Shown piece after piece: positions 1 to 64,000 of a DNA stretch of 64,000 nt; the stretch's first letter is position 1; every line of letters starts with the position of its first letter. A program made the translations under genes and the position numbers. The notes under the pieces are model-generated. The model did not search any database. It saw only the letters and a program-made list of their open reading frames with translations, and was not told where the DNA came from. Source of the DNA: Chryseobacterium indologenes (lineage in GTDB: Bacteria; Bacteroidota; Bacteroidia; Flavobacteriales; Weeksellaceae); assembly GCA_016025055.1 (NCBI GenBank), contig CP065590.1, positions 1,364,001 to 1,428,000 on the forward strand. Reading direction: 5' to 3'.

Positions 1-395
1 ATAAAGCTGCAGGGATCCCAACCATTGTAGTAGGAGATCAAAACTACGGGGAAGGTTCTTCAAGAGAACATGCAGCTATGGAACCAAGACACCTTGGGGT
101 AAAAGCTGTATTGGTAAAATCATTTGCAAGAATTCACGAAACAAACCTTAAAAAACAAGGAATGTTGGGAATTACTTTTGCCAATGAAGCAGATTATGAC
201 AAAATCCAGGAAGATGACACGGTTAATTTCTTAGATCTTGACCAGTTTGCTCCGGGAAAACAATTGACTTTAGAATTCGTTCACAAAGACGGAACTAAAG
301 ATATTATCATGGCCAACCATACTTACAACGATCAGCAAATTGATTGGTTCAAAGCTGGTTCTGCCCTGAACCTGATTAAGCAACAGGAAAAATAA
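1..395 (+). CDS. Aconitate hydratase, C-terminal part (5' end outside window)
   Basis: This is the end of an aconitase, the TCA-cycle enzyme that isomerises citrate to isocitrate with a 4Fe-4S cluster. The reading frame is open from the first bases of the window, so the gene begins upstream. The visible C-terminal swivel domain carries the family motif [15 protein letters not shown] followed by EPRHLG; the SRE-type segment binds substrate carboxylate. About 130 residues are visible. The internal Met at base 78 is not the start. A hairpin with a T-run follows the stop. The isozyme cannot be decided from this fragment, although the motif resembles the mitochondrial type. Confidence 0.93.
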
Positions 396-421
396 AAATT
401 AATTGTTAGATCGATTAATGA

Positions 422-456
422 CAAAAGACGTCTTCTCTTGAAGCCGTCTTTTTATT
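422..456 (+). terminator. Rho-independent terminator after aconitase
   Basis: The stem AAAGACG (424-430) pairs with CGTCTTT (445-451) and is followed by a T-rich tract. It lies between convergent genes and may serve the leftward receptor gene as well. Confidence 0.65.
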
Positions 457-468
457 TATAATAGTATT

Positions 469-3219
469 TTAGAATTTAAACTCTATTCTTGCAAAAACAA
501 ATCTTCCTCCAATACCATATTGTGATACCTGTCTGGAGTAGACAAACTGATTATCAGCAGTTAAAGAACTTATATTGGGGCTCTTTGAAGGGAGTATATT
601 GAATATATTATTACTTCCTATTGTTGCTGAAATATTTTTAGTAAAGTCATATCCAACTGATAGATCGGTAATCAGGCGGTTATTCAATACAAAATGCTCT
701 CTGCTCCCTGTTACTCCATCAAAATTGGCATCAATAACGTCGGCATCAGTTACTTTACCAAAGAAGGAATTTCTGAGTAGAATATTCAGCCCGGCTATCT
801 TCAGATTATTGGAAAGGGTAGCTTTCACCCGGGGAACAGCTTCTTCAAAGTAGATTCTGTTAGGCTCTGAAAAGTAATTATCAATTTGACTTACTAATTT
901 TGGAGAAGCATGAATCTCTCCTACTCTCTTGGTTTTATTAAAATTCAGTCCTAAGTTATTTTCCAATGAAATTCCGGATGAGATTTTAGAAGTGTGAGAG
1001 ATTGTAATGTCCAAACCTTTCGTTTCCGAATCTACAGCATTAGCAAAGAAATTCGCAGCACTTGCCCTTGCCAGGTCAAAGGCGCTCTGAAGAACAGCCT
1101 GGTCAGACCCGGGTGTAAAGGTTCCTGAAGGTCGGAAAAACAAATCAGTAAGCACCACTCTATCTTTAATTTTAATAAGATATGCATCAGCGGTAAACAC
1201 TAAATTAATTCCAGGAACTTTAAAGGTAATTCCCGTACTGAAAGATTTTGATGTTTCCTGTTTTAATTTCGGAATACCGAGCGCCTGGGCAGCGTCTGAG
1301 TTATTTCTAAAGGTTCCTACCTGTGTTGTTTTTCCCTGTTGGATTAATGTAGATGTAGAGCTATAGTAAATCTGAGCTAATGACGGAGCCCTGAACCCTG
1401 TAGAAATAGCTCCTCTCCAGTTAAGATTAGGTGCCAGTTTCACGTTTGTTGCCAATTTATAATTAAAGGTAGAACCAAAATCAGAATAATTTTCGTAACG
1501 CAAAGCACCTTCTACCAACCATCCTTTCGTTACTTCAAGCTCAAGATCAGCATAGGCCGCGATACTGTTTCTGTTTCCTGAAACAGCATTATCAGGACTA
1601 AAACCAGGAAAAACCTGTGCTCCTGCCGGCCTTATATTTCCAAAAAAATCTGTTACTTTTTCATTTTCAGGAGTCCCGGCCGTCACAAGATTCCCAAAAA
1701 TATCATAGGAAGCATATGAATTCTCCTTTCCCTTATTCACTTTATAGTTTTCATGCCTGTATTCTCCTCCAAATGCCACATTTAAACCTTCTAAAACATC
1801 ATATTTTCTTGAAAAATCCAGGTTAAGGGTATTCTGGGAAAATTCGGAGCCACCGGCGTCAAAATTTCTTGGTGAACGATCTGTAAGAGATGCATTGAAG
1901 GTATTGACAACACCAAATTTAAAAGCATTTTTTCCGAACGTATTACTTAAGTCAACGTTCCATCCATTCCATTTTCCTTTGACTCCGGCAGCAAGAGAAT
2001 AATCATTCACAGTTGCTTCAATCTGCGGCAAATATCCGTTAGGAGTTATTGCATTGATATTCCTTTCATTATTAGGAAGCCTGTAAAAGCCGCCTGCATT
2101 TCCCAATCTGTAGCTGTATCCTCCGAAAGAATATATTTTCCAGTCATCATTCAATGGTACCTCTGAGTTGAAAAAAAGCTGGCCAGACTGTAATTTGGAC
2201 TGCCCTGCTCTAAGGCTGAAATCTTTTCTTTCAAGCCCTCTGTACGCAAGTTCCTGATTTGTAAAATCTTTATTCAACAACCCTTGCAGACTGGAAATAG
2301 TATTGGCACCGGAAATCTGAGATTGGAAATCCTGTGAAAAATAATTAACTTTTGTCGCATATTGTTTAATCGTATTAATGATCTGCTGGGTATTGGAGGT
2401 ATTGGTAATATTTTTATATAATCCGTCAATATCTACTCCATCCTGCAAAGCTCTGTAATTAACAGCATTGTATGCATTAAAAATATCACCTTCTCTCACT
2501 CCGGCTCTGGAATAAGGATCACGGTATTGTGCAGATGTTGTAATATTAAAAAATCCAGATTTTCCAATTTTAATCCCATAGTTAAGATCCACAGAAATTG
2601 TTTGTCCGTCAACACCACCGGAAAAATTTTTAGCAACTGATGAAGCGTATCCTCCCAAAAAGACCTGACCGGAAAGGCCTAATCTTCTTTTCAGATCCAG
2701 GTTCACAACTCCCGCAATAGCATCAGAACCATATTGAGCTGAAGCTCCGTCTCTTAACACCTCAATTTTATCCAATGCAAAAGCAGGAATGGCATTAAGG
2801 TCAGTTCCCACCGAACCTCTCCCCGGAGTTAGAGTTACATTAATCAGTGATGACTGATAACGCCTTTTACTATTGAGCAAAACCAACACCTGATCCGGAC
2901 CTAGTCCTCTTAACAAGGCAGGATCAACAAAATCTGTTCCGTCATTTACTGTATGTGATGTGGACGAAAATGAAGGGACAATATAATTTAAAGCCTGACT
3001 GATATTGTTAACAGGACTTTGTTTTAAAATTTTTGAAATGTTAATAATGTCTACAGGAACCGGTGTCTCAGTTAATGATCTTCCGGATCCTCTTGATCCA
3101 AGTATGACAACATCATCAATCTTTTTAGAAGAAATGGTATCTGATTGTGATTGCGCAAAATAGAATGTCGAAATAAATGTTGCAGAAGTGATGATACTTC
3201 TTTTTGTAAAGTTATGCAT
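469..3219 (-). CDS. TonB-dependent outer-membrane receptor
   Basis: This 916-residue protein has a signal peptide (residues 1 to about 24, ending near FAQSQS), an N-terminal plug domain (about 35-175, with the typical IEVLRDGASAQYGSDAIAGV segment split around the conserved Asp-Gly) and a long C-terminal beta-barrel ending in an aromatic residue (KF). It would import a scarce nutrient through the outer membrane with energy from TonB-ExbBD. There is no carboxypeptidase-like N-terminal extension and no SusD gene beside it, so it is not a typical glycan receptor. The leader carries a compact S-box (SAM riboswitch) fold, which points to methionine or another sulfur compound as substrate. That link is inference; the plug and barrel alone do not reveal the substrate. 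Confidence 0.9.
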   Translation of the reverse strand: MHNFTKRSIITSATFISTFYFAQSQSDTISSKKIDDVVILGSRGSGRSLTETPVPVDIINISKILKQSPVNNISQALNYIVPSFSSTSHTVNDGTDFVDPALLRGLGPDQVLVLLNSKRRYQSSLINVTLTPGRGSVGTDLNAIPAFALDKIEVLRDGASAQYGSDAIAGVVNLDLKRRLGLSGQVFLGGYASSVAKNFSGGVDGQTISVDLNYGIKIGKSGFFNITTSAQYRDPYSRAGVREGDIFNAYNAVNYRALQDGVDIDGLYKNITNTSNTQQIINTIKQYATKVNYFSQDFQSQISGANTISSLQGLLNKDFTNQELAYRGLERKDFSLRAGQSKLQSGQLFFNSEVPLNDDWKIYSFGGYSYRLGNAGGFYRLPNNERNINAITPNGYLPQIEATVNDYSLAAGVKGKWNGWNVDLSNTFGKNAFKFGVVNTFNASLTDRSPRNFDAGGSEFSQNTLNLDFSRKYDVLEGLNVAFGGEYRHENYKVNKGKENSYASYDIFGNLVTAGTPENEKVTDFFGNIRPAGAQVFPGFSPDNAVSGNRNSIAAYADLELEVTKGWLVEGALRYENYSDFGSTFNYKLATNVKLAPNLNWRGAISTGFRAPSLAQIYYSSTSTLIQQGKTTQVGTFRNNSDAAQALGIPKLKQETSKSFSTGITFKVPGINLVFTADAYLIKIKDRVVLTDLFFRPSGTFTPGSDQAVLQSAFDLARASAANFFANAVDSETKGLDITISHTSKISSGISLENNLGLNFNKTKRVGEIHASPKLVSQIDNYFSEPNRIYFEEAVPRVKATLSNNLKIAGLNILLRNSFFGKVTDADVIDANFDGVTGSREHFVLNNRLITDLSVGYDFTKNISATIGSNNIFNILPSKSPNISSLTADNQFVYSRQVSQYGIGGRFVFARIEFKF

Positions 3220-3268
3220 GTGTTTTTATATTATTTATTAATGAGAATATAAGACAAAGCGATCCCGG

Positions 3269-3288
3269 TAACCTTAAATTTAAGGTTA
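3269..3288. repeat. 20-bp perfect palindrome in the receptor leader
   Basis: TAACCTTAAA is followed directly by its reverse complement TTTAAGGTTA. It lies about 50 bp upstream of the receptor start codon and downstream of the predicted transcription start. It could be a protein operator or an RNA hairpin near the translation start. Confidence 0.6.
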
Positions 3289-3530
3289 GCACTGAGACGT
3301 TAAAAAATGTAATGATTATTTAAAAATAAACGCTAGAAACAGCAACACATGCACATGTAGAAATGGCATGAAGAGTTATCAGTATAATGAAGAGCACCTT
3401 CACCATCTGTCGAATAAAAATTCAAATTTGTAATGTGATTTCCCTTTTCTTTAAACATTTATTTAAAATTTAAAACAAAAATTCAAGAAGGGAGATAAGA
3501 AAGATATAAACATTTTTTCCGGAAGATCCG

Positions 3531-3600
3531 GCTTATCTATTGTAGCACCTTGCTTGTTTTTGCAGGTTGCTATCCCCTCTGGAGATTCTTGATAATTATT
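3531..3600 (-). ncRNA. SAM (S-box-like) riboswitch, compact form
   Basis: Read leftward, the RNA has the S-box core: P1 TTATC/GATAA, the J1/2 segment AAGA, a short P2 hairpin (ATCTCC, loop AGA, GGGGAT), and the hallmark P3 TAGCAACC...GGTGCTA closed by TGC/GCA around an A-rich loop. P2 is much shorter than in the classical SAM-I element and has no room for the usual kink-turn and pseudoknot loop. A promoter-like box sits just upstream, so the aptamer would begin at the very 5' end of the transcript. The leader between aptamer and start codon is about 300 nt. I see no U-rich terminator after it, so translational control or a more distant switch is likely. Confidence 0.72.
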
Positions 3601-3603
3601 TGG

Positions 3604-3611
3604 CAAAGATA
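3604..3611 (-). promoter_or_regulatory. Bacteroidetes -7 box of the receptor gene
   Basis: TATCTTTG on the minus strand fits the TAnnTTTG consensus exactly. It places the transcription start at the first bases of the S-box-like RNA. No clear -33 TTTG was found. Confidence 0.55.
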
Positions 3612-3718
3612 TAATTATTTCGTAAATAAAAAAATTTTTGACTTATTTTTTTGATTTTCTAAATCTTATCGTAACAAATTGACTTTTTATTCGTCTAACT
3701 AAGCAGTAGTAAAACATT

Positions 3719-5935
3719 ATGAAAAAAACTATATTCGCTTTATCACTTGTAAGTTCTGTGTTTGTTTTTGCACAGGAAAAAAGCAATAATCAACCAAAAG
3801 AAAAACAAATTGACGGAGTTGTCATCACTAAAACTAAAAAAGCCGTTGAACAAAAAGCTGATCGTACCATTTTCGATTTTTCTGAACAGCCTCAGCTTAA
3901 TAACGGAAATGTTCTGGAAGGGATTAAAAAACTTCCAGGTCTCGTAGCCACAGATATTGCAGGAATGATGTATCAGGGTAAAATGCTTGAAGTTTATCTC
4001 AACGGAAGACCTTTGAACATCACCTCTAATGAACTGAATTCTTTTCTTGAAAGCATGCCTGCCAATTCTATAGAGAGAATTGAAGTGGTAACGCAGCCGG
4101 GAGCAGAATTTCCTGCGACATCGGGAGGAGCCATTATGAATATTATTACGAATAAAAATGCTAATAAATATCTAAGCGCAACCTATTCCGGGAATTATAC
4201 CTTCACCAATTACAATAAGTACAGAAGCAGAACCACCAACTCGGTAAATTTGAATGCCAGAAATAAATATTTCGGATGGCAGCTTAATGTGGGGCAAAAT
4301 TATCGTGAAAGTATGATGAACAGCCAGCAGGATGTTTTATTAAACAGTAATACAGATCGATTCGCGCGAGGGTATTTTGCAAAATCCGGATTAACTTTCG
4401 ATCTTGGGCAGGATAAGTTATTATTAAACTATGATATTTACCATAATAATAATGACAACTATACTGCAAGTAACGGGCTTGGAGATATTTATTACAAACC
4501 TACCGATGCATTCCGGGAAGCACAATTTGAATCTTCCGATGCTGCAAGAAGTAATACATTGAGACAGGAAGCGGTAGTAACCTATCAAAAGCGTTTTGCC
4601 GAGAAGTCCCAAAAACTTGATTTTCAATTTGGGTTTACTAAAGCGGATAGTAAGTTTTCTCAGGATAATTTCTACCGAAAAGGCAACTTTACAGATAATG
4701 GTCAGGCATTTGCAAATCCGGGACTTAATGATATTCTCAACAATAAGTCGGATATGAGGGTGGCTAATTTCAAAGTTGATTATGCCCAGCCCATCAAATT
4801 GCTGGACGGAGGAAAAGTAAGCGCCGGAGGCTTGTATGAAAGACAGGATTATAATACGGAAAGTAAAGGCCTTACAAACCTTGAATATCACAGACAAACG
4901 GCCTCCACTTATCTTGAATTCCAGGCTAAACTGAAAAAGTTTGATTTCACGTTAGGGGCAAGAGCTGAAAATTATGACATTTATGGAATTACCAGAAAGG
5001 ATAGTTTGGGAACTGTTGTTCAAAAAGATCTGACACCATTTAAGAAGTTTAAACTGTTTCCTAATGCAAGTATTCAGTACAACCTGATGAACCAGGTATA
5101 TATTGCGGCCAATTATAACAGAAAAATCAATCTGCCGAGTATTTCTGCCCTTAACCCGAATAACACCACATTCTCCGGGCCGAATACACAGATCAACGGT
5201 AATCCGAATCTTCAGCCGACCATTTTTGATAATTACGAATTGAAAATTTCGGCTTTTGATTATGCCTTCATCGGATACAGCGTAAGTTCGGCAAGCAATC
5301 AGGTAGCACAGATCATCAGAAAAAACGGTAAGAACCTCTACAATGAGCAGATCAACATCTCTTCTATGAAAATTCATAATTTCAATATTGGGCTTCCTGT
5401 TCCTTTCCAGATTTTCACGAAGTCGCTGGGTGAGATCATGAAATCAAACTTCAATCCTGACAAAATGAATTTCATGTACCTTTACGCAGGCTACCAGAAG
5501 CATGACATCGATAACCTCAACAATAAAGGATTCTGGATTTTCAACGTGATGACACAGCTGATTCTTCCAAAGGACATCAAGCTGACCGCAAATTACAGCT
5601 ACCTTACTCCCAAAGCAGGATATTTTTACTTTACCGCAGAGAAACCATTCAATAATAATTTAGATATTACCCTGACGAAAAAGTTTATGAACAATCGCCT
5701 TACAGTCTCGGTTTTTGCGAATGATATTTTCAATGGCCAGGTAATGCAGGTTCGTTCCAATCCGCCTTTAGGAGAAAGTGTAATGCTTAGGACAAAATAT
5801 GATTCAAGGAACTTTGGGATTTCCATCAACTATAAAATTCCTACTAAAAACAAGTTGGCTAAAGAGGATGCCAATATCTTAAACCAAACTAAAAAAGAAG
5901 ATAACGGAGGAGTAATGCAACAGCAGGGGCAATAA
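3719..5935 (+). CDS. Outer-membrane beta-barrel family protein (TonB-receptor-like)
   Basis: The 738-residue protein starts with a signal peptide (MKKTIFALSLVSSVFVFAQ). A plug-like region follows (about 30-145), with SIERIEVVTQPGAEFPATSG and IMNIITNK, which is the TonB-receptor plug ending. The C-terminal domain (about 350-735) resembles the large outer-membrane barrel domain common in Bacteroidota. The C terminus is Gln-rich and does not end in an aromatic residue. There is no N-terminal carboxypeptidase-regulatory domain. It is divergent from the S-box-controlled receptor and has its own upstream region. Substrate is unknown; these proteins are often annotated simply as outer membrane beta-barrel protein. 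Confidence 0.85.
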   Translation: MKKTIFALSLVSSVFVFAQEKSNNQPKEKQIDGVVITKTKKAVEQKADRTIFDFSEQPQLNNGNVLEGIKKLPGLVATDIAGMMYQGKMLEVYLNGRPLNITSNELNSFLESMPANSIERIEVVTQPGAEFPATSGGAIMNIITNKNANKYLSATYSGNYTFTNYNKYRSRTTNSVNLNARNKYFGWQLNVGQNYRESMMNSQQDVLLNSNTDRFARGYFAKSGLTFDLGQDKLLLNYDIYHNNNDNYTASNGLGDIYYKPTDAFREAQFESSDAARSNTLRQEAVVTYQKRFAEKSQKLDFQFGFTKADSKFSQDNFYRKGNFTDNGQAFANPGLNDILNNKSDMRVANFKVDYAQPIKLLDGGKVSAGGLYERQDYNTESKGLTNLEYHRQTASTYLEFQAKLKKFDFTLGARAENYDIYGITRKDSLGTVVQKDLTPFKKFKLFPNASIQYNLMNQVYIAANYNRKINLPSISALNPNNTTFSGPNTQINGNPNLQPTIFDNYELKISAFDYAFIGYSVSSASNQVAQIIRKNGKNLYNEQINISSMKIHNFNIGLPVPFQIFTKSLGEIMKSNFNPDKMNFMYLYAGYQKHDIDNLNNKGFWIFNVMTQLILPKDIKLTANYSYLTPKAGYFYFTAEKPFNNNLDITLTKKFMNNRLTVSVFANDIFNGQVMQVRSNPPLGESVMLRTKYDSRNFGISINYKIPTKNKLAKEDANILNQTKKEDNGGVMQQQGQ

Positions 5936-5957
5936 TCCAGCGCAACCATAATTTTAA

Positions 5958-5990
5958 AAAGGCCGTAATTGAATGTTACGGTCTTTTTTG
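5958..5990. terminator. Bidirectional terminator between the barrel gene and thiF
   Basis: The stem GCCGTAA (5962-5968) pairs with TTACGGT (5976-5982), with A-rich sequence before and a T-run after, so it can terminate both the rightward barrel gene and the leftward thiamin operon. Confidence 0.75.
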
Positions 5991-6009
5991 TGAAATGTTT
6001 TTAGGTTTT

Positions 6010-6067
6010 GGCAAAAGCCAATGGAATATATATTTAAAACGTAAACGGGCTAAAGCCAATTTCTATT
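6010..6067. repeat. Pair of short GGCNAAAGCCAAT repeats
   Basis: Two copies of a GGC(A/T)AAAGCCAAT unit lie at 6010-6022 and 6048-6060, each with a small internal palindrome GGC...GCC. They sit in the gap between convergent genes, the usual place for small dispersed repeats. Copy number elsewhere cannot be judged here. Confidence 0.4.
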
Positions 6068-6085
6068 GATATTTAACATTTTTCG

Positions 6086-6796
6086 TTAAAAATCCAAGGT
6101 CTGAAATCTCCAGTTCATTGTATCCACCAATGTTATCTGATTGATATTCACCGTTAAATCTGTAATAATTTTTAAAGCCTGAAGCGCCATCATACTACCA
6201 ATGATTCCCGGCAAAGCACCCAAAACACCGAGACTGTCACAATCCGGTATATCTTCATCCAAGGGAGACTCAGGGAATATATCCCTAAGGTTTTTGCTTC
6301 CCTGACAATTAAAAACAGCGACCTGACCGGTAAATCCTAAAATACTTCCATACACCAATGTTTTACCAAGCTGTACACAGGTATCATTCAAGAGATATCG
6401 TGTGGAAAAATTATCAGACCCGTCCACAACCAGATCGTACTGGGAAACAATTTCTCTCACATTTTTTTCATTAATTTTCTGATCAATAGCAACGAATTTT
6501 ATCTGATGATTTAGGTTTCTTACAAAATGTCCGGCACTTTCCACCTTTTTTGACCCTACCCTATTTTCATCGTGAATCACCTGTCGGTTCAGGTTATGCA
6601 GCTCGACATGATCAAAATCTGCCACAGCCAGAGTACCTACTCCTGCAGCCGCCAGATACTGGATCACCGAGCTTCCCAAGCCCCCTGCACCGACGACAAG
6701 AACTTTTGAGGCCAAGATTTTCCTTTGTCCCTCCAGCCCTATTTCTTCAATAAAAATCTGCCGGCTGTATCTTTTAAAAGTATCGTCACTTTGCAT
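6086..6796 (-). CDS. thiF: ThiF/MoeB-family adenylyltransferase (ThiS activation)
   Basis: This E1-like enzyme would adenylate the C-terminal Gly of ThiS so that sulfur can be loaded for thiazole synthesis. The 236 residues show the ATP-binding GAGGLGSS motif (about 37-44), the family segment LHNLNRQVIH with the conserved Asn-Arg, DGSDNFSTRYLLND, and PDCDSLGVLGALPGIIG with a candidate catalytic Cys. It is the last gene of the leftward thiamin operon, 15 bp after thiH. The two CxxC zinc pairs found in E. coli ThiF and MoeB are not visible. MoeB is an alternative name by sequence, but the context favours thiF. Confidence 0.88.
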   Translation of the reverse strand: MQSDDTFKRYSRQIFIEEIGLEGQRKILASKVLVVGAGGLGSSVIQYLAAAGVGTLAVADFDHVELHNLNRQVIHDENRVGSKKVESAGHFVRNLNHQIKFVAIDQKINEKNVREIVSQYDLVVDGSDNFSTRYLLNDTCVQLGKTLVYGSILGFTGQVAVFNCQGSKNLRDIFPESPLDEDIPDCDSLGVLGALPGIIGSMMALQALKIITDLTVNINQITLVDTMNWRFQTLDF

Positions 6797-6811
6797 ATAA
6801 AACTACTATAA

Positions 6812-7930
6812 TTAAACTCCACTGTAAACAGCATCCCAGTCTTTCAATACGGGATCATATCCGGCATTTCTGATCATTTTCCTGATCTCTTCCATGCTTC
6901 TTTCATCACTGGTTTCAAATTGTTCCAGGGATTCCTTATCCACAGAATATCCACCGGGATTTGTTTTGGATCCTGCGCTCATCGCAGTAGCTCCCAACGA
7001 CACAATATGATTTCTGAAGTTTTCATTTTCTCTTGTAGATATGGAGATTTCAAGGTCTTCGTTCCAGATTCTGTAGGCACAGATCAACTGAAGCAGATCT
7101 TTATCTTCCATGATAAAATTCGGTTCAATAATTCCCTCTGCCGGCCTCAATCTTGGGAAAGAAACAGAAAATTTAGTCTTCCAGTACTGTTTTTGAAGAT
7201 AATCGATGTGAAGCGCATTGAAGAAGCTATCGATACGCCAATCTTCCAATCCAAGCAGTACACCCAGCCCTATTTTATGGATTCCTGCCCTGCCGATTCT
7301 GTCCGGTGTGTCCAGGCGAAAATGAAAATTCGATTTTTTACCTTTCGGATGGTATTCTTTGTACACTTCCTGGTGATAGGTTTCCTGATACACGAGTACT
7401 GAATGTACCCCTTCTTCCTTAAGAATACTGTATTCATCCTCCATTAAGGGCTGAACTTCAATAGAAATGTTCGAAAAATGTGGTTTTAATAACCGGACAG
7501 CATTTTGAAAATACGGCACTCCCACTATTTTATTCGCTTCCCCGCTTACCAACAGCACGTGGTTTACTCCCATAGATTTCAGCACTGAAGCTTCCACCAT
7601 CAATTCAGTGTCAGAGAGGGTTTTTCGCTTTAAATGATTATCCAAGCTAAAACCACAATAGGTACAGATATTCTGGCATTCATTGCTCAGGTACAACGGA
7701 GCATATAGCTGAATGGTTTTTCCGAAACGTTTTTGGGTAAGAGCACGGGTCATTTTTGCCATTAGTTCCAGCTCCTGCGAAGCCACAGGGGAAAGCAGAA
7801 CCAGAAAATCATCAACAGTTTTATGTTTTTTCTGAAGACTGTTTCTTACATCAGACAGATTTATCTTTTCGAGTTTAGCTTTTACCTCATCCCATTGATA
7901 CTGCTCAAAAATATCTTTAAAGCTATTCAT
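6812..7930 (-). CDS. thiH: 2-iminoacetate synthase ThiH
   Basis: ThiH is a radical-SAM enzyme that cleaves tyrosine to dehydroglycine (2-iminoacetate) and p-cresol; dehydroglycine feeds ThiG. The 372-residue protein has the radical-SAM cluster motif CQNICTYCGF (Cx3Cx2C, about residues 100-109) and the ThiH-type C-terminal segment with SAGSKTNPGGY. It lies in the operon between thiG and thiF. A 90-bp AT-rich gap separates it from thiG upstream, longer than the other gaps in the operon. Confidence 0.95.
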   Translation of the reverse strand: MNSFKDIFEQYQWDEVKAKLEKINLSDVRNSLQKKHKTVDDFLVLLSPVASQELELMAKMTRALTQKRFGKTIQLYAPLYLSNECQNICTYCGFSLDNHLKRKTLSDTELMVEASVLKSMGVNHVLLVSGEANKIVGVPYFQNAVRLLKPHFSNISIEVQPLMEDEYSILKEEGVHSVLVYQETYHQEVYKEYHPKGKKSNFHFRLDTPDRIGRAGIHKIGLGVLLGLEDWRIDSFFNALHIDYLQKQYWKTKFSVSFPRLRPAEGIIEPNFIMEDKDLLQLICAYRIWNEDLEISISTRENENFRNHIVSLGATAMSAGSKTNPGGYSVDKESLEQFETSDERSMEEIRKMIRNAGYDPVLKDWDAVYSGV

Positions 7931-8020
7931 GATCTTATTTTCTCAATATAAATTATAATACAAAGAATTCATTAAACTACAATAGTTAAAACTTATCGTT
8001 TAGATTTAAAAGCTAATTTG

Positions 8021-8800
8021 CTATCCTTCAAATAAAAAAGAAGTTAAAGGACTTGAAGCCTCTGCATGATTACCAACTGCTCCTAATCCCGCTTCGAAAG
8101 CTCTTCTTCCGGCAATAACACCTTCTTTAAAAGCAACAGCCATATTGACAGGATTTCCTGCTACAGCAATTGCGGTATTCACAAGAACTGCATCGGCACC
8201 CATCTCCATTGCTTTTGCCGCATCAGAAGGCGCTCCGATTCCGGCGTCCACCACAACGGGAACATTGCTTTGACTGATGATAATTTCCAGGAAATCTAGT
8301 GTCCGTAATCCTTTATTGGTACCGATGGGTGCCCCTAATGGCATGACCACAGCTGTGCCTGCATCTTCAAGACGTTTGCATAAAACAGGATCGGCATGAA
8401 TGTAAGGCATTACAATAAATCCTAATCTGGCAAGTTCTTCGGTTGCATATAATGTTTCAATAGGATCCGGCAGCAAGTATTTCGGATCCGGATGGATTTC
8501 AAGCTTTACCCAGTTTGTTTGCAGAGCCTCTCTTGCCAGTTGGGCTGCCAATACCGCTTCTTTTGCTGTTCTCGCTCCTGAAGTGTTTGGTAGAAGATGT
8601 ACGTTGGTCTCCCTCAATGAGTCCAATAAGTCATCTTCAGCCGATTGTGCATCGATTCTTTTTAACGCCATCGTCACCATATTGGTTTCTGAAGCCGTTA
8701 CCGATGCTGCCATATCTCTGAGACTTCCGAATTTTCCGGTTCCCAGAAATAGTCTGGATTCAAAAGTTCGGTCTGCTATTATTAATTTTTGATTGTTCAT
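8021..8800 (-). CDS. thiG: Thiazole synthase ThiG
   Basis: ThiG forms the thiazole phosphate from deoxyxylulose phosphate, dehydroglycine and ThiS thiocarboxylate. The 259 residues form the expected TIM barrel, with the imine-forming Lys in the segment [17 protein letters not shown] (about residue 98), [12 protein letters not shown] and [14 protein letters not shown] as phosphate-binding loops. The start overlaps the thiE stop by four bases, a sign of translational coupling. Confidence 0.96.
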
Positions 8801-9411
8801 ATCATTACTTTTTTAAATTCATTGATCAGCTTAGGTTCTCTGGTAATCAGCCCTGAAACTGAGACTCCATAAATTCCGATCTGTTGTAGTGGTAAAAAAT
8901 CTTCAAGGGTTACGCCACCAATCGCAAAGATCTTCGGAACTGCTATTGATCTTTGTCTCAGGCTTTCAACAACTTGCCTGTAGCCTTCGAAGCCAAGGAT
9001 CGGACTTAGTTTTTCCTTGGTAGAAGTAAACCTTAAGGGTCCAAGACCGATATAATCACAAGACTCATCTATTCTTTGAATGACGTCTGAGATGGTATTG
9101 GCTGTACCTCCAATAATTTTATGTTTTCCCAGCAATAATCTTGCTTCCTCAACAGATCCGTCTGTAAGGCCTAAGTGAACTCCGTCTGCATCTGCTTCTT
9201 TCGCTACATGAACATTATCATTAATGATCAGGACAGACTGGTATTCAGAACAAAGGTGTTTGGACGTTTCACAAAGTGACAGTAATTCTTTTTCGTTACC
9301 ACTTTTCCATCGGACCTGGATCCATTGTATCCCGTTATCAAGGGCCTTTCGAATGTTTAATTCCTGCTCCTGAGCAGTATTTCCCTGTGATATATATTGT
9401 AATTTTTCCAT
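8797..9411 (-). CDS. thiE: Thiamine phosphate synthase ThiE
   Basis: ThiE joins HMP pyrophosphate and thiazole phosphate to thiamin phosphate. The 204-residue protein carries the family motifs DGVHLGLTD (about 75-83), IIGGTANT, the segment [16 protein letters not shown] that binds the pyrophosphate and thiazole phosphate, and [11 protein letters not shown]. It is the intact member of two adjacent ThiE-like genes and ends overlapping thiG. Confidence 0.93.
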
Positions 9412-9426
9412 AGGTAAGGTTTGATA

Positions 9427-11833
<2,407 letters not shown>

Positions 11834-11844
11834 TTAATATGAAA

Positions 11845-12051
11845 TTAACCGCCCTGAGTGGCAGTAATGATTAAAACTGAATCCTGATCTTTGAGAAATG
11901 TTTCTGCCCAGGCGGACAGCGGGATAATTCGATTGTTTACCGCTACGGCAATACCCTTTTTCTTTCCGGGTAGTTCCATAGCCAGAAGTGCTTCCAGGTT
12001 CTCAGGAAGTGCATCAAATGTTTTTCGGGTGTGGTTGATTATAAGTTCCAT
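11845..12051 (-). CDS. thiS: Sulfur carrier protein ThiS
   Basis: The 68-residue ubiquitin-fold protein ends in the diagnostic Gly-Gly (ITATQGG), which ThiF adenylates and which carries the thiocarboxylate to ThiG. It is the first gene after the TPP riboswitch, whose aptamer ends about 60 bp upstream of the start codon. Confidence 0.94.
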   Translation of the reverse strand: MELIINHTRKTFDALPENLEALLAMELPGKKKGIAVAVNNRIIPLSAWAETFLKDQDSVLIITATQGG

Positions 12052-12111
12052 TCCTAATTATTTAAATACACTTTAGGAATGGCTATCATTGTACAATAGA
12101 ATGTACAGCAA

Positions 12112-12200
12112 AAGTCACCTACTTTTCCCTACGCTGGTATGATCCAGATCAGGTTCAAAGGGTAAAGTCTCAGTCTGTTGATAACAGACACCCCTAAAGT
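12112..12200 (-). ncRNA. TPP riboswitch (THI element)
   Basis: Read leftward, the sequence has the conserved TPP aptamer blocks: AGGGGTGTC, CTGAGA, TACCCTTTGAACCTGATCTG (the THI-box core) and the distal GTAGGGAAAAGT. It precedes thiS and should lower expression of the whole thiamin operon when TPP is abundant. No U-rich terminator hairpin is evident between aptamer and thiS, so translational control is likely. Confidence 0.97.
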
Positions 12201-12206
12201 ATGGGA

Positions 12207-12237
12207 CGAAGTTAGTTATTTTTTCAGAATGGGCAAA
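12207..12237 (-). promoter_or_regulatory. Promoter of the thiamin operon
   Basis: On the minus strand TAACTTCG (12207-12214) differs by one base from the TAnnTTTG box, and TTTG lies at 12234-12237 with 19 bp between them. This puts the transcription start just before the TPP aptamer. Confidence 0.55.
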
Positions 12238-12240
12238 ATT

Positions 12241-12433
12241 TTTGTAAGCGGGGATGACGGAAGCATGAATTTTAAAACAGTGAAACATTTTATAGATTCC
12301 CGATGGCCTCGGATTAGAAAAACTAGTATAAAGGCCGAAAGAAAGAAGTTGAAGAATCCTTCTGTTCCTTTATTACTTCCAGCTTCAGGCAATGATTAAG
12401 CCCAATATGTATACGAAACAGATCTTATTTAAA
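12241..12433. other. Intergenic gap upstream of the thiamin operon promoter
   Basis: Nothing recognisable was found here. A 73-codon rightward frame spanning the TPP aptamer (12178-12399) is an artefact. No terminator for the leftward RluA gene is visible. Confidence 0.4.
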
Positions 12434-13111
12434 TTATTCTTCACAAGCTCTCCAGACCGCATCATTCTGTGGAACCGGAGCAATAATCTCAATTTTTTCT
12501 TTGGTAACAGGATGAATGAACTCCAGTTTTCTGGCATGCAGGTTAATTCCTCCATCCGGATTGGAACGTGGAGATCCGTATTTCAAATCCCCTTTAATCG
12601 GAACTCCTGATTTAGATAACTGAGCTCTGATCTGATGATGTCTTCCTGTTTCAAGATCAATTTCCAGAAGCAGGTAATTGTCTAATGTTTTGATGACATG
12701 ATACGTTAAAATGGCTTCTTTGGCTCCTTCAGTAGCTTTCGGAAAAACAATAGCTTTATTATTCTTTTCATTTTTCTTCAGATAATGTACGAGCCTTTGA
12801 CTTTGAGGAATCATTTCTTTCGCCACTACGGCCCAATATGTTTTTTTGACCTCACGATTTTTTACCATCTGAGTAAGTCGTGAAAGTGCCTTGGAAGTTT
12901 TTGCATAGATCACTAACCCCGATGTGGGACGGTCTATCCGATGAACCAAGCCGAGAAAAACATTTCCCGGCTTAGCATCTCTTATTTTGATAAAATTCTT
13001 GATAGATTCCAATAGTGACTCATCGCCGGTTTTATCGCCTTGTACAAGCTGTCCGACTTTTTTGTTCACCACCAGAAGATGGTTGTCTTCATATACAATC
13101 TGCTCCTTCAT
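12434..13111 (-). CDS. RluA-family RNA pseudouridine synthase
   Basis: The 225-residue protein has the pseudouridine synthase core: LLVVNKKVGQLVQ near the N terminus, the catalytic motif HRIDRPTSGLVIYAKT (Asp of HRxDxxTSG, about residue 61), ETGRHHQIRAQL and the C-terminal LHARKLEFIHP. There is no N-terminal S4 domain, so it is a short member of the RluA/RluC/RluD family. The exact uridine modified cannot be predicted. It is the last gene of a leftward group with panB. Confidence 0.9.
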   Translation of the reverse strand: MKEQIVYEDNHLLVVNKKVGQLVQGDKTGDESLLESIKNFIKIRDAKPGNVFLGLVHRIDRPTSGLVIYAKTSKALSRLTQMVKNREVKKTYWAVVAKEMIPQSQRLVHYLKKNEKNNKAIVFPKATEGAKEAILTYHVIKTLDNYLLLEIDLETGRHHQIRAQLSKSGVPIKGDLKYGSPRSNPDGGINLHARKLEFIHPVTKEKIEIIAPVPQNDAVWRACEE

Positions 13112-13119
13112 GATAGATT

Positions 13120-13437
13120 CTATCTTCTTCTGTTTGATAATGAAAGGATAATACCTCCCAGAAGACCAATGGTTTTAATAGCTGAAAGGTTTGAATTTTC
13201 CGGAATAAATGCTCCCACCACGCATACTGCAGCGGCGGCATACATGGCATACACAAAGTTCTTATTGGTAAGTAATGGAGCCTGAATAAAGAAACTTGCT
13301 CCGATCAGCACATAAAAAACTTTTCTGGAAAGTAAGTGATTGATTTCAGGGGAAAATAAATTGAACCACCCCACAGCAAGACAAATCAATGCTGCAATGG
13401 ATAAAATTCCCTGGATAGATTGTTGTTGATTTTGCAT
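13120..13437 (-). CDS. Small conserved membrane protein
   Basis: The 105-residue protein has about four hydrophobic segments (near 9-27, 38-56, 62-80 and 86-101) and ends in SNRRR, a positive-inside tail. No motif points to function. It lies 8 bp upstream of the pseudouridine synthase and 3 bp after panB, so the three are probably co-transcribed. Confidence 0.75.
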   Translation of the reverse strand: MQNQQQSIQGILSIAALICLAVGWFNLFSPEINHLLSRKVFYVLIGASFFIQAPLLTNKNFVYAMYAAAAVCVVGAFIPENSNLSAIKTIGLLGGIILSLSNRRR

Positions 13438-13440
13438 TAA

Positions 13441-14256
13441 TTAATAACTTTCGTTTTCGTTTGGAAACTCTACACTTTTCACGTCTTTTACGTATTGAGC
13501 TACAGCTCCGGTGATTTCTGTGTAAAGATCAAGGTATCTTCTTAAAAATTTCGGACTAAAGCCTTTGTTCATTCCTACCATGTCATGATATACCAAAACC
13601 TGCCCGTCACAATCTGCTCCGGCCCCGATTCCAATGGTTGGAATGGAAATACTTTCTGTAACTTTTTTAGCTAAATCAGCAGGAATTTTTTCCAATACAA
13701 CTGAAAAACATCCTAATTCTTCTAAAAGCTGTGCATCGGCAATCAGTTTTTCAGCTTCAGCTTCTTCTTTTGCTCTTACTTTATAAGTTCCGAATTTATA
13801 GATAGATTGTGGAGTTAGCCCCAAATGTCCCATTACCGGAATTCCGGCATTGATGATTTTTTTTATTGATTTTGAAATTTCTTTTCCCCCTTCAATTTTT
13901 ACCGCATGAGCTCCTCCTTCTTTCATCATTCTTACGGCAGATTCCAGTGCTTTTTCAGGATTACTCTGATACGTTCCGAAAGGTAAATCTGCAATCACCA
14001 GTGCCCTGTCGGTTCCTCTTACCACACTTTGAGCGTGATAGATCATTTGATCCAGCGTAATAGGCAATGTAGTTTCAAAACCAGCCATTACATTCGCTGC
14101 AGAGTCTCCAATCAAAATAGCATCTACTCCGCCTGCGTCTACCATCTTTGCAGTGGTAAAGTCATAGGCCGTAAGCATTGTTATCTTTTCCTTGTCGAAT
14201 TTCATTTTACGCAAGGTTTCAGTCGTAACTTTTTTAATTTCAGAGTGAACAGACAT
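13441..14256 (-). CDS. panB: 3-methyl-2-oxobutanoate hydroxymethyltransferase PanB
   Basis: PanB adds a hydroxymethyl group from methylene-THF to ketoisovalerate, the first committed step to pantothenate and CoA. The 271-residue protein has [21 protein letters not shown] split around the metal-binding Asp, [19 protein letters not shown] and [11 protein letters not shown], all family hallmarks, and the late segment [15 protein letters not shown]. It opens the leftward three-gene group. No other pantothenate gene is near. Confidence 0.96.
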
Positions 14257-14573
14257 AATTTATCTTTTTACGTTTTATTTACTATGTTAGAAATCTATAT
14301 TATAGTATTCCCTTGAAGAATATTTTTTATAATTATAAACTTAAAAAATCAGAATTTGTGGTGTGCAAGATACGAACAATAAAACAGTAAGCATGATATA
14401 TAGAAACTATTTTCATTATAATTATACTCTTACTTCACGGGTTTCGTGAGTGCCTATATTGGATTTGTGACTTTGGTACAGTCAAAAAATACAGAAGTTG
14501 GAGTACCTTTTCTTTCTATCTTTTGATATTTTTCAAAGTTTACTCCAACTCCCATAGAATTTGTATTTTAAAC
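14257..14573. other. 317-bp gap between the Crp/Fnr gene and panB
   Basis: This AT-rich stretch holds no credible gene. It must contain the panB promoter, for which TAGATTTC on the minus strand is only a weak candidate, and it contains the inverted repeat at 14496-14550. Confidence 0.4.
14496..14550. repeat. 10-bp inverted repeat downstream of the Crp/Fnr gene
   Basis: AGTTGGAGTA (14496-14505) and TACTCCAACT (14541-14550) are exact reverse complements with a 35-nt spacer. On the minus strand a T-rich stretch follows about 8 nt after the hairpin, so it may end the regulator transcript, but the long loop is unusual for an intrinsic terminator. Confidence 0.5.
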
Positions 14574-15287
14574 TTATAAAACTACATGACCGAGTTTCAT
14601 AAGCTTATCGTGGTTGAGAATTTTAATATTTCGTCCATCCACTTCAATCAGACTGTCCTGTTTGAATTCGGATATCAGACGGATGGCGCTTTCTGTGGCC
14701 GTACCAATGATATTGGCAATTTCTTCCCTTGTCAATGAGATTTTGATAAATCCTTCAGGATCTACGCCAAGTTTCTGCTCCAACAGCAGTAAGATCTCGG
14801 CAAGCCTTTCCCTCACCGTCTTTTGGGCAAGGAAGGTAATGGTATTGGAAGATTCTCCTAATTCGTAAGAAATTTTCTGAAGCATTACGAAAGACAACTG
14901 TGGGTCTACCTCCAAAAGATACATGAAAATATCTGCTGGTAAAAAGACACATTCGATATCTGTCATTGCTTCTGCTTTGGCCTGGAAATTTTCCCCGCAA
15001 AGCAAAGAACGATAGCCGATAATGTCCCCTTCTTTGATAAATCTTAAAATCTGATCTTTCCCGAATGCTCCCGACTTGGATAATTTAGCGGCTCCTTTTT
15101 CAAGAACATAGACTCCTTTGGGAGTTTCTCCATCCTCAAAAATAGTATCGTGTTTCTGAAAACTCAATCTTTTTTTACCGTTAATATATTTTTCAAAATC
15201 TGCGCTAGAAAGTCTTTCCTTAAATGATTTATCATTAAAAACTTTGGCGAACCTCTCTTCAATTGCTATCTGTTGTTCCTGCGGCAT
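14574..15287 (-). CDS. Crp/Fnr-family transcriptional regulator
   Basis: The 237-residue protein has a cyclic-nucleotide-binding-like beta-roll (about 30-150) and a C-terminal winged helix (about 165-230), with LTREEIANIIGTATESAIRLI as helix-turn-helix. The recognition helix keeps the Glu and Arg that contact the TGA half-site in Crp and Fnr, while the Fnr-specific Ser is Ile. The four Cys of the Fnr Fe-S cluster are absent; only two Cys occur. It is divergent from the cbb3 oxidase genes, which suggests it regulates oxygen-limited respiration, but its signal is unknown. Confidence 0.88.
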   Translation of the reverse strand: MPQEQQIAIEERFAKVFNDKSFKERLSSADFEKYINGKKRLSFQKHDTIFEDGETPKGVYVLEKGAAKLSKSGAFGKDQILRFIKEGDIIGYRSLLCGENFQAKAEAMTDIECVFLPADIFMYLLEVDPQLSFVMLQKISYELGESSNTITFLAQKTVRERLAEILLLLEQKLGVDPEGFIKISLTREEIANIIGTATESAIRLISEFKQDSLIEVDGRNIKILNHDKLMKLGHVVL

Positions 15288-15293
15288 TTTATA

Positions 15294-15305
15294 TGATATT
15301 TATCA
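15294..15305. promoter_or_regulatory. Candidate Crp/Fnr-type operator (TGAT-N4-ATCA)
   Basis: A perfect dyad TGAT ATTT ATCA lies 7 bp upstream of the regulator start codon, in the gap shared with ccoI. It matches the half-sites expected from the recognition helix of the neighbouring regulator. Short palindromes also occur by chance in AT-rich DNA. Confidence 0.45.
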
Positions 15306-15348
15306 CAAAAATAGAACTTTTTAAATCGATAAACAAAAAAAATTGTTA

Positions 15349-15356
15349 TAATTTTG
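15349..15356 (+). promoter_or_regulatory. -7 box of ccoI
   Basis: TAATTTTG fits TAnnTTTG. The start would then be near 15363, consistent with translation from a GTG at 15374 or 15377 and not from the upstream ATG that overlaps the regulator gene. Confidence 0.45.
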
Positions 15357-15376
15357 TAGTTCAATATATTAGGGTG

Positions 15377-17755
15377 GTGAGCGAGAACTGTTTTCATTGT
15401 GGTCAAGGTATAGAAAAAGAGAGAATTTTGTTTGATGAAAAGACTTTCTGTTGTAACGGATGTAAGTCTGTCTATGAAATTCTGAATACGAATAATTTAA
15501 GTAATTTCTACGAACTTAATAAAGGGGCAGGAATTCGTCCGAATGATGAAAATTCTACCCAATTTGATTACCTGGACACCCCCGAAATCTTCGCAAAGGT
15601 TACTGATTTCTCTGAAGGGAAAACCAGTCTGGTTACCTTCAAAATTCCCGTAATTCACTGTTCTTCCTGTATATGGCTGCTGGAAAGCCTTCACACATTA
15701 AACAAGCATATTAAATACTCGCAGGTCAACTTCACAAGGAAGACCCTGCAGATCTCATTCAACCATAACGAACTGAAATTAAGCGAACTCGCTAATTTTC
15801 TGACCAATTTAGGATACAAGCCTGTGATCAGTCTTGAGACCGCTGAAAAGAATGTTGATCATCTCGACAAATCACTTCTTGTTAAGTTTGCCATTGCCGG
15901 TTTTGCGTTCGGAAACGGAATGTTCCTGGCTTTTCCGGAATACGTAGGAGGTGAAGACTACTGGATGGAACATTACAAAGGGCTTTTCAGAGTGCTGATG
16001 TTTTTACTTGCATGCCCGGTTGTCTTTTATTCCGCGTCAGATTATTACAAATCTGCATGGTATGGTCTGAAAAATAAAATCGTCAATATTGATGTTCCTA
16101 TCGTACTGGGAATATTTGTTCTTTTCGGAAGAAGTATCTATGAAGTGGCAACAGGTTATGGCCCCGGATATTTTGATACACTTTGTGGTCTTTTGTTCTT
16201 TATGCTGATGGGAAAACTTTTCCAGAAAAGAACCTACAGTGCCCTTTCGTATGACAGGGATTATAAATCCTTTTATCCTATTGCCGTAACTAAAGTAGAC
16301 TTTGAGGGACACCAGGAAAACATCCTTCTTTCTGAAGTAAAAGTGGGTGACCGGATTTTAGTTAGAAACCAGGAAATCATCCCTGTAGACGCCATTCTGA
16401 TCAACGGAGAAGGGAATATAGACAACAGCTTCATTACCGGAGAAAGTGAAAGCATCAGCAAACAACCCGGAGATAAAATTTTTGCCGGAGGGAAACAGAT
16501 CGGGTCATCTCTTGAACTGGAAGTTATAAAAAATGTCGACCAGAGCTACCTTACCCAGCTCTGGAATAAAGAAGCCTTTAAGAAACATGAAACCGGTCTT
16601 GATACGCTTACGAATAATGTCAGCAAATATTTCACATTCATTATTTTAGGGATTGCGTTAATTTCGGGAATTTATTGGGCATTTATCGATCTTGAGAAAA
16701 TGTTTCAGGTCATTTCAGCTATTTTGATCATTGCCTGCCCTTGTGCACTTGCGCTGTCTGCTCCATTCACTTTTGGGCACATTATGAGAATCCTGGGTAG
16801 AAACAAATTCTACGTGAAAGATACGTTGACTATTGAAAAAATTGCAAAACTAGACACCATCGTTTTTGATAAAACAGGAACAATTACTCACAGAAAGAAG
16901 TCGAATATCAAATATGAAGGTACTGAAATCAGTGAGTTCGATGCACTGAACATCAAAACGTTATTAAAGAACTCTAACCACCCTCTGTCAAAATCTTTAT
17001 ATGAATTTATTGAGGTGAAAGACGACTATTTCCCGGTTGAAAACTTTGTGGAAATTTCAGGAAAAGGGTATGAAGCTAATGTAAGAGGAAATCTTTATAA
17101 AATAGGATCGGCCCGATACAACAATCAGGAACCCAAAAATCTGGAAACGGCAGTATACATCAGTAAAAATGATCAGTTTTTAGGTAAATTCATCTTCAAA
17201 AATGAATACCGTCCGAAACTAAAAGATCTGTTCAATAAACTTACCCACTACAGAATATTCATCCTGAGTGGTGATAATTCATCGGAAGAAAACCAATTGA
17301 AAGAACTTATTCCGAATTACAAAGGAATGGCCTTCAATCAAAGCCCGGAAGACAAACTGAACTACATCAAAGGACTTCAGGATCAGCACATGAAAGTAGC
17401 GATGCTCGGTGACGGACTAAATGATGCAGGGGCACTAAAACAAAGTAATGTCGGGATAGCCATTGCTGATGACACCAATAGTTTTACGCCCTCTTCGGAT
17501 GTGATTATGAACGGAGAAAAGGTAGTGACTCTGGACAATTACCTGAATGTTTGTAAGGGTTCAATAACAATTGTGAAAATGACATTTATAATCAGTTTCC
17601 TTTACAATATTGTTGGTTTAAGTTACGCAGTTACAGGCCATATGCATCCGCTTTTTGCGGCAATCATCATGCCAATCAGTTCCATCACGGTGGTGACATT
17701 TACCACAATTTCGACGTGGATATTAGGTCGGAAATACTTCAAAAAACAGGCGTAA
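15377..17755 (+). CDS. ccoI: Heavy-metal (copper) P-type ATPase CcoI
   Basis: This is a P1B-type ATPase of the CcoI/FixI group, needed to supply copper for cbb3 oxidase assembly. It has an N-terminal Cys-rich region (CFHCG and CCNGCKSVYEIL), an HMA-like domain with HCSSCIWLL (about residue 95), an actuator TGESESISKQPGD, the metal-site motif CPC (about 454), the phosphorylation motif DKTGT (about 497) and GDGLNDAGALKQ. I chose GTG 15377 because the longer frame from 15263 would overlap the divergent regulator and include its promoter region. GTG 15374 is equally possible. The next gene, ccoS, supports the assignment. Confidence 0.93.
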   Translation: MSENCFHCGQGIEKERILFDEKTFCCNGCKSVYEILNTNNLSNFYELNKGAGIRPNDENSTQFDYLDTPEIFAKVTDFSEGKTSLVTFKIPVIHCSSCIWLLESLHTLNKHIKYSQVNFTRKTLQISFNHNELKLSELANFLTNLGYKPVISLETAEKNVDHLDKSLLVKFAIAGFAFGNGMFLAFPEYVGGEDYWMEHYKGLFRVLMFLLACPVVFYSASDYYKSAWYGLKNKIVNIDVPIVLGIFVLFGRSIYEVATGYGPGYFDTLCGLLFFMLMGKLFQKRTYSALSYDRDYKSFYPIAVTKVDFEGHQENILLSEVKVGDRILVRNQEIIPVDAILINGEGNIDNSFITGESESISKQPGDKIFAGGKQIGSSLELEVIKNVDQSYLTQLWNKEAFKKHETGLDTLTNNVSKYFTFIILGIALISGIYWAFIDLEKMFQVISAILIIACPCALALSAPFTFGHIMRILGRNKFYVKDTLTIEKIAKLDTIVFDKTGTITHRKKSNIKYEGTEISEFDALNIKTLLKNSNHPLSKSLYEFIEVKDDYFPVENFVEISGKGYEANVRGNLYKIGSARYNNQEPKNLETAVYISKNDQFLGKFIFKNEYRPKLKDLFNKLTHYRIFILSGDNSSEENQLKELIPNYKGMAFNQSPEDKLNYIKGLQDQHMKVAMLGDGLNDAGALKQSNVGIAIADDTNSFTPSSDVIMNGEKVVTLDNYLNVCKGSITIVKMTFIISFLYNIVGLSYAVTGHMHPLFAAIIMPISSITVVTFTTISTWILGRKYFKKQA

Positions 17756-17802
17756 ACGCTGTTATTTAGACTGATTTTAAATTAGCTGAAATCGGCATTT
17801 CG

Positions 17803-17814
17803 TGATGAATGTCA
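17803..17814. promoter_or_regulatory. Candidate Crp/Fnr-type operator upstream of ccoS
   Basis: TGA-N6-TCA, the same spacing as the motif upstream of ccoI, lies about 50 bp before ccoS. It is less perfect (TGATGAATGTCA). Confidence 0.3.
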
Positions 17815-17849
17815 TTATTTTTCACTAAATTTGAACCCCGAAAATAGGT

Positions 17850-17857
17850 TAATTTTG
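17850..17857 (+). promoter_or_regulatory. Possible promoter of ccoS-ccoNOQP
   Basis: TAATTTTG fits the -7 consensus and TTTG at 17830-17833 lies 16 bp before it. The ccoS ATG is only 7 bp after the box, so either the transcript is almost leaderless or this box is not used. Confidence 0.35.
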
Positions 17858-17864
17858 TTGTCTG

Positions 17865-18074
17865 ATGGATATTCTATATTTAATGATCGTCTGCAGTGTT
17901 TCTTTAGCTGCGATCTTCCTGGTCGTATTTATAGTGTATGCCAAGAAAGGGCAGTTTGAAGATGATGAATCTCCGGCTGTCAGGATTCTTTTCGATGATG
18001 AAGTCAAAGAAAAAGATGAAACTGGCGACAAGGATAAAGACGAGAAAGAAATAGGAGAAAATAATAAAAATTGA
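17865..18074 (+). CDS. ccoS: cbb3 oxidase assembly protein CcoS
   Basis: The 69-residue protein has one N-terminal membrane helix (about 4-25, LYLMIVCSVSLAAIFLVVF), then a cytosolic acidic and basic tail rich in Asp, Glu and Lys. CcoS is required to insert cofactors into cbb3 oxidase in other bacteria. The position between ccoI and ccoN is the standard one. Confidence 0.88.
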   Translation: MDILYLMIVCSVSLAAIFLVVFIVYAKKGQFEDDESPAVRILFDDEVKEKDETGDKDKDEKEIGENNKN

Positions 18075-18095
18075 GAAAAATAGTGAATAGTTGAT

Positions 18096-20357
18096 ATGGA
18101 AACACAAAAGTTTAGTTATGACAACAGTATTGTCCGTGCGTTCCTCTATGCAACCATTATCTTTGGTTTCATAGGATTTACGTTTGGGCTTACGGCGGCA
18201 TTAATGCTTTTCTACCCTGAATTACCTGAGTTCTTTTTCGGGACAGATGATACAACCATCAGAAGTTTATCATCCGGTAATATTCAAGGTTTAATAAACA
18301 CTCATGGTGCATTTGGTTTTGGTAGAATCAGAATGTTGCACACCAATACCGTAATTTTCGCGTTCGTATGTAACATTGTTTACGTTGGGGTATATTACTC
18401 TACGCAGAGATTATTAAAGACAAGAATGTACAGTGATACATTATCCTGGATTCATTTCTGGACTTGGCAGTTTATGATCGTTGCGACGTTCATTACATTC
18501 TTTATGGGGATTAATACTTCAAAAGAATATGCTGAGCACGAATGGCCAATTGATATTCTGATTGCATTCTCTTGGATCATTTTCGGTGCCAATATGATTC
18601 TGACTATTTCGAAGAGAAGAGTAAGACACCTTTATGTAGCCATCTGGTTCTATTTAGGTACTTGGGTTGCAGTAGCAATGCTTCACATCTTCAACAACCT
18701 TGAGGTTCCATTATCATTCTCAGGCTGGAAATCTTATTCTGCATACGCAGGAGCTAAAGACGCTATTGTACAATGGTGGTATGGTCATAATGCAGTAGCA
18801 TTTGTTTTGACAACTCCGGTTCTGGGTTTAATGTATTATTTCTTACCAAAAGCTGCAGACAGACCGGTATTTTCCTATAAACTGTCTATTATTCACTTTT
18901 GGTCACTGATCTTCGTATATATCTGGGCTGGTCCTCACCACCTTCAGTATACAGCACTTCCGGCATGGGCTCAGGCAGTAGGAACAGGTTTCTCTATTAT
19001 GCTTATTGCACCATCTTGGGGAGGTATGTTAAATGGTCTTCTTACGTTAAGAGGAGCTTGGGATAAAGTAAGAGAAAATCCTATCCTTAAGTTCTTTGTA
19101 GTAGCTGTTACTTGTTATGGTATGGCAACGTTTGAAGGACCTCTATTGGCAACTAAAAACATCAACAAAATTGGTCACTTTACAGACTGGGTTATCGGTC
19201 ACGTACACTTGGGAGCTCTTGGATGGAATGGTTTCATGGCATTCGGGGTTATCTATTATTTGGTACCAATTATGTGGAGAACAAAACTTTGGTCTGTAAA
19301 ATTAGCTAACTGGCATTTCTGGTTAGGAACATTAGGAATCATTTTCTATGCAGTACCAATGTATATTTCAGGATTCACACAAGGATTAATGTGGAAGCAA
19401 TTCAACCCGGACGGAACATTATTATGGAAAAACTGGTTGGATACTGTAACGGCTATTATTCCTTACTTTAAAATGAGATTTGTAGGAGGTTTATTCTACA
19501 TTTCGGGAGCGATCCTAATGATTGTAAACGTTATTGCAACGGTAAGAAAAGGATCATTCCAGAAAGAAGTTCCTGCTGAAGCACCAGCATTGGCAAATAT
19601 CGGTAACAAACGTAAAGAAGGAGAAGGATTCCACCTTTGGTTGGAAAGAATGCCTTTACTTTTAACCGTATTATCATTATTTACTATTTCAATAGGAAGT
19701 ATGGTAGAGATTATTCCTACCCTTACTCTTAAGAAAAGCGTACCTACTATTTCTGCGGTAAAACCTTATTCACCGCTTGAGCTTGAAGGTAGAGATATTT
19801 ATATCCGTGAAGGATGTAATGCTTGTCACTCTCAGATGATCAGACCATTCAGAGATGAGATTACGAGATTTAACGGTAAAAACGGACAATACTCTAAAGC
19901 CGGAGAATTTGTTTACGACAGACCATTCTTATGGGGATCTAAGAGAACAGGTCCGGATTTGCACAGGGAAGGAGGTAAAAACCCAAGTTCTTGGCACTAC
20001 AAGCACATGTACAACCCAAGATCTACTTCTGCAGGTTCAATTATGCCTCGTTATCCTTGGTTAATTGCTACTAACTTAGACAGATCTAAAATGGTAGACA
20101 AGATGAAGCTAATGAAGAATACATTTGATGTACCTTACACAAAAGCTGAAATCGATTCTGCAGACAAATGGGCAAACAACCAATCGGCAAAAATTGTTAA
20201 AGATATCTTCTCCGAAGCTAATGACCTGAAAGAGGCTTATGCTAAGAGACCTCAGGGAGAATTAGAGAAAAAAGAAATTATTGCTCTTATTTCTTACCTT
20301 CAAAGATTAGGAACAGATATCAAGACAACTGAAATCAAAACAGCAAGTAATAACTAA
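18096..20357 (+). CDS. ccoNO: Fused cbb3 cytochrome c oxidase subunits I and II (CcoNO)
   Basis: This 753-residue protein joins the catalytic subunit CcoN to the monohaem cytochrome CcoO. The N-terminal part (to about 480) has the multi-helix haem-copper oxidase core, with His ligands in HTHGAFGFGR-type NTHGAFG, WYGHNAVAF and GPHHLQYTALP, and IGHVHLGALGWNGF. After a membrane segment near 525-545, the CcoO part has the haem motif CNACH (about 575-579), the MIRPFRDE segment and a GSIMPRYPWL Met ligand. The fusion is usual in Bacteroidota. It reduces oxygen to water with high affinity. Confidence 0.96.
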   Translation: METQKFSYDNSIVRAFLYATIIFGFIGFTFGLTAALMLFYPELPEFFFGTDDTTIRSLSSGNIQGLINTHGAFGFGRIRMLHTNTVIFAFVCNIVYVGVYYSTQRLLKTRMYSDTLSWIHFWTWQFMIVATFITFFMGINTSKEYAEHEWPIDILIAFSWIIFGANMILTISKRRVRHLYVAIWFYLGTWVAVAMLHIFNNLEVPLSFSGWKSYSAYAGAKDAIVQWWYGHNAVAFVLTTPVLGLMYYFLPKAADRPVFSYKLSIIHFWSLIFVYIWAGPHHLQYTALPAWAQAVGTGFSIMLIAPSWGGMLNGLLTLRGAWDKVRENPILKFFVVAVTCYGMATFEGPLLATKNINKIGHFTDWVIGHVHLGALGWNGFMAFGVIYYLVPIMWRTKLWSVKLANWHFWLGTLGIIFYAVPMYISGFTQGLMWKQFNPDGTLLWKNWLDTVTAIIPYFKMRFVGGLFYISGAILMIVNVIATVRKGSFQKEVPAEAPALANIGNKRKEGEGFHLWLERMPLLLTVLSLFTISIGSMVEIIPTLTLKKSVPTISAVKPYSPLELEGRDIYIREGCNACHSQMIRPFRDEITRFNGKNGQYSKAGEFVYDRPFLWGSKRTGPDLHREGGKNPSSWHYKHMYNPRSTSAGSIMPRYPWLIATNLDRSKMVDKMKLMKNTFDVPYTKAEIDSADKWANNQSAKIVKDIFSEANDLKEAYAKRPQGELEKKEIIALISYLQRLGTDIKTTEIKTASNN

Positions 20358-20377
20358 AACATTAAAAGGTTCATCAT

Positions 20378-20578
20378 ATGATTCCTCAGAATTTTAAAGA
20401 TATATTATCCAATACAGAAAATGCTGGTTTCTACCAGACGCTGGCTCTGATTTTCTTTATGCTGTTCTTCGTAGCTTTGATTATATACGTTTTTAGCAAG
20501 CCTAAAAAATATTACAAAGAAGAAGAAGAGGCTCCACTTGGGGATGATGAGGATGATGATTTTAATTTAAAAAATTAA
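20378..20578 (+). CDS. ccoQ: cbb3 oxidase small subunit CcoQ-like
   Basis: The 66-residue protein has a single membrane helix (about 18-40) followed by YVFSKPKKYYKEEEEAPLG and an acidic tail. This is the layout of CcoQ, which stabilises the cbb3 complex. It lies between ccoNO and ccoP. Confidence 0.85.
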   Translation: MIPQNFKDILSNTENAGFYQTLALIFFMLFFVALIIYVFSKPKKYYKEEEEAPLGDDEDDDFNLKN

Positions 20579-20587
20579 ACTATTTTT

Positions 20588-21469
20588 ATGAAACAAAGAA
20601 CACCTGTTGTTATAAACATCTTAATAATAATCGGACTTTTAATAGTTTTTTATTATCTGTTTGTACAGAGCTACGCATTCTTGGGTTCACCATACTTCTG
20701 GGGTACTGTTGTGATTGCCGGGATTCTGGCTTACATTCACAGTGCTATTGGAGATTTAATTGAAAACAACAAATTCAAAAAATTATCTCCGGAAGAAAAA
20801 GCGGCTTATTTAGCTGAGAAGAAAGTTCCTTTCTTCAAAAGAATGTATGCTGCTGCATTCAAAAAGCAATCTGAAACTGAGGAAAAAGATATCCTTATCG
20901 ACCACGGTTTCGACGGAATCATGGAATTGGATAACCAATTACCAAAATGGTGGGTAGGTTTATTCTATTTTGGGACTGCTTTTTGTATTGTATATATTGC
21001 GGCCTATACATTTACAGATTTCGCTCACCCGTTAAGCGAATATGAAAAAGAGTATAAAGAGCAATTGGCAAGTATTGCAGCGTATGAAGCAACCCAGCCT
21101 CCTGTAACCATTGAAACGGCTAAATATTCAGCTGACAATATCGCAGATGGTAAAGAATTATTCAAAACAAACTGTGCATCTTGTCACAAAGAAGACGGTA
21201 GTGGAGGTATCGGTCCAAACCTTACGGACAACTATTGGATCAACCAGCCTGAGAAGACGTTATTTAAAAACGTATTCCACATGGACTGGAATGGTTCTCC
21301 TACCAACCCTGCGATGAGAGCATTCGGTAAAAACGGAGAAGTTTCAGGAGCTGAAATTGAAAAGATTGCAGCTTATGTATATCACATCAACCAGGAACTT
21401 CCACCGGTAACTCAGGCACAGGGAGGAGCTGCTCCTCAGGGAACTGAAGCGCATTGGGAAAAAGAATAA
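20588..21469 (+). CDS. ccoP: cbb3 oxidase subunit III, monohaem cytochrome c CcoP
   Basis: The 293-residue protein has two N-terminal membrane helices (about 8-28 and 33-53), a cytosolic stretch with LSPEEKAAYLAEKK, a third helix (about 120-142) and a periplasmic cytochrome c domain. Only one haem motif is seen (CASCH, about residue 197); classical proteobacterial CcoP has two. GPNLTDNYW and a late Met (NPAMRAFG) fit a His/Met-ligated haem. It passes electrons to CcoO. Confidence 0.93.
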   Translation: MKQRTPVVINILIIIGLLIVFYYLFVQSYAFLGSPYFWGTVVIAGILAYIHSAIGDLIENNKFKKLSPEEKAAYLAEKKVPFFKRMYAAAFKKQSETEEKDILIDHGFDGIMELDNQLPKWWVGLFYFGTAFCIVYIAAYTFTDFAHPLSEYEKEYKEQLASIAAYEATQPPVTIETAKYSADNIADGKELFKTNCASCHKEDGSGGIGPNLTDNYWINQPEKTLFKNVFHMDWNGSPTNPAMRAFGKNGEVSGAEIEKIAAYVYHINQELPPVTQAQGGAAPQGTEAHWEKE

Positions 21470-21491
21470 TTTAGAAAAATTAGAAACATAT

Positions 21492-21546
21492 GAAAAAAAC
21501 ATAATTTGTTATTAGATTAAAAATAGTAACGAATTATGTTTTTTCT
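21492..21546 (+). terminator. Long hairpin between ccoP and ccoG
   Basis: The arm beginning GAAAAAAACATAATT (21492) pairs with AATTATGTTTTTTC (ending near 21545), extended by GTTA/TAAC on the inner side, and a T-rich tract follows. It resembles a terminator and would reduce transcription into ccoG. Confidence 0.6.
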
Positions 21547-21565
21547 TTTTTAAACATATTACAAC

Positions 21566-23020
21566 ATGTCAGACATAGAAGAAATAGAAGTACGAGGCGG
21601 ACAGGGACAGGTTCTGGACCCTGAAACTTACAGAGATTCTATCGGGACAATGGAGCAATCCGGTAAGAGAAAATGGGTATTCCCGAGAAAACCTAAAGGG
21701 AAATACACCAACTACAGAAATCTTGTAAGCTATGCATTATTAATTATTTATTTTTCATTACCGTTCATCAAGATCAATGGTAACCCATTATTGATGTTCA
21801 ATGTAATAGACAGAGAGTTTTTTATCTTCGGACAACCTTTCTATCCCCAAGACTTTTTTATCCTTACTTTAGGTGCTATCGCATCTTTGATTTTTATTAT
21901 CGTTTTTACGATTGCATTCGGAAGAATTTTCTGCGGGTGGATATGCCCTCAGACAATTTTTATGGAATCTATCTTCCGTAAAATCGAATATTTGATTGAA
22001 GGTGACCGAAACAAGCAAATGAAGCTGGACAGACAGGAGTGGAACAGCGAGAAAATCTGGAAAAGAACCCTAAAATGGTCTGTATACATTGTGATCTCAC
22101 TGATCATCACTCACTTTATGTTTATGTATATTGTGGGGTACGAAGAAGTATTTAAAATCGTATCTGAAGGGCCTTTTGCCCATCCTACCAATTTTATCGT
22201 AATGATTCTTCTTACTGCTGCATTCTATTTTGTATTTGCATGGTTCAGAGAGCAGGTGTGTACCCTGGTTTGTCCTTACGGAAGACTTCAGGGAGTACTG
22301 ATTGATAAAGATACCATCAATGTTTTCTATGATTTTAAAAGAGGGGAAAACAGAGCAAAATGGAGAAAAGGAGAAGACAGAAAAGCAGCCGGTAAAGGTG
22401 ATTGTATCGACTGTCACCAGTGTGTGGTTGTTTGTCCTACAGGAATAGATATCAGAGACGGGCAACAGCTGGAATGTATCAACTGTACAGCTTGTATTGA
22501 TGCCTGTGACGAAGTAATGGAGAAGGTAGGCCTTCCGAAAGGATTGATCCGATACGCCTCTGAAAATGAAATTGAAAAACAAACTCCTTTTAAATTCACG
22601 GGAAGAATGAAAGGTTTTGCAGTATTCTTACTCCTGTTAGTAGGATTCCTGGGATACCTTCTGTACAGCCGTGGCGAAATGGAAGCTAAATTCATTAAAC
22701 CTGCAGGAAGTACATTCTTTGTGAAAGAAGGGAAAATTATCAATACCTATAATTATACGTTCCTGAATAAAACGAACGATAAAAAACTTGTGACCATAAA
22801 AGTAATTGCTCCGGAGCATGGAGAAATCACCTATAGTGCTTCAAGTAAAATACAGGTAGACCGCGACAAAATCTCTAAAGGGACAATCAATATCAGTTTC
22901 CCTGAAGAGGAAATGAAGCTTTCTAAACAAAACATTACCATCGGCGTTTACGACATGAAAGGTAAACTGATCGATTCATATCAAACTTATTTTGAAGGAC
23001 CATTCAAATTACAATTTTAA
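21566..23020 (+). CDS. ccoG: cbb3 oxidase accessory protein CcoG (RdxA/FixG)
   Basis: CcoG is a membrane Fe-S protein proposed to reduce copper during cbb3 maturation. The 484-residue protein has several helices (about 50-70, 95-115, 160-180, 205-225 and 340-360), the periplasm-side cysteines CGWICPQTIF and CTLVCPYGR, two ferredoxin clusters (CIDCHQCVVVCP and CINCTACIDACD) and a C-terminal Ig-like domain. It follows the ccoP hairpin and precedes ccoH. Confidence 0.95.
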   Translation: MSDIEEIEVRGGQGQVLDPETYRDSIGTMEQSGKRKWVFPRKPKGKYTNYRNLVSYALLIIYFSLPFIKINGNPLLMFNVIDREFFIFGQPFYPQDFFILTLGAIASLIFIIVFTIAFGRIFCGWICPQTIFMESIFRKIEYLIEGDRNKQMKLDRQEWNSEKIWKRTLKWSVYIVISLIITHFMFMYIVGYEEVFKIVSEGPFAHPTNFIVMILLTAAFYFVFAWFREQVCTLVCPYGRLQGVLIDKDTINVFYDFKRGENRAKWRKGEDRKAAGKGDCIDCHQCVVVCPTGIDIRDGQQLECINCTACIDACDEVMEKVGLPKGLIRYASENEIEKQTPFKFTGRMKGFAVFLLLLVGFLGYLLYSRGEMEAKFIKPAGSTFFVKEGKIINTYNYTFLNKTNDKKLVTIKVIAPEHGEITYSASSKIQVDRDKISKGTINISFPEEEMKLSKQNITIGVYDMKGKLIDSYQTYFEGPFKLQF

Positions 23021-23029
23021 TTAAAAAAG

Positions 23030-23482
23030 ATGAAGAACTTTAGTTGGGGACACGGTGTTGTACTTGCATTATTTGCATTTATAGTTTTTATACTTTCAAT
23101 GATGTTTCTTTTCCCAAACGGGCAGAAAAACTCTGAAATGGTAACTGATAACTATTATGAGGAAGAACTGAAGTACCAGGATGTCATTGATGCTAAAAAA
23201 AGAGCAGATGACCTTCAGGAAAAACCTGTGTACAGCCAGAATACGAACGGAATTAAAATCACTTTTCCAAAAGAATATAATAACTCAAATACTACGGTAA
23301 AATTTGTTTTAAACAGAACCGACGACCAGAATTTAGATATCAAAAAATCTGTACAGCTTGATGCACAGCAGTCTTTTACCATTCCCGCACAGGTATTAAA
23401 AATGGGAAATTATACTTTGAGACTGAACTGGACAAAAGATAAAACAGAATACAGAATAGACTATGATGTGATATGGAAATAG
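23030..23482 (+). CDS. ccoH: FixH/CcoH family protein
   Basis: The 150-residue protein has one N-terminal helix (about 7-29) followed by a periplasmic domain with DNYYEEELKYQDVIDAKKRA, a pattern typical of FixH. FixH/CcoH is needed for assembly of cbb3 oxidase. Its 3' end overlaps the next gene by 10 bp. Confidence 0.88.
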   Translation: MKNFSWGHGVVLALFAFIVFILSMMFLFPNGQKNSEMVTDNYYEEELKYQDVIDAKKRADDLQEKPVYSQNTNGIKITFPKEYNNSNTTVKFVLNRTDDQNLDIKKSVQLDAQQSFTIPAQVLKMGNYTLRLNWTKDKTEYRIDYDVIWK

Positions 23483-24231
23483 GACTTGTGGTATCGGCTA
23501 TTGCCTTGGGCTTCGCTTCCGGTTTTCACTGTATCGGAATGTGTGGTCCTATTGCTTTATCGATGGGATTGACCAAGAAACAGGCGGCCAATTTCTACCT
23601 TCAGAACCTGACCTATCAATTGGGAAGAATTTTTACCTATTCTTTGCTAGGTGCATTGTTGGGTATCATCGGACAGGGATTTGAAATGGCAGGATTTCAA
23701 AAATACCTGACCATTACTGCAGGTGTTCTGCTTATTATTATGGCGGTATTTTCATTTGGAGGAAAAGATTTTGCTTCAAAAATTCCTTTTCTTTCTAAAT
23801 TTTTATATTCAGTAAAATCAAATTTAGGCAGATTACTTCAAAAAGCAGATTACCGTTCAAGATTCTCGACAGGTATTCTGAACGGATTTCTTCCATGTGG
23901 TATGGTTTATATGGCACTTACTGCCAGCCTTGCGAGCGGAGGAATATGGCAGGGAGCTCTATATATGGCTTTATTTGGGTTAGGAACCCTTCCGTTCATG
24001 TTTGCTGTTGTTTTGGTCGGAAACCTCATGAATCAGGCTTTTAGAATCAAGATTTTAAAAGCAGTTCCTGTGATCATGATTATCCTGGGAGGACTGTTTA
24101 TTCTCCGGGGCCTGGAACTAGGGATTCCTTACGTTTCTCCGAAAGCAGAAGCTATGACCATCTCCAAGGATCATAATGGAGCCAACTGCCACATTGAAGG
24201 CCACGATCATACCTCTACAAACTGCCACTAA
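23473..24231 (+). CDS. TauE/SafE-type membrane protein with metal-binding tail
   Basis: The 252-residue protein has six to seven helices and the motif GFHCIGMCGPIALSMG near the N terminus; its partner half-motif NGFLPCGMVYMAL lies near residue 137. These paired Cys motifs are typical of the SafE/DsbD-like transporters found beside cbb3 genes. The tail has His and Cys repeats (NCHIEGHDH, then NCH), suggesting copper or another metal. It is translationally coupled to ccoH. Export of sulfite is not supported by anything here; a role in copper supply or thiol redox is more likely. Confidence 0.85.
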   Translation: MEIGLVVSAIALGFASGFHCIGMCGPIALSMGLTKKQAANFYLQNLTYQLGRIFTYSLLGALLGIIGQGFEMAGFQKYLTITAGVLLIIMAVFSFGGKDFASKIPFLSKFLYSVKSNLGRLLQKADYRSRFSTGILNGFLPCGMVYMALTASLASGGIWQGALYMALFGLGTLPFMFAVVLVGNLMNQAFRIKILKAVPVIMIILGGLFILRGLELGIPYVSPKAEAMTISKDHNGANCHIEGHDHTSTNCH

Positions 24232-24295
24232 ACCTTGCTTCACTATTTTAATATCGCGAGATACACTTTAAATGATCATCATAACGGAATACAAT

Positions 24296-24328
24296 AAAAC
24301 CTCCTATCAGAAGATAAGAGGTTTTTAC
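24296..24328. terminator. Bidirectional terminator between the cco cluster and serS
   Basis: AAAACCTCCTATC pairs with GATAAGAGGTTTT and is flanked by A-rich and T-rich tracts between convergent genes. Confidence 0.78.
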
Positions 24329-24351
24329 TTATTTTAAATCGTTGATTCTGT

Positions 24352-25619
24352 TTAGTTGATCACGTCAAATCTTGCATATTCTGCAATTTTCTTTGGAAGC
24401 TTAATTCCTTCCTCCGTCTGATTGTTTTCAAGCAATGCAGCCATGATTCTCGGTAATGCCATGGCAGAACCGTTCAAGGTATGAACCAGCTGAGATTTCC
24501 CATCAGCTTTGTAACGGCACTTCAGCCTGTTGGCCTGGAAAGTTTCAAAATTGGAAACAGAACTTACTTCCAGCCACATTTCCTGAGCAGCACTCCATAC
24601 TTCAAAATCATAAGTCATTGCTGATGCAAAACCTGTATCTCCGCCACAAAGTCTCAATACTCTGAAGGGAAGTTCAAGATCTGTAAGAATTTCTTTGATA
24701 TGCTCTACCATTTCTTCCAGAACAGCATAAGAATTTTCCGGTTTTTCGATCCTTACAATTTCTACCTTTTCAAACTGATGAAGACGGTTTAATCCTCTTA
24801 CGTGGGCACCGTAGCTTCCCGCTTCCCTTCTGTAACACTGAGAGAATGCCGTATTTTTAATAGGAAGGTCTTTTTCATCCAGCAAAACATCACGGTAAAG
24901 GTTGGTTACAGGAACTTCTGCAGTAGGGATCAGGTATAATTTATCTTCGTTGATATAATACATCTGACCTTCTTTGTCAGGCAATTGACCGGTACCAAAT
25001 CCGGATGCCTCATTCACAACGTGAGGAGGATTTACTTCTGTATACCCTTTATCAACATTTTTATCAAGGAAATACTGCACCAAGGCTCTTTGTAATCTTG
25101 CTCCTTTCCCCAAGTAAACAGGGAAACCGGCTCCTGCAATTTTTACCCCTAATTCAAAATCGATAAGGTTGTACTTTTTTGCCAGTTCCCAGTGAGGAAT
25201 TGCTCCTTCACCAAGCCCTTCTACGGTATGAGACTGGAAAATGATTTCATTGTCATCAGCTGAAGCACCGCTTTTTACCAATTCATTAGGAATATTAGGA
25301 AGCTGATACAGAATATCAAGCAAAGCAGTTTCTTTTACCTCCAACTGAGATTTCAATTCTGAACTCGACTCTTTATATTGTGCTGTTTTAGATTTTGCCG
25401 ATTCCGCTTCTTCTTTCTTTCCTTCCTTCATCAAAAGTCCGATTTCTTTGGAGATTTTGTTGATCTCGGAAAGCTGGGAATCTAATTCAAACTGGATTCT
25501 TTTTCTTTCATCGTCAGCAGCGATAGCCTCGTCTACCAACTCAAGATTCTTGAATTGTCTTTTTTAAGACCTTCTAAAACGCGTTCCTTATTGTCGCGTA
25601 AAAAATTGACTTGTAACAT
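24352..25619 (-). CDS. serS: Serine-tRNA ligase SerS, frameshifted as read
   Basis: SerS charges tRNA-Ser. The long frame (24352-25539) holds the coiled-coil arm and the class II catalytic core, with TEVNPPHVVNEAS, the motif 2 region FSQCYRREAGSYG and the motif 3 region NGSAMALPRIMAALLENNQ. The true start is the ATG at 25617-25619 (MLQVNFLRDNKERVLEGLKK). The first 20 or so codons are in another frame, and a T6 run at 25560-25565 (A6 on the coding strand) needs one more base to join them, giving 422 residues. Because serS is essential, a sequencing error is much the likeliest cause. Confidence 0.94.
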
Positions 25620-25646
25620 TTTATTTAGATGTTAAATATTAGATGT

Positions 25647-25665
25647 TTAGCTTAAAATAAGCTAA
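25647..25665. repeat. Short inverted repeat between serS and the lipoprotein gene
   Basis: TTAGCTTA and TAAGCTAA flank a 3-nt spacer. There is no clear T-run after it on either strand, so it may or may not be a terminator. Confidence 0.35.
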
Positions 25666-25684
25666 CAATTGTACAAATTTAAAA

Positions 25685-26203
25685 TTATTTTGTGATAGTA
25701 AAGGTATTTATTGAAGTTGGGGCATCAGCATTTTTAGAAAATATTTCTGTTCCGTCGTATAATACCTTGGAAACCTGGAACAGTGTGGGCGTATTACGAT
25801 ATTGAACTTCCAGTATTCCTGTAACGTTATCATTTACATTCGTACTTTTTGTAAAGGTAATCTGCATTCTGGAAAAGTATGAATTGCCTGTTCCCGGATT
25901 ATCAGGGCTTATAGAATCCATTCTTCTTCTTTTCGCTCCTGCCAGATATTCCATATAAAACAAAGAATCCGCGGTCATCCGTAGCGGAATTGTTACCGGA
26001 GAAATATCTCTGGTTCCAAAAATATCATTGACAGCATATCCGGTATAGGATCCCGGCTTTTTTTGATTCAGAAGATCCTGTCCGGCAGCGTTTTTCATAT
26101 AGATATTAAGTACCTGATCTATTCTCTGCAGAGAATCATCATCACTTTTACAACTTACAAGTGCAAAGATCGCAACAAGTATACCTACAAAATATTTCAT
26201 CAT
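25685..26203 (-). CDS. Hypothetical lipoprotein
   Basis: The 172-residue protein starts with a lipoprotein signal (MMKYFVGILVAIFALVSC) followed by KSDDD, a Bacteroidota surface-export-like acidic stretch. The rest contains beta-rich segments such as VTGILEVQYRN. It looks like a DUF-type secreted protein of Flavobacteriia; I do not recognise a specific family. It lies alone between asnB and serS. Confidence 0.75.
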   Translation of the reverse strand: MMKYFVGILVAIFALVSCKSDDDSLQRIDQVLNIYMKNAAGQDLLNQKKPGSYTGYAVNDIFGTRDISPVTIPLRMTADSLFYMEYLAGAKRRRMDSISPDNPGTGNSYFSRMQITFTKSTNVNDNVTGILEVQYRNTPTLFQVSKVLYDGTEIFSKNADAPTSINTFTITK

Positions 26204-26241
26204 AATTACAAAGGTAAAATATTAATCTTTAGACTGCTGCT

Positions 26242-28140
26242 TTATTTTTCAAAATATTTCTGATACCAAAGCTCAAAAGTAACCAGCTGCCAGATTTTTA
26301 CAAAATCATAATCGTCTTTGAGATTATACCACCATTCATCAATGACATCCGGATTAAAAAAATTTCTCTTCTTAAGACGTTCAAGATTTTCTGATGCAAA
26401 ATCCCTGACTGATTGATCATTTTTAAGATAATGATGGAGGGGAAAAGAGAAACCTCTTTTGGACATATTCAGTATTTCTTCCGGAAGATACTTTTTCGCA
26501 GTTTTCCGCAGTAAAGGCTTATTCTGTTTCCCGGTAAACCGTATGTTTTCGGGTAATGAAGCCACATAATCAATTAAACTGTTACTTAAGTACGGATAGC
26601 GAAATTCAACCCCATACTTCATAGCGCTCAGATCATCACGGAAAACATGGTGTGAGGATAAAGAATATTTCATATCATATTCAAAATATCCTGAATAATT
26701 ATTTGATTCTGATAAATGATAACGGCAAAGATTGGTCGTTATACCTTTATAAATTTCCGGACGAAAAATATGCTTTGCCTCTGCCGGTCTCATTCCGTTT
26801 TGACTCTGACGGAAAAAATCGAACATACAATTCTGGGAAAAATAATTTTTAACCCTTCCGGAAAATTTTCCTTTCGTAACAATCAATGGACTGATAAAAT
26901 TAAAATTTTTCATCATAAGCCATCTGTTAAACTTCAATGTGTGGGAGTAGCCTCCGAAAAGTTCATCTGCGCCGTTTCCGCTCAATACGACCTTACATCC
27001 ATTTTCATGGGCATATTTTGCAGCATTCATCAGTACTTCAAGACTACTGTAGGGCTCTTCAAAATGCTGGATATTTTCTTTAAGCTGCTCCAGTATTTCT
27101 TTGTCACTTACTTTTTCTACATGATGAATAAGCTCAAAATGCTTTGCTGCCAATGAGGCATTCTTAACTTCTTCTTCAGAAAACTGGTATGAAATGGTGT
27201 ATGCAGTAATATCTTCGTTAAAAGGTTTTGATTTTGAAGCAATTAACGTTGAATCTATTCCTCCACTCATCATAACGGTAACCGGTACATCTGCATACAG
27301 CTGTTCCGAAATACTTTCTGATAATAATGTGTCGACTTTTTTTATCGCTTCTTCCTCTGTGATACTTTTATTAACTTTCAGCGGTAAACTCCAGAACTTT
27401 TCCGTAGTGAAGGTTCTATCATTTAAATCAACAGTCATGAAAGCTCCAGGTTCCAATGAAAATATATGTTGAAAACAGGTTTCCGGGGCTAAAGTAGTCT
27501 GAAAAAGGAAATTGGTATATACTCCGTTCCAGTTGATTTCCGCCCTTACAAATTCATGTTTTACAATGGCCTTTATTTCTGAAGCCCATACTAATCCGTG
27601 CTCACCCTGATGATAGAAAAGGGGTTTCATTCCTACCCTGTCCCGGGCCAGAACCAGCTTTTTACGGATAAGGTCTGTGATACATAGCGCAAACATTCCG
27701 TCGAGCTTTATCAGCATTTCAGTTCCCCATTCCTGATAAGCTTTGATGAGAACCTCGGTGTCGGACGTACTTTTAAAAGAATATCCTAAAATTTCAAGCT
27801 CTTCCCTTAGCTTTTTAAAATTATAAATCTCCCCGTTAAAGGTAATAATGATTTGTTCATCGTCTGAAAGCATCGGTTGGTGACCCTTTTCAGAAAGGTC
27901 CACAATAGACAGTCTTCTGAAACCCAGAGCAAGATCAGACATTTCTTCACCAAGGATCGGAAATTGTCTTTTAATTCCGGATGTAGAATCTTCTCCGGAA
28001 AAAGATTTTCCAAGGCCGTTTTTACAGATCCAGAATCCTTCATCGTCAGGACCGCGATGTTGAATTGCCTGATTCATCTCCAGAATATTTTCAGAAGAAA
28101 TATTTTGATAGAATGAATAATAGCCGCAGATTCCGCACAT
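26242..28140 (-). CDS. asnB: Glutamine-hydrolysing asparagine synthase AsnB-type
   Basis: The 632-residue enzyme has a class II glutamine amidotransferase domain with the N-terminal nucleophile Cys2 (MCGICGYY) and RGPDDEG, followed by the ATP-pyrophosphatase synthetase domain with SGGIDSTL (about residue 290) and the segment SGNGADELFGGY. It may make asparagine, but enzymes of this type inside polysaccharide loci often amidate sugars or other acceptors. It is downstream of a flippase and a glycosyltransferase gene on the same strand. Confidence 0.9.
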   Translation of the reverse strand: MCGICGYYSFYQNISSENILEMNQAIQHRGPDDEGFWICKNGLGKSFSGEDSTSGIKRQFPILGEEMSDLALGFRRLSIVDLSEKGHQPMLSDDEQIIITFNGEIYNFKKLREELEILGYSFKSTSDTEVLIKAYQEWGTEMLIKLDGMFALCITDLIRKKLVLARDRVGMKPLFYHQGEHGLVWASEIKAIVKHEFVRAEINWNGVYTNFLFQTTLAPETCFQHIFSLEPGAFMTVDLNDRTFTTEKFWSLPLKVNKSITEEEAIKKVDTLLSESISEQLYADVPVTVMMSGGIDSTLIASKSKPFNEDITAYTISYQFSEEEVKNASLAAKHFELIHHVEKVSDKEILEQLKENIQHFEEPYSSLEVLMNAAKYAHENGCKVVLSGNGADELFGGYSHTLKFNRWLMMKNFNFISPLIVTKGKFSGRVKNYFSQNCMFDFFRQSQNGMRPAEAKHIFRPEIYKGITTNLCRYHLSESNNYSGYFEYDMKYSLSSHHVFRDDLSAMKYGVEFRYPYLSNSLIDYVASLPENIRFTGKQNKPLLRKTAKKYLPEEILNMSKRGFSFPLHHYLKNDQSVRDFASENLERLKKRNFFNPDVIDEWWYNLKDDYDFVKIWQLVTFELWYQKYFEK

Positions 28141-28202
28141 AATAAAAGCTTATAAGAATGTAAAAATAAGGAAATGTCTTTATGTGTAACCTTTACGAAT
28201 GT

Positions 28203-29456
28203 TTATTTCTTCAAAAGTTTATTCTTCAAAAGCATTATTTCCTTTCTTGAAATCATATAATCTCTCCATCGAAAGGGTGTAGAATGGTAAAATTTTCTGA
28301 ATAAAACAAATGAGGAAACCAGATAAGAGGAGGTAGTAGCAAAGCAGGCTCCAAGAATTCCCCACCTTGGTATGGCAATGAAAGAGAAAACTACCGTTAC
28401 GACCAAACCTACAATGGATTTGATATTCAGGATTTTTAACTCTCTGATTCCTGAAAAGTAATGCCCCACCATATCACTTACAGCAATACCTAAAATGCCC
28501 GGCGTCAAAAAGAAAATAATCTCTTTTGTATCCCGGAATTCTTTCCCGAAGATGAACAGATACACTTCTGAAGGAACTATAATAACACCTGCCACAAAAA
28601 CAAGCATCAAAGTAAATGTCAGTTTTAGAGAACCTTTAGTTTTAGCAATGGATTCTTCCCTGCTTTTACTGTTGACCACATCTGAATATAAAACCACTGC
28701 AATACTTCTGGTAATGGTCCAGATGGCCTCTGAAAAGGTCACTCCGATTGAAAAAACACCTACACTGGCAATTCCTTCAAAATATTCTAAAAAATAAAAT
28801 GACAACCTGTAATTTAAAAACTGTACGAAAGCACTCAACTGGGTTTTCCAGCCATATTCAAACATATTTCTGGACACTACTTTTGAAAATGAGACTTCAG
28901 AGAGTTTACATTTTCTGATGATCTGAAAAAAACTTGTTACAAATAAAAGAACCAGGCAACCGATCTGTGCCATAAAATATACGGATACATCCTTGTATCC
29001 AAATCCATATACTAACAGCATGATAAAAACAACGTGTACCAATTGCTGTAACACAGTGTAAGTATTGAACTTCCTGATATTCTGAGTGCCTATAAACAGA
29101 CCGATATTGGTTGACAGTAAAGAGGAGAATACTGAAATTCCTATAAGATACATCAGATATTCGCTCTGAATAGAGGTAAAACTAAATAAAAACGGAACGA
29201 AAAGACCAATAAATAAAGACCACAGATAAGCATACAGCAGAATTTTTTCCACCTTAAACCTTGAAGCAAAATAAGATGTACTGCTTCCTGAGAAAATACT
29301 GCTGAAAAAGCTTACCGCAGCAGCATTGGCAATCACAATAGAAATGGTACCTTTCCCTTCACTTCCCCACATATTGGTAGAAAAAATCACCAGTCCGAAA
29401 CTTAGAAACAAGATCAGGAAGCGTGAAATGAAAGTTTTAATGATGGTAAGCTGCAT
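28203..29456 (-). CDS. Polysaccharide flippase (Wzx-like)
   Basis: The 417-residue protein is hydrophobic over most of its length, with about 12 predicted helices, and has a short hydrophilic C terminus. This fits the MOP-superfamily flippases that move lipid-linked oligosaccharides across the inner membrane. It lies 5 bp after the glycosyltransferase gene and 62 bp before asnB, so the three form one transcription unit. Confidence 0.8.
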   Translation of the reverse strand: MQLTIIKTFISRFLILFLSFGLVIFSTNMWGSEGKGTISIVIANAAAVSFFSSIFSGSSTSYFASRFKVEKILLYAYLWSLFIGLFVPFLFSFTSIQSEYLMYLIGISVFSSLLSTNIGLFIGTQNIRKFNTYTVLQQLVHVVFIMLLVYGFGYKDVSVYFMAQIGCLVLLFVTSFFQIIRKCKLSEVSFSKVVSRNMFEYGWKTQLSAFVQFLNYRLSFYFLEYFEGIASVGVFSIGVTFSEAIWTITRSIAVVLYSDVVNSKSREESIAKTKGSLKLTFTLMLVFVAGVIIVPSEVYLFIFGKEFRDTKEIIFFLTPGILGIAVSDMVGHYFSGIRELKILNIKSIVGLVVTVVFSFIAIPRWGILGACFATTSSYLVSSFVLFRKFYHSTPFRWRDYMISRKEIMLLKNKLLKK

Positions 29457-29461
29457 GGCAA

Positions 29462-30595
29462 TTATTGATCAATAGCTCTTTTCACAAAATCAAGAAAAGA
29501 ATGATTGATTATTTTCCAGTTATATTTTTCTCTAAAATCCTTTTTTGCATTCAATGCATGTGTTTCGTAAAGGTGAGGATTTTTAACATATTTTATGATA
29601 ATATCTGAAATTATTTTTTCATTTCCCGGATCTACCAGATACCCAAAGGAAAGTTTACCCATATGTTTCCGTATTCCCTTTAGGTTTGAATAGATCACCG
29701 GCTTCCCCGCTGCCATAAAATAAAACAGTTTTATAGGTAACGAATGATGATTCTCAAAGTTAAACTCCCGGAGATCAAAACAAAGATCAGCGTCACTAAA
29801 TGCTTCGGTAAAATGTTCAAAAGAAGTTGGTTTCCTCACTTCAACACCATCAAAATTGTATTCGTTCAGTAATCCTGCAAAATAGTCTTCATCACTTTGT
29901 TGACGTGTCCCTCCGATTATTAAAACCTTGATTTTCAATGACGGCAGTTGTCGGCGTACTTGAGCAACGGCGTTAAAAAAGTTTCCAATTCCTTTATCTT
30001 TTGAAATATGGCCGGTATAGCACAGGGTAATCATACCGGGTTCAAGTTTTTTGATATTTTCACTGGTATAAGTCGGGTCAGGATAATACGGAAGAATGAT
30101 GTGCTTTTTAAACCAAAAAAACCAGGCCAGAGGGAACTTTTTTGTCTGTTCCCCAAAAATAAAATGGGTGCTTAAGAATCCGGCATAAAGGTTAATGAGA
30201 AAGAATTTTACCGCATGAAAAATATTGAGGGGAAAGCGATAGCCTACAAGCATTGACATTGCAGGATACCATTCTGTAACGTCATAGAGGCAACTTACCT
30301 TGTGTTCCTTGACAAACTTTTTCACAGCAATGACCGCCAAAGGTTCAGAACAGATTATACAATCAGGTTGAAAGGCATCACAGACCCTCTGAAAAACCTG
30401 CTTTTTTATTGCAATACTTTCTTGTAAAACGGAATAAGCTTCTATTGAAACCCCATCAATAACACCCTGATAATCTGAGCACAAACTACAAATCCTGACT
30501 TCATATCCCTGCCTGCTAAGTTCTCTTGCCTGATGATAAAAAATTCTATCATCTTTATAGCTATGGGAAGTCGTCAAAAATAGTACCTTAAGCAT
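29462..30595 (-). CDS. Glycosyltransferase, GT4-like
   Basis: The 377-residue protein has two Rossmann-like halves. The C-terminal half shows CYTGHISKDKGIGNFF, then VLIIGGT and LPIKLFYFMAAGKPVIYSN, the GT-B donor-binding layout of family 4 glycosyltransferases. The N-terminal half starts MLKVLFLTTSHSYKDDRIF, typical of this group. Donor and acceptor are unknown; it opens a leftward polysaccharide unit with a flippase. Confidence 0.85.
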   Translation of the reverse strand: MLKVLFLTTSHSYKDDRIFYHQARELSRQGYEVRICSLCSDYQGVIDGVSIEAYSVLQESIAIKKQVFQRVCDAFQPDCIICSEPLAVIAVKKFVKEHKVSCLYDVTEWYPAMSMLVGYRFPLNIFHAVKFFLINLYAGFLSTHFIFGEQTKKFPLAWFFWFKKHIILPYYPDPTYTSENIKKLEPGMITLCYTGHISKDKGIGNFFNAVAQVRRQLPSLKIKVLIIGGTRQQSDEDYFAGLLNEYNFDGVEVRKPTSFEHFTEAFSDADLCFDLREFNFENHHSLPIKLFYFMAAGKPVIYSNLKGIRKHMGKLSFGYLVDPGNEKIISDIIIKYVKNPHLYETHALNAKKDFREKYNWKIINHSFLDFVKRAIDQ

Positions 30596-30630
30596 TAGTT
30601 TTTCTGAGATGTATGCAAATATACATTAAA

Positions 30631-30660
30631 ACAAAAAAGTGGAAAACACGTTTCCACTTT
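30631..30660 (-). terminator. Terminator of the small conserved protein gene
   Basis: AAAGTGGAAA and TTTCCACTTT form a perfect 10-bp stem with a 5-nt loop. On the minus strand it is followed by a T-run, so it ends the gene at 30691-31180 and separates it from the glycosyltransferase gene. Confidence 0.8.
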
Positions 30661-30690
30661 ATGATTTATAAGCAAAATAAGCTTATCTAC

Positions 30691-31180
30691 TTATTTTATA
30701 GAAGCTGCCCAGCTTTTTTCCAGAGGCAATACAAAATGGCTTAGAAAGTCAAGATAGGTATTTTTAGAAAAGTCAAAAACCTGGATATCTTGTGCCAGTT
30801 CTCCGTTTCGCAATTTATTTTTGAAATCCTGAAGCTTTAATGTTTTTATTTCTCCGTTTTCGATAAAACTTGCCTTCATCCTGTCGAAAAGTCCCAACTG
30901 GTACTCTTCATCAATTTCTCTCATTATTTTCCCTAATGCATCTATACTACATCCTGAAGCCATTTCCTTTTCCTCGTCTACACATACTATGATAAACTGG
31001 TTCTTTTCGATTTTAAAAGAAGAAGAAAGGGGGTTTCCCGTGCGCAGCCCATGTAGCCAGGAAATCGAATAATTTCTCGGTGATAGCCTTTGCTTCTTTT
31101 GTTTCAAAAGGCCTTGAAGCCGGGTATATAATAACTCTGTAGTCGTTGGTTTCTACAATATTAGATTCTTCGATTTTCAT
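30691..31180 (-). CDS. Small conserved protein (annotated ABC transporter ATPase-like), frameshifted as read
   Basis: Two frames, 31013-31180 and 30691-31107, together make a protein of about 162 residues that begins MKIEESNIVETNDYRVIIYP. The break is at a G5 run (31029-31033); four bases would join the frames as HGKPLSSSFKIEK. Flavobacterial homologues are often annotated as ABC transporter ATPase, but I see no Walker A or signature motif, so that name is doubtful. It is downstream of the Fe-S/MCE operon but after its terminator. Confidence 0.65.
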
Positions 31181-31311
31181 ATCCAAACATTTATTTTTGT
31201 TACAAACCACCAGTTTTCACGTCCCTTTCGGATCGGAAAATCTTGCTAACGGTGATTCCGCATCGTATTAAATTAAAGTATAAAATTAAGAAATATTCCT
31301 GACTTTGTAAT

Positions 31312-31346
31312 ACATAAAAAACCCAGACAAAAGCCTGAGTTTTTAT
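31312..31346 (-). terminator. Terminator after the Fe-S subunit gene
   Basis: On the minus strand ACTCAG pairs with CTGGGT around a T-rich loop and a run of Ts follows. It ends the operon that starts with the MCE gene. Confidence 0.65.
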
Positions 31347-31368
31347 TTGTATTTTTAAATGCTGTTCT

Positions 31369-32154
31369 CTACAAATCGTCAGCTTCGGCAAGAAGCTCTA
31401 CGATGTCTTTTACAGCTACTTCTGTATTTTTATTAAAGTGTTTTACCCCGTCCGTCATCATGGTATTGCAGAATGGACATCCGGTAGCAATTACTTTAGG
31501 TTCAAATGATAAAGCTTCTTCAGTTCTTTCAATATTGATGTCTTTATTCCCTTTTTCAGGTTCTTTAAACATCTGTGCTCCTCCTGCCCCGCAACAAAGA
31601 CCATTGGTTTTGCAACGCTTCATTTCTACAAGTTCTGCATCGAGTTTTTCCAACAATAGTCTTGGTGCCTCATACTCGTCATTGGCACGGCCAAGATAAC
31701 AAGGATCATGGAAGGTAATTTTCTTTCCTTTGAAAGCCCCACCCTCAATTTTTAATCTTCCTTCTTCCATTAAGGTTTTTAGGAACTGGGTATGGTGTAC
31801 CACTTCAAAGTGCCCTCCAAGGCTTGGATATTCATTTTTAAGGGTGTTGAAACAATGCGGACATGCCGTCACAATTTTCTTCACCTCATAAGCATTCAGA
31901 ACCTCAATATTCGTCAATGCCATCATCTGGAATACGAATTCATTTCCTGCTCTTTTTGCAGGATCTCCTGTACAACTTTCTTCCTGTCCCAGAACAGCGA
32001 ATTCAACGCCTATTTTATTTAATATCTTGCAAAATGCCTTCGTAATTTTTTTAGCACGGTCATCGAAACTTCCGGCACATCCAACCCAAAATAAAACTTC
32101 GGGAGCTTTTCCTTCGGCAGCATATTCTGCCATTGTTTTTATATTGAAATCCAT
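31369..32154 (-). CDS. (Fe-S)-binding oxidoreductase subunit, CCG-domain type
   Basis: The 261-residue protein has two cysteine-rich CCG domains: CPHCFNTLKNEYP and HTQFL in the first, and CCGAGGAQMF with CPFCNTMM in the second. These domains occur in heterodisulfide reductase subunits HdrB/HdrD, glycolate oxidase GlcF and the lactate-utilisation protein LutA, and bind Fe-S clusters that can act on disulfides or quinones. The next gene upstream encodes the membrane Fe-S partner. The substrate is not known. Confidence 0.88.
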   Translation of the reverse strand: MDFNIKTMAEYAAEGKAPEVLFWVGCAGSFDDRAKKITKAFCKILNKIGVEFAVLGQEESCTGDPAKRAGNEFVFQMMALTNIEVLNAYEVKKIVTACPHCFNTLKNEYPSLGGHFEVVHHTQFLKTLMEEGRLKIEGGAFKGKKITFHDPCYLGRANDEYEAPRLLLEKLDAELVEMKRCKTNGLCCGAGGAQMFKEPEKGNKDINIERTEEALSFEPKVIATGCPFCNTMMTDGVKHFNKNTEVAVKDIVELLAEADDL

Positions 32155-32180
32155 TCTAAATCAAATTTATCAATATATCA

Positions 32181-32216
32181 ATGTAACAGTTTACCCATGA
32201 TTTTAGATTGTTACAT
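32181..32216. repeat. 8-bp inverted repeat between the two Fe-S genes
   Basis: ATGTAACA (32181-32188) and TGTTACAT (32209-32216) can form a hairpin in the 78-nt gap. There is no T-run, so it could be an mRNA processing or stability element. Confidence 0.35.
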
Positions 32217-32232
32217 CTTTACATTATTTACA

Positions 32233-33564
32233 TTAGTTTTCTGTTGCCCAATTCAGACGGTCAGCCTGGTTATACTGCCAAGGTGCAGCATTGTTTTCCA
32301 CATTTGTCATCATCAGATTCAGTTCCTGCGGAGCCGCAGACTGTTCCATTACGAGGAATCTTCTCATTTCAAAAATAATAGAAAGCGGATCAAGCAGCAC
32401 CGGACAAGCTTCTGTACATGCATTACATGTTGTACAAGCCCAAAGTTCTTCTTTTGTGATATAATCGTTCAATAACTTTTTACCGTCATCAACGAATTTT
32501 CCGTTCTTATCAATATTTCTTCCTACTTCTTCCAATCTGTCCCTAGTTTTCATCAGGATTAATCTCGGAGAAAGTTTTTTGCCGGTAATATTTGCCGGGC
32601 AGACAGAAGTACAACGTCCGCATTCTGTACATGAGTACGCGTTAAGTAATTGTACCTGATTCAGGTCAAAAATATCTTCTGCTCCAAATTTAGAAGGTGC
32701 TGCCTCTGCTTCCCCTTCGGCCGGAGCGGCATAAGGATCTGCATTAGGATCCATCATCAACTTAATTTCTTTTGTTACAGAATCAAGGTTGTTGAATTTG
32801 CCTTTTTTATCAAGATTAGCATACCATGTGCTTGGGAAAGCAAGGATAATATGTAAGTGCTTTGAATAATATAAATAATTCATGAAGAACAGAATCCCTA
32901 CAAAGTGGAACCACCATGCTCCTTTTTCTGTGAAGAATAAGAATCCGTCACTAAAATTATTGAATATAGGGCCCAGTATAGCAGAACTGATCGGGAAACT
33001 TCCCAGCTCATGAAGAAGACCTCTTTGTTGCAATACCCAATCGGCAGCATTCATTTTAAAGAAAGCCATCATTAAGGCAAATTCGATGATAAGAATCCAG
33101 TTTGCATCATGTTTTGGCCATCCGAAAAGTTCTTTCATAGTCAATCTCTTGACACCATAAAAGTTTCTTCTGATGAAAAATACGACTACACCGATAACGA
33201 CAAGAAGTGCTAAAACTTCTAATGTTGCGGTAAAGAAACTATAAAAGCTCTCACCGAAAACGGAGGCAAGAAAACGATGTGTTCCAAACAATCCGTCTAC
33301 AATGATTTCTACCAGTTCAATATTAATAATGATAAAACCTACGTACACAAAAACGTGTAAAATCCCTGCAACAGGACGTTTTACCATTTTGCTCTGTCCC
33401 ATAGCTACTCTTGCCATGGTACTCCAGCGCTCAGATTGTCTGTCGTTTCTTTTGATTTCGTGACCTAATCTTATATTTCTATAGATCTTCTGAAGGCTTT
33501 TGGCAAACAATCCAAATCCGGCCACTAATAAAATAAGGAAAATAATGTTATCGATGTACTGCAT
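32233..33564 (-). CDS. Membrane Fe-S oxidoreductase, dicluster type
   Basis: The 443-residue protein has about five N-terminal membrane helices (about 5-25, 62-90, 105-125, 150-168 and 208-230) resembling NarI or HdrE-like cytochrome b segments, and two 4Fe-4S motifs near the C terminus: CTECGRCTSVCP and CTTCNACTEACP. It probably passes electrons between quinone and the CCG-domain subunit. It is 9 bp after the MCE gene. Confidence 0.88.
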   Translation of the reverse strand: MQYIDNIIFLILLVAGFGLFAKSLQKIYRNIRLGHEIKRNDRQSERWSTMARVAMGQSKMVKRPVAGILHVFVYVGFIIINIELVEIIVDGLFGTHRFLASVFGESFYSFFTATLEVLALLVVIGVVVFFIRRNFYGVKRLTMKELFGWPKHDANWILIIEFALMMAFFKMNAADWVLQQRGLLHELGSFPISSAILGPIFNNFSDGFLFFTEKGAWWFHFVGILFFMNYLYYSKHLHIILAFPSTWYANLDKKGKFNNLDSVTKEIKLMMDPNADPYAAPAEGEAEAAPSKFGAEDIFDLNQVQLLNAYSCTECGRCTSVCPANITGKKLSPRLILMKTRDRLEEVGRNIDKNGKFVDDGKKLLNDYITKEELWACTTCNACTEACPVLLDPLSIIFEMRRFLVMEQSAAPQELNLMMTNVENNAAPWQYNQADRLNWATEN

Positions 33565-33573
33565 AAGGGCGTA

Positions 33574-34524
33574 TTAGTCTTTATTGTTTTTACCGAAAAC
33601 TGAGAAATTAATATATCTCTTAGGGTGTGCTTTCATATCTTCAATCAGTGAGTTCAGATTGGAAGACGCTGTATTAAGATTATTATAAAGTTGCTCATCC
33701 TTCATCAGTTTACCTAAACTTCCCTCACCTCTATCTATACCACCAACTACCTGATTCAGTTTTCCGACTGTAGCATCTAAATTGGCAATGGTAGCATTCA
33801 ATTGTTTCGTATCGATACTTTGAGCAAGATTTCCGTATTTATCCAGTGTTACCTTTCCGCTTTGCATTGTTAGGCTTGCGTCGTCCAATACTTTCTGAAG
33901 TTTAGGATCATTGTGTCCTACCAGATTATTTACGTTTCCGGCAGTAGTCTGCAACGCACCCACTGTTTTGTTAAGGTTTGATAATAAAGCTTTGACTTCG
34001 GCTCTATTTTGTGCATCTACCAACAGGTTGGCATTTGCCATCAGAGAGTCTACTCTGTGCAAAACAACTTGTAACTGGTCTTTTACAGGACCTACCTGAG
34101 AAGAAAGGCTTCCCAGTGTTCCTAGTTTGAAAGCTCCTTTCAGAGTATCCCCGTCCTTTGCCGTTGCTCCGCCGTACATCAGGTTTACCCTCATTTCTTT
34201 CCCGGACATTAATCCCGGTTCGAAAATTTCCAATGTTGAATTTTTGGAAAATTCAAATTTGTTATCGACAGTAATTTTCACCACAAAACTGATTTTACCG
34301 TCTTTTGCGGTCTGAGGAATGATCTTATCAACCTGCCCCACCTTCAATCCATTGATTGATACGGCTGAAGACTGTGCGAGACCCTCCACATTATCATATT
34401 TTGCGTAAAATATATTATCGGTAGTAAAAAGGCTTTTCCCTTTCATAAATTGAAACAACACTACAAAGCCTACAATAGCTAAAAGTGCGATCACACCAGC
34501 TTTTAATTCTTTACTGAACTTCAC
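33574..34524 (-). CDS. MCE family lipid-transport protein (MlaD-like)
   Basis: The 316-residue protein has an N-terminal helix (about 10-27) and an MCE domain (about 37-115) with YDNVEGLAQSSAVSINGLKVGQV split at the conserved GL/G region. A long helical C terminus with many Leu and Asn heptads follows. MCE proteins form hexameric rings in the periplasm for lipid transport with MlaE and MlaF, whose genes lie 15 kb away in this window. It is the first gene of the leftward Fe-S operon. Confidence 0.9.
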   Translation of the reverse strand: MKFSKELKAGVIALLAIVGFVVLFQFMKGKSLFTTDNIFYAKYDNVEGLAQSSAVSINGLKVGQVDKIIPQTAKDGKISFVVKITVDNKFEFSKNSTLEIFEPGLMSGKEMRVNLMYGGATAKDGDTLKGAFKLGTLGSLSSQVGPVKDQLQVVLHRVDSLMANANLLVDAQNRAEVKALLSNLNKTVGALQTTAGNVNNLVGHNDPKLQKVLDDASLTMQSGKVTLDKYGNLAQSIDTKQLNATIANLDATVGKLNQVVGGIDRGEGSLGKLMKDEQLYNNLNTASSNLNSLIEDMKAHPKRYINFSVFGKNNKD

Positions 34525-34599
34525 TTGCTAATTTTTTTCTAATAAGCAAATATAGTACATTTTAAATAAATCTTTCCCGATATTGTTCTGCGTTAAATA

Positions 34600-34632
34600 C
34601 AAAAAAAGCGACAAAATAATTTGTCGCTTTTA
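34600..34632 (-). terminator. Terminator of the PpiD-like gene
   Basis: AAAAGCGACAAA and TTTGTCGCTTTT form a strong stem with a short loop. On the minus strand a run of seven Ts follows. Confidence 0.85.
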
Positions 34633-34654
34633 TATTATTGAAATAAATTTCTGA

Positions 34655-36805
34655 TTATTGTTGATTTCCAACTTTATTCCAGATCTCAATTCTGTAGTCC
34701 TGGATGTCTGCATTGTCCTGAAGACTCTTCATCCAAGCCTGTCCGAACATACCCGCATTTCTTTGAGTAATAGATTCCGTAAACTGCTTAAGGTCACCAG
34801 GCTGTTTGTTTATAGTTTCTGATTTTTTGATCAGAACATATACTCCTGTTCCTCCTTCAACCGGATTGGAAAGTTTACCTTTCGCTACTCCGAATGCAGC
34901 TCCTGCAACCTTAGGTTCCATAGCTCCTGCAACTGAAGGATTCAATAGATTTACCTGAGCACTTTGTTTTGTAGCAGCAAATAGTTTAGCAATCTGATCT
35001 AAGTTGGAAGCTTTTGCTCCTGCAATCTTATCAGAGATTTGTTTTGCAGCTAATTTATTTTTAACAATAACTTCAATCTGATCTCTTACAGATTCCGGAT
35101 CAGCAAGACCTGCGTCCTGTTTTCCATTAAGGTATACTATAATTTTATCACCTGTTCCGTCTACTGTGAAGAACTCGGTATCACCTTTAGATCTTTTCTT
35201 ATCGAAAGCCCAGGCTAAAATATCTCCGTCTTTTTCTGTTCCTAAACCTTGAAGCTGACCGTCAAATCTCTTTGCCATCTTCGGATTAGAGAACTGGTAA
35301 TTTCCTTTCTTAGCAATATTCACAAAATCGTTGAAAGATTTACCCTGAACCTGCTGAATGAATTTTCTTGCATTCTTATCCGTTTCAGCTTCTGTAGCAT
35401 CAGAAGGTTTGATTTCTTTGATAAGATTTGCCACCTTATAACCCATTGATCCGGATTTTTTATCCTCAATATTGATGATATGATAACCAAACTGAGTTTC
35501 CACTACGCCGGTAGCACCTTTAGGGTTGTTGGCAAGGTAAGTTAGGAACTCAGGAACAAACGGCGTTTCCGGAGTTGTCCAACCAAGACTACCACCTTGT
35601 GCTGCAGAGTTCGGATCACTTGAAAGTTTCAGGAATTCTGTAAATTTAGCAGGAGTAGCTTTTACGATAGCCCCGATAGAGTCTGCCAATTTCTTAGCCT
35701 GCTCTTTGGATCTTGTTACTCCTTCTCCTGCAGGGCTTCCTTTGAAAGCAATCAGGATGTGTCTTGATAATGTAGAATCAGAAGTCTTTTTACCTACCAG
35801 TTTAGAAACTACATAGAAGTTTTGTTCTTTGTAAGGACCAAAAGTCTGTCCGATAGCAGCGGTTGCGATCTGACCTTGTATCGTTGCAGGCAATTGGGTA
35901 GGCTTTACATACTGGGGGTTGAAAGGCATATCAGAATTAGCCATTACAAACATCGAATCATTCTTCGTGTTCTGGAAATTTTCTGTACCTCCGCTAGCGT
36001 CTGTACCTCCTGAGTATAATTTTGTAATTTCTTTCATCGCTGCTGCATCATCTGCTGCACTTGGCTTAGAAGGGAAATATACAATACCAAGATTTCTGCT
36101 TGGCTCAGCTTTAAACATTACAGGGTGCTGTTTGATGTAATTGGCAAGATCTTCTGTACTAACGTTAATTTTAGTTTTTTGAAGATATGCCGCATAATCA
36201 ACCTTTACAAAGTCGATATCAGCAAGCTGATCTCTCTCCTTCATCATCTCTTCAGCTTCTTTTTTACCTGTTGTAATCCCTGCTGAAATATTGGTAAATA
36301 CCTGTCTTGCCATCAATCTGTATTCAATAGTCTTTCTTGTCTTCAACCATTGAGTATATCCTTGAGGATTGGTATTTTTTAATGTTTCAATTTCTTTCTT
36401 TAGCTCTTGAGTTTTAAAATTACCTTTCTCATCAAAGAACTGTTGATTCTGAGCAAACATTTGATCATACTGGATCTGACTCCAGAAATAATCATCCGTC
36501 ATTTCAAAGCCCAATTTCTCAAATTGTTGCTTGATAAGTTTAGATTGTACAAGTAACTGCCACGCCTGCTCTTCAAGACCGTTTTTCGGACGACCCTGTT
36601 GCTCAGCCTGTTGCTGCAACACGAAAAGCTGATCATTGAACTCTTCGCGGGTGATTTTCTCACCGTTTACTTTTCCTAAAACGTCAGGATTTTTACCAAA
36701 AACCTTGTCGATACTATCGGGGTTCACCAAAAACGCCAAAAGCGCTAAGGCTATTACTCCCATTAAAAGCCAAGGCTTACTCCTAATCTGTCCTAAAATT
36801 GCCAT
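34655..36805 (-). CDS. Peptidylprolyl isomerase, SurA/PpiD-like
   Basis: The 716-residue protein has an N-terminal anchor (MAILGQIRSKPWLLMGVIAL), a SurA-like chaperone region with VNGEKITREEFND, and a parvulin rotamase domain near the middle (SRHILIAF and GGSLGWTTPETPFVPEF, GYHIINIEDKKSG). It should help fold outer-membrane and periplasmic proteins. PpiD in E. coli has the same order. It is transcribed away from lon. Confidence 0.92.
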   Translation of the reverse strand: MAILGQIRSKPWLLMGVIALALLAFLVNPDSIDKVFGKNPDVLGKVNGEKITREEFNDQLFVLQQQAEQQGRPKNGLEEQAWQLLVQSKLIKQQFEKLGFEMTDDYFWSQIQYDQMFAQNQQFFDEKGNFKTQELKKEIETLKNTNPQGYTQWLKTRKTIEYRLMARQVFTNISAGITTGKKEAEEMMKERDQLADIDFVKVDYAAYLQKTKINVSTEDLANYIKQHPVMFKAEPSRNLGIVYFPSKPSAADDAAAMKEITKLYSGGTDASGGTENFQNTKNDSMFVMANSDMPFNPQYVKPTQLPATIQGQIATAAIGQTFGPYKEQNFYVVSKLVGKKTSDSTLSRHILIAFKGSPAGEGVTRSKEQAKKLADSIGAIVKATPAKFTEFLKLSSDPNSAAQGGSLGWTTPETPFVPEFLTYLANNPKGATGVVETQFGYHIINIEDKKSGSMGYKVANLIKEIKPSDATEAETDKNARKFIQQVQGKSFNDFVNIAKKGNYQFSNPKMAKRFDGQLQGLGTEKDGDILAWAFDKKRSKGDTEFFTVDGTGDKIIVYLNGKQDAGLADPESVRDQIEVIVKNKLAAKQISDKIAGAKASNLDQIAKLFAATKQSAQVNLLNPSVAGAMEPKVAGAAFGVAKGKLSNPVEGGTGVYVLIKKSETINKQPGDLKQFTESITQRNAGMFGQAWMKSLQDNADIQDYRIEIWNKVGNQQ

Positions 36806-36834
36806 TTTATAAATTATAGTTTTTTATCAGTTTG

Positions 36835-36842
36835 CGAAAATA
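36835..36842 (-). promoter_or_regulatory. Possible -7 box of the PpiD-like gene
   Basis: TATTTTCG on the minus strand differs from TAnnTTTG at one position and lies 30 bp before the start codon. Confidence 0.3.
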
Positions 36843-36976
36843 CACATTTTTAAGAAATTACAGAAGCAGAAGTTCTTTATTTTGCTTTTTAATCTCAAAG
36901 ATTATTAAAAAAAGGAAATTTTGACCATATTTTTTAGCAAAAAACAAATGGCATAAGTATTGTGCAATCTAAGACA

Positions 36977-37012
36977 TTATAATATGCTACACGTTTTCAG
37001 GGCATATTATAA
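36977..37012. repeat. 11-bp inverted repeat upstream of lon
   Basis: TTATAATATGC (36977-36987) and GCATATTATAA (37002-37012) are exact reverse complements with a 14-bp spacer, in the gap between the PpiD-like gene and lon. It could be a regulator-binding site, but the sequence does not match the CIRCE heat-shock element. Confidence 0.55.
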
Positions 37013-37039
37013 AAAATCACTTTAACGATTAAAAACGAA

Positions 37040-37056
37040 AATGACAATTTGTCATT
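37040..37056. repeat. 17-bp dyad just upstream of the lon start
   Basis: AATGACAA and TTGTCATT flank a single T, 9 bp before the lon ATG. It overlaps the place expected for the ribosome-binding region, so either an operator or an mRNA hairpin could control translation. Confidence 0.5.
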
Positions 37057-37065
37057 CGATTAATT

Positions 37066-39471
37066 ATGACAGAATTTGAAGATATTAGTTTAGAGGAAAT
37101 GATCAGCGACGGATTTGACATCGTAACTGAGGAAATCAATCTTTCCGATTTTGCGGAAACTGATAAAAATTCCGAACAGAAAATATTCCCTATACTTCCT
37201 GTAAGAAATATGGTCATGTTTCCCAATGTGGTAATTCCTATTACAGCAGGAAGAAAAACATCAATACAGCTTCTTGAAGAAGCCCAGAAAAACGGAGATT
37301 TCATAGGAATTGTAAGCCAGAAAAATTCAGATCTGGAACAACCTACAGAAAAAGATATTTATACTACCGGTACTTTAGCAAAGATCATTAAGATCATTAA
37401 GCTTCCGGAAGGCAATATAACGGCTATTACAAAAGGATTTCACAGATTTAAGATCAAAAGAATCCTTGATAACCAGCCCTATTTCAAAGCTGAAATTTCA
37501 AAATTAAAGGATTCGAGACCAAAAAACCAGGAAGAATACGAAGCATTACTGGAAAACATCAAGGAACTGGCCCTTAAAATTATCGAGCTGGATCCGAATA
37601 TTCCTAATGCAGCCAATTTTGCGATCAAGAACATCAATAACAACGATGACCTTCTTAATTTCATCTGCACGAATGCCAATTTCCCATCTTTGGAAAAGCA
37701 AAAGCTGCTTGAGGAAAAAAGCCTGATGGAAAGGGCTAATAAGTGCTACGAAATGATGCATGAGGATTTCAGAAAGCTTGAATTAAGAAACCAGATTCAT
37801 CAGAAAACATCAAAAGACCTTGATAAGCAACAGAGAGAATACTTTCTGAATCAGCAGATCAGAACGATCCAGGAAGAACTTGGAGGCGGTCCTGAAAGTG
37901 ATGTTGAGGATTTTATTGCCAAAGCAAAAACTAAAAAATGGAGCCGTGAGGTAGAGGAACATTTCCAGAAGGAAATCAACAGGCTACAGCGTCAGAACCC
38001 TAATTCCCCGGATTATAATGTACAAAGAAATTATCTTGATTTCTTTACAGATCTGCCTTGGGAAACGTATACAAAAGATATTTTTGATATCGCAAAAGCT
38101 GAAAAAGTTTTAGACAAAGCTCATTTCGGACTTGAGGATATCAAGAAAAGGATTTTGGAGCATATGGCTGTTTTAAAATTGAAAAACAACATGAAATCTC
38201 CTATTCTATTATTGGTAGGGCCTCCGGGAGTAGGAAAAACTTCTCTTGGAAAGTCTATTGCTGATGCTTTAGGAAGAAAATATTTTAGATTATCTTTGGG
38301 CGGGCTTCATGATGAAAGTGAGATCCGTGGACACAGAAAAACCTATATAGGTGCTATGGCCGGAAGAATTCTGCAGTCTATTAAAAAAGCAGGCACTTCC
38401 AATCCTGTAATTGTTCTGGATGAGCTTGATAAAATTTCCCAAGGAATTCATGGAGATCCGAGCTCAGCACTTTTAGAAGTTCTTGATCCTGAACAAAATA
38501 AGTCTTTTTATGATAACTTCCTTGAGATGGGCTACGACCTATCAAAAGTAATGTTTATTGCCACTGCCAATTCATTGTCAACGATACAAACTCCTCTTTT
38601 AGACAGAACTGAAATTATTCAGATTGCAGGATACACTTTAGAGGAAAAGATTGAGATCGCCAAAAGACATTTAATTAAGAAACAGCAGGAAGAAAACGGC
38701 CTCGATACCAAATCATTCAAGCTCGGGAATGCTGAACTTAAGCACATTATTGAAGCACATACTTCGGAAAGCGGAGTAAGAACTTTAGAAAAGAGAATTG
38801 CTTCTATTGCGAGATGGGTAGCTTTACAAACGGCTTTGGTAAAAGACTACGATCCAAAAATTTCGCTGGAAAAAGTAGACGAAATTCTTGGAGTTCCGAG
38901 ACCGAAAAGTTTATCTGAAATTACGGGAGTTCCAGGAGTAGTAACAGGTTTAGCCTGGACCAGCGTTGGTGGAGATATTCTTTATATTGAAAGTATTCTT
39001 AGCAATGGTAAAGGATCATTAACAATGACCGGTAACCTCGGAACAGTAATGAAGGAGTCGGCAACAATTGCTTTAGAGTATATTAAAGCCAGACATGATG
39101 AACTGGGCATTGCGCAGGAAGATCTGGATAAGAAAAACATTCACGTACACGTTCCTGAGGGAGCAACTCCAAAAGATGGCCCATCAGCAGGTATTGCGAT
39201 GTTGACTTCTATTGTTTCTTCTTTTAAAAATAAAAAAATCAAACCTCACCTTGCCATGACGGGAGAAATCACTTTGAGGGGGAAAGTACTTCCTGTAGGC
39301 GGTATTAAAGAAAAACTTCTTGCCGCAACAAGAGCCGGTATTAAGGATGTAATTCTTTGTGAGGCCAACAGAAAGGATGTAGAAGAAATCAAAAAAGATT
39401 ATTTAAAAAATCTGAAAGTACATTATGTCAACAGAATGGAAGAAGTCATTGATATTGCCATTGAAAAATAA
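37066..39471 (+). CDS. lon: ATP-dependent protease Lon
   Basis: Lon is a AAA+ serine protease that degrades damaged and regulatory proteins. The 801-residue protein has the N-terminal substrate-binding domain (about 40-245), an AAA+ module with Walker A GPPGVGKT (about 385-392) and Walker [11 protein letters not shown], and a protease domain with the catalytic Ser in DGPSAGIAM (about 707) and Lys in [11 protein letters not shown] (about 750). Two inverted repeats precede it and a strong terminator follows. Confidence 0.97.
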
Positions 39472-39503
39472 AACAATTTATAACATATTAACTTCTCAAT
39501 AAA

Positions 39504-39538
39504 GAAACCCGTCCCGGTAACCGGGACGGGTTTCTGCT
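39504..39538 (+). terminator. Strong terminator after lon
   Basis: A GC-rich 14-bp stem, GAAACCCGTCCCGG with CCGGGACGGGTTTC, has a 3-nt TAA loop and is followed by Ts with interruptions. Confidence 0.85.
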
Positions 39539-39677
39539 TTTGGATAAAATATTCCTATTTATGCTCAGGTGGAATAAAATTTGATATAATACCGGAAAAA
39601 TATACCCTAATTGAGTTAAAAATTTTTCAATTCAGAAGGGATTTCTTATTTTTATTCCACACTGCACATTTCAGATT

Positions 39678-40790
39678 ATGAATTTTCTTAGACTCCCTTT
39701 TCTGGTTAAACTTACATTGGTGGTTATTTCCATCATTGCTATTGGTTACCTTTTAGTACTGGAACAGACAATTATAGCTCCGTTCTTCTTTGCATTCCTT
39801 ATGGCCATGCTTTTTTTACCGGCAGCCACTTTCATGGAAAGAAAACTGAGGTTTCCAAGGTCTGTATCCACAATGACTTCAGTTTTTATCATGTTGGTCA
39901 TTTTAAGCGGGATTATTTATTTCTTTACGACGCAACTTTCGGATTTCAGTAAGGATATTCCTCATCTTAAAGAACAGTTTACAACCGTTTTCAATAATCT
40001 TCAGCATTGGGTATCCAAAACATTTAATGTTAAAGTTGATGAACAGGTAGATTATATTAATCAGGGGCTTAATAAACTCCTGTCTTCTTCGGGGGCTATT
40101 TTAGGATTTACGTTTGGGATATTCTCAACGGGGTTCGGCTTTATTCTTTTTTTCACTTTGTTTTTTATCTTCATTCTTAATTACAGAAGATTGCTGAATA
40201 ATTTTATAGTGACTGTTTTCAATGAAAGACACAAAGCAAGCGTACAGGAGGCGGTAACTGAAATCCGTATTATGACCAAGAAGTATATCTTCGGGCTTTG
40301 TCTTCAGGTTATTATAGTATCCATTCTTACCGCTACAGTTCTCACTATCTTAGGGGTAAAGTACGCCATCCTTTTAGGGGTTTTAACTGGTTTACTAAAT
40401 GTGATTCCTTATTTGGGAATTTTCATGTCGCTTATTATTTCGTGCTTTATCGCTTTTGCCACTGCTACTCCATCCACGTGTATTTATGTAGCCATCGGAT
40501 ATATTGGCATTCATGCTGTTGACGGAAATATTATCCTTCCGTTTGTAGTGGGATCAAGAGTAAAAATTAATGCACTGTTTTCTTTTATAGGAATCCTTTT
40601 AGGAGAACACCTTTGGGGTATTGCTGGAATGTTTCTTTGTATTCCGGCCATTGCGATCATTAAAATCATCTGTGAAAGAGTTGATGATTTAAAACCTTGG
40701 GGAAAATTACTGGGAGAAGAAGAAAAACCTTATAAAAAGAAAAAAAGTTATAAAATTTCGAAGAATATTACCTTAAAAGAAATGGACTAA
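39678..40790 (+). CDS. AI-2E family transporter
   Basis: The 370-residue membrane protein has about eight helices with the typical pattern of PerM/TqsA (helix pair near 8-50, one at 60-80, a soluble segment about 85-140, then five or more helices) and the motif LLGVLTGLLNVIPYLG split near the Pro. The C terminus is Lys-rich. The family name comes from autoinducer-2 export by TqsA, but members transport other things, including sodium/proton exchange. The specific substrate is unknown. Confidence 0.85.
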   Translation: MNFLRLPFLVKLTLVVISIIAIGYLLVLEQTIIAPFFFAFLMAMLFLPAATFMERKLRFPRSVSTMTSVFIMLVILSGIIYFFTTQLSDFSKDIPHLKEQFTTVFNNLQHWVSKTFNVKVDEQVDYINQGLNKLLSSSGAILGFTFGIFSTGFGFILFFTLFFIFILNYRRLLNNFIVTVFNERHKASVQEAVTEIRIMTKKYIFGLCLQVIIVSILTATVLTILGVKYAILLGVLTGLLNVIPYLGIFMSLIISCFIAFATATPSTCIYVAIGYIGIHAVDGNIILPFVVGSRVKINALFSFIGILLGEHLWGIAGMFLCIPAIAIIKIICERVDDLKPWGKLLGEEEKPYKKKKSYKISKNITLKEMD

Positions 40791-41118
40791 AACATAGATA
40801 ATCAATGATGAATGATGAATAATGATAAATCACAATCTATCATATAATCATCGGTTCTGATTAATTAAGAGTTTATATAAAAAGACTGCCTTTTCCAAGC
40901 CTGTCTTTTTTTATTATTATGAAAAATTCATATAGTATTCCTTAGCTGGTTTCGCGCCCCCGTCACTCTTATCACTCTTAAAAAATCATTCACCAACACA
41001 AAATGGAATTACACCAAAATCATTATTAACCATATATTTACAACAACCGCATATTTTTTTATTAAATTAAATAAATATATTTCATTTTTATCATACATTT
41101 GATGTAAAATATTTAATT
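40791..41118. other. 328-bp gap between the AI-2E transporter and DoxX genes
   Basis: An AT-rich spacer with a short A/T tandem-like stretch (ATGATGAATGATGAATAATG, 40805-40824) and, at 40877-40911, a weak terminator (AAAAGAC, GTCTTTT). No gene is visible. Confidence 0.45.
40877..40913 (+). terminator. Weak terminator after the AI-2E transporter gene
   Basis: AAAAGAC pairs with GTCTTTT around a 16-nt loop that itself may pair, followed by a T-run. Confidence 0.5.
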
Positions 41119-41496
41119 ATGAAAATCGTAAAATTCATTCTTTGCCTGCTTTTCGGACTTATGTTTATCAATGCCGGGCTAGACAAGTTCCTTCACTACA
41201 ATCCGGCTCCTAAACTCACGGATGCCCAAATGAAATTGTATGCTGCATTCGGTGAAATCGGCTGGCTGCTGCCCTTGGTGGGAGTCGTAGAAATTATCGG
41301 AGGATTATTATTTATCTTTCCGAAGACAAGAGCATTGGGAGCCATCATTATTTTACCGGTTATGGTTGGAATCCTGATTCATAACCTTTACAGAGATCCT
41401 TCCTCAACCGGAATTAGTATTTCTTCCGTACTTTTCCTGATCAATATCTGGATGATTATTGACAATAGAGAGAAATATAAAAAACTGGTGAGTTAA
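41119..41496 (+). CDS. DoxX family membrane protein
   Basis: The 125-residue protein has four helices, starts with MKIVKFILCLLFGLMFINAG and contains GLDKF, GWLLPLVGVVEIIGG and RALGAI, the DoxX-family layout. DoxX-like proteins are linked to redox or stress functions in various bacteria, but no exact role is established here. It stands alone, rightward, with its own leader. Confidence 0.82.
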   Translation: MKIVKFILCLLFGLMFINAGLDKFLHYNPAPKLTDAQMKLYAAFGEIGWLLPLVGVVEIIGGLLFIFPKTRALGAIIILPVMVGILIHNLYRDPSSTGISISSVLFLINIWMIIDNREKYKKLVS

Positions 41497-41509
41497 TACA
41501 CTTCAGATT

Positions 41510-41549
41510 GCAGGTAGCAGATTATCAATATTAATCATCTGCTACCTGC
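41510..41549. terminator. Hairpin between convergent doxX and acyl-CoA dehydrogenase genes
   Basis: GCAGGTAGCAGAT (41510-41522) and ATCTGCTACCTGC (41537-41549) form a perfect 13-bp stem. No long T-run follows, so it could be a small repeat element rather than a standard terminator. Confidence 0.55.
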
Positions 41550-41559
41550 TATTAATACA

Positions 41560-42918
41560 TTATACGAAAGCACTGAAGCCGGTAATCGATCGTCCTACGA
41601 TGAGCGAATTGATTTCTTTTGTTCCTTCGTATGAATAGATCGCCTCGGCATCTGCTACAAATCTTGCTACATCATATTCCAGCAGAATTCCGTTTCCTCC
41701 CATCACTTCACGTGCCCTGGAAACGATATCCCGGGTTCTTAATGTACAGAATACTTTGGCAAGCGAAGCGTGTTCGTCTTTTAAAATACCTTCGTCCTGC
41801 ATTTCGGACAATCTGAAAACCATAGTCTGCATAGCGGTAAGATTAGATAACATTTCCACGAGATGCCCCTGTATCATCTGAAATGAAGCAATAGGCCTTC
41901 CAAACTGCTCCCTTGTTCGTGTATATGCCAATGCACTTTCATAAGCTCCCCTTGCACACCCTGTGGCCATCCATGCTACTCCGGCACGGGTCATTCGCAG
42001 TACTTTTCCTGTATCTTTGAAAGAGTTTGCGTTTTGTAAACGGTTATCCTCTGTAACGACGCAGTCTTTCAACGTGATCAATCCGTTCTGAACAATTCTT
42101 AACGCCATTTTTCCCTTGATTTTTTCCACAGAATACCCGGGATTATCTTTTTCTACAATAAAACCTTTCACTTCTCCGCTATCCAAATCCCTTGCCCAGA
42201 TAATAACGAGATCTGCAAAAGTTGCATTTCCTATCCATTTTTTCTGCCCGTTAAGAACCCAGCCTTCATCAGTTTTTTTACAGGTAACGGTTAGTCCTCC
42301 GGCTGCACCGGATCCTACTTCCGGCTCTGTAAGTCCAAAAGCCCCGATTTTTTCAAACTTCTGCATTTGTGGAAGCCATTTTTGTTTTTGTTCTTCCGAA
42401 CCACAGATATAAATTGAGCCCATCGCCAACCCGGACTGTACTCCAAAAAAGGTAGCGATAGAAGCATCAATTCTGGCCATTTCCATTGCAATAACACCTT
42501 CCATCAGAAAAGGCATTCCGGGGCAACCATATCCTTCATAGGTAACACCACATATATTCAGTTTTTGAAATTTCGGAATCAACTCGAAAGGAAATTCGTC
42601 TCTTAACCAGTAATGATTCACCAGAGGCTTCACTTCTTTTTCCATAAAATCTCTTACTTTAAGCTGAATTTCCCGTTGTTCGGGGGATAGTGTATGGTAG
42701 ATATCATAAAAATCTCCGTCAATAGGGGGAAGTTCTTTCTTTTTTTTATCAGGATCAAGCATTTTCACTAATCCTGCAAGCTGTTTATCGTCGAGTTTTG
42801 AAAAATTATTCATCAGTTTTGGCAAATCCACTTTTTGGGAAATGGTGCTCAACTGATCAAAATCTATAGAAGTGAATAATCCGATTGCGTTTCTGATTTT
42901 AGAAAAGGTATTTGACAT
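41560..42918 (-). CDS. Acyl-CoA dehydrogenase, glutaryl-CoA-type
   Basis: The 452-residue flavoprotein has the family segments GAFGLTEPEVGSGAAGG, WIGNATFADLVIIWARD, MALRIVQNGLITLKD and the catalytic Glu region YEGTKEINSLIVGR near the C terminus, closer to glutaryl-CoA dehydrogenase than to short-chain enzymes. I place the start at 42918 (MSNTFSKIRNAIGLF); the frame extends to 42975 but adds an atypical tail. Substrate should be tested, since related proteins include isovaleryl-type enzymes. Confidence 0.85.
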   Translation of the reverse strand: MSNTFSKIRNAIGLFTSIDFDQLSTISQKVDLPKLMNNFSKLDDKQLAGLVKMLDPDKKKKELPPIDGDFYDIYHTLSPEQREIQLKVRDFMEKEVKPLVNHYWLRDEFPFELIPKFQKLNICGVTYEGYGCPGMPFLMEGVIAMEMARIDASIATFFGVQSGLAMGSIYICGSEEQKQKWLPQMQKFEKIGAFGLTEPEVGSGAAGGLTVTCKKTDEGWVLNGQKKWIGNATFADLVIIWARDLDSGEVKGFIVEKDNPGYSVEKIKGKMALRIVQNGLITLKDCVVTEDNRLQNANSFKDTGKVLRMTRAGVAWMATGCARGAYESALAYTRTREQFGRPIASFQMIQGHLVEMLSNLTAMQTMVFRLSEMQDEGILKDEHASLAKVFCTLRTRDIVSRAREVMGGNGILLEYDVARFVADAEAIYSYEGTKEINSLIVGRSITGFSAFV

Positions 42919-43125
42919 AATGATATATTGTGATTTGGTTTGTAAAAAGATAAGCAAATTTTGCTCCGAAACCAATTCACCATCGTTACCTATATTTTAC
43001 AAATAACTTATTTACAGTAATTTACTTCGAAAAATCACTTTTACATTTTTTTTACTTCTGATTTTCAATCATTACAAAAGATCCATGCAGAACTTTGACT
43101 CAAGCAAAACATAAAGATCAACACT

Positions 43126-44037
43126 ATGAAAACAACGTACATCAGATTATCAATATCAGCCATGATCCTTTTGGGAATATATTCATGTAAAAAAGGGGAA
43201 GCTTCTATCAATGGCCCGGAAACCTATACTTCTGCAGATTCAGCCAGTGCTATGGCATCAGACAGTGTTTCTTCAGCAGCGAGCATGAAAGTAGAAAACA
43301 AACAGTTTATCAAAACGGCAGACGTGAATATGGAAGTAAATGATGTCTATAATGCCACTATTTCTATTGAAAAATCAGTTCAGGAGCTTGGCGGTTTTGT
43401 CATCAACAGCAATCTGCAGAGCAACGTGATATCACAGGACACCTATAACACCTCGGATGAGGAAGCCATGTTGATTAAGAAATACCAGACGGAAAATAAG
43501 ATGCAGGTCCGGGTACCCACTGAAAAGCTAGGGGAATTTTTAACATTTATCAATACTAATAAGTTATTTCTTAACTCAAGAACCATCAACGCTGAAGATG
43601 TTACATCCAATATCAAATACTCTGAATGGGAAAGCAAAAGAAATCAGAAAACCTCCGAAAATATAAACAAACTTAAAACTAATAAGGATAAAGTAAACCT
43701 GGACGACGAAAATATGTCGGAAGGAAATCTTCAAAAACTGGCTAATATAAATATGACAGATCACCTGAAGTACAGCACTGTAGATATTTATATTAAAGAG
43801 CCCAAAGTACGTATCGCAGAAATCGCTGTTACCAATACCAACAGTATTGATAATAAATACAGATATAATTTTCTCTATGATGCAAAAGACGGGTTTGTGT
43901 ACGGCTTTTATCTGATCCAGAAAATCATCGTTGCCATGATCAATATCTGGCCGCTCCTGTTAATTGCCGGTGGAATCATCTATTTTTTAAGAAAAAGAAA
44001 AGTCACCAAATCGGAACCTTCTAACGCACAGAAATAA
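43126..44037 (+). CDS. DUF4349 domain lipoprotein
   Basis: The 303-residue protein has a lipoprotein signal (lipobox LLGIYSC), a Ser-rich linker, the DUF4349 region (about 60-235) with IKTADVNMEVNDVYNA, VPTEKLGEFL and a coiled-coil-like Lys/Asn stretch, and a C-terminal helix (about 265-288) followed by RKRKV. So it is anchored at both ends. The function of DUF4349 is unknown. Confidence 0.88.
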   Translation: MKTTYIRLSISAMILLGIYSCKKGEASINGPETYTSADSASAMASDSVSSAASMKVENKQFIKTADVNMEVNDVYNATISIEKSVQELGGFVINSNLQSNVISQDTYNTSDEEAMLIKKYQTENKMQVRVPTEKLGEFLTFINTNKLFLNSRTINAEDVTSNIKYSEWESKRNQKTSENINKLKTNKDKVNLDDENMSEGNLQKLANINMTDHLKYSTVDIYIKEPKVRIAEIAVTNTNSIDNKYRYNFLYDAKDGFVYGFYLIQKIIVAMINIWPLLLIAGGIIYFLRKRKVTKSEPSNAQK

Positions 44038-44083
44038 GACTATCCTAACCTAAGCGTTATCATCATAATTTTAGATTTTACTG

Positions 44084-44112
44084 AAAGCTATCTTTTTTGA
44101 GATAGCTTTTAT
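44084..44112 (+). terminator. Terminator after the DUF4349 gene
   Basis: AAAGCTATCT pairs with AGATAGCTTT around a 6-nt loop and is followed by Ts. Confidence 0.75.
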
Positions 44113-44241
44113 ACATCCGGCAAACAAATTCTATGTTGACATACTCCTAACTGAAACTAAAATTTATAGTGTTTTGCATGATTGTTTTTTAAAAAATTGT
44201 TATTTATCATCTTCAAATTTAATTGAGGTTTTATTTTTCCT

Positions 44242-44249
44242 TAAATTTG
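44242..44249 (+). promoter_or_regulatory. Promoter of pgi
   Basis: TAAATTTG fits TAnnTTTG and a TTG lies 16 bp upstream (44223-44225). The resulting leader is about 75 nt. Confidence 0.5.
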
Positions 44250-44328
44250 CAAATCAGAAATAAAGCATTATACGTTTAAAAATTTTTAATCAGTTAATTT
44301 ATTTCTGAACCCATTTAATTCCCAACAT

Positions 44329-45972
44329 ATGCTATCAAAAATAAACCCTATACAAACCAATAGCTGGAAAGCCCTTGATGAACATTTCGGAGGAAATGAC
44401 TTTGACTTAAGAACTCTTTTCCAGTATAATCCTAACCGTTTTACAGAATTTTCTTTGCAAAAGGATAACTATCTTTTTGATTATTCTAAAAACTTAATCG
44501 ATTCAAGAACTAAAGACCTTTTATTGAATCTGGCCGAAGAATGCCAGTTAAAAGACGCTATTTCCAAAATGTTCTCCGGTGACAAAATCAACGAGACAGA
44601 AGGAAGAGCTGTTCTGCATACAGCATTAAGAGACTTCTCAGATCGCGAAATTTTTGTGGACGGAGAAAATATCAAACCACAGATCAAAAGAGTTCTTGAC
44701 CATATGAAATCTTTTTCCGGGAAAATTATTTCCGGAGAACATACAGGTTTCAGCGGAAAAGAGATCACAGATGTCGTTAATATCGGTATCGGAGGGTCAG
44801 ACCTTGGTCCTGTAATGGTTTGCTCCGCTTTAAAGCATTTCAAAACAAGATTAAACGTTCATTTTGTTTCCAATGTAGATGGAAACCATATCGCCGAAGT
44901 GGTAAAAGGCCTAAATCCTGAAACTACTTTATTTATCATTGCTTCCAAAACCTTTACGACCCAGGAAACGATGACCAATGCGAATTCGGCAAAGGACTGG
45001 TTCCTGAAAGCCGGAAAACAGGAAGATGTGGCAAAGCACTTTGTTGCCTTATCTACTAATATTGAAGAAGTGAAAAAGTTCGGAATCGCAGAAGAAAACA
45101 TATTTGAGTTCTGGGATTGGGTAGGCGGAAGATATTCGTTGTGGAGTGCCATTGGATTAAGCATAGTACTTTCCGTAGGATATGAAAATTTCGAACAGCT
45201 TTTAAGAGGTGCTTTTGATACCGATCAGCACTTCCAGACAGCTGATTTCTCTGAAAACATCCCTGTACTAATGGGACTGTTAGGAATCTGGTATCGCAAT
45301 TTCTACGCAGCGACAACCTATGCAATCCTGCCTTATTCTCAATACCTCGACAGGTTTGCAGCTTATCTTCAGCAGGGAGATATGGAAAGTAACGGAAAAT
45401 GTGTGGACAGAAACGGCGAATTTGTAGAATATGAAACCGGACCTATTATCTGGGGAGAACCGGGTACCAATGGTCAGCACGCATTTTATCAACTGATCCA
45501 CCAGGGCACAGAACTCATTCCTGCAGACTTTATTGCCTATACACAAAGTCCGAATAAAGTTTCTGACCACCAGGATAAATTATTAGCTAACTTTTTCGCG
45601 CAAACTGAAGCACTTGCCTTCGGAAAGCTGGAAGAAGAGGTTGAAGAAGAGCTTAGAAATACAGGAAAATCTGACGAAGAAATTGAAAGGTTGGTCAACT
45701 TCAAAGTTTTCCACGGAAATACTCCAACCAACTCCATATTATTCAAAGAATTAACTCCTTTTTCATTAGGTCAGCTTATCGCTTTGTATGAACACAAAAT
45801 TTTCGTTCAGGGGGTGATCTGGAATATTTTCAGCTTTGACCAGTTTGGTGTGGAGTTAGGAAAAGTATTAGCCAACAAAATCCTTCCTGAACTCGAGAAT
45901 AATGAAGCAGTAAGCTCTCATGACAGTTCTACCAATGGTTTGATCAATTACTACAAAGAATTTAAGAAGTAA
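44329..45972 (+). CDS. pgi: Glucose-6-phosphate isomerase Pgi
   Basis: Pgi interconverts glucose-6-phosphate and fructose-6-phosphate. The 547-residue protein has the SIS-domain pattern [38 protein letters not shown] and the signature [18 protein letters not shown] near the C terminus. It is followed by folD after 41 bp. Confidence 0.97.
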
Positions 45973-46013
45973 AGTAAAAGTAAATAAATCTAATAAAGTA
46001 ATAAAAAGTAAAA

Positions 46014-46899
46014 ATGGCAGAAATTCTTGACGGACTGAAAGTATCCAAAGAAATAAAAGCAGAGATCAAGGTTGAAGTGGAAAAAATCCTTGAAAGCAAA
46101 AAGAAGAGCACCTCATTTGGTTGCTATTCTTGTTGGAAACAACGGGGCGAGTAAGGCTTATGTAAACGCTAAAGTAAAAGATTGCGAAGAAGTTGGTTTT
46201 CAGTCAAGCCTGATTAAATTCCCAAGCACAGTTTCAGAATCTGAGTTATTGGAAAAAATCGATGAGCTGAATAAGTCTAAAGCAGTAGACGGTTTTATCG
46301 TTCAGCTTCCTTTACCGGATCAGGTTGATCAGGAAAAAATCATCAATGCTATTGATCCCAGAAAAGATGTGGACGGTTTCCACCCTGAAAATTTCGGAAA
46401 AATGGCATTGGAAATGGATACATTCTTACCGGCTACTCCTTTCGGGATTTTAACATTATTAGAAAGATATAATATTGAAACCAAAGGGAAAGACTGTGTA
46501 ATTATCGGAAGAAGTAAAATTGTAGGGAGACCGATGAGCATCCTTATGGGAAGAAAAGATTTCCCGGGGAACTCTACTGTTACTCTTACCCACTCCTACA
46601 CCAAAGATATTGAAGAATACACTAAAAAAGCAGATATCGTTATCACGGCTTTAGGTGATCCTCATTTCTTAAAAGGAGATATGATAAAAGACGGAGCTGT
46701 CATCGTAGATGTAGGAATTACAAGAGTAGATGACGATTCTCCAAAAGGTTACCATCTTGCCGGTGACGTAGATTTTGACAGCTGTGCTGCTAAAGCAAGC
46801 TGGATCACCCCTGTACCGGGAGGAGTTGGCCCAATGACCAGAGCAATGTTGATGAAAAATACAATCATTGCATACAAAACGTCGGTTTATAACGACTAA
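46014..46899 (+). CDS. folD: Methylenetetrahydrofolate dehydrogenase/cyclohydrolase FolD, frameshifted as read
   Basis: FolD interconverts one-carbon folates using NADP+. The start at 46014 (MAEILDGLKVSKEI) is in one frame and the remainder (from about 46103) in another. An A5 run at 46098-46102 with one A fewer gives SKRRAPHLVAILVGNN, a normal FolD of 294 residues. Motifs are VDGFIVQLPLPDQ, DVDGFHPENFGKM, the nucleotide-binding GRSKIVGRPMSILM and ITPVPGGVGPMTRAML. FolD is hard to lose, so an assembly error is likely. Confidence 0.93.
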
Positions 46900-46906
46900 T
46901 TTTAAG

Positions 46907-47536
46907 ATGAATAAAGATCAAGATATTTTATTAAAAGAAGGTAAAATGCTCCCTGTGATGGAGCATTTTTACACTTTACAAGGAGAAGGAGCACACACCG
47001 GGAAAGCCGCTTATTTCATTCGATTGGGAGGCTGCGATGTCGGGTGCCACTGGTGCGATGTAAAAGAAAGCTGGAACCCGGATCTTCATCCGCTGATGAA
47101 TGCTGAAGACATTGCGGAAACAGCAGCAAAATACTGTAAAACAATAGTTCTGACCGGTGGAGAGCCTTTGATGTGGAATTTAGACCTACTGACATCCAAG
47201 CTGAAAGAACTCGGATGTACCATTCATATTGAAACTTCCGGCGCATATCCTATGAGCGGGCAACTGGATTGGATTACGTTGTCGCCGAAGAAAACCGGGC
47301 TTCCAAAAGAAGAGATTTACCAAAAAGCTAACGAGCTTAAAGTCATTGTATTCAACAACCATGATCTTACCTTTGCTCAGGAGCAGGCGGCAAAAGTATC
47401 TGAAAACTGCAAACTTTATCTGCAAAGCGAATGGAGCAAGAGAAATGAGATGTATCCTAAGATCACAGATTTCATCCTGGAACATCCTGAATGGCAGGCT
47501 TCAGTTCAGACCCATAAATATCTGAATATCCCGTAA
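46907..47536 (+). CDS. queE: 7-carboxy-7-deazaguanine synthase QueE
   Basis: QueE is a radical-SAM enzyme that forms the 7-deazaguanine ring for queuosine. The 209-residue protein has FYTLQGEGAHTGKAAYFIRL, the cluster motif GCDVGCHWCDVK (Cx3Cx2C), TGGEPLMWN and ETSGA. I chose the ATG at 46907, after the folD stop, over the frame that begins inside folD. It is 7 bp from folD. Confidence 0.94.
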   Translation: MNKDQDILLKEGKMLPVMEHFYTLQGEGAHTGKAAYFIRLGGCDVGCHWCDVKESWNPDLHPLMNAEDIAETAAKYCKTIVLTGGEPLMWNLDLLTSKLKELGCTIHIETSGAYPMSGQLDWITLSPKKTGLPKEEIYQKANELKVIVFNNHDLTFAQEQAAKVSENCKLYLQSEWSKRNEMYPKITDFILEHPEWQASVQTHKYLNIP

Positions 47537-47578
47537 AAAAACGTACATTAGCTTGCCGTATCTGATAACCCCCGATAG

Positions 47579-48948
47579 ATGCAGAGAATTCGATACTCTA
47601 GATACCTGAAATCGATTATTATTTTGCTTGACCTGATGGTTATTGCATCTATTTTTATATTCTTTTTTATAAGCAGAAACGAAAGTTTAAAATACAGTGA
47701 AGAAACCTGGTACCAGAATGTTTTTTCTCTGATATTGTTATTTTTGTTCTGGGTGCTTTTAAGCGGCAGGACAAAAATATACAATATCGCCAGGAACCTT
47801 ACCTATACTTTATTCCTGGAAAGGCTTTTTACCCACTTCCTGTTTTTTATTCTCGGTGTCCTGCTTATAGGGAAAGTAAGCAAAAACGTTTTTTTTAATA
47901 CAGATATATATTGGCTGTCGTTTTATCTTCTGATCTGCATCTTTCTGACCAAATCGCTGATCTATTTTGCCATAAAATATTTCCGCTCACTTGGGATCAA
48001 CCACAGGAATGTCATGTTTTTAGGAGATAATAGTTCCACTGAAATTTTAAAGAGTATTTTTAAAAGCCGTAAAGACTACGGATACAGGATCTTTACCTAT
48101 GAAGGTTCGGAGTCTAACATCCACGAGTTGGTCAGTTTCTGGAAAAGAAACGGGATTCATACGTTGTTTATATCGACGGAAAACTCGTATAATGAGGAAC
48201 TGGAAAACCAGATTTTTAAGCTGGCTGAAGACAATAAGATTCACATTTCTTTGATACCAAGTATTACGCAGAATGATTTTTTCCTGTACGACCTTGGTTA
48301 TATTCAAACACAACCGGTGCTGAATCAGGCAAGATATCCTCTGGATTATTATTCCAACTTCCTGATGAAAAGAACGTTTGACATATTTTTTCTGTCCTGG
48401 TATTGCTTTTTATTTGTTCGTGGGCATTTCCTATTATCGCTATTTTAATCAAAACAACTTCAAAAGGGCCGGTTTTCTTCCTTCAAAAGAGATACGGTTT
48501 CCATGAAGAAGTTTTTAAGTGCATTAAATTCAGGACAATGGTCATCAATGATGAATCTGCCACTAAAACAACCATGGCCAATGATTCAAGAATAACCAGA
48601 GTTGGCAGGTTTTTAAGAAAAACAAGCCTTGATGAGCTGCCACAGTTCTTGAACGTACTAAAAGGAGAAATGTCTGTGGTGGGACCCCGTCCTCATATGT
48701 TGTCTGTAGATAATTATTACAAGCCAAAAATCGGAAGATACAGCTTAAGAAGTATGGTAAATCCCGGTATTACAGGCCTGGCACAAGTGAGTGGGTTGCG
48801 TGGCGACTATGGAGATGTAGAGGTAGATATGAAAAAAAGAGTTCTTGCCGATTCGTTTTATGTAAGAAACTGGAGCTTTGCTCTGGATCTTGTCATTATT
48901 CTAAAAACTATACTATTAGTTATCGGTGGAGATAAAAATGCAAAATAA
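47579..48948 (+). CDS. Polyprenyl sugar-phosphate transferase (WcaJ-like), frameshifted as read
   Basis: The enzyme transfers a sugar phosphate to undecaprenyl phosphate, the first step of a surface polysaccharide repeat unit. The N-terminal part (47579 on) has four helices and a Rossmann-like domain; the C-terminal part (to 48948) has the bacterial sugar transferase core with KFRTMV, RKTSLDELPQFLNVLKGEMS and VGPRPH, plus PGITGLAQV. A T6 run at 48386-48391 needs one more T to join the frames (FDIFFSVLVLLFICSW), giving 456 residues. The frameshift is probably an error. Other polysaccharide genes of this window lie at 26-30 kb. Confidence 0.85.
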
Positions 48949-49050
48949 GTTCAGGCTGATACTAAGATTGGTATAATTTTAACAGTAAATGACCATCAGT
49001 CTTTCATCTTGACACTGGCCTAATTAAATAAAAAAGTCTAATTTAGCGGT

Positions 49051-49803
49051 ATGTTAAAAAAGTTTTTCACAGCAGTAGGGGAATATATAATCCTTCTGGG
49101 AAAATCCTTGCAGAAACCTCAGAAAATGAGGGTGTTCTGGAAGCTGTTCATGAGAGAAATTAATGATTTGGGAGTCAATTCTTTCGGGCTTGTAGTCTTC
49201 ACATCGATCTTTGTGGGGGCTGTAGTTGCTATTCAGATGTTCAACAACTTTGATGCATCATCATTTCCCATTCCTCCTTCATTTGTAGGATATGCTACAA
49301 AAGCAGTATTGGTTTTAGAATTTGCCCCTACCATCATCAGCTTAATTTTAGCCGGAAAAGTAGGTTCATATATTGCATCCAGTATTGGTACCATGAGGGT
49401 TTCCGAGCAAATTGATGCCTTGGACATCATGGGTGTTAATTCTCCCAATTTTTTAATTTTTCCAAAAATTATTGCGTGCGTCCTTTTTAATCCGCTTCTT
49501 ATTGCCATCAGTATTGTATTTGGTATCTGCGGAGGTTATATTGCCGGAATTTTGACAGGAAACTGGACAGAGAATGATTATATAGTAGGGATCCAGATGT
49601 ATATGCCCAACCTGTTCATCTATTATGCATTTGTGAAAACCATCGTGTTTGCATTCATCATCGCCACTGTACCTTCTTATTTCGGATACAATGTGAAAGG
49701 GGGATCGCTGGAAGTAGGTAGAGCCAGTACACAGGCGGTAGTATGGACCATGGTGTTCATCATTATCTCGGAATTAATTTTAACCCAATTAATATTAAGC
49801 TAA
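49051..49803 (+). CDS. mlaE: ABC permease, MlaE family
   Basis: The 250-residue membrane protein has about five helices and the MlaE segments FAPTIISLILAGKVGSYIAS and TMRVSEQIDALDIMGVNSP. It partners with an MCE protein and MlaF to move phospholipids between the membranes. Its stop overlaps the mlaF start by one base. The MCE partner is not adjacent; a candidate is at 33.6-34.5 kb. Confidence 0.92.
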   Translation: MLKKFFTAVGEYIILLGKSLQKPQKMRVFWKLFMREINDLGVNSFGLVVFTSIFVGAVVAIQMFNNFDASSFPIPPSFVGYATKAVLVLEFAPTIISLILAGKVGSYIASSIGTMRVSEQIDALDIMGVNSPNFLIFPKIIACVLFNPLLIAISIVFGICGGYIAGILTGNWTENDYIVGIQMYMPNLFIYYAFVKTIVFAFIIATVPSYFGYNVKGGSLEVGRASTQAVVWTMVFIIISELILTQLILS

Positions 49804-50617
49804 TGATTGAGGTAAAAGATCTTAGGAAAAGTTTTGGAGATGTTGAAGTACTTAAGGGAATTTCAACGTCATTTGATAAAGGAAAAGTAAACCTGATCAT
49901 TGGGCAGAGTGGTTCCGGAAAAACAGTTTTTCTTAAAAGTTTATTGAATGTTTATATGCCTTCATCCGGAGAAATCCTTTTTGACGGGAAGGATATCAAT
50001 ACGATGAACCGTGAGGAAAAGCAGCATCTTCGTTCAGAAATTGGAACGGTATTTCAGGGAAGTGCCTTATTTGATTCCTTAACTGTGGAAGAAAATATCA
50101 TGTTCCCTCTTGATATGTTTACCAATCTGACGTACAGAGAAAAAAAGAAACGTGTTTTTGAGGTAATCGGTAGAGTTCACCTTGATAAAGCTGATAAAAA
50201 ATATCCTTCAGAAATTTCCGGAGGAATGCAAAAAGGGTTGCTATTGCAAGAGCAATTGTCAATAACCCGAAGTATCTGTTCTGTGATGAGCCCAATTCAG
50301 GGCTTGATCCCTATACATCAAAGGTTATTGATGATCTTCTGTATGAGATTACCAAAGAATATAATACAACTACCATCGTCAACACCCACGATATGAACTC
50401 GGTGATGACCATTGGTGAAAAAATTGTATACCTGAGATTGGGACTCAAAGAATGGGAAGGTAATAAAGATATTCTGATCACTGCAGGCAATAAAAATCTG
50501 ATCGATTTCGTTTATTCTTCAGAACTGTTTAAAGAGCTGCGAGAATATTTACTTGAAAATAATAAAACGATTGAAAATACAATTACAAAAATAGACGATA
50601 ATGAAAAAGGTACTTAG
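49803..50617 (+). CDS. mlaF: ABC transporter ATPase MlaF, frameshifted as read
   Basis: The ATPase starts MIEVKDLRKSFGDVEVLKG and has Walker A GQSGSGKT, the Q-loop TVFQGSALFDSLTVEENI, the ABC signature SGGMQKR and a Walker B and Asp loop FCDEPNSGLDP. The signature region is broken: an A5 run at 50230-50234 needs one more A, after which the frame continues through NTHDMNSVMT to the stop at 50617, giving 271 residues. The start is chosen at 49803, not the upstream frame start inside mlaE. Confidence 0.9.
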
Positions 50618-51212
50618 TGTAGCGTTAATAGGGTTTTCAATGTGGGCTTCTGCACAGATTTCACTGGCAGGTAAGGCTAATATAATATTTCCTACAGGCT
50701 CACCTTCGTGGTCAAATATCAAAGGAACCGTGAATGATGCTATTCAGGGAACAGGTAAAAACAATGTAGGGTTCAACGTGGGACTTTCATTAAAAGTAGG
50801 ACTTCCTACTTCATTGTTTGTAATGCCTGAAATTTATTATACCCATTTCAAGAATGAGTTTACAACAGAGAACACTACGTTTGATGTGAAAAGCAACCGT
50901 ATCGATGTTCCGGTTCTTTTAGGATATAATATTTTAGGTAATATGCTTGGCGTTTTCGTAGGTCCTGTCGGAAGTTTTAATCTGAACAAAGACAATACGT
51001 ACAATGATTTTAAAGAAAATGCCAAAAATGATTTTACTGTGGGATACCAGTTCGGAGCTCAGCTTGAAATTAAAAAGCTGATTGTGAATGCGAAATATGA
51101 AGGAGCTTTCAGTAAAGATCAGAGAAACTTTATCAACAAAGTTTCAGGTTCTGAGATCAGATACGACAACCGTCCGAACCTGTTTATGGTAGGTTTAGGA
51201 TATAAGTTTTAA
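50601..51212 (+). CDS. Outer-membrane beta-barrel protein (OmpW/PorT-like)
   Basis: The 203-residue protein has a signal peptide (MKKVLSVALIGFSMWASAQ) and alternating hydrophobic strands, ending in GLGYKF, the aromatic C terminus of an outer-membrane barrel. Its start lies 17 bp before the end of mlaF, so the two are translationally coupled. This suggests an outer-membrane role linked to the lipid transporter, but that is inference. Confidence 0.8.
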   Translation: MKKVLSVALIGFSMWASAQISLAGKANIIFPTGSPSWSNIKGTVNDAIQGTGKNNVGFNVGLSLKVGLPTSLFVMPEIYYTHFKNEFTTENTTFDVKSNRIDVPVLLGYNILGNMLGVFVGPVGSFNLNKDNTYNDFKENAKNDFTVGYQFGAQLEIKKLIVNAKYEGAFSKDQRNFINKVSGSEIRYDNRPNLFMVGLGYKF

Positions 51213-51235
51213 TCAACTATCGAAAATAACAACTG

Positions 51236-51267
51236 AAAAATCCTCAAGTCTAGACTTGAGGATTTTT
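51236..51267. terminator. Palindromic bidirectional terminator
   Basis: AAAAATCCTCAAGTCT is followed directly by its reverse complement AGACTTGAGGATTTTT. It lies between convergent genes, and the stop codon of the leftward gene (51250-51252) lies inside the stem. Confidence 0.88.
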
Positions 51268-51561
51268 ATTTTGATTGTCCAGTTCAGCCTGGCGCTTTGC
51301 AATATCAGCAGCCTGCTTTTCCAGTTCTTCTTTCTCTTTTTGTAATTGCTTGAATTCTTTTTTCTTTTGTTCAGCTTTCATAGCACTTCCTTTGCTGACA
51401 TAGCCAACCAGGCCACCGATGATAAGCCCTATCCCAACTCCTGCCATCATTCCCATGATATGAGAAATTTTAATTTGCTCTACGGCAAAATCAGTTGTAA
51501 GATAAAAAAGTAAAGCAGAAACAGCTAACAGTATAAGTCCGGTAATTGATAAACTCTTCAT
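51250..51561 (-). CDS. Small membrane protein with coiled coil
   Basis: The 103-residue protein has two helices (about 4-22 and 34-56, the second Gly-rich: MAGVGIGLIIGGLVGY) and a Lys/Glu/Gln coiled-coil C terminus (EQKKKEFKQLQKEKEELEKQ). I do not recognise a family. It lies alone between an M48 protease and the barrel gene. Confidence 0.7.
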   Translation of the reverse strand: MKSLSITGLILLAVSALLFYLTTDFAVEQIKISHIMGMMAGVGIGLIIGGLVGYVSKGSAMKAEQKKKEFKQLQKEKEELEKQAADIAKRQAELDNQNKNPQV

Positions 51562-51584
51562 AATATTGTGTTTAGGTGGTTACA

Positions 51585-51628
51585 TAAAAAAGCCTTACCA
51601 AATTTACTAAAAATTTAATAAGGCTTCA
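51585..51628 (-). terminator. Terminator of the M48 protease gene
   Basis: AAGCCTTA and TAAGGCTT form the stem and the loop has a further A/T-rich inner pairing. Confidence 0.6.
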
Positions 51629-51647
51629 CTCAAGATTAAAATTCTAA

Positions 51648-52454
51648 TTATATTTTTCCTCCCGCAGCCTTATAATATTCCAAAGCTTTTGGTAAATCAT
51701 TATTAATATCTGAGATTCTTGTTTCAGGATTTGGGTGGGTAGACAAGAATTCAGGTTGTCTTGCTCCTGATGAAGCTCCTTCCATTCTATTCCAGAAAGG
51801 AATGGCTGCCCTCGGGTCATATCCTGCCATAGACATCAGATAAAGTCCCATTTTGTCCGCCTCAGATTCCTGGTTTCTTCCATATTTCAATAAAGCAACC
51901 TGAGATCCGATCGGGTATACTTTCTGAAAAACGCTTGCCCATTGTGCATTGGAGATTGCTCCTCCTAGAATTGCTCCTCCATACTGGGCCATCATAGCCT
52001 GGGAGATTCTTTCGTTTCCGTGTCCTGCCAGTGCATGGGATACTTCATGACCCATTACTACTGCAAGTCCGTTGTCATCTTTTGTAATAGGTAAAATCCC
52101 GGTATAAACGGCTACTTTACCTCCCGGCATACACCATGCATTGAGCTCATTGCTTTGCAAAAGATTAAATTCCCAACTGTAATTGGCCAGATCTGCTGAC
52201 CTTCCTATACTCTGATAATATCTTTCTGCTGCGTTTTTAATTCTGTTTCCTACATTCACCACTCTCTTTGCATCTGATGTTCCGGTAATCACTTTACCTT
52301 TAGACAATGTCGTTTTATATTCCTGTGCAGACATTGTTAAAATTTCTGAATTATTGGCCAGCTGTAAAGACGATCTTCCCGTGATCGGGTTTGTAGTACA
52401 AGCAGCGACCGACAGAGCAATAGCTCCAATTCCAAATAGATGTGTAAATTTCAT
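51648..52454 (-). CDS. M48 family metallopeptidase lipoprotein
   Basis: The 268-residue protein has a lipoprotein signal (lipobox VAAC after MKFTHLFGIGAIALS), the zinc motif HEVSH (about residue 140, within MGHEVSHALAGHGNER) and the third ligand in ESEADKMGL. It resembles BepA/LoiP-type proteases, which act in outer-membrane quality control. It is leftward, opposite the DUF4251 gene. Confidence 0.92.
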   Translation of the reverse strand: MKFTHLFGIGAIALSVAACTTNPITGRSSLQLANNSEILTMSAQEYKTTLSKGKVITGTSDAKRVVNVGNRIKNAAERYYQSIGRSADLANYSWEFNLLQSNELNAWCMPGGKVAVYTGILPITKDDNGLAVVMGHEVSHALAGHGNERISQAMMAQYGGAILGGAISNAQWASVFQKVYPIGSQVALLKYGRNQESEADKMGLYLMSMAGYDPRAAIPFWNRMEGASSGARQPEFLSTHPNPETRISDINNDLPKALEYYKAAGGKI

Positions 52455-52559
52455 ATTTTGAGTGTTAATAATTCAACCTTAACAATTTTTATTCCAAAAA
52501 ACTCTTGAAAGAATAAATTTGCATACATTTTGCTATTTAAATGTAATAATTATTCAATT

Positions 52560-53108
52560 ATGAAAAAATATATTTCTCTTCTGATGATCTTTGGATTTCT
52601 TTTCTTATTTCAGAGCTGTGCATCACAAGGGTCATTAGATTCAAAAACGGTGGATACTCTGGTAGACGCTCAGGAGTTTACCTTCAATGCACAGAGGGCA
52701 AATCCTATGAATTATGATGTCATCAATGTTATCAATTCAATTCCGAATTCTGCTGCAGCCCGAATGTTGAACCTTAACGGGGAATATAGCATTGATGTTA
52801 CTAAAAAAACAGTTGATGTTGTGCTACCTTATTTCGGAAGGGCGTTCAATACATCATATGGCAATACAGACAGTAACAGTTTTCGATTTACCTCAAAAGA
52901 TTTCACTATCAATAAGTCTCAAAATAAAAAAGGAACATGGACTTTAAAGATTAAACCCAACGATGTAAGCAATGTGGATGAGATGAATATTGAAATTTTC
53001 AAAAACGGAAAAGCATTTGTCTCTATGAGAAGTAATGACAGACAGCCGATAACGTATGACGGTTACGTTTCAAAACTTGCCGTAAAGCAGGATAAGGCCA
53101 AACCTTAA
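52560..53108 (+). CDS. DUF4251 domain lipoprotein
   Basis: The 182-residue protein starts MKKYISLLMIFGFLFLFQSC, a lipoprotein signal, and has DAQEFTFNAQRANPMNYDV and LNGEYSIDVTKKTVDVVLPYFGRAF, the DUF4251 pattern. I chose ATG 52560; the longer frame from 52530 starts with an atypical segment. The function is unknown. It converges on meaB and its stop overlaps the meaB stop by about 4 bp. Confidence 0.85.
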   Translation: MKKYISLLMIFGFLFLFQSCASQGSLDSKTVDTLVDAQEFTFNAQRANPMNYDVINVINSIPNSAAARMLNLNGEYSIDVTKKTVDVVLPYFGRAFNTSYGNTDSNSFRFTSKDFTINKSQNKKGTWTLKIKPNDVSNVDEMNIEIFKNGKAFVSMRSNDRQPITYDGYVSKLAVKQDKAKP

Positions 53109-54096
53109 TTCCTATTTTCACTGGATAAAAATTTCTCAACAAATAATTTTGCTTCGGTACTTGGATTAGAAACCATTTCCGAAGCATTTTTTTATGCATA
53201 AGATAAGCTTCTTCCACTGTATTGCTTTTTTTCATGAGCGATAAAATATATTCCTGAACCCAATATTCAAAACGTTTTTCTGCCTGTTGGGTACGGACTT
53301 CTTCAAAACGTCCGGCTTTCTTTTTGAGATCAATAAATTCTGAAATCTTATCATAAATTTCCTTCAGTCCTTCATTGTGTAAGGCAGATCCCAGTAGAAC
53401 AGGAATTTTCCATCCTTTTTCTTTAGCGGGAATAAAATCCAGTGCCCGTTTCAGTTCAAGTCTTGTATTTTTGGCTTTCTGCAGGTTATCCTGATCAACT
53501 TTATTGATAAAAATGAGGTCTACCATCTCCATAATGCCTCGTTTTATGCCCTGAAGCTCATCTCCGCCTCCGATAATTTTTAAAAACAGGAAAACATCGG
53601 TAATATCAGCAACGAGAACTTCAGATTGTCCTACTCCTACGGTCTCTATTAAAATATAATCGTATCCTGCTGCTTCACAGATCATCATGGTCTCAAAAGT
53701 TGTGTTGGCGACCCCTCCTAAAAATCCCGAGCTTGGGGAAGGACGTATAAAGGCATTTTCTTCTTTTGCAAGTTCTTCCATTCTGGTTTTATCACCCAAA
53801 ATACTTCCTTTATTGATTGAAGAACTCGGATCTATGGCGAGGACTGCCACTTTTTTGCCCTGAGCAATAGCCAGCCTCCCGAAACTTTCAATAAAAGTAG
53901 ACTTTCCGGCACCGGGTACTCCTGTTACTCCCACTCTCACAGAGTTTCCGGTAAAAGGCATTATTTTTTTTAAAAGGTCCTCGGCCTGTATTCTGTGGTC
54001 TGCTTTTTTACTTTCAACTAATGTAATCGCTTTTGCAATCAGGCGTTTGTTTCGTGATCGTATTCCTTCTATTAGTTCTTCTGTAGAAAATTTCAT
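53105..54096 (-). CDS. meaB: Methylmalonyl-CoA mutase-associated GTPase MeaB, frameshifted near the C terminus
   Basis: MeaB is a G3E GTPase that protects and reactivates methylmalonyl-CoA mutase. It has the P-loop GVTGVPGAGKST, DPSSSINKGSILGDKTRM, ETVGVGQSE and NKVD. The start is MKFSTEELIEGIRSRNK at 54096; the frame extends further upstream. The C-terminal end is out of frame as read: the T7 run at 53187-53193 needs one more base to give HKKNASEMVSNPSTEAKLF and the stop at 53105, for 330 residues. The mutase itself is not in the window. Confidence 0.9.
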
Positions 54097-54294
54097 TGAT
54101 TCAAAAATAATAATTAAAAAGGGAATGATCAATACCTGTATTTAATGAAACGCAAAAACAGATTCCATATTTACAGTCATCTGTTGTTGATCCGGCACTA
54201 CTTTAATTTTTATTTCTTCTAAATTAAAACTACATCACTCAGTATCAAAGGCCTGAGGAATTTATTACATTTGTTATATATCAAAATAATACGT

Positions 54295-54588
54295 ATGAAA
54301 AGACTTATTGCTGTTGCATCATTTACGAGTATCCTGCTTGTTTCTTGTACACCTAAAGCATCAACAGCTGCTGCAACTGCCGGCACTTCAACCTCTACAG
54401 CAGATCAGATTGCACAGGGGAAGACCATTTTTGAAAATTCTTGCGGAAAGTGCCATAAGCTGCCGGATCCAGCCTCACATAATCCTGTACAATGGGTGGG
54501 AATTATGAACTCGATGGCTCCAAAGGCAAAGCTTACGGATGAGCAGCATCAGTGGGTATACGATTATATCGTTTCTGCTAAAAAATAA
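54295..54588 (+). CDS. Monohaem cytochrome c lipoprotein
   Basis: The 97-residue protein has a lipoprotein signal (lipobox LVSC), an Ala/Thr-rich linker, the haem motif CGKCH and a downstream Met in MNSMAPKAKL, so a His/Met haem is expected. It is an outer-membrane or periplasm-anchored electron carrier. The next gene is a close paralogue. Confidence 0.88.
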   Translation: MKRLIAVASFTSILLVSCTPKASTAAATAGTSTSTADQIAQGKTIFENSCGKCHKLPDPASHNPVQWVGIMNSMAPKAKLTDEQHQWVYDYIVSAKK

Positions 54589-54612
54589 TCAACATCAAAA
54601 ACAAATAAAGGT

Positions 54613-54900
54613 ATGAAAAAGACAATTTTAATCGGCATTGTAGTTTCAGCTTTTTTGCTGTCCTGCGGACCTAAAAGTACGGCCGTAACAGGACCTAAGT
54701 ATACCTCATCTGAAAAATTAGCTCAGGGGAAAACTATTTTTGAAAATTCCTGCGCAAAATGCCATCAATTACCGGAACCTACTAAACATGACAATCAGGG
54801 ATGGATAAAAACATTGAGCAGAATGGCTCCAAAAGCGAAACTTAATGATGATCAACATCAAATGGTCTATGATTATCTGATTTCTGTAAACAAAAAATAA
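54613..54900 (+). CDS. Monohaem cytochrome c lipoprotein, paralogue
   Basis: The 95-residue protein has a lipobox (LLSC), the haem motif CAKCH and MAPKAKLNDDQHQ, closely similar to the gene before it (24 bp away). Tandem duplication is likely. A terminator overlaps its stop codon. Confidence 0.88.
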   Translation: MKKTILIGIVVSAFLLSCGPKSTAVTGPKYTSSEKLAQGKTIFENSCAKCHQLPEPTKHDNQGWIKTLSRMAPKAKLNDDQHQMVYDYLISVNKK

Positions 54901-54927
54901 GCTTTCTCACGAAAGCTTATTTTTTGT
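54893..54927 (+). terminator. Terminator after the tandem cytochromes
   Basis: AATAAGCTTTC pairs with GAAAGCTTATT around a TCAC loop and is followed by a T-run; the TAA stop of the second cytochrome is in the left arm. Confidence 0.82.
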
Positions 54928-54944
54928 TTTATTCATTATCTCAT

Positions 54945-57496
54945 TTATCGTACGATCAATTTCTCAACCTGAGTTTTATCTCCCTGTTGGATATGAACCA
55001 TATATACTCCTTTCTGGAATCCGTTGGTGGAAATTGCTTTCTTAGAACCGGCTTCCCTTGAATCGGTAAGTACTAATTTCCCTGACATATCAAACATTCT
55101 TATTTTAACTTCTTTTGAGGATTTATCGATATTTCCTACGAAGAATTCGTCATAAGTAGGGTTCGGGAAAACAACAAATTTATGATCTAAAGTCTTAAGA
55201 TCTTGAGTTGCAAGTGTTCCGCATTCCGTCGGAACAGTGAAGTCCTGCACCTGATCGTTAAGGGCCGTACTACTTCCTGCAGAAGCATTTACGCCAAGAC
55301 CTCTCTTAGCAAAAGCAGCCCAGATCATACACTTGTCTCCGCCAGCATTTCCAAGAGCATCAGCTTGAAGAAGGCCATCTCTTCCATCAATAAATGACGG
55401 ATTACAGCTTTGTAATTTTAATCCATCTACTACTAATTGTAACACTTTAGCATTTCCGGAAGTATTGCTTGCTGTAACATCACTGTTGTATCCATATTTT
55501 TCTATATACTTCCAGGTAAGATCCCAGAGCATAGTAGCCCATACAAAACCTATAGAGTGGGATTCATTCATTGAATTGGTACTTCCATAGGTGAAACTAT
55601 TGACTCCAAAATCAGGAGAGTATTTTGCAGGTCTGATCCCAACACCTGTAGTGGGCTCCCCGTTGGTATAGGTTCCCATACCTCTGGCTAAAGCAGACGT
55701 ATCACCTGGTCTTGTTGTAAGCATCAGGGCAAAATAATCTGACCAGCCTTCGCCCATCTGCTCTGCTGAATTTAGACAATCATACCCTTGACCTGTTAAT
55801 CTATTTGAAATGCCATGTCCGTATTCATGGGCTACAATTCCATTATCTAAACTTGAATGTTTAAAACCGCTATAATCGAAATCTAATGTGACATTCACTG
55901 CTCCTGCTGTGGCCTGCGCTACAAGATATTCTCCTTCAGCTTTTCCCATCATAAGAGAAGGGATCGTGATTCCTGTAACCGCATTGTCCCTTCCCATAGA
56001 AATAGGATCGGCATTAACAGGATCATAGAGAATAGCTCCGATTGCTCCTGCTTCCTGCATTTTTTTACTTTACTAGCAAAGCTGCAAGTTCCTCTTTTAG
56101 CAAGACCTATCTTCCCAGCCATACTTCCTGCAGCAATTGCAGTACAGGCATCGTCAGGTATTGCCACCATGATATTTCCTGTTACGGGAGGACCTCCCAA
56201 TAAGAGAGAACCGAATGCCGCTCCGCCGGTAACTACTTTAGGCCTGCCTACCATAGATGAGGGGGAATTGTATTGATATCTGGAAATAGGATCTGCTGCA
56301 CTTTGAGCTCTATCCCAGAGATACATTTGCATTCTCGGTGCTGCAAGATAGGTCTGACCGGAAATAACGACTTCATATCCTGAACTGAAATTGGCATTAT
56401 TTAAACCACTTCCGTCAAATGCTTCCGCTCTTACGGCATCACCCTGCATTCCTCCTTTTCCGAAATTGTTGGTCTGATAATTCCTTGCTGGTTCGTTAAA
56501 CCCGAATTTATAGAATATATCATGCATTTTATTATTCATATAAAATAATTGGGTTACTGCCGCATCTCTGTAGGTTAGTGGGTTTTCATATCTTCCGTCT
56601 GCAAAAGGAAAATTAAAGCTAAGACCACTTCCTCCATCTGGCGAATATCCTGCAGTATTGGTATTATTCTGGTCTGAATAGGCATAAACATTATTCCCTC
56701 TTGTATTCGTATAGTTATTGGTACCATCCGAATGCCATCCTTCCGGAGATGCTGCTATATCCCATGGGTTATTTACTATCGAACGAGCTCCGAATGTAGG
56801 TGCTTCTACAGGCAACGCAAAAACATTGTAGGATGCATTAGTAGGTGCAAGCCAATTCATGAATGTATTCTGATCAGCATTTGAATCTCTTTTTACCAAT
56901 TCAACGTTTTGCAGATGTGAGTCTGTGTTACCTTCAAATTTACAGCTGATTGTCATATTGCTTTTGCTCAATACTTCACCAGTCTCTGCATCAGCAACAA
57001 CATGCCAGATATCTGACGAGCTTTTATCTGATACAAACAATTCTTTTGATAAAACATGTACTCCATTCTTTTCAAAATAGACATTAGGAAGATAGTCTAT
57101 ATTTGCAATATTCTCTAATCCAAGTCTTTGTTTCAATGCATCTTCGGAAAATCTCTCCTGTACCTTTTTTTGTAGAGCGACTGTTATATTTTTGCTAAAA
57201 TCATTATTTTCAGAGATGATCTTATCTCCCTTAATGATTACTTTTCCCAGTGCATTATAAACTCTCAAGCCATCATACGTTTGTTGCACATTAACAACAT
57301 TGGCTCCTAAACTTTCGGATGGATCTTCATTCAAAATGATAAATCCACTTTTATTATTAGCATTATTTTTTTGGATTAATTGTCCCTTGTTTTGATAATA
57401 GTCCTGAATTAATTTTGTTGAATTCTGAGCATTAAGTTGTGTAAAGCAAAAGAACACCGCCACAGACATTGGCAATAAAGATAGTTTTTTATTCAT
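54945..57496 (-). CDS. M36 metalloprotease with PA domain and type IX sorting tail, frameshifted as read
   Basis: This secreted zinc protease has a signal peptide (MNKKLSLLPMSVAVFF), a propeptide, the M36 catalytic domain with HEYGHGISNRLTG (about residue 554) and an inserted protease-associated domain (about 445-520, NIMVAIPDDACTAIAAGSMA region). The C terminus is a type IX secretion sorting domain starting near FPNPTYDEFF. Frames 55949-57496 and 54945-56060 meet at a T7 run (56060-56066) that needs one more base, giving 850 residues. It is a paralogue of the next gene to the right. Confidence 0.9.
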
Positions 57497-57566
57497 ACAA
57501 TCACTTTTTATCAAACAAATCTATAAATTATTTATAATATTTGCTTCTTTTTTCTGAAATATTACA

Positions 57567-57598
57567 AAAAAAGAAAACAGAATATGTTTTCCTTTTTT
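57567..57598 (-). terminator. Terminator between the two M36 protease genes
   Basis: On the minus strand GAAAACA pairs with TGTTTTC and a T7 run follows, so the right-hand protease gene is terminated before the left-hand one begins. Confidence 0.7.
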
Positions 57599-57619
57599 AT
57601 AGTTATAGTGGTTTGAAAT

Positions 57620-60208
57620 TTATCGTACGATCAATTTCTCAACCTGAGTTTTATCTCCCTGTTGGATATGAACCATATATACTCCTTTCTGGAATCCGTT
57701 GGTAGAAATTGCTTTCTTAGAATCGGCTTCCCTTGAATCGGTAAGTACTAATTTCCCTGACATATCAAACATTCTTATTTTAACTTCTTTTGAGGATTTA
57801 TCGATATTTCCTACGAAAAATTCGTCATAAGTAGGAATTGGAAATATGATAAATTTAGTCTCTGCCATTTTGCTGTCCTGAACTGCTAAAGTTGTATTAC
57901 ATTCTTGAGGAACTGTAAAGTCTTCAACCTGGTCATTTGCCACTGTTTTAACACCTGCTGAAGCGCCTACTCCCAATCCTCTTTTTGCAAATGCGTTCCA
58001 AATCATACATTTATCTGCGCCTCCGTTTCCAACGGCATCTGCCTGAAGAATAGCATCTCTTCCGTCAATAAATGTCGGGCTGCAAGCCTGTAATTTAAGA
58101 CCATCCATCACAATCTGAAGTGCTTTGGCATTTCCTGATGCAGGGCTTGCCAAAACATCACTATTATACCCGTACTTTTCAATATACTTCCAGGTAAGGT
58201 CCCAAAGCATCGTAGCCCAGATAAATCCGACTCCGTGCGGGATCACTGCAGTATTCGTTTTGGCATACGTATAATCATTTACTCCAAAATCAGGAGAATA
58301 TTTAGCCGGTCTGATCCCTACTCCGGTCACAGGTTGTCCTTTTGGATAGGTACCTACTCCTCTTGCAAGAGCAGAGGTATCACCAGGTCTTGTGGTAATC
58401 ATCAGAGCAAAATAGTCGGACCAGCCTTCACCCATTTGTTCTGTTGTATTGGTTGCAGAAAGACAGCTATATCCTTGTCCCGTAAGTCTGTTTGAAATTC
58501 CGTGCCCATATTCATGAGCGATAATTCCATTATCAAAACTTGAATGTTTGAAGCCACTGTAATCAAAATTCAATGTGACATTCACGGGACCGTTGTTCAA
58601 CTCTGCGACCATAAATTCGCCTTCTGTTTTACCAATATTGATGGATGGAATGGTTACCTGGCTTCCGGAATTTCCTGCACCCATACCTACAGGGGCATCA
58701 ACAGCAGGCCTGTAAACAATTACTCCTATAGCACCGGCATTTTGCGCATTGAGTACTTTAAGTCCATATTCACAGCTCGTGCTTGTTATCAGAGCTATTT
58801 TATTGGTAAGACTTCCTGCTGCCGGCGCAGTACAAGCATCAGCAGGCACAGAAACGACAAGATCACCCGTAACGGCAGGGCCAAAAATAGGACCGAATGA
58901 AGCACCGGCGGTTAAGGCCTTAGGTCTGTTTACAATGGTTGCGGGAGCGTTATATTGGTATCTTACAATTGGATCATCTGCTGTTTGTGTTCTGTCATAC
59001 AGATACATTTGCATTCTTGGTGCTGAGACCTGAATTTGCCCCGAAGTAGTTACTCTTTCATATCCGGAGCTAAAATTGGCATTATTCAGACCACTTCCGT
59101 CAAACGCTTCAGCTCTTACTGCATCACCTCCAATTCCTCCATTGGCAAAGTTATTGGTCTGAAAATTCCTTGCCGCCTCAGTGAATCCAAACTTATAGAA
59201 TATGTCATGCATTTTATTGTTCATATAAAACAAATTGGTAACGGCGGCATCTCTATAGGTAAACGGATTGGCATATCTGTCATCCGCGAAAGGAAAATTA
59301 AAGTTCAGAACACTTCCTCCGTCCGGTGAATATCCGGGAGTATTGGCATTATCCTGATCAGAATAGGCATATACATTATTTCCTCTTGTATTGGTATAGC
59401 TATTGGTGCCATCCGAATGCCATCCTTCGGGGGAAGCTACCAGGTCCCAAGGATTATTGACAATGCTACGATTTCCAAATGTTGGTGCCTCTATAGGAAG
59501 TGGAAAAATATTATAGGAAGCATTGGAAGGTACGAGCAGATTACCTGCTGTACTATTAATCGTCTCCTTAAAATTGATTGGTTGATCTACCATATTTTGA
59601 GATTCCTGAATCTCCCCAGATTTTTCGACTGAATCTGAGGTATGATCAAAATGGCAGCTCAATGTCATATTATCTTTATTGAGAATTTCTCCCGAACCGG
59701 CATCCAATATAATATGCCATACATCTGAAGAGTTTCCGTCTGATACAAAAATTTCTTTGGAAAGAACATATACTCCATTTTTTTCAAAATAGACATCAGA
59801 AGCGTAATCGGCACTTGCAATTTTTGTTAATCCCAGTTGTTGCTTCAGAAAACTTTCCGAAAATTTTTGTTCTTTTTGAAGAGCATTAGCAATCACTACA
59901 TCTCTGCTGAAATCATTTTTTTCAGAAATAATCTTATCTCCTTTAATGATTACTTTTCCTAAAGCATTATAAAGCTTCAGTCCGTTGTAGGTTTGTTGTA
60001 CATTAACAATATTGGCGCCCAGGCTTTTGGAAGGATCCTCGTTTAAAATGACCACGCCCACTTTGTCATTGCTGCCATTTTTTTGCGTTAGTTTCCCACT
60101 TTTTTGGTAATAATCCTGAATCAATTTTGTAGAATTCTGTGCATTTACCTGACCAAAGGCAAAAAACGCCGCTACAGAAATTGGCAGTAAAAATAATTTT
60201 TTATTCAT
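57620..60208 (-). CDS. M36 metalloprotease with PA domain and type IX sorting tail
   Basis: The 862-residue protein starts MNKKLFLLPISVAAFFAFG and has the same layout as its neighbour: propeptide, an M36 catalytic domain with HEYGHGISNRLTG (about residue 564), an inserted protease-associated domain with PAAGSLTNKIALI, and a C-terminal type IX sorting domain (PIPTYDEFFVGNIDKSS). M36 proteases digest extracellular proteins. It is intact. Confidence 0.94.
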   Translation of the reverse strand: MNKKLFLLPISVAAFFAFGQVNAQNSTKLIQDYYQKSGKLTQKNGSNDKVGVVILNEDPSKSLGANIVNVQQTYNGLKLYNALGKVIIKGDKIISEKNDFSRDVVIANALQKEQKFSESFLKQQLGLTKIASADYASDVYFEKNGVYVLSKEIFVSDGNSSDVWHIILDAGSGEILNKDNMTLSCHFDHTSDSVEKSGEIQESQNMVDQPINFKETINSTAGNLLVPSNASYNIFPLPIEAPTFGNRSIVNNPWDLVASPEGWHSDGTNSYTNTRGNNVYAYSDQDNANTPGYSPDGGSVLNFNFPFADDRYANPFTYRDAAVTNLFYMNNKMHDIFYKFGFTEAARNFQTNNFANGGIGGDAVRAEAFDGSGLNNANFSSGYERVTTSGQIQVSAPRMQMYLYDRTQTADDPIVRYQYNAPATIVNRPKALTAGASFGPIFGPAVTGDLVVSVPADACTAPAAGSLTNKIALITSTSCEYGLKVLNAQNAGAIGVIVYRPAVDAPVGMGAGNSGSQVTIPSINIGKTEGEFMVAELNNGPVNVTLNFDYSGFKHSSFDNGIIAHEYGHGISNRLTGQGYSCLSATNTTEQMGEGWSDYFALMITTRPGDTSALARGVGTYPKGQPVTGVGIRPAKYSPDFGVNDYTYAKTNTAVIPHGVGFIWATMLWDLTWKYIEKYGYNSDVLASPASGNAKALQIVMDGLKLQACSPTFIDGRDAILQADAVGNGGADKCMIWNAFAKRGLGVGASAGVKTVANDQVEDFTVPQECNTTLAVQDSKMAETKFIIFPIPTYDEFFVGNIDKSSKEVKIRMFDMSGKLVLTDSREADSKKAISTNGFQKGVYMVHIQQGDKTQVEKLIVR

Positions 60209-60402
60209 ATAATCGCTTTTTATTCGATAAATCTATGAATTATTTATACCATTTCAAACAATTGTATGAATTTTATAAAAAATAAAATTTTACCGTTTGC
60301 TCTTTTTCTTCTTGTCTGTAATAACTGACTCGCTTAGCCATTTTTACAAAGGTTCAAAAGCGCGGTTATATTTCTTCTTTTTTCAGACAAGAGTATTTCT
60401 TT

Positions 60403-61101
60403 TTAATTAGGGTCACGGCTATATTTTTTTAATTCATTTCTTAGGGTACATCTCTTTTTTTTAAAGGATTTGTCTTCATAATTTTTTTTAAAATCTGTTC
60501 CGGAAAATGTCCGTACAGGGCTTCCACGCTGCACCTGTATCTGAAGTGTCCAGGTTTCTCTCATTTTCTTTTCCAATTGCTGAACGTGCATTGCCATCAC
60601 TTTTTCTTTCAGCCGGACCACAGAAAGTTTTTTATTCTCCAACTGTGATCGTGAATCCTGTACAAATACAGATTGTCTGCTTGGAATATGGGTAGCCCTC
60701 ACTGCGGTATTGACTTTGTTTACATTCTGCCCTCCACTACCCTGGCTTCTTGCCGTCTGGAACTTAATATCTCTTTCCCTGAAATCTATCTTTTCAGGAT
60801 TTTCCAATTCAAAGACCCCAATAAACCAGTTGCTTCTTTTGTGCAGTTTTCTGAAGGTACTCTTCCCTACCCAACAAATGCTTCCCACCCAGTTTTTTAA
60901 AAAAAGGGATAGTTCTTCTCCTTTTAAGAGAAGAGTTACGGATTTCAACGTCAGGTTTTCATCGCCGTTTTCACGATGGATGATTTCGTAGTCTATCTTA
61001 TTTTGTATTGCTTCTTCAAGAAAAGTTTTCAGCACTTTGGCAACAACCCACTGACATTCTAAAGGTCCTCTTCCGGAAGTTATCTGTATTAATTTTTCCA
61101 T
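60403..61101 (-). CDS. prfH: Peptide chain release factor H PrfH
   Basis: PrfH is a class I release factor homologue that keeps the peptide-releasing GGQ loop (QGSGGQNVN, GGQ about 123-125) but lacks the codon-reading domain. The 232-residue protein also has TSGRGPLECQWVV and the basic C-terminal tail. In other bacteria it is encoded with RtcB and rescues ribosomes with damaged 16S rRNA. Here it lies 1 bp after the nucleotidyltransferase-like gene in the same orientation. The gene and the upstream gene are leftward. Confidence 0.93.
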   Translation of the reverse strand: MEKLIQITSGRGPLECQWVVAKVLKTFLEEAIQNKIDYEIIHRENGDENLTLKSVTLLLKGEELSLFLKNWVGSICWVGKSTFRKLHKRSNWFIGVFELENPEKIDFRERDIKFQTARSQGSGGQNVNKVNTAVRATHIPSRQSVFVQDSRSQLENKKLSVVRLKEKVMAMHVQQLEKKMRETWTLQIQVQRGSPVRTFSGTDFKKNYEDKSFKKKRCTLRNELKKYSRDPN

Positions 61102-61102
61102 G

Positions 61103-61647
61103 TTATTTTGGTATTTCGCTTAATCTGGGATGTCCTAAAGGATCAATTCCCTTTTGTAATAAATCTTTTGCAGCCATTACTGCCCAACATCTGTCACTGG
61201 AATGGATATTTCTGTAAAAGGAAAGCAGCAGCTCAGGTTCCACGATTGTGAACCCATTCGATTCTACCGTTTCCAGGTCATTTCTTTCAAAAAAATCGAT
61301 GGTAATTCTGTGAAATTTTTCGTTTTCCAGTTCTACTGTTTTCTCATACCTGCGGAAGTTTTCCTGACTTGGTAAATGATCGTAGCGGGTCCATACTTTC
61401 TGAAATCCTTCATTCTGCAGGATCATTACAACCTCAGCTACGTTTTTCTTTTTACAAAAACATCGATATCCTTGTGATCGTGAGCATGCTTATATTCTGT
61501 GTGCCCAGGTTCTGACATAAAATGCCAGGCCCATCCTCCTGATATGATAACTTTATTTTTAAGTTTATTTAAAATTTCAAGACCCAGCAGGATTCTGAAT
61601 TCCGGCCATAGTTCTCCATATCTTTTTATGTTATGTGGTGCTCCCAT
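61103..61647 (-). CDS. Nucleotidyltransferase-fold protein, frameshifted as read
   Basis: The restored protein (about 181 residues) has the minimal NTase pattern: GGWAWHF (about 37-43), a downstream His, then the paired metal-binding Asp in KDIDVFVK (Asp 60 and 62), and a third acidic strand ITIDFFERND. This resembles the small antibiotic NTases such as ANT(2'') or LinB in pattern, but the context is RNA repair. Two frames (61438-61647 and 61103-61426) meet at a T5 run (61449-61453); one more base would join them. Substrate unknown. Confidence 0.78.
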
Positions 61648-61738
61648 TGCTTTGTTTTTTTAAGTGATAAGGCAGGCATCTGATTATTTCCTGATTATCA
61701 TAATCTGTTTATCGTCTTTTTTGTATTGTTATTAAAAC

Positions 61739-61763
61739 CTAACAGGTTTTTGAAACCTGTTAG
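61739..61763. repeat. Hairpin repeat CTAACAGGTTT / AAACCTGTTAG
   Basis: A perfect 11-bp stem with a 3-nt loop between the nucleotidyltransferase and rtcB genes. It resembles small dispersed hairpins of this group, but copies elsewhere in the genome cannot be seen here. Confidence 0.6.
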
Positions 61764-61796
61764 ATTTAGCCCCGATTGCAGCATTTGTCTGAGCTC

Positions 61797-61820
61797 ATTT
61801 TTCTTTTGCAAAAGAAAAAT
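61797..61820. repeat. 24-bp perfect palindrome
   Basis: ATTTTTCTTTTG is followed by its exact reverse complement CAAAAGAAAAAT. A GC-richer stretch (GCGAGTGCGGAAAGCGGGATT, 61822 on, quoted to 20 bases as GCGAGTGCGGAAAGCGGGAT) follows, so this and the previous hairpin may be parts of one composite repeat. Confidence 0.6.
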
Positions 61821-61863
61821 AGCGAGTGCGGAAAGCGGGATTAAGCTCCTGAATAGCCAAAAG

Positions 61864-63255
61864 CTATCGGTCCATTCTTACAATTCTCGGTTGAAATGTT
61901 CCCAGAATATCTACCAGCTCGCTTTGTGCGTTCATCACTTCATGAATGTTTTTATAGGCCATCGGTGCTTCTTCTGCATTTCCACCCATTAAGGTAACGT
62001 TCTTGAGTTTCAACTCTTTTTTGATATCGTTTTGGGTGAAAAGACTTCTGCATTCTCCTCTTGAATGGGCTCTTCCCGCACCGTGTGAAGCAGAATTCAA
62101 AGACTCCGGGTTTCCTTTTCCGCGGACGATAAATCCTTTTTCGGTCATTGATCCGGGAATCATTCCCAATTCATTTTCGTTGGCAGGAGTGGCTCCTTTT
62201 CTGTGAACAATAACTTCTTTTCCGTTGTGAATTTCCTTCCATGCAAAATTATGATGGTTCTCAATCCTGGCTTTCACTCTACCGCCGACGGCTTTCACCA
62301 ATCTTCTGTGGATGTCGTCATGGCAGGCGGAAGCATAGTCTCCGGCGAGGTTCATGGCAGTCCAGTATTCCAATCCGAGGTGTGTACTGAGGTCAAGCCA
62401 GGCAAACTGTTGTGCTTCTTTGGGTAGAGGGCATTGGTCTGCAGCTACTCTTGAATAATACTGGGCAATCTCTGCTCCCAATCCTCTGGAACCGCTATGA
62501 GAAAGTATTCCCAGATATTTTCCTTTGGGAAGGCCGATCTGGTCTTCTTCTTCAGTGATTTCCACTTCCCCGAATTCTACGAAGTGATTTCCACCGCCGG
62601 AAGATCCCATTTGCTTGATGGCTTTACCTTTTAATCTTCTTAAAACCGGAATGAGATCAAAAGTATCCCTTTCGAAAATCTCATGGTCTATGTGAGACTT
62701 ATGGGTCTCATACATTCCGAATTTTGTATGTTCTGCAAGGGCTTTTTCATATTTATCCCTTGCTCCGTTGAGATATGAAACCGGCGTATCCAAAATACTG
62801 AGGCTCATTCTGCAACCTATATCCATGCCTACTCCGTAAGGAATGACTGCATTTTCTACGGCAAGAACTCCTCCGATCGGAAGCCCATATCCGCTGTGGG
62901 CATCAGGCATTAAAGCGCCCTGTGTAGAAACCGGTAGTTTCAGTGCGGTGTACAGCTGGTTTTTTGCTTCTTCTGAAATATTGTTCCCAAAGATCTGAAA
63001 TGAGGCGCGCTGTGAATTCAGCTGTCTTTTTTCTGTCTTTTTTGAAGAAAGCAATGTTTCTGCGATCTGCCCGAAGGTTAAGTCTTTTTCAAAATTCTCC
63101 GGATTAATCAGGATTTCTTTTAAAAGAGATTTTACGTGATGAATATTTTTGGTTGCAAAATTTCTTTTCATGACTTCCAAAGCAACATTTACACTTTGAT
63201 TGTTCGGATAGCCTAGTTTTAATATATCTTTTCCTTTTAGTTTTAAATTTCCCAT
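61864..63255 (-). CDS. rtcB: RNA-splicing ligase RtcB
   Basis: RtcB joins RNA ends carrying 2',3'-cyclic phosphate or 3'-phosphate to 5'-OH, using GTP and Mn2+. The 463-residue protein has the metal-binding GVGMDIGCRMS (Cys about 148), LSHSGSRGLGAEIA, HHNFAWKE, HRKGATPA and the active-site His in SASHGAGRAHSR (about 390). It is somewhat longer than E. coli RtcB. Its neighbours, prfH and the nucleotidyltransferase, support a role in RNA repair. The subtype (RtcB1 or RtcB2) cannot be decided from motifs alone. Confidence 0.95.
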   Translation of the reverse strand: MGNLKLKGKDILKLGYPNNQSVNVALEVMKRNFATKNIHHVKSLLKEILINPENFEKDLTFGQIAETLLSSKKTEKRQLNSQRASFQIFGNNISEEAKNQLYTALKLPVSTQGALMPDAHSGYGLPIGGVLAVENAVIPYGVGMDIGCRMSLSILDTPVSYLNGARDKYEKALAEHTKFGMYETHKSHIDHEIFERDTFDLIPVLRRLKGKAIKQMGSSGGGNHFVEFGEVEITEEEDQIGLPKGKYLGILSHSGSRGLGAEIAQYYSRVAADQCPLPKEAQQFAWLDLSTHLGLEYWTAMNLAGDYASACHDDIHRRLVKAVGGRVKARIENHHNFAWKEIHNGKEVIVHRKGATPANENELGMIPGSMTEKGFIVRGKGNPESLNSASHGAGRAHSRGECRSLFTQNDIKKELKLKNVTLMGGNAEEAPMAYKNIHEVMNAQSELVDILGTFQPRIVRMDR

Positions 63256-63282
63256 TTTTTTGGTTTTAAATAATAGTCGGAC

Positions 63283-64000
63283 TTATACGTCCTGAAAGCA
63301 TTCTGCAATCTCTTTTGCAGAAAGTGCGCAGGTAAAATATTTCCCGCTTCTGATAAGATGTACATCTTCTTTTTGTGATCTCCACCGGTATGATTTACCA
63401 TAGATTTTTTTGTGGATAATCCCTACTGTTTTATGCTGCTGCAGACAAGCTTCCAGCTCTGCAATTTCTTTTTCCATCTCAAAGTCTACAGGCTTATAGT
63501 GGGTAATCATATTGGGTCTTATCCTTAAGGTAAACCTCCATGGCTCAGTAAATTCGTAGTATACTTCGTTGCATTTCCGATAAGGGCAGTATTCTTCGTA
63601 TTTCAGGAAATATTGTCTTTCCCTTGCTGTAAGTCCCAGTTTCGGATCATTCCAGGACCAGGAAGAGATCGTCTTGAGCTTTTGTTCTTTTTCGACATAT
63701 ATTCTCCTCCCGAATTTCCTTTTCTTTTTGAGAAACTGGCGGCTTTCGGAGTACATCCAGGTATTGATTTTCCTTAGAATTTCTTCAAAAAATTCTCCAT
63801 CTTTGGATCTCATGACGTCATCCCTGACGACAAAGAATCTTACAAATCCCCTTTGATAAGGACTATCTAAAGGAATCGGCGGAGTATTTCTCTTTATTTT
63901 CCAAAGTTCTTCACTACGTTTAAACTTTTTTCTGATCTGTTTTTCTACATCTTTTCTTTTTGTTCTTTTTCTGCTCCTCAGATTTCTTAAGCGAAGGGAC
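63283..64000 (-). CDS. Unknown basic protein, N-terminal part outside window
   Basis: The frame is open to the window edge, so the gene begins beyond 64000; about 238 residues are visible. The visible N-terminal part is strongly basic (many Arg and Lys, e.g. SRKRTKRKDVEKQIRKKF), followed by RGFVRFFVVRDDV, then SWSWNDPKLGLTARERQYF and a CPYRKCNEVYYEF Cys pair. It ends 27 bp before rtcB. I do not recognise a family. A role in RNA binding is suggested by charge and context only. Confidence 0.7.
   Translation of the reverse strand, partial: SLRLRNLRSRKRTKRKDVEKQIRKKFKRSEELWKIKRNTPPIPLDSPYQRGFVRFFVVRDDVMRSKDGEFFEEILRKINTWMYSESRQFLKKKRKFGRRIYVEKEQKLKTISSWSWNDPKLGLTARERQYFLKYEEYCPYRKCNEVYYEFTEPWRFTLRIRPNMITHYKPVDFEMEKEIAELEACLQQHKTVGIIHKKIYGKSYRWRSQKEDVHLIRSGKYFTCALSAKEIAECFQDV

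Follow-up and report, generated by a model that had tools for sequence, protein, structure and literature searches.

Gene Content and Layout of the Locus

Four genes on the minus strand occupy the right-hand end of the window, by which we mean the whole 64,000-nucleotide stretch of Chryseobacterium indologenes contig CP065590.1 that was analyzed. Read leftward they encode a basic protein, the RNA ligase RtcB, a nucleotidyltransferase (NTase) and the release factor homolog PrfH, and together they span positions 60403-64020. The spacing is uneven: 27 nt separate the basic protein gene from rtcB and 216 nt separate rtcB from the NTase gene, with only 1 nt between the NTase gene and prfH. A preliminary description of this DNA reported four consecutive leftward genes; the gene kinds and the strand are as described, but the NTase gene is not one open reading frame and consists of two pieces in different frames. 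That description also left room for the set to continue past the window edge. However, only 20 nt of the basic protein gene, which starts at position 64020, lie outside the window, and the gene that lies upstream of it is transcribed in the opposite direction (locus L003:4371-5306, +). Since this neighbor is divergent, the set ends there. A TPR gene behind prfH is present in 100 of the 110 compared loci and a zinc-ribbon gene in 17 of the 110; the list of open reading frames for the window set contains no TPR gene behind prfH.

The Ligase and the Release Factor

The prfH gene (60403-61101, minus strand) encodes a peptide chain release factor H (RFH) of 232 aa that is a clear member of its family (206 bits against TIGR03072, cut-off 166.65). 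Its translation contains the GGQ loop in the sequence GSGGQNVNK, and its alignment to the RF2 model begins only at position 119 of 353, as fits a class-I release factor core without domain 1. The closest solved relative, 9mor, is itself annotated as "Peptide chain release factor H" and aligns over residues 2-225 (E 1.5e-97). The rtcB gene lies upstream on the same strand, with the NTase gene in between. One genome (G003) retains rtcB and the basic protein gene and has no prfH in the 9 kb that were read.

The rtcB gene (61864-63255, minus strand) encodes a long-form RtcB RNA ligase of 463 aa, with 269.5 bits against Pfam RtcB (cut-off 27) and 316 bits against phrog_1075. It carries the motif SASHGAGR, and GVGMDIGC, GNHF, HSGSRGLG and VHRKGAT, which we take to be the active-site (metal and guanylylation) blocks, align to the solved RtcB TTHA1785. 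The pairing of RtcB and PrfH noted earlier is borne out by these motifs and by the PrfH family score. Membership in TIGR03073 (release_rtcB, RtcB2) was considered and rejected, as the score of 143.2 bits falls below the cut-off of 271.8; equivalence with RtcB2 therefore rests on the catalytic blocks and the gene context, not on family assignment. The protein is of a long lineage under the curated RtcB2 cut-off and would work like RtcB2.

The spacer between rtcB and the NTase gene (61648-61863, minus strand) stands out in folding and pattern counts for a strong palindrome at 61739-61763, whose exact sequence occurs 4 times in the genome. Its fold has a z-score of -2.28, with 3 of 200 shuffles equally good, and the terminator scan did not flag it. 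This palindrome may attenuate or end transcription.

The Nucleotidyltransferase Gene and Its Split Frame

The 5' piece of the NTase gene (61438-61647, minus strand, 69 aa) holds the GG and DxD motifs in SGGWAW and KDIDVF, and the 3' piece (61103-61426, minus strand, 107 aa) holds the third catalytic Asp in ITIDFF. They are 83-93% and 79-89% identical to the N-terminal and C-terminal parts of uninterrupted relatives, respectively. Neither piece alone matches a Pfam family at E 1, and a PDB sequence search with the NTase returned no match. With GG, DxD, the third Asp and the fold all present, the protein belongs to the Pol-beta NTase superfamily.

The gene forms a single uninterrupted frame in 25 of the 29 best-scoring relatives in the genus, and the other four lack an NTase gene in the rtcB-prfH interval. 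One could conclude from this contrast that the NTase is a decaying pseudogene and the set of this strain is reduced to three genes, the more so as the TPR gene is also missing behind prfH and a TPR query against this genome, run with no positive control, found no match at E 10. We consider this explanation unlikely. Both pieces evolve under constraint, with median dN/dS values of 0.057 (5' piece) and 0.067 (3' piece) over 25 pairs each. In the one serS over its cut-off, the match is interrupted by a stop and does not begin until model position 16, and further genes in the window, which we take to be folD, a sugar transferase and an M36 peptidase, also change frame. The assembly has a completeness of 97.24, compared to at least 98 in 55 of the 59 other genomes of the genus. 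Because other conserved genes nearby, serS included, are split as well, an assembly error is a likelier cause than pseudogenization.

The Basic Protein

The gene for the basic protein (63283-64020, minus strand, crossing the window end at 64000; L003:3284-4021) encodes 245 aa with a pI of 9.8. Two profile searches recovered 397 and 381 homologs. Neither the 176 aa encoded inside the window nor a Flavobacterium relative matched any Pfam family, and the predicted model (pLDDT 83.6) has no convincing match among solved structures. Among the 29 best-scoring relatives in the genus, the gene is missing or a remnant in three and lies across two frames in two. The protein probably binds RNA or the ribosome: its position and charge suggest that it most likely attaches to RNA or the 30S subunit as a partner of RtcB, its usual neighbor.

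Co-occurrence and Selection

All four genes are under purifying selection, with median dN/dS values between 0.021 and 0.141. The lowest is that of rtcB (0.021, 29 pairs); prfH follows the NTase pieces at 0.079 (26 pairs), and the value of 0.141 for the basic protein gene comes from only 9 gap-free pairs. The rtcB gene was found in 60 of 60 genomes of the genus. The ligase is a fixed part of the Chryseobacterium genome, and the accessory genes come and go.

Co-occurrence across Bacteroidota, which the preliminary description suggested checking, is seen in a sample of 247 genomes of the phylum (this one included), 17 of which encode a PrfH over the cut-off. The NTase occurs in five of the 247, each time beside prfH (Fisher 8e-7, phylogeny ignored), and the basic protein in seven, all of them prfH-positive (Fisher 2e-9, phylogeny ignored). 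With 5/5 and 7/7 falling among the 17 PrfH genomes, the association goes beyond chance. The converse finding, accessory homologs that mostly occur apart from rtcB and prfH, does not hold in cells: among the best 80 of 139 genome stretches with NTase relatives, rtcB is present in 80 and prfH in 79, and the one stretch without prfH (L136) ends about 200 bases past the NTase. It holds in part in viral contigs, where none of the 13 NTase loci, 11 of them distinct, has prfH within 5 kb. One viral contig (L213) carries a gene of the basic protein family together with RlaP and RtcB, also without prfH. That large viral contigs encode relatives of the NTase is possibly a new observation.

A further possibly new association concerns a DEDDh exonuclease, for which strong matches were found in 17 of 26 prfH-positive genomes versus 1 of 112 prfH-negative genomes in the order sample. 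In Aquimarina, in Tenacibaculum and in one genome of genus g2, its gene adjoins the prfH operon or lies close to it.

Proposed Function of the Module

By analogy with E. coli, the set in the window is probably the Bacteroidota form of the RtcB-PrfH module, serving to rescue and re-seal ribosomes with a cut 16S rRNA. A ribonuclease toxin would cut the 16S rRNA in the decoding center; PrfH would enter the stalled ribosome at its A site and hydrolyze the peptidyl-tRNA through its GGQ loop, upon which the subunits part; and RtcB would then re-seal the 2',3'-cyclic-phosphate and 5'-OH ends with GTP. Release and sealing have been demonstrated for the E. coli homologs, and we infer the same division of labor here. 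The preliminary description called the pairing known, and such rescue and repair is the published function in E. coli (PMC9223846), where overexpressed rtcB2 alone also restored resistance without prfH.

An alternative explanation is that the module mainly repairs cut tRNAs. tRNA has been proposed as one substrate (PMC6514570), and cleaved tRNA is described as a substrate of the other RtcB (PMC9223846). However, this explanation is rather improbable, as E. coli RtcB2-PrfH gave no protection from colicins E5 and D, which cut tRNA (PMC9223846), and a T4 Rnl2-type ligase is encoded in a second repair-type cluster of the Chryseobacterium genome.

As to the NTase, its position, fold and conserved catalytic residues suggest that it most likely transfers a nucleotide to a damaged RNA end, as a second, dispensable line next to release and sealing. 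NTases with such a fold use hydroxyls as acceptors. The ends that RtcB seals carry a 3'-phosphate or a cyclic phosphate (PMC9223846), so the product of the NTase would not feed RtcB directly, and the trimming or extending of RNA ends suggested earlier faces a chemical difficulty for the same reason.

The NTase could instead be a small-molecule nucleotidyltransferase of the ANT(2'')/LnuA type that modifies ribosome-binding drugs and is co-located since both activities answer ribosome stress. In the one relative with scores listed, PF10706 (aminoglycoside-2''-adenylyltransferase) alone among Pfam families passes its cut-off, at 22.1 versus 21, with a match to residues 24-84 only; all 21 NTase relatives match it at E 1 or better. 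LnuA and ANT(2'')-Ia give the best fold matches, and overexpression of prfH raises azithromycin resistance in Pseudomonas according to a review (PMC8327144). Nevertheless, we regard a drug-modifying enzyme as quite unlikely: the Foldseek E-values are just 2.7e-4 to 2.3e-3 among the 50 matches listed, the VIA matches tie with RNA-acting MenT toxins, the gene is linked to rtcB and prfH, and relatives occur in viral contigs, one of them (L207) shortly before an RtcB-like gene. A toxin-like or regulatory tRNA nucleotidyltransferase of the MenT type, which would block tRNA ends and pause translation while RtcB works, is very unlikely given MenT matches of only 10-15% identity, neighbors that are repair genes, and the grouping of this gene kind with repair in PMC6514570.

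Finally, the module might rebuild the cut as well as seal it. A cut between A1493 and G1494 leaves a 5' fragment that ends in two conserved adenines, the first of which we take to be A1492, and the NTase, with its ANT-type fold, may use ATP. A 3'-5' exonuclease would nibble the end of the 5' fragment and the NTase would restore the adenines ahead of closure. Where RtcB cannot use the ends, the DEDDh exonuclease and the Rnl2-type ligase of the second cluster would act as partners. We regard this scenario as highly improbable.

The locus offers a culturable genus in which a ribosome-repair ligase is fixed in the genome and not sporadically acquired, and because the accessory genes are naturally present in some of its genomes and absent from others, their contribution can be tested. 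The links of viral contigs with the NTase and with the long RtcB suggest that phages and their hosts have repair parts in common.

Comparison with Known Systems

The earlier observation is partly confirmed, with the corrections given above. Its "expanded form" of the RtcB-PrfH pair is correct and is already in print: for RFH-RtcB ("RFR") neighborhoods, Burroughs and Aravind 2019 (PMC6514570) describe genes of the TPR, Pol-beta NTase, zinc-ribbon and charged-helical kinds next to the pair. The gene association is real and not new, both extra protein kinds having been published there as partners. The gene kinds are the same as here, the basic protein being a putative counterpart of the charged-helical ones; the window copy differs in its split NTase and in having neither the TPR nor the zinc-ribbon gene.

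The antibiotic nucleotidyltransferases ANT(2'')-Ia and LnuA have the fold and catalytic motifs in common with the NTase; however, identity in structural alignments is 15-17%, PDB sequences gave no match, and the neighborhood here is one of RNA repair. RlaP (PF10127; PMC7824862), which is associated with RNA ligases in repair systems and jumbo phages, is likewise a Pol-beta superfamily NTase encoded beside an RNA ligase. At E 1, the 21 NTase relatives gave no match to PF10127.

The RtcB2-PrfH operon of E. coli ATCC25922 (PMC9223846) has the same core of an RtcB-family ligase followed by a PrfH family member. In contrast to that operon, the ligase here belongs to a longer lineage that falls short of the TIGR03073 cut-off, an NTase gene lies between rtcB and prfH, the basic protein gene lies upstream, and rtcB is found in every genome of the genus that was searched.

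The set and its boundaries

The genome, a single contig of 4.92 Mb that includes the window, belongs to Chryseobacterium as judged from its nearest named relatives. The genes under study lie on the minus strand and read in the order basic protein gene (63283-64020, 245 aa, with 20 nt outside the window), rtcB (61864-63255), nucleotidyltransferase (NTase) gene (61647 down to 61103) and prfH (60403-61101). The four consecutive leftward genes of the preliminary description are present, but the NTase is split over two frames in the window. The suggestion that the set may continue further does not hold: the neighbour upstream of the basic gene lies on the opposite strand (L003:4371-5306, plus strand, in our fetched stretch of this locus) and a peptidase gene, presumably of the M36 type, comes next after prfH; the set therefore ends at four genes. 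The window also holds a TPP riboswitch (12109-12205) and a SAM-I/IV riboswitch (3503-3600), both on the minus strand.

PrfH scores above the cut-off of the curated model TIGR03072 (206 vs 166.65), and 9mor, "Peptide chain release factor H", is the best match to it among solved structures (E 1.5e-97). RtcB matches Pfam RtcB with 269.5 bits and its catalytic blocks can be aligned to a solved RtcB, but with TIGR03073, the curated model for PrfH-linked RtcB, its score is well short of the cut-off (143.2 vs 271.8). Its top PHROG is phrog_1075 (316 bits), and relatives 41-56% identical are encoded on 14 IMG/VR contigs; from these sequence matches we read it as a member of a long lineage that putative viral contigs share. 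A second RtcB in the same genome is 31% identical to it.

A perfect palindrome at 61739-61763 is one of four exact copies across the genome. In another genus genome (G003), locus L034 (G003:C2:2862500-2871500) carries at about 3700-5261, behind a full-length rtcB, an array of about eight tandem copies with a period of about 224 bp; the repeat unit comprises the rtcB 3' end and the downstream palindrome, and each unit ends with a palindrome resembling that of the window. Neither prfH nor the NTase gene gave a match in the 9 kb read there.

The NTase and its interrupted frame

The NTase fold is that of the Pol-beta superfamily, and the SGG, the DxD and the third Asp are invariant in 42 sequences. 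Neither piece had a match in a Pfam search; PF10706 was marginally above cut-off in the one relative with scores shown, and the relatives gave no match to RlaP (PF10127). Among the 120 homologues listed of 629, those named range from Chryseobacterium to Flavobacterium, Aquimarina, Tenacibaculum and Kordia. The gene sits between rtcB and prfH in 25 of the 29 best-scoring genus relatives (1.5 kb flanks) and is missing there from four (L010, L014, L024 and L027); it is present in 5 of 11 further genus genomes, hand-picked and mostly more divergent.

A single uninterrupted frame spans both pieces in all 25 of these relatives, although a script search found no start codon for one (L029). That the window copy is a real pseudogene seems unlikely given that other window genes are split too, which argues for an assembly error. 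In the one serS above cut-off (24352-25690), the first residues lie in a different frame and a stop falls within the match, and three more genes shift frame internally: 45960-46900, 47579-48948 and 54945-57514, which we take to be folD, a sugar transferase and an M36 peptidase, respectively. Such frame changes within conserved genes are a sign of assembly indels. Both NTase pieces have dN/dS near 0.06, compared with 0.021 for rtcB and 0.141 for the basic gene (9 pairs); these ratios are rough, since the median dS exceeds 1.

The basic protein

Two profile searches with the basic protein (pI 9.8) gave 397 and 381 homologues; Pfam matched neither the part inside the window nor one Flavobacterium relative. 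Its structural model (pLDDT 83.6, pTM 0.62) shows a core rich in beta structure and, at the N terminus, a long helix; a structure search gave no convincing solved match. Of the 29 genus relatives, 24 carry the gene at full length in a single frame, two have it spread across two frames, one retains a remnant and two lack it.

Distribution in cells and on putative viral contigs

PrfH was above cut-off in 17 of 247 Bacteroidota genomes, ours included, and all genomes positive for the NTase (5) or the basic protein (7) fall within these 17. prfH stands next to rtcB in 14 of 14 fetched loci (the 17 less G000, G002 and G009, read elsewhere). Among 110 compared loci (our own included, with at least six pairs of identical RtcB), a TPR gene is found in 100, a zinc-ribbon gene in 17 and an exonuclease gene nearby in five (four distinct); none of the three is in the window operon, and a TPR query against our genome, run without a positive control, gave no match. 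The NTase count, 91 of 110, is not a frequency, because most loci were chosen by their NTase.

Among the 247 cellular genomes neither family thus occurs in one without PrfH above cut-off, but on IMG/VR contigs both are found with no prfH in the stretches viewed. NTase relatives (36-57% identical) lie at 13 such loci (11 distinct; L197-L209) on contigs of 23-619 kb, with prfH within 5 kb in none of the 13 and an RtcB-like gene in view at three (L203, L207 and L208). On a further IMG/VR contig of 27.5 kb (L213:1933-7383), a basic-family gene, an RlaP NTase and a long-form RtcB share a strand, with no prfH within the stretch read. Because RtcB but not prfH is a neighbour there, the basic protein may be tied more to RtcB than to PrfH.

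An exonuclease that accompanies prfH

A DEDDh exonuclease gene (PF00929) adjoins the prfH operon in one genome (G115), and we therefore examined its co-occurrence with prfH. With a threshold chosen post hoc (E below 1e-36), strong matches occur in 13/17 prfH-positive vs 0/230 prfH-negative genomes of the phylum sample and in 17/26 vs 1/112 of the order sample; at E 0.001 the counts are 14/17 vs 18/230 and 20/26 vs 1/112. The two samples overlap and kinship is ignored in these counts; within one family (f2) of the phylum sample, strong matches number 9/11 vs 0/15.

We inspected the neighbourhood of the exonuclease gene where it is unlinked to prfH in 11 genomes, naming neighbour families from a Pfam check on one member each. 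An RNase H-like and a cREC-type gene lie alongside in the four Chryseobacterium genomes, with a T4 Rnl2-type ligase in two of these four (ours included). Across all 11, a phosphoesterase family occurs nearby in five and an RLIG1-like gene in two; the surroundings of three Flavobacterium-type loci (L191-L193) held none of these families. In our genome, RNase H-like, cREC receiver, T4 Rnl2-type RNA ligase and DEDDh exonuclease genes form a cluster (G000:C1:2574836-2577351; L186:3837-6352). The genome thus carries a second RNA-repair-type cluster. Literature searches aimed at neighbouring subjects yielded no report of the exonuclease-prfH co-occurrence or of the constancy of rtcB in Chryseobacterium.

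Comparison with known systems

That RtcB and PrfH form a known pairing acting on cut 16S rRNA agrees with what is shown for E. coli in the passages of PMC9223846 drawn on here. Colicin E3 breaks the 16S rRNA at the junction of A1493 and G1494, and the resulting ends are a cyclic phosphate and a 5'-OH. PrfH frees the peptide on ribosomes with this break, and RtcB2 re-seals it. Cells are protected by the pair from colicin E3 though not from colicins E5 and D, which target tRNA; rtcB2 suffices by itself when overexpressed. By homology, PrfH release and RtcB re-sealing would be the core function here too, and we infer accessory roles for the NTase and the basic protein. The authors of PMC9223846 also observed extra stops and suggested secondary degradation, which gives an opening for an NTase that would rebuild the lost RNA ends; however, its product would be a 3'-OH, not usable by RtcB.

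The proposal of an expanded RtcB-PrfH set is borne out, and its kinds of accessory gene are already in print: PMC6514570 (section 2.4; legend of Figure 4) reports that RFH (PrfH) and RtcB are accompanied by TPR, Pol-beta NTase, zinc-ribbon and charged-helical genes, and it proposes trimmed-end repair and rRNA contact. The main text passages searched there list no exonuclease gene with RFH. RtcB, RlaP and other NTases are reported from jumbo phages in the part of PMC7824862 used here. Taken with these reports, the Chryseobacterium set belongs to a known kind.
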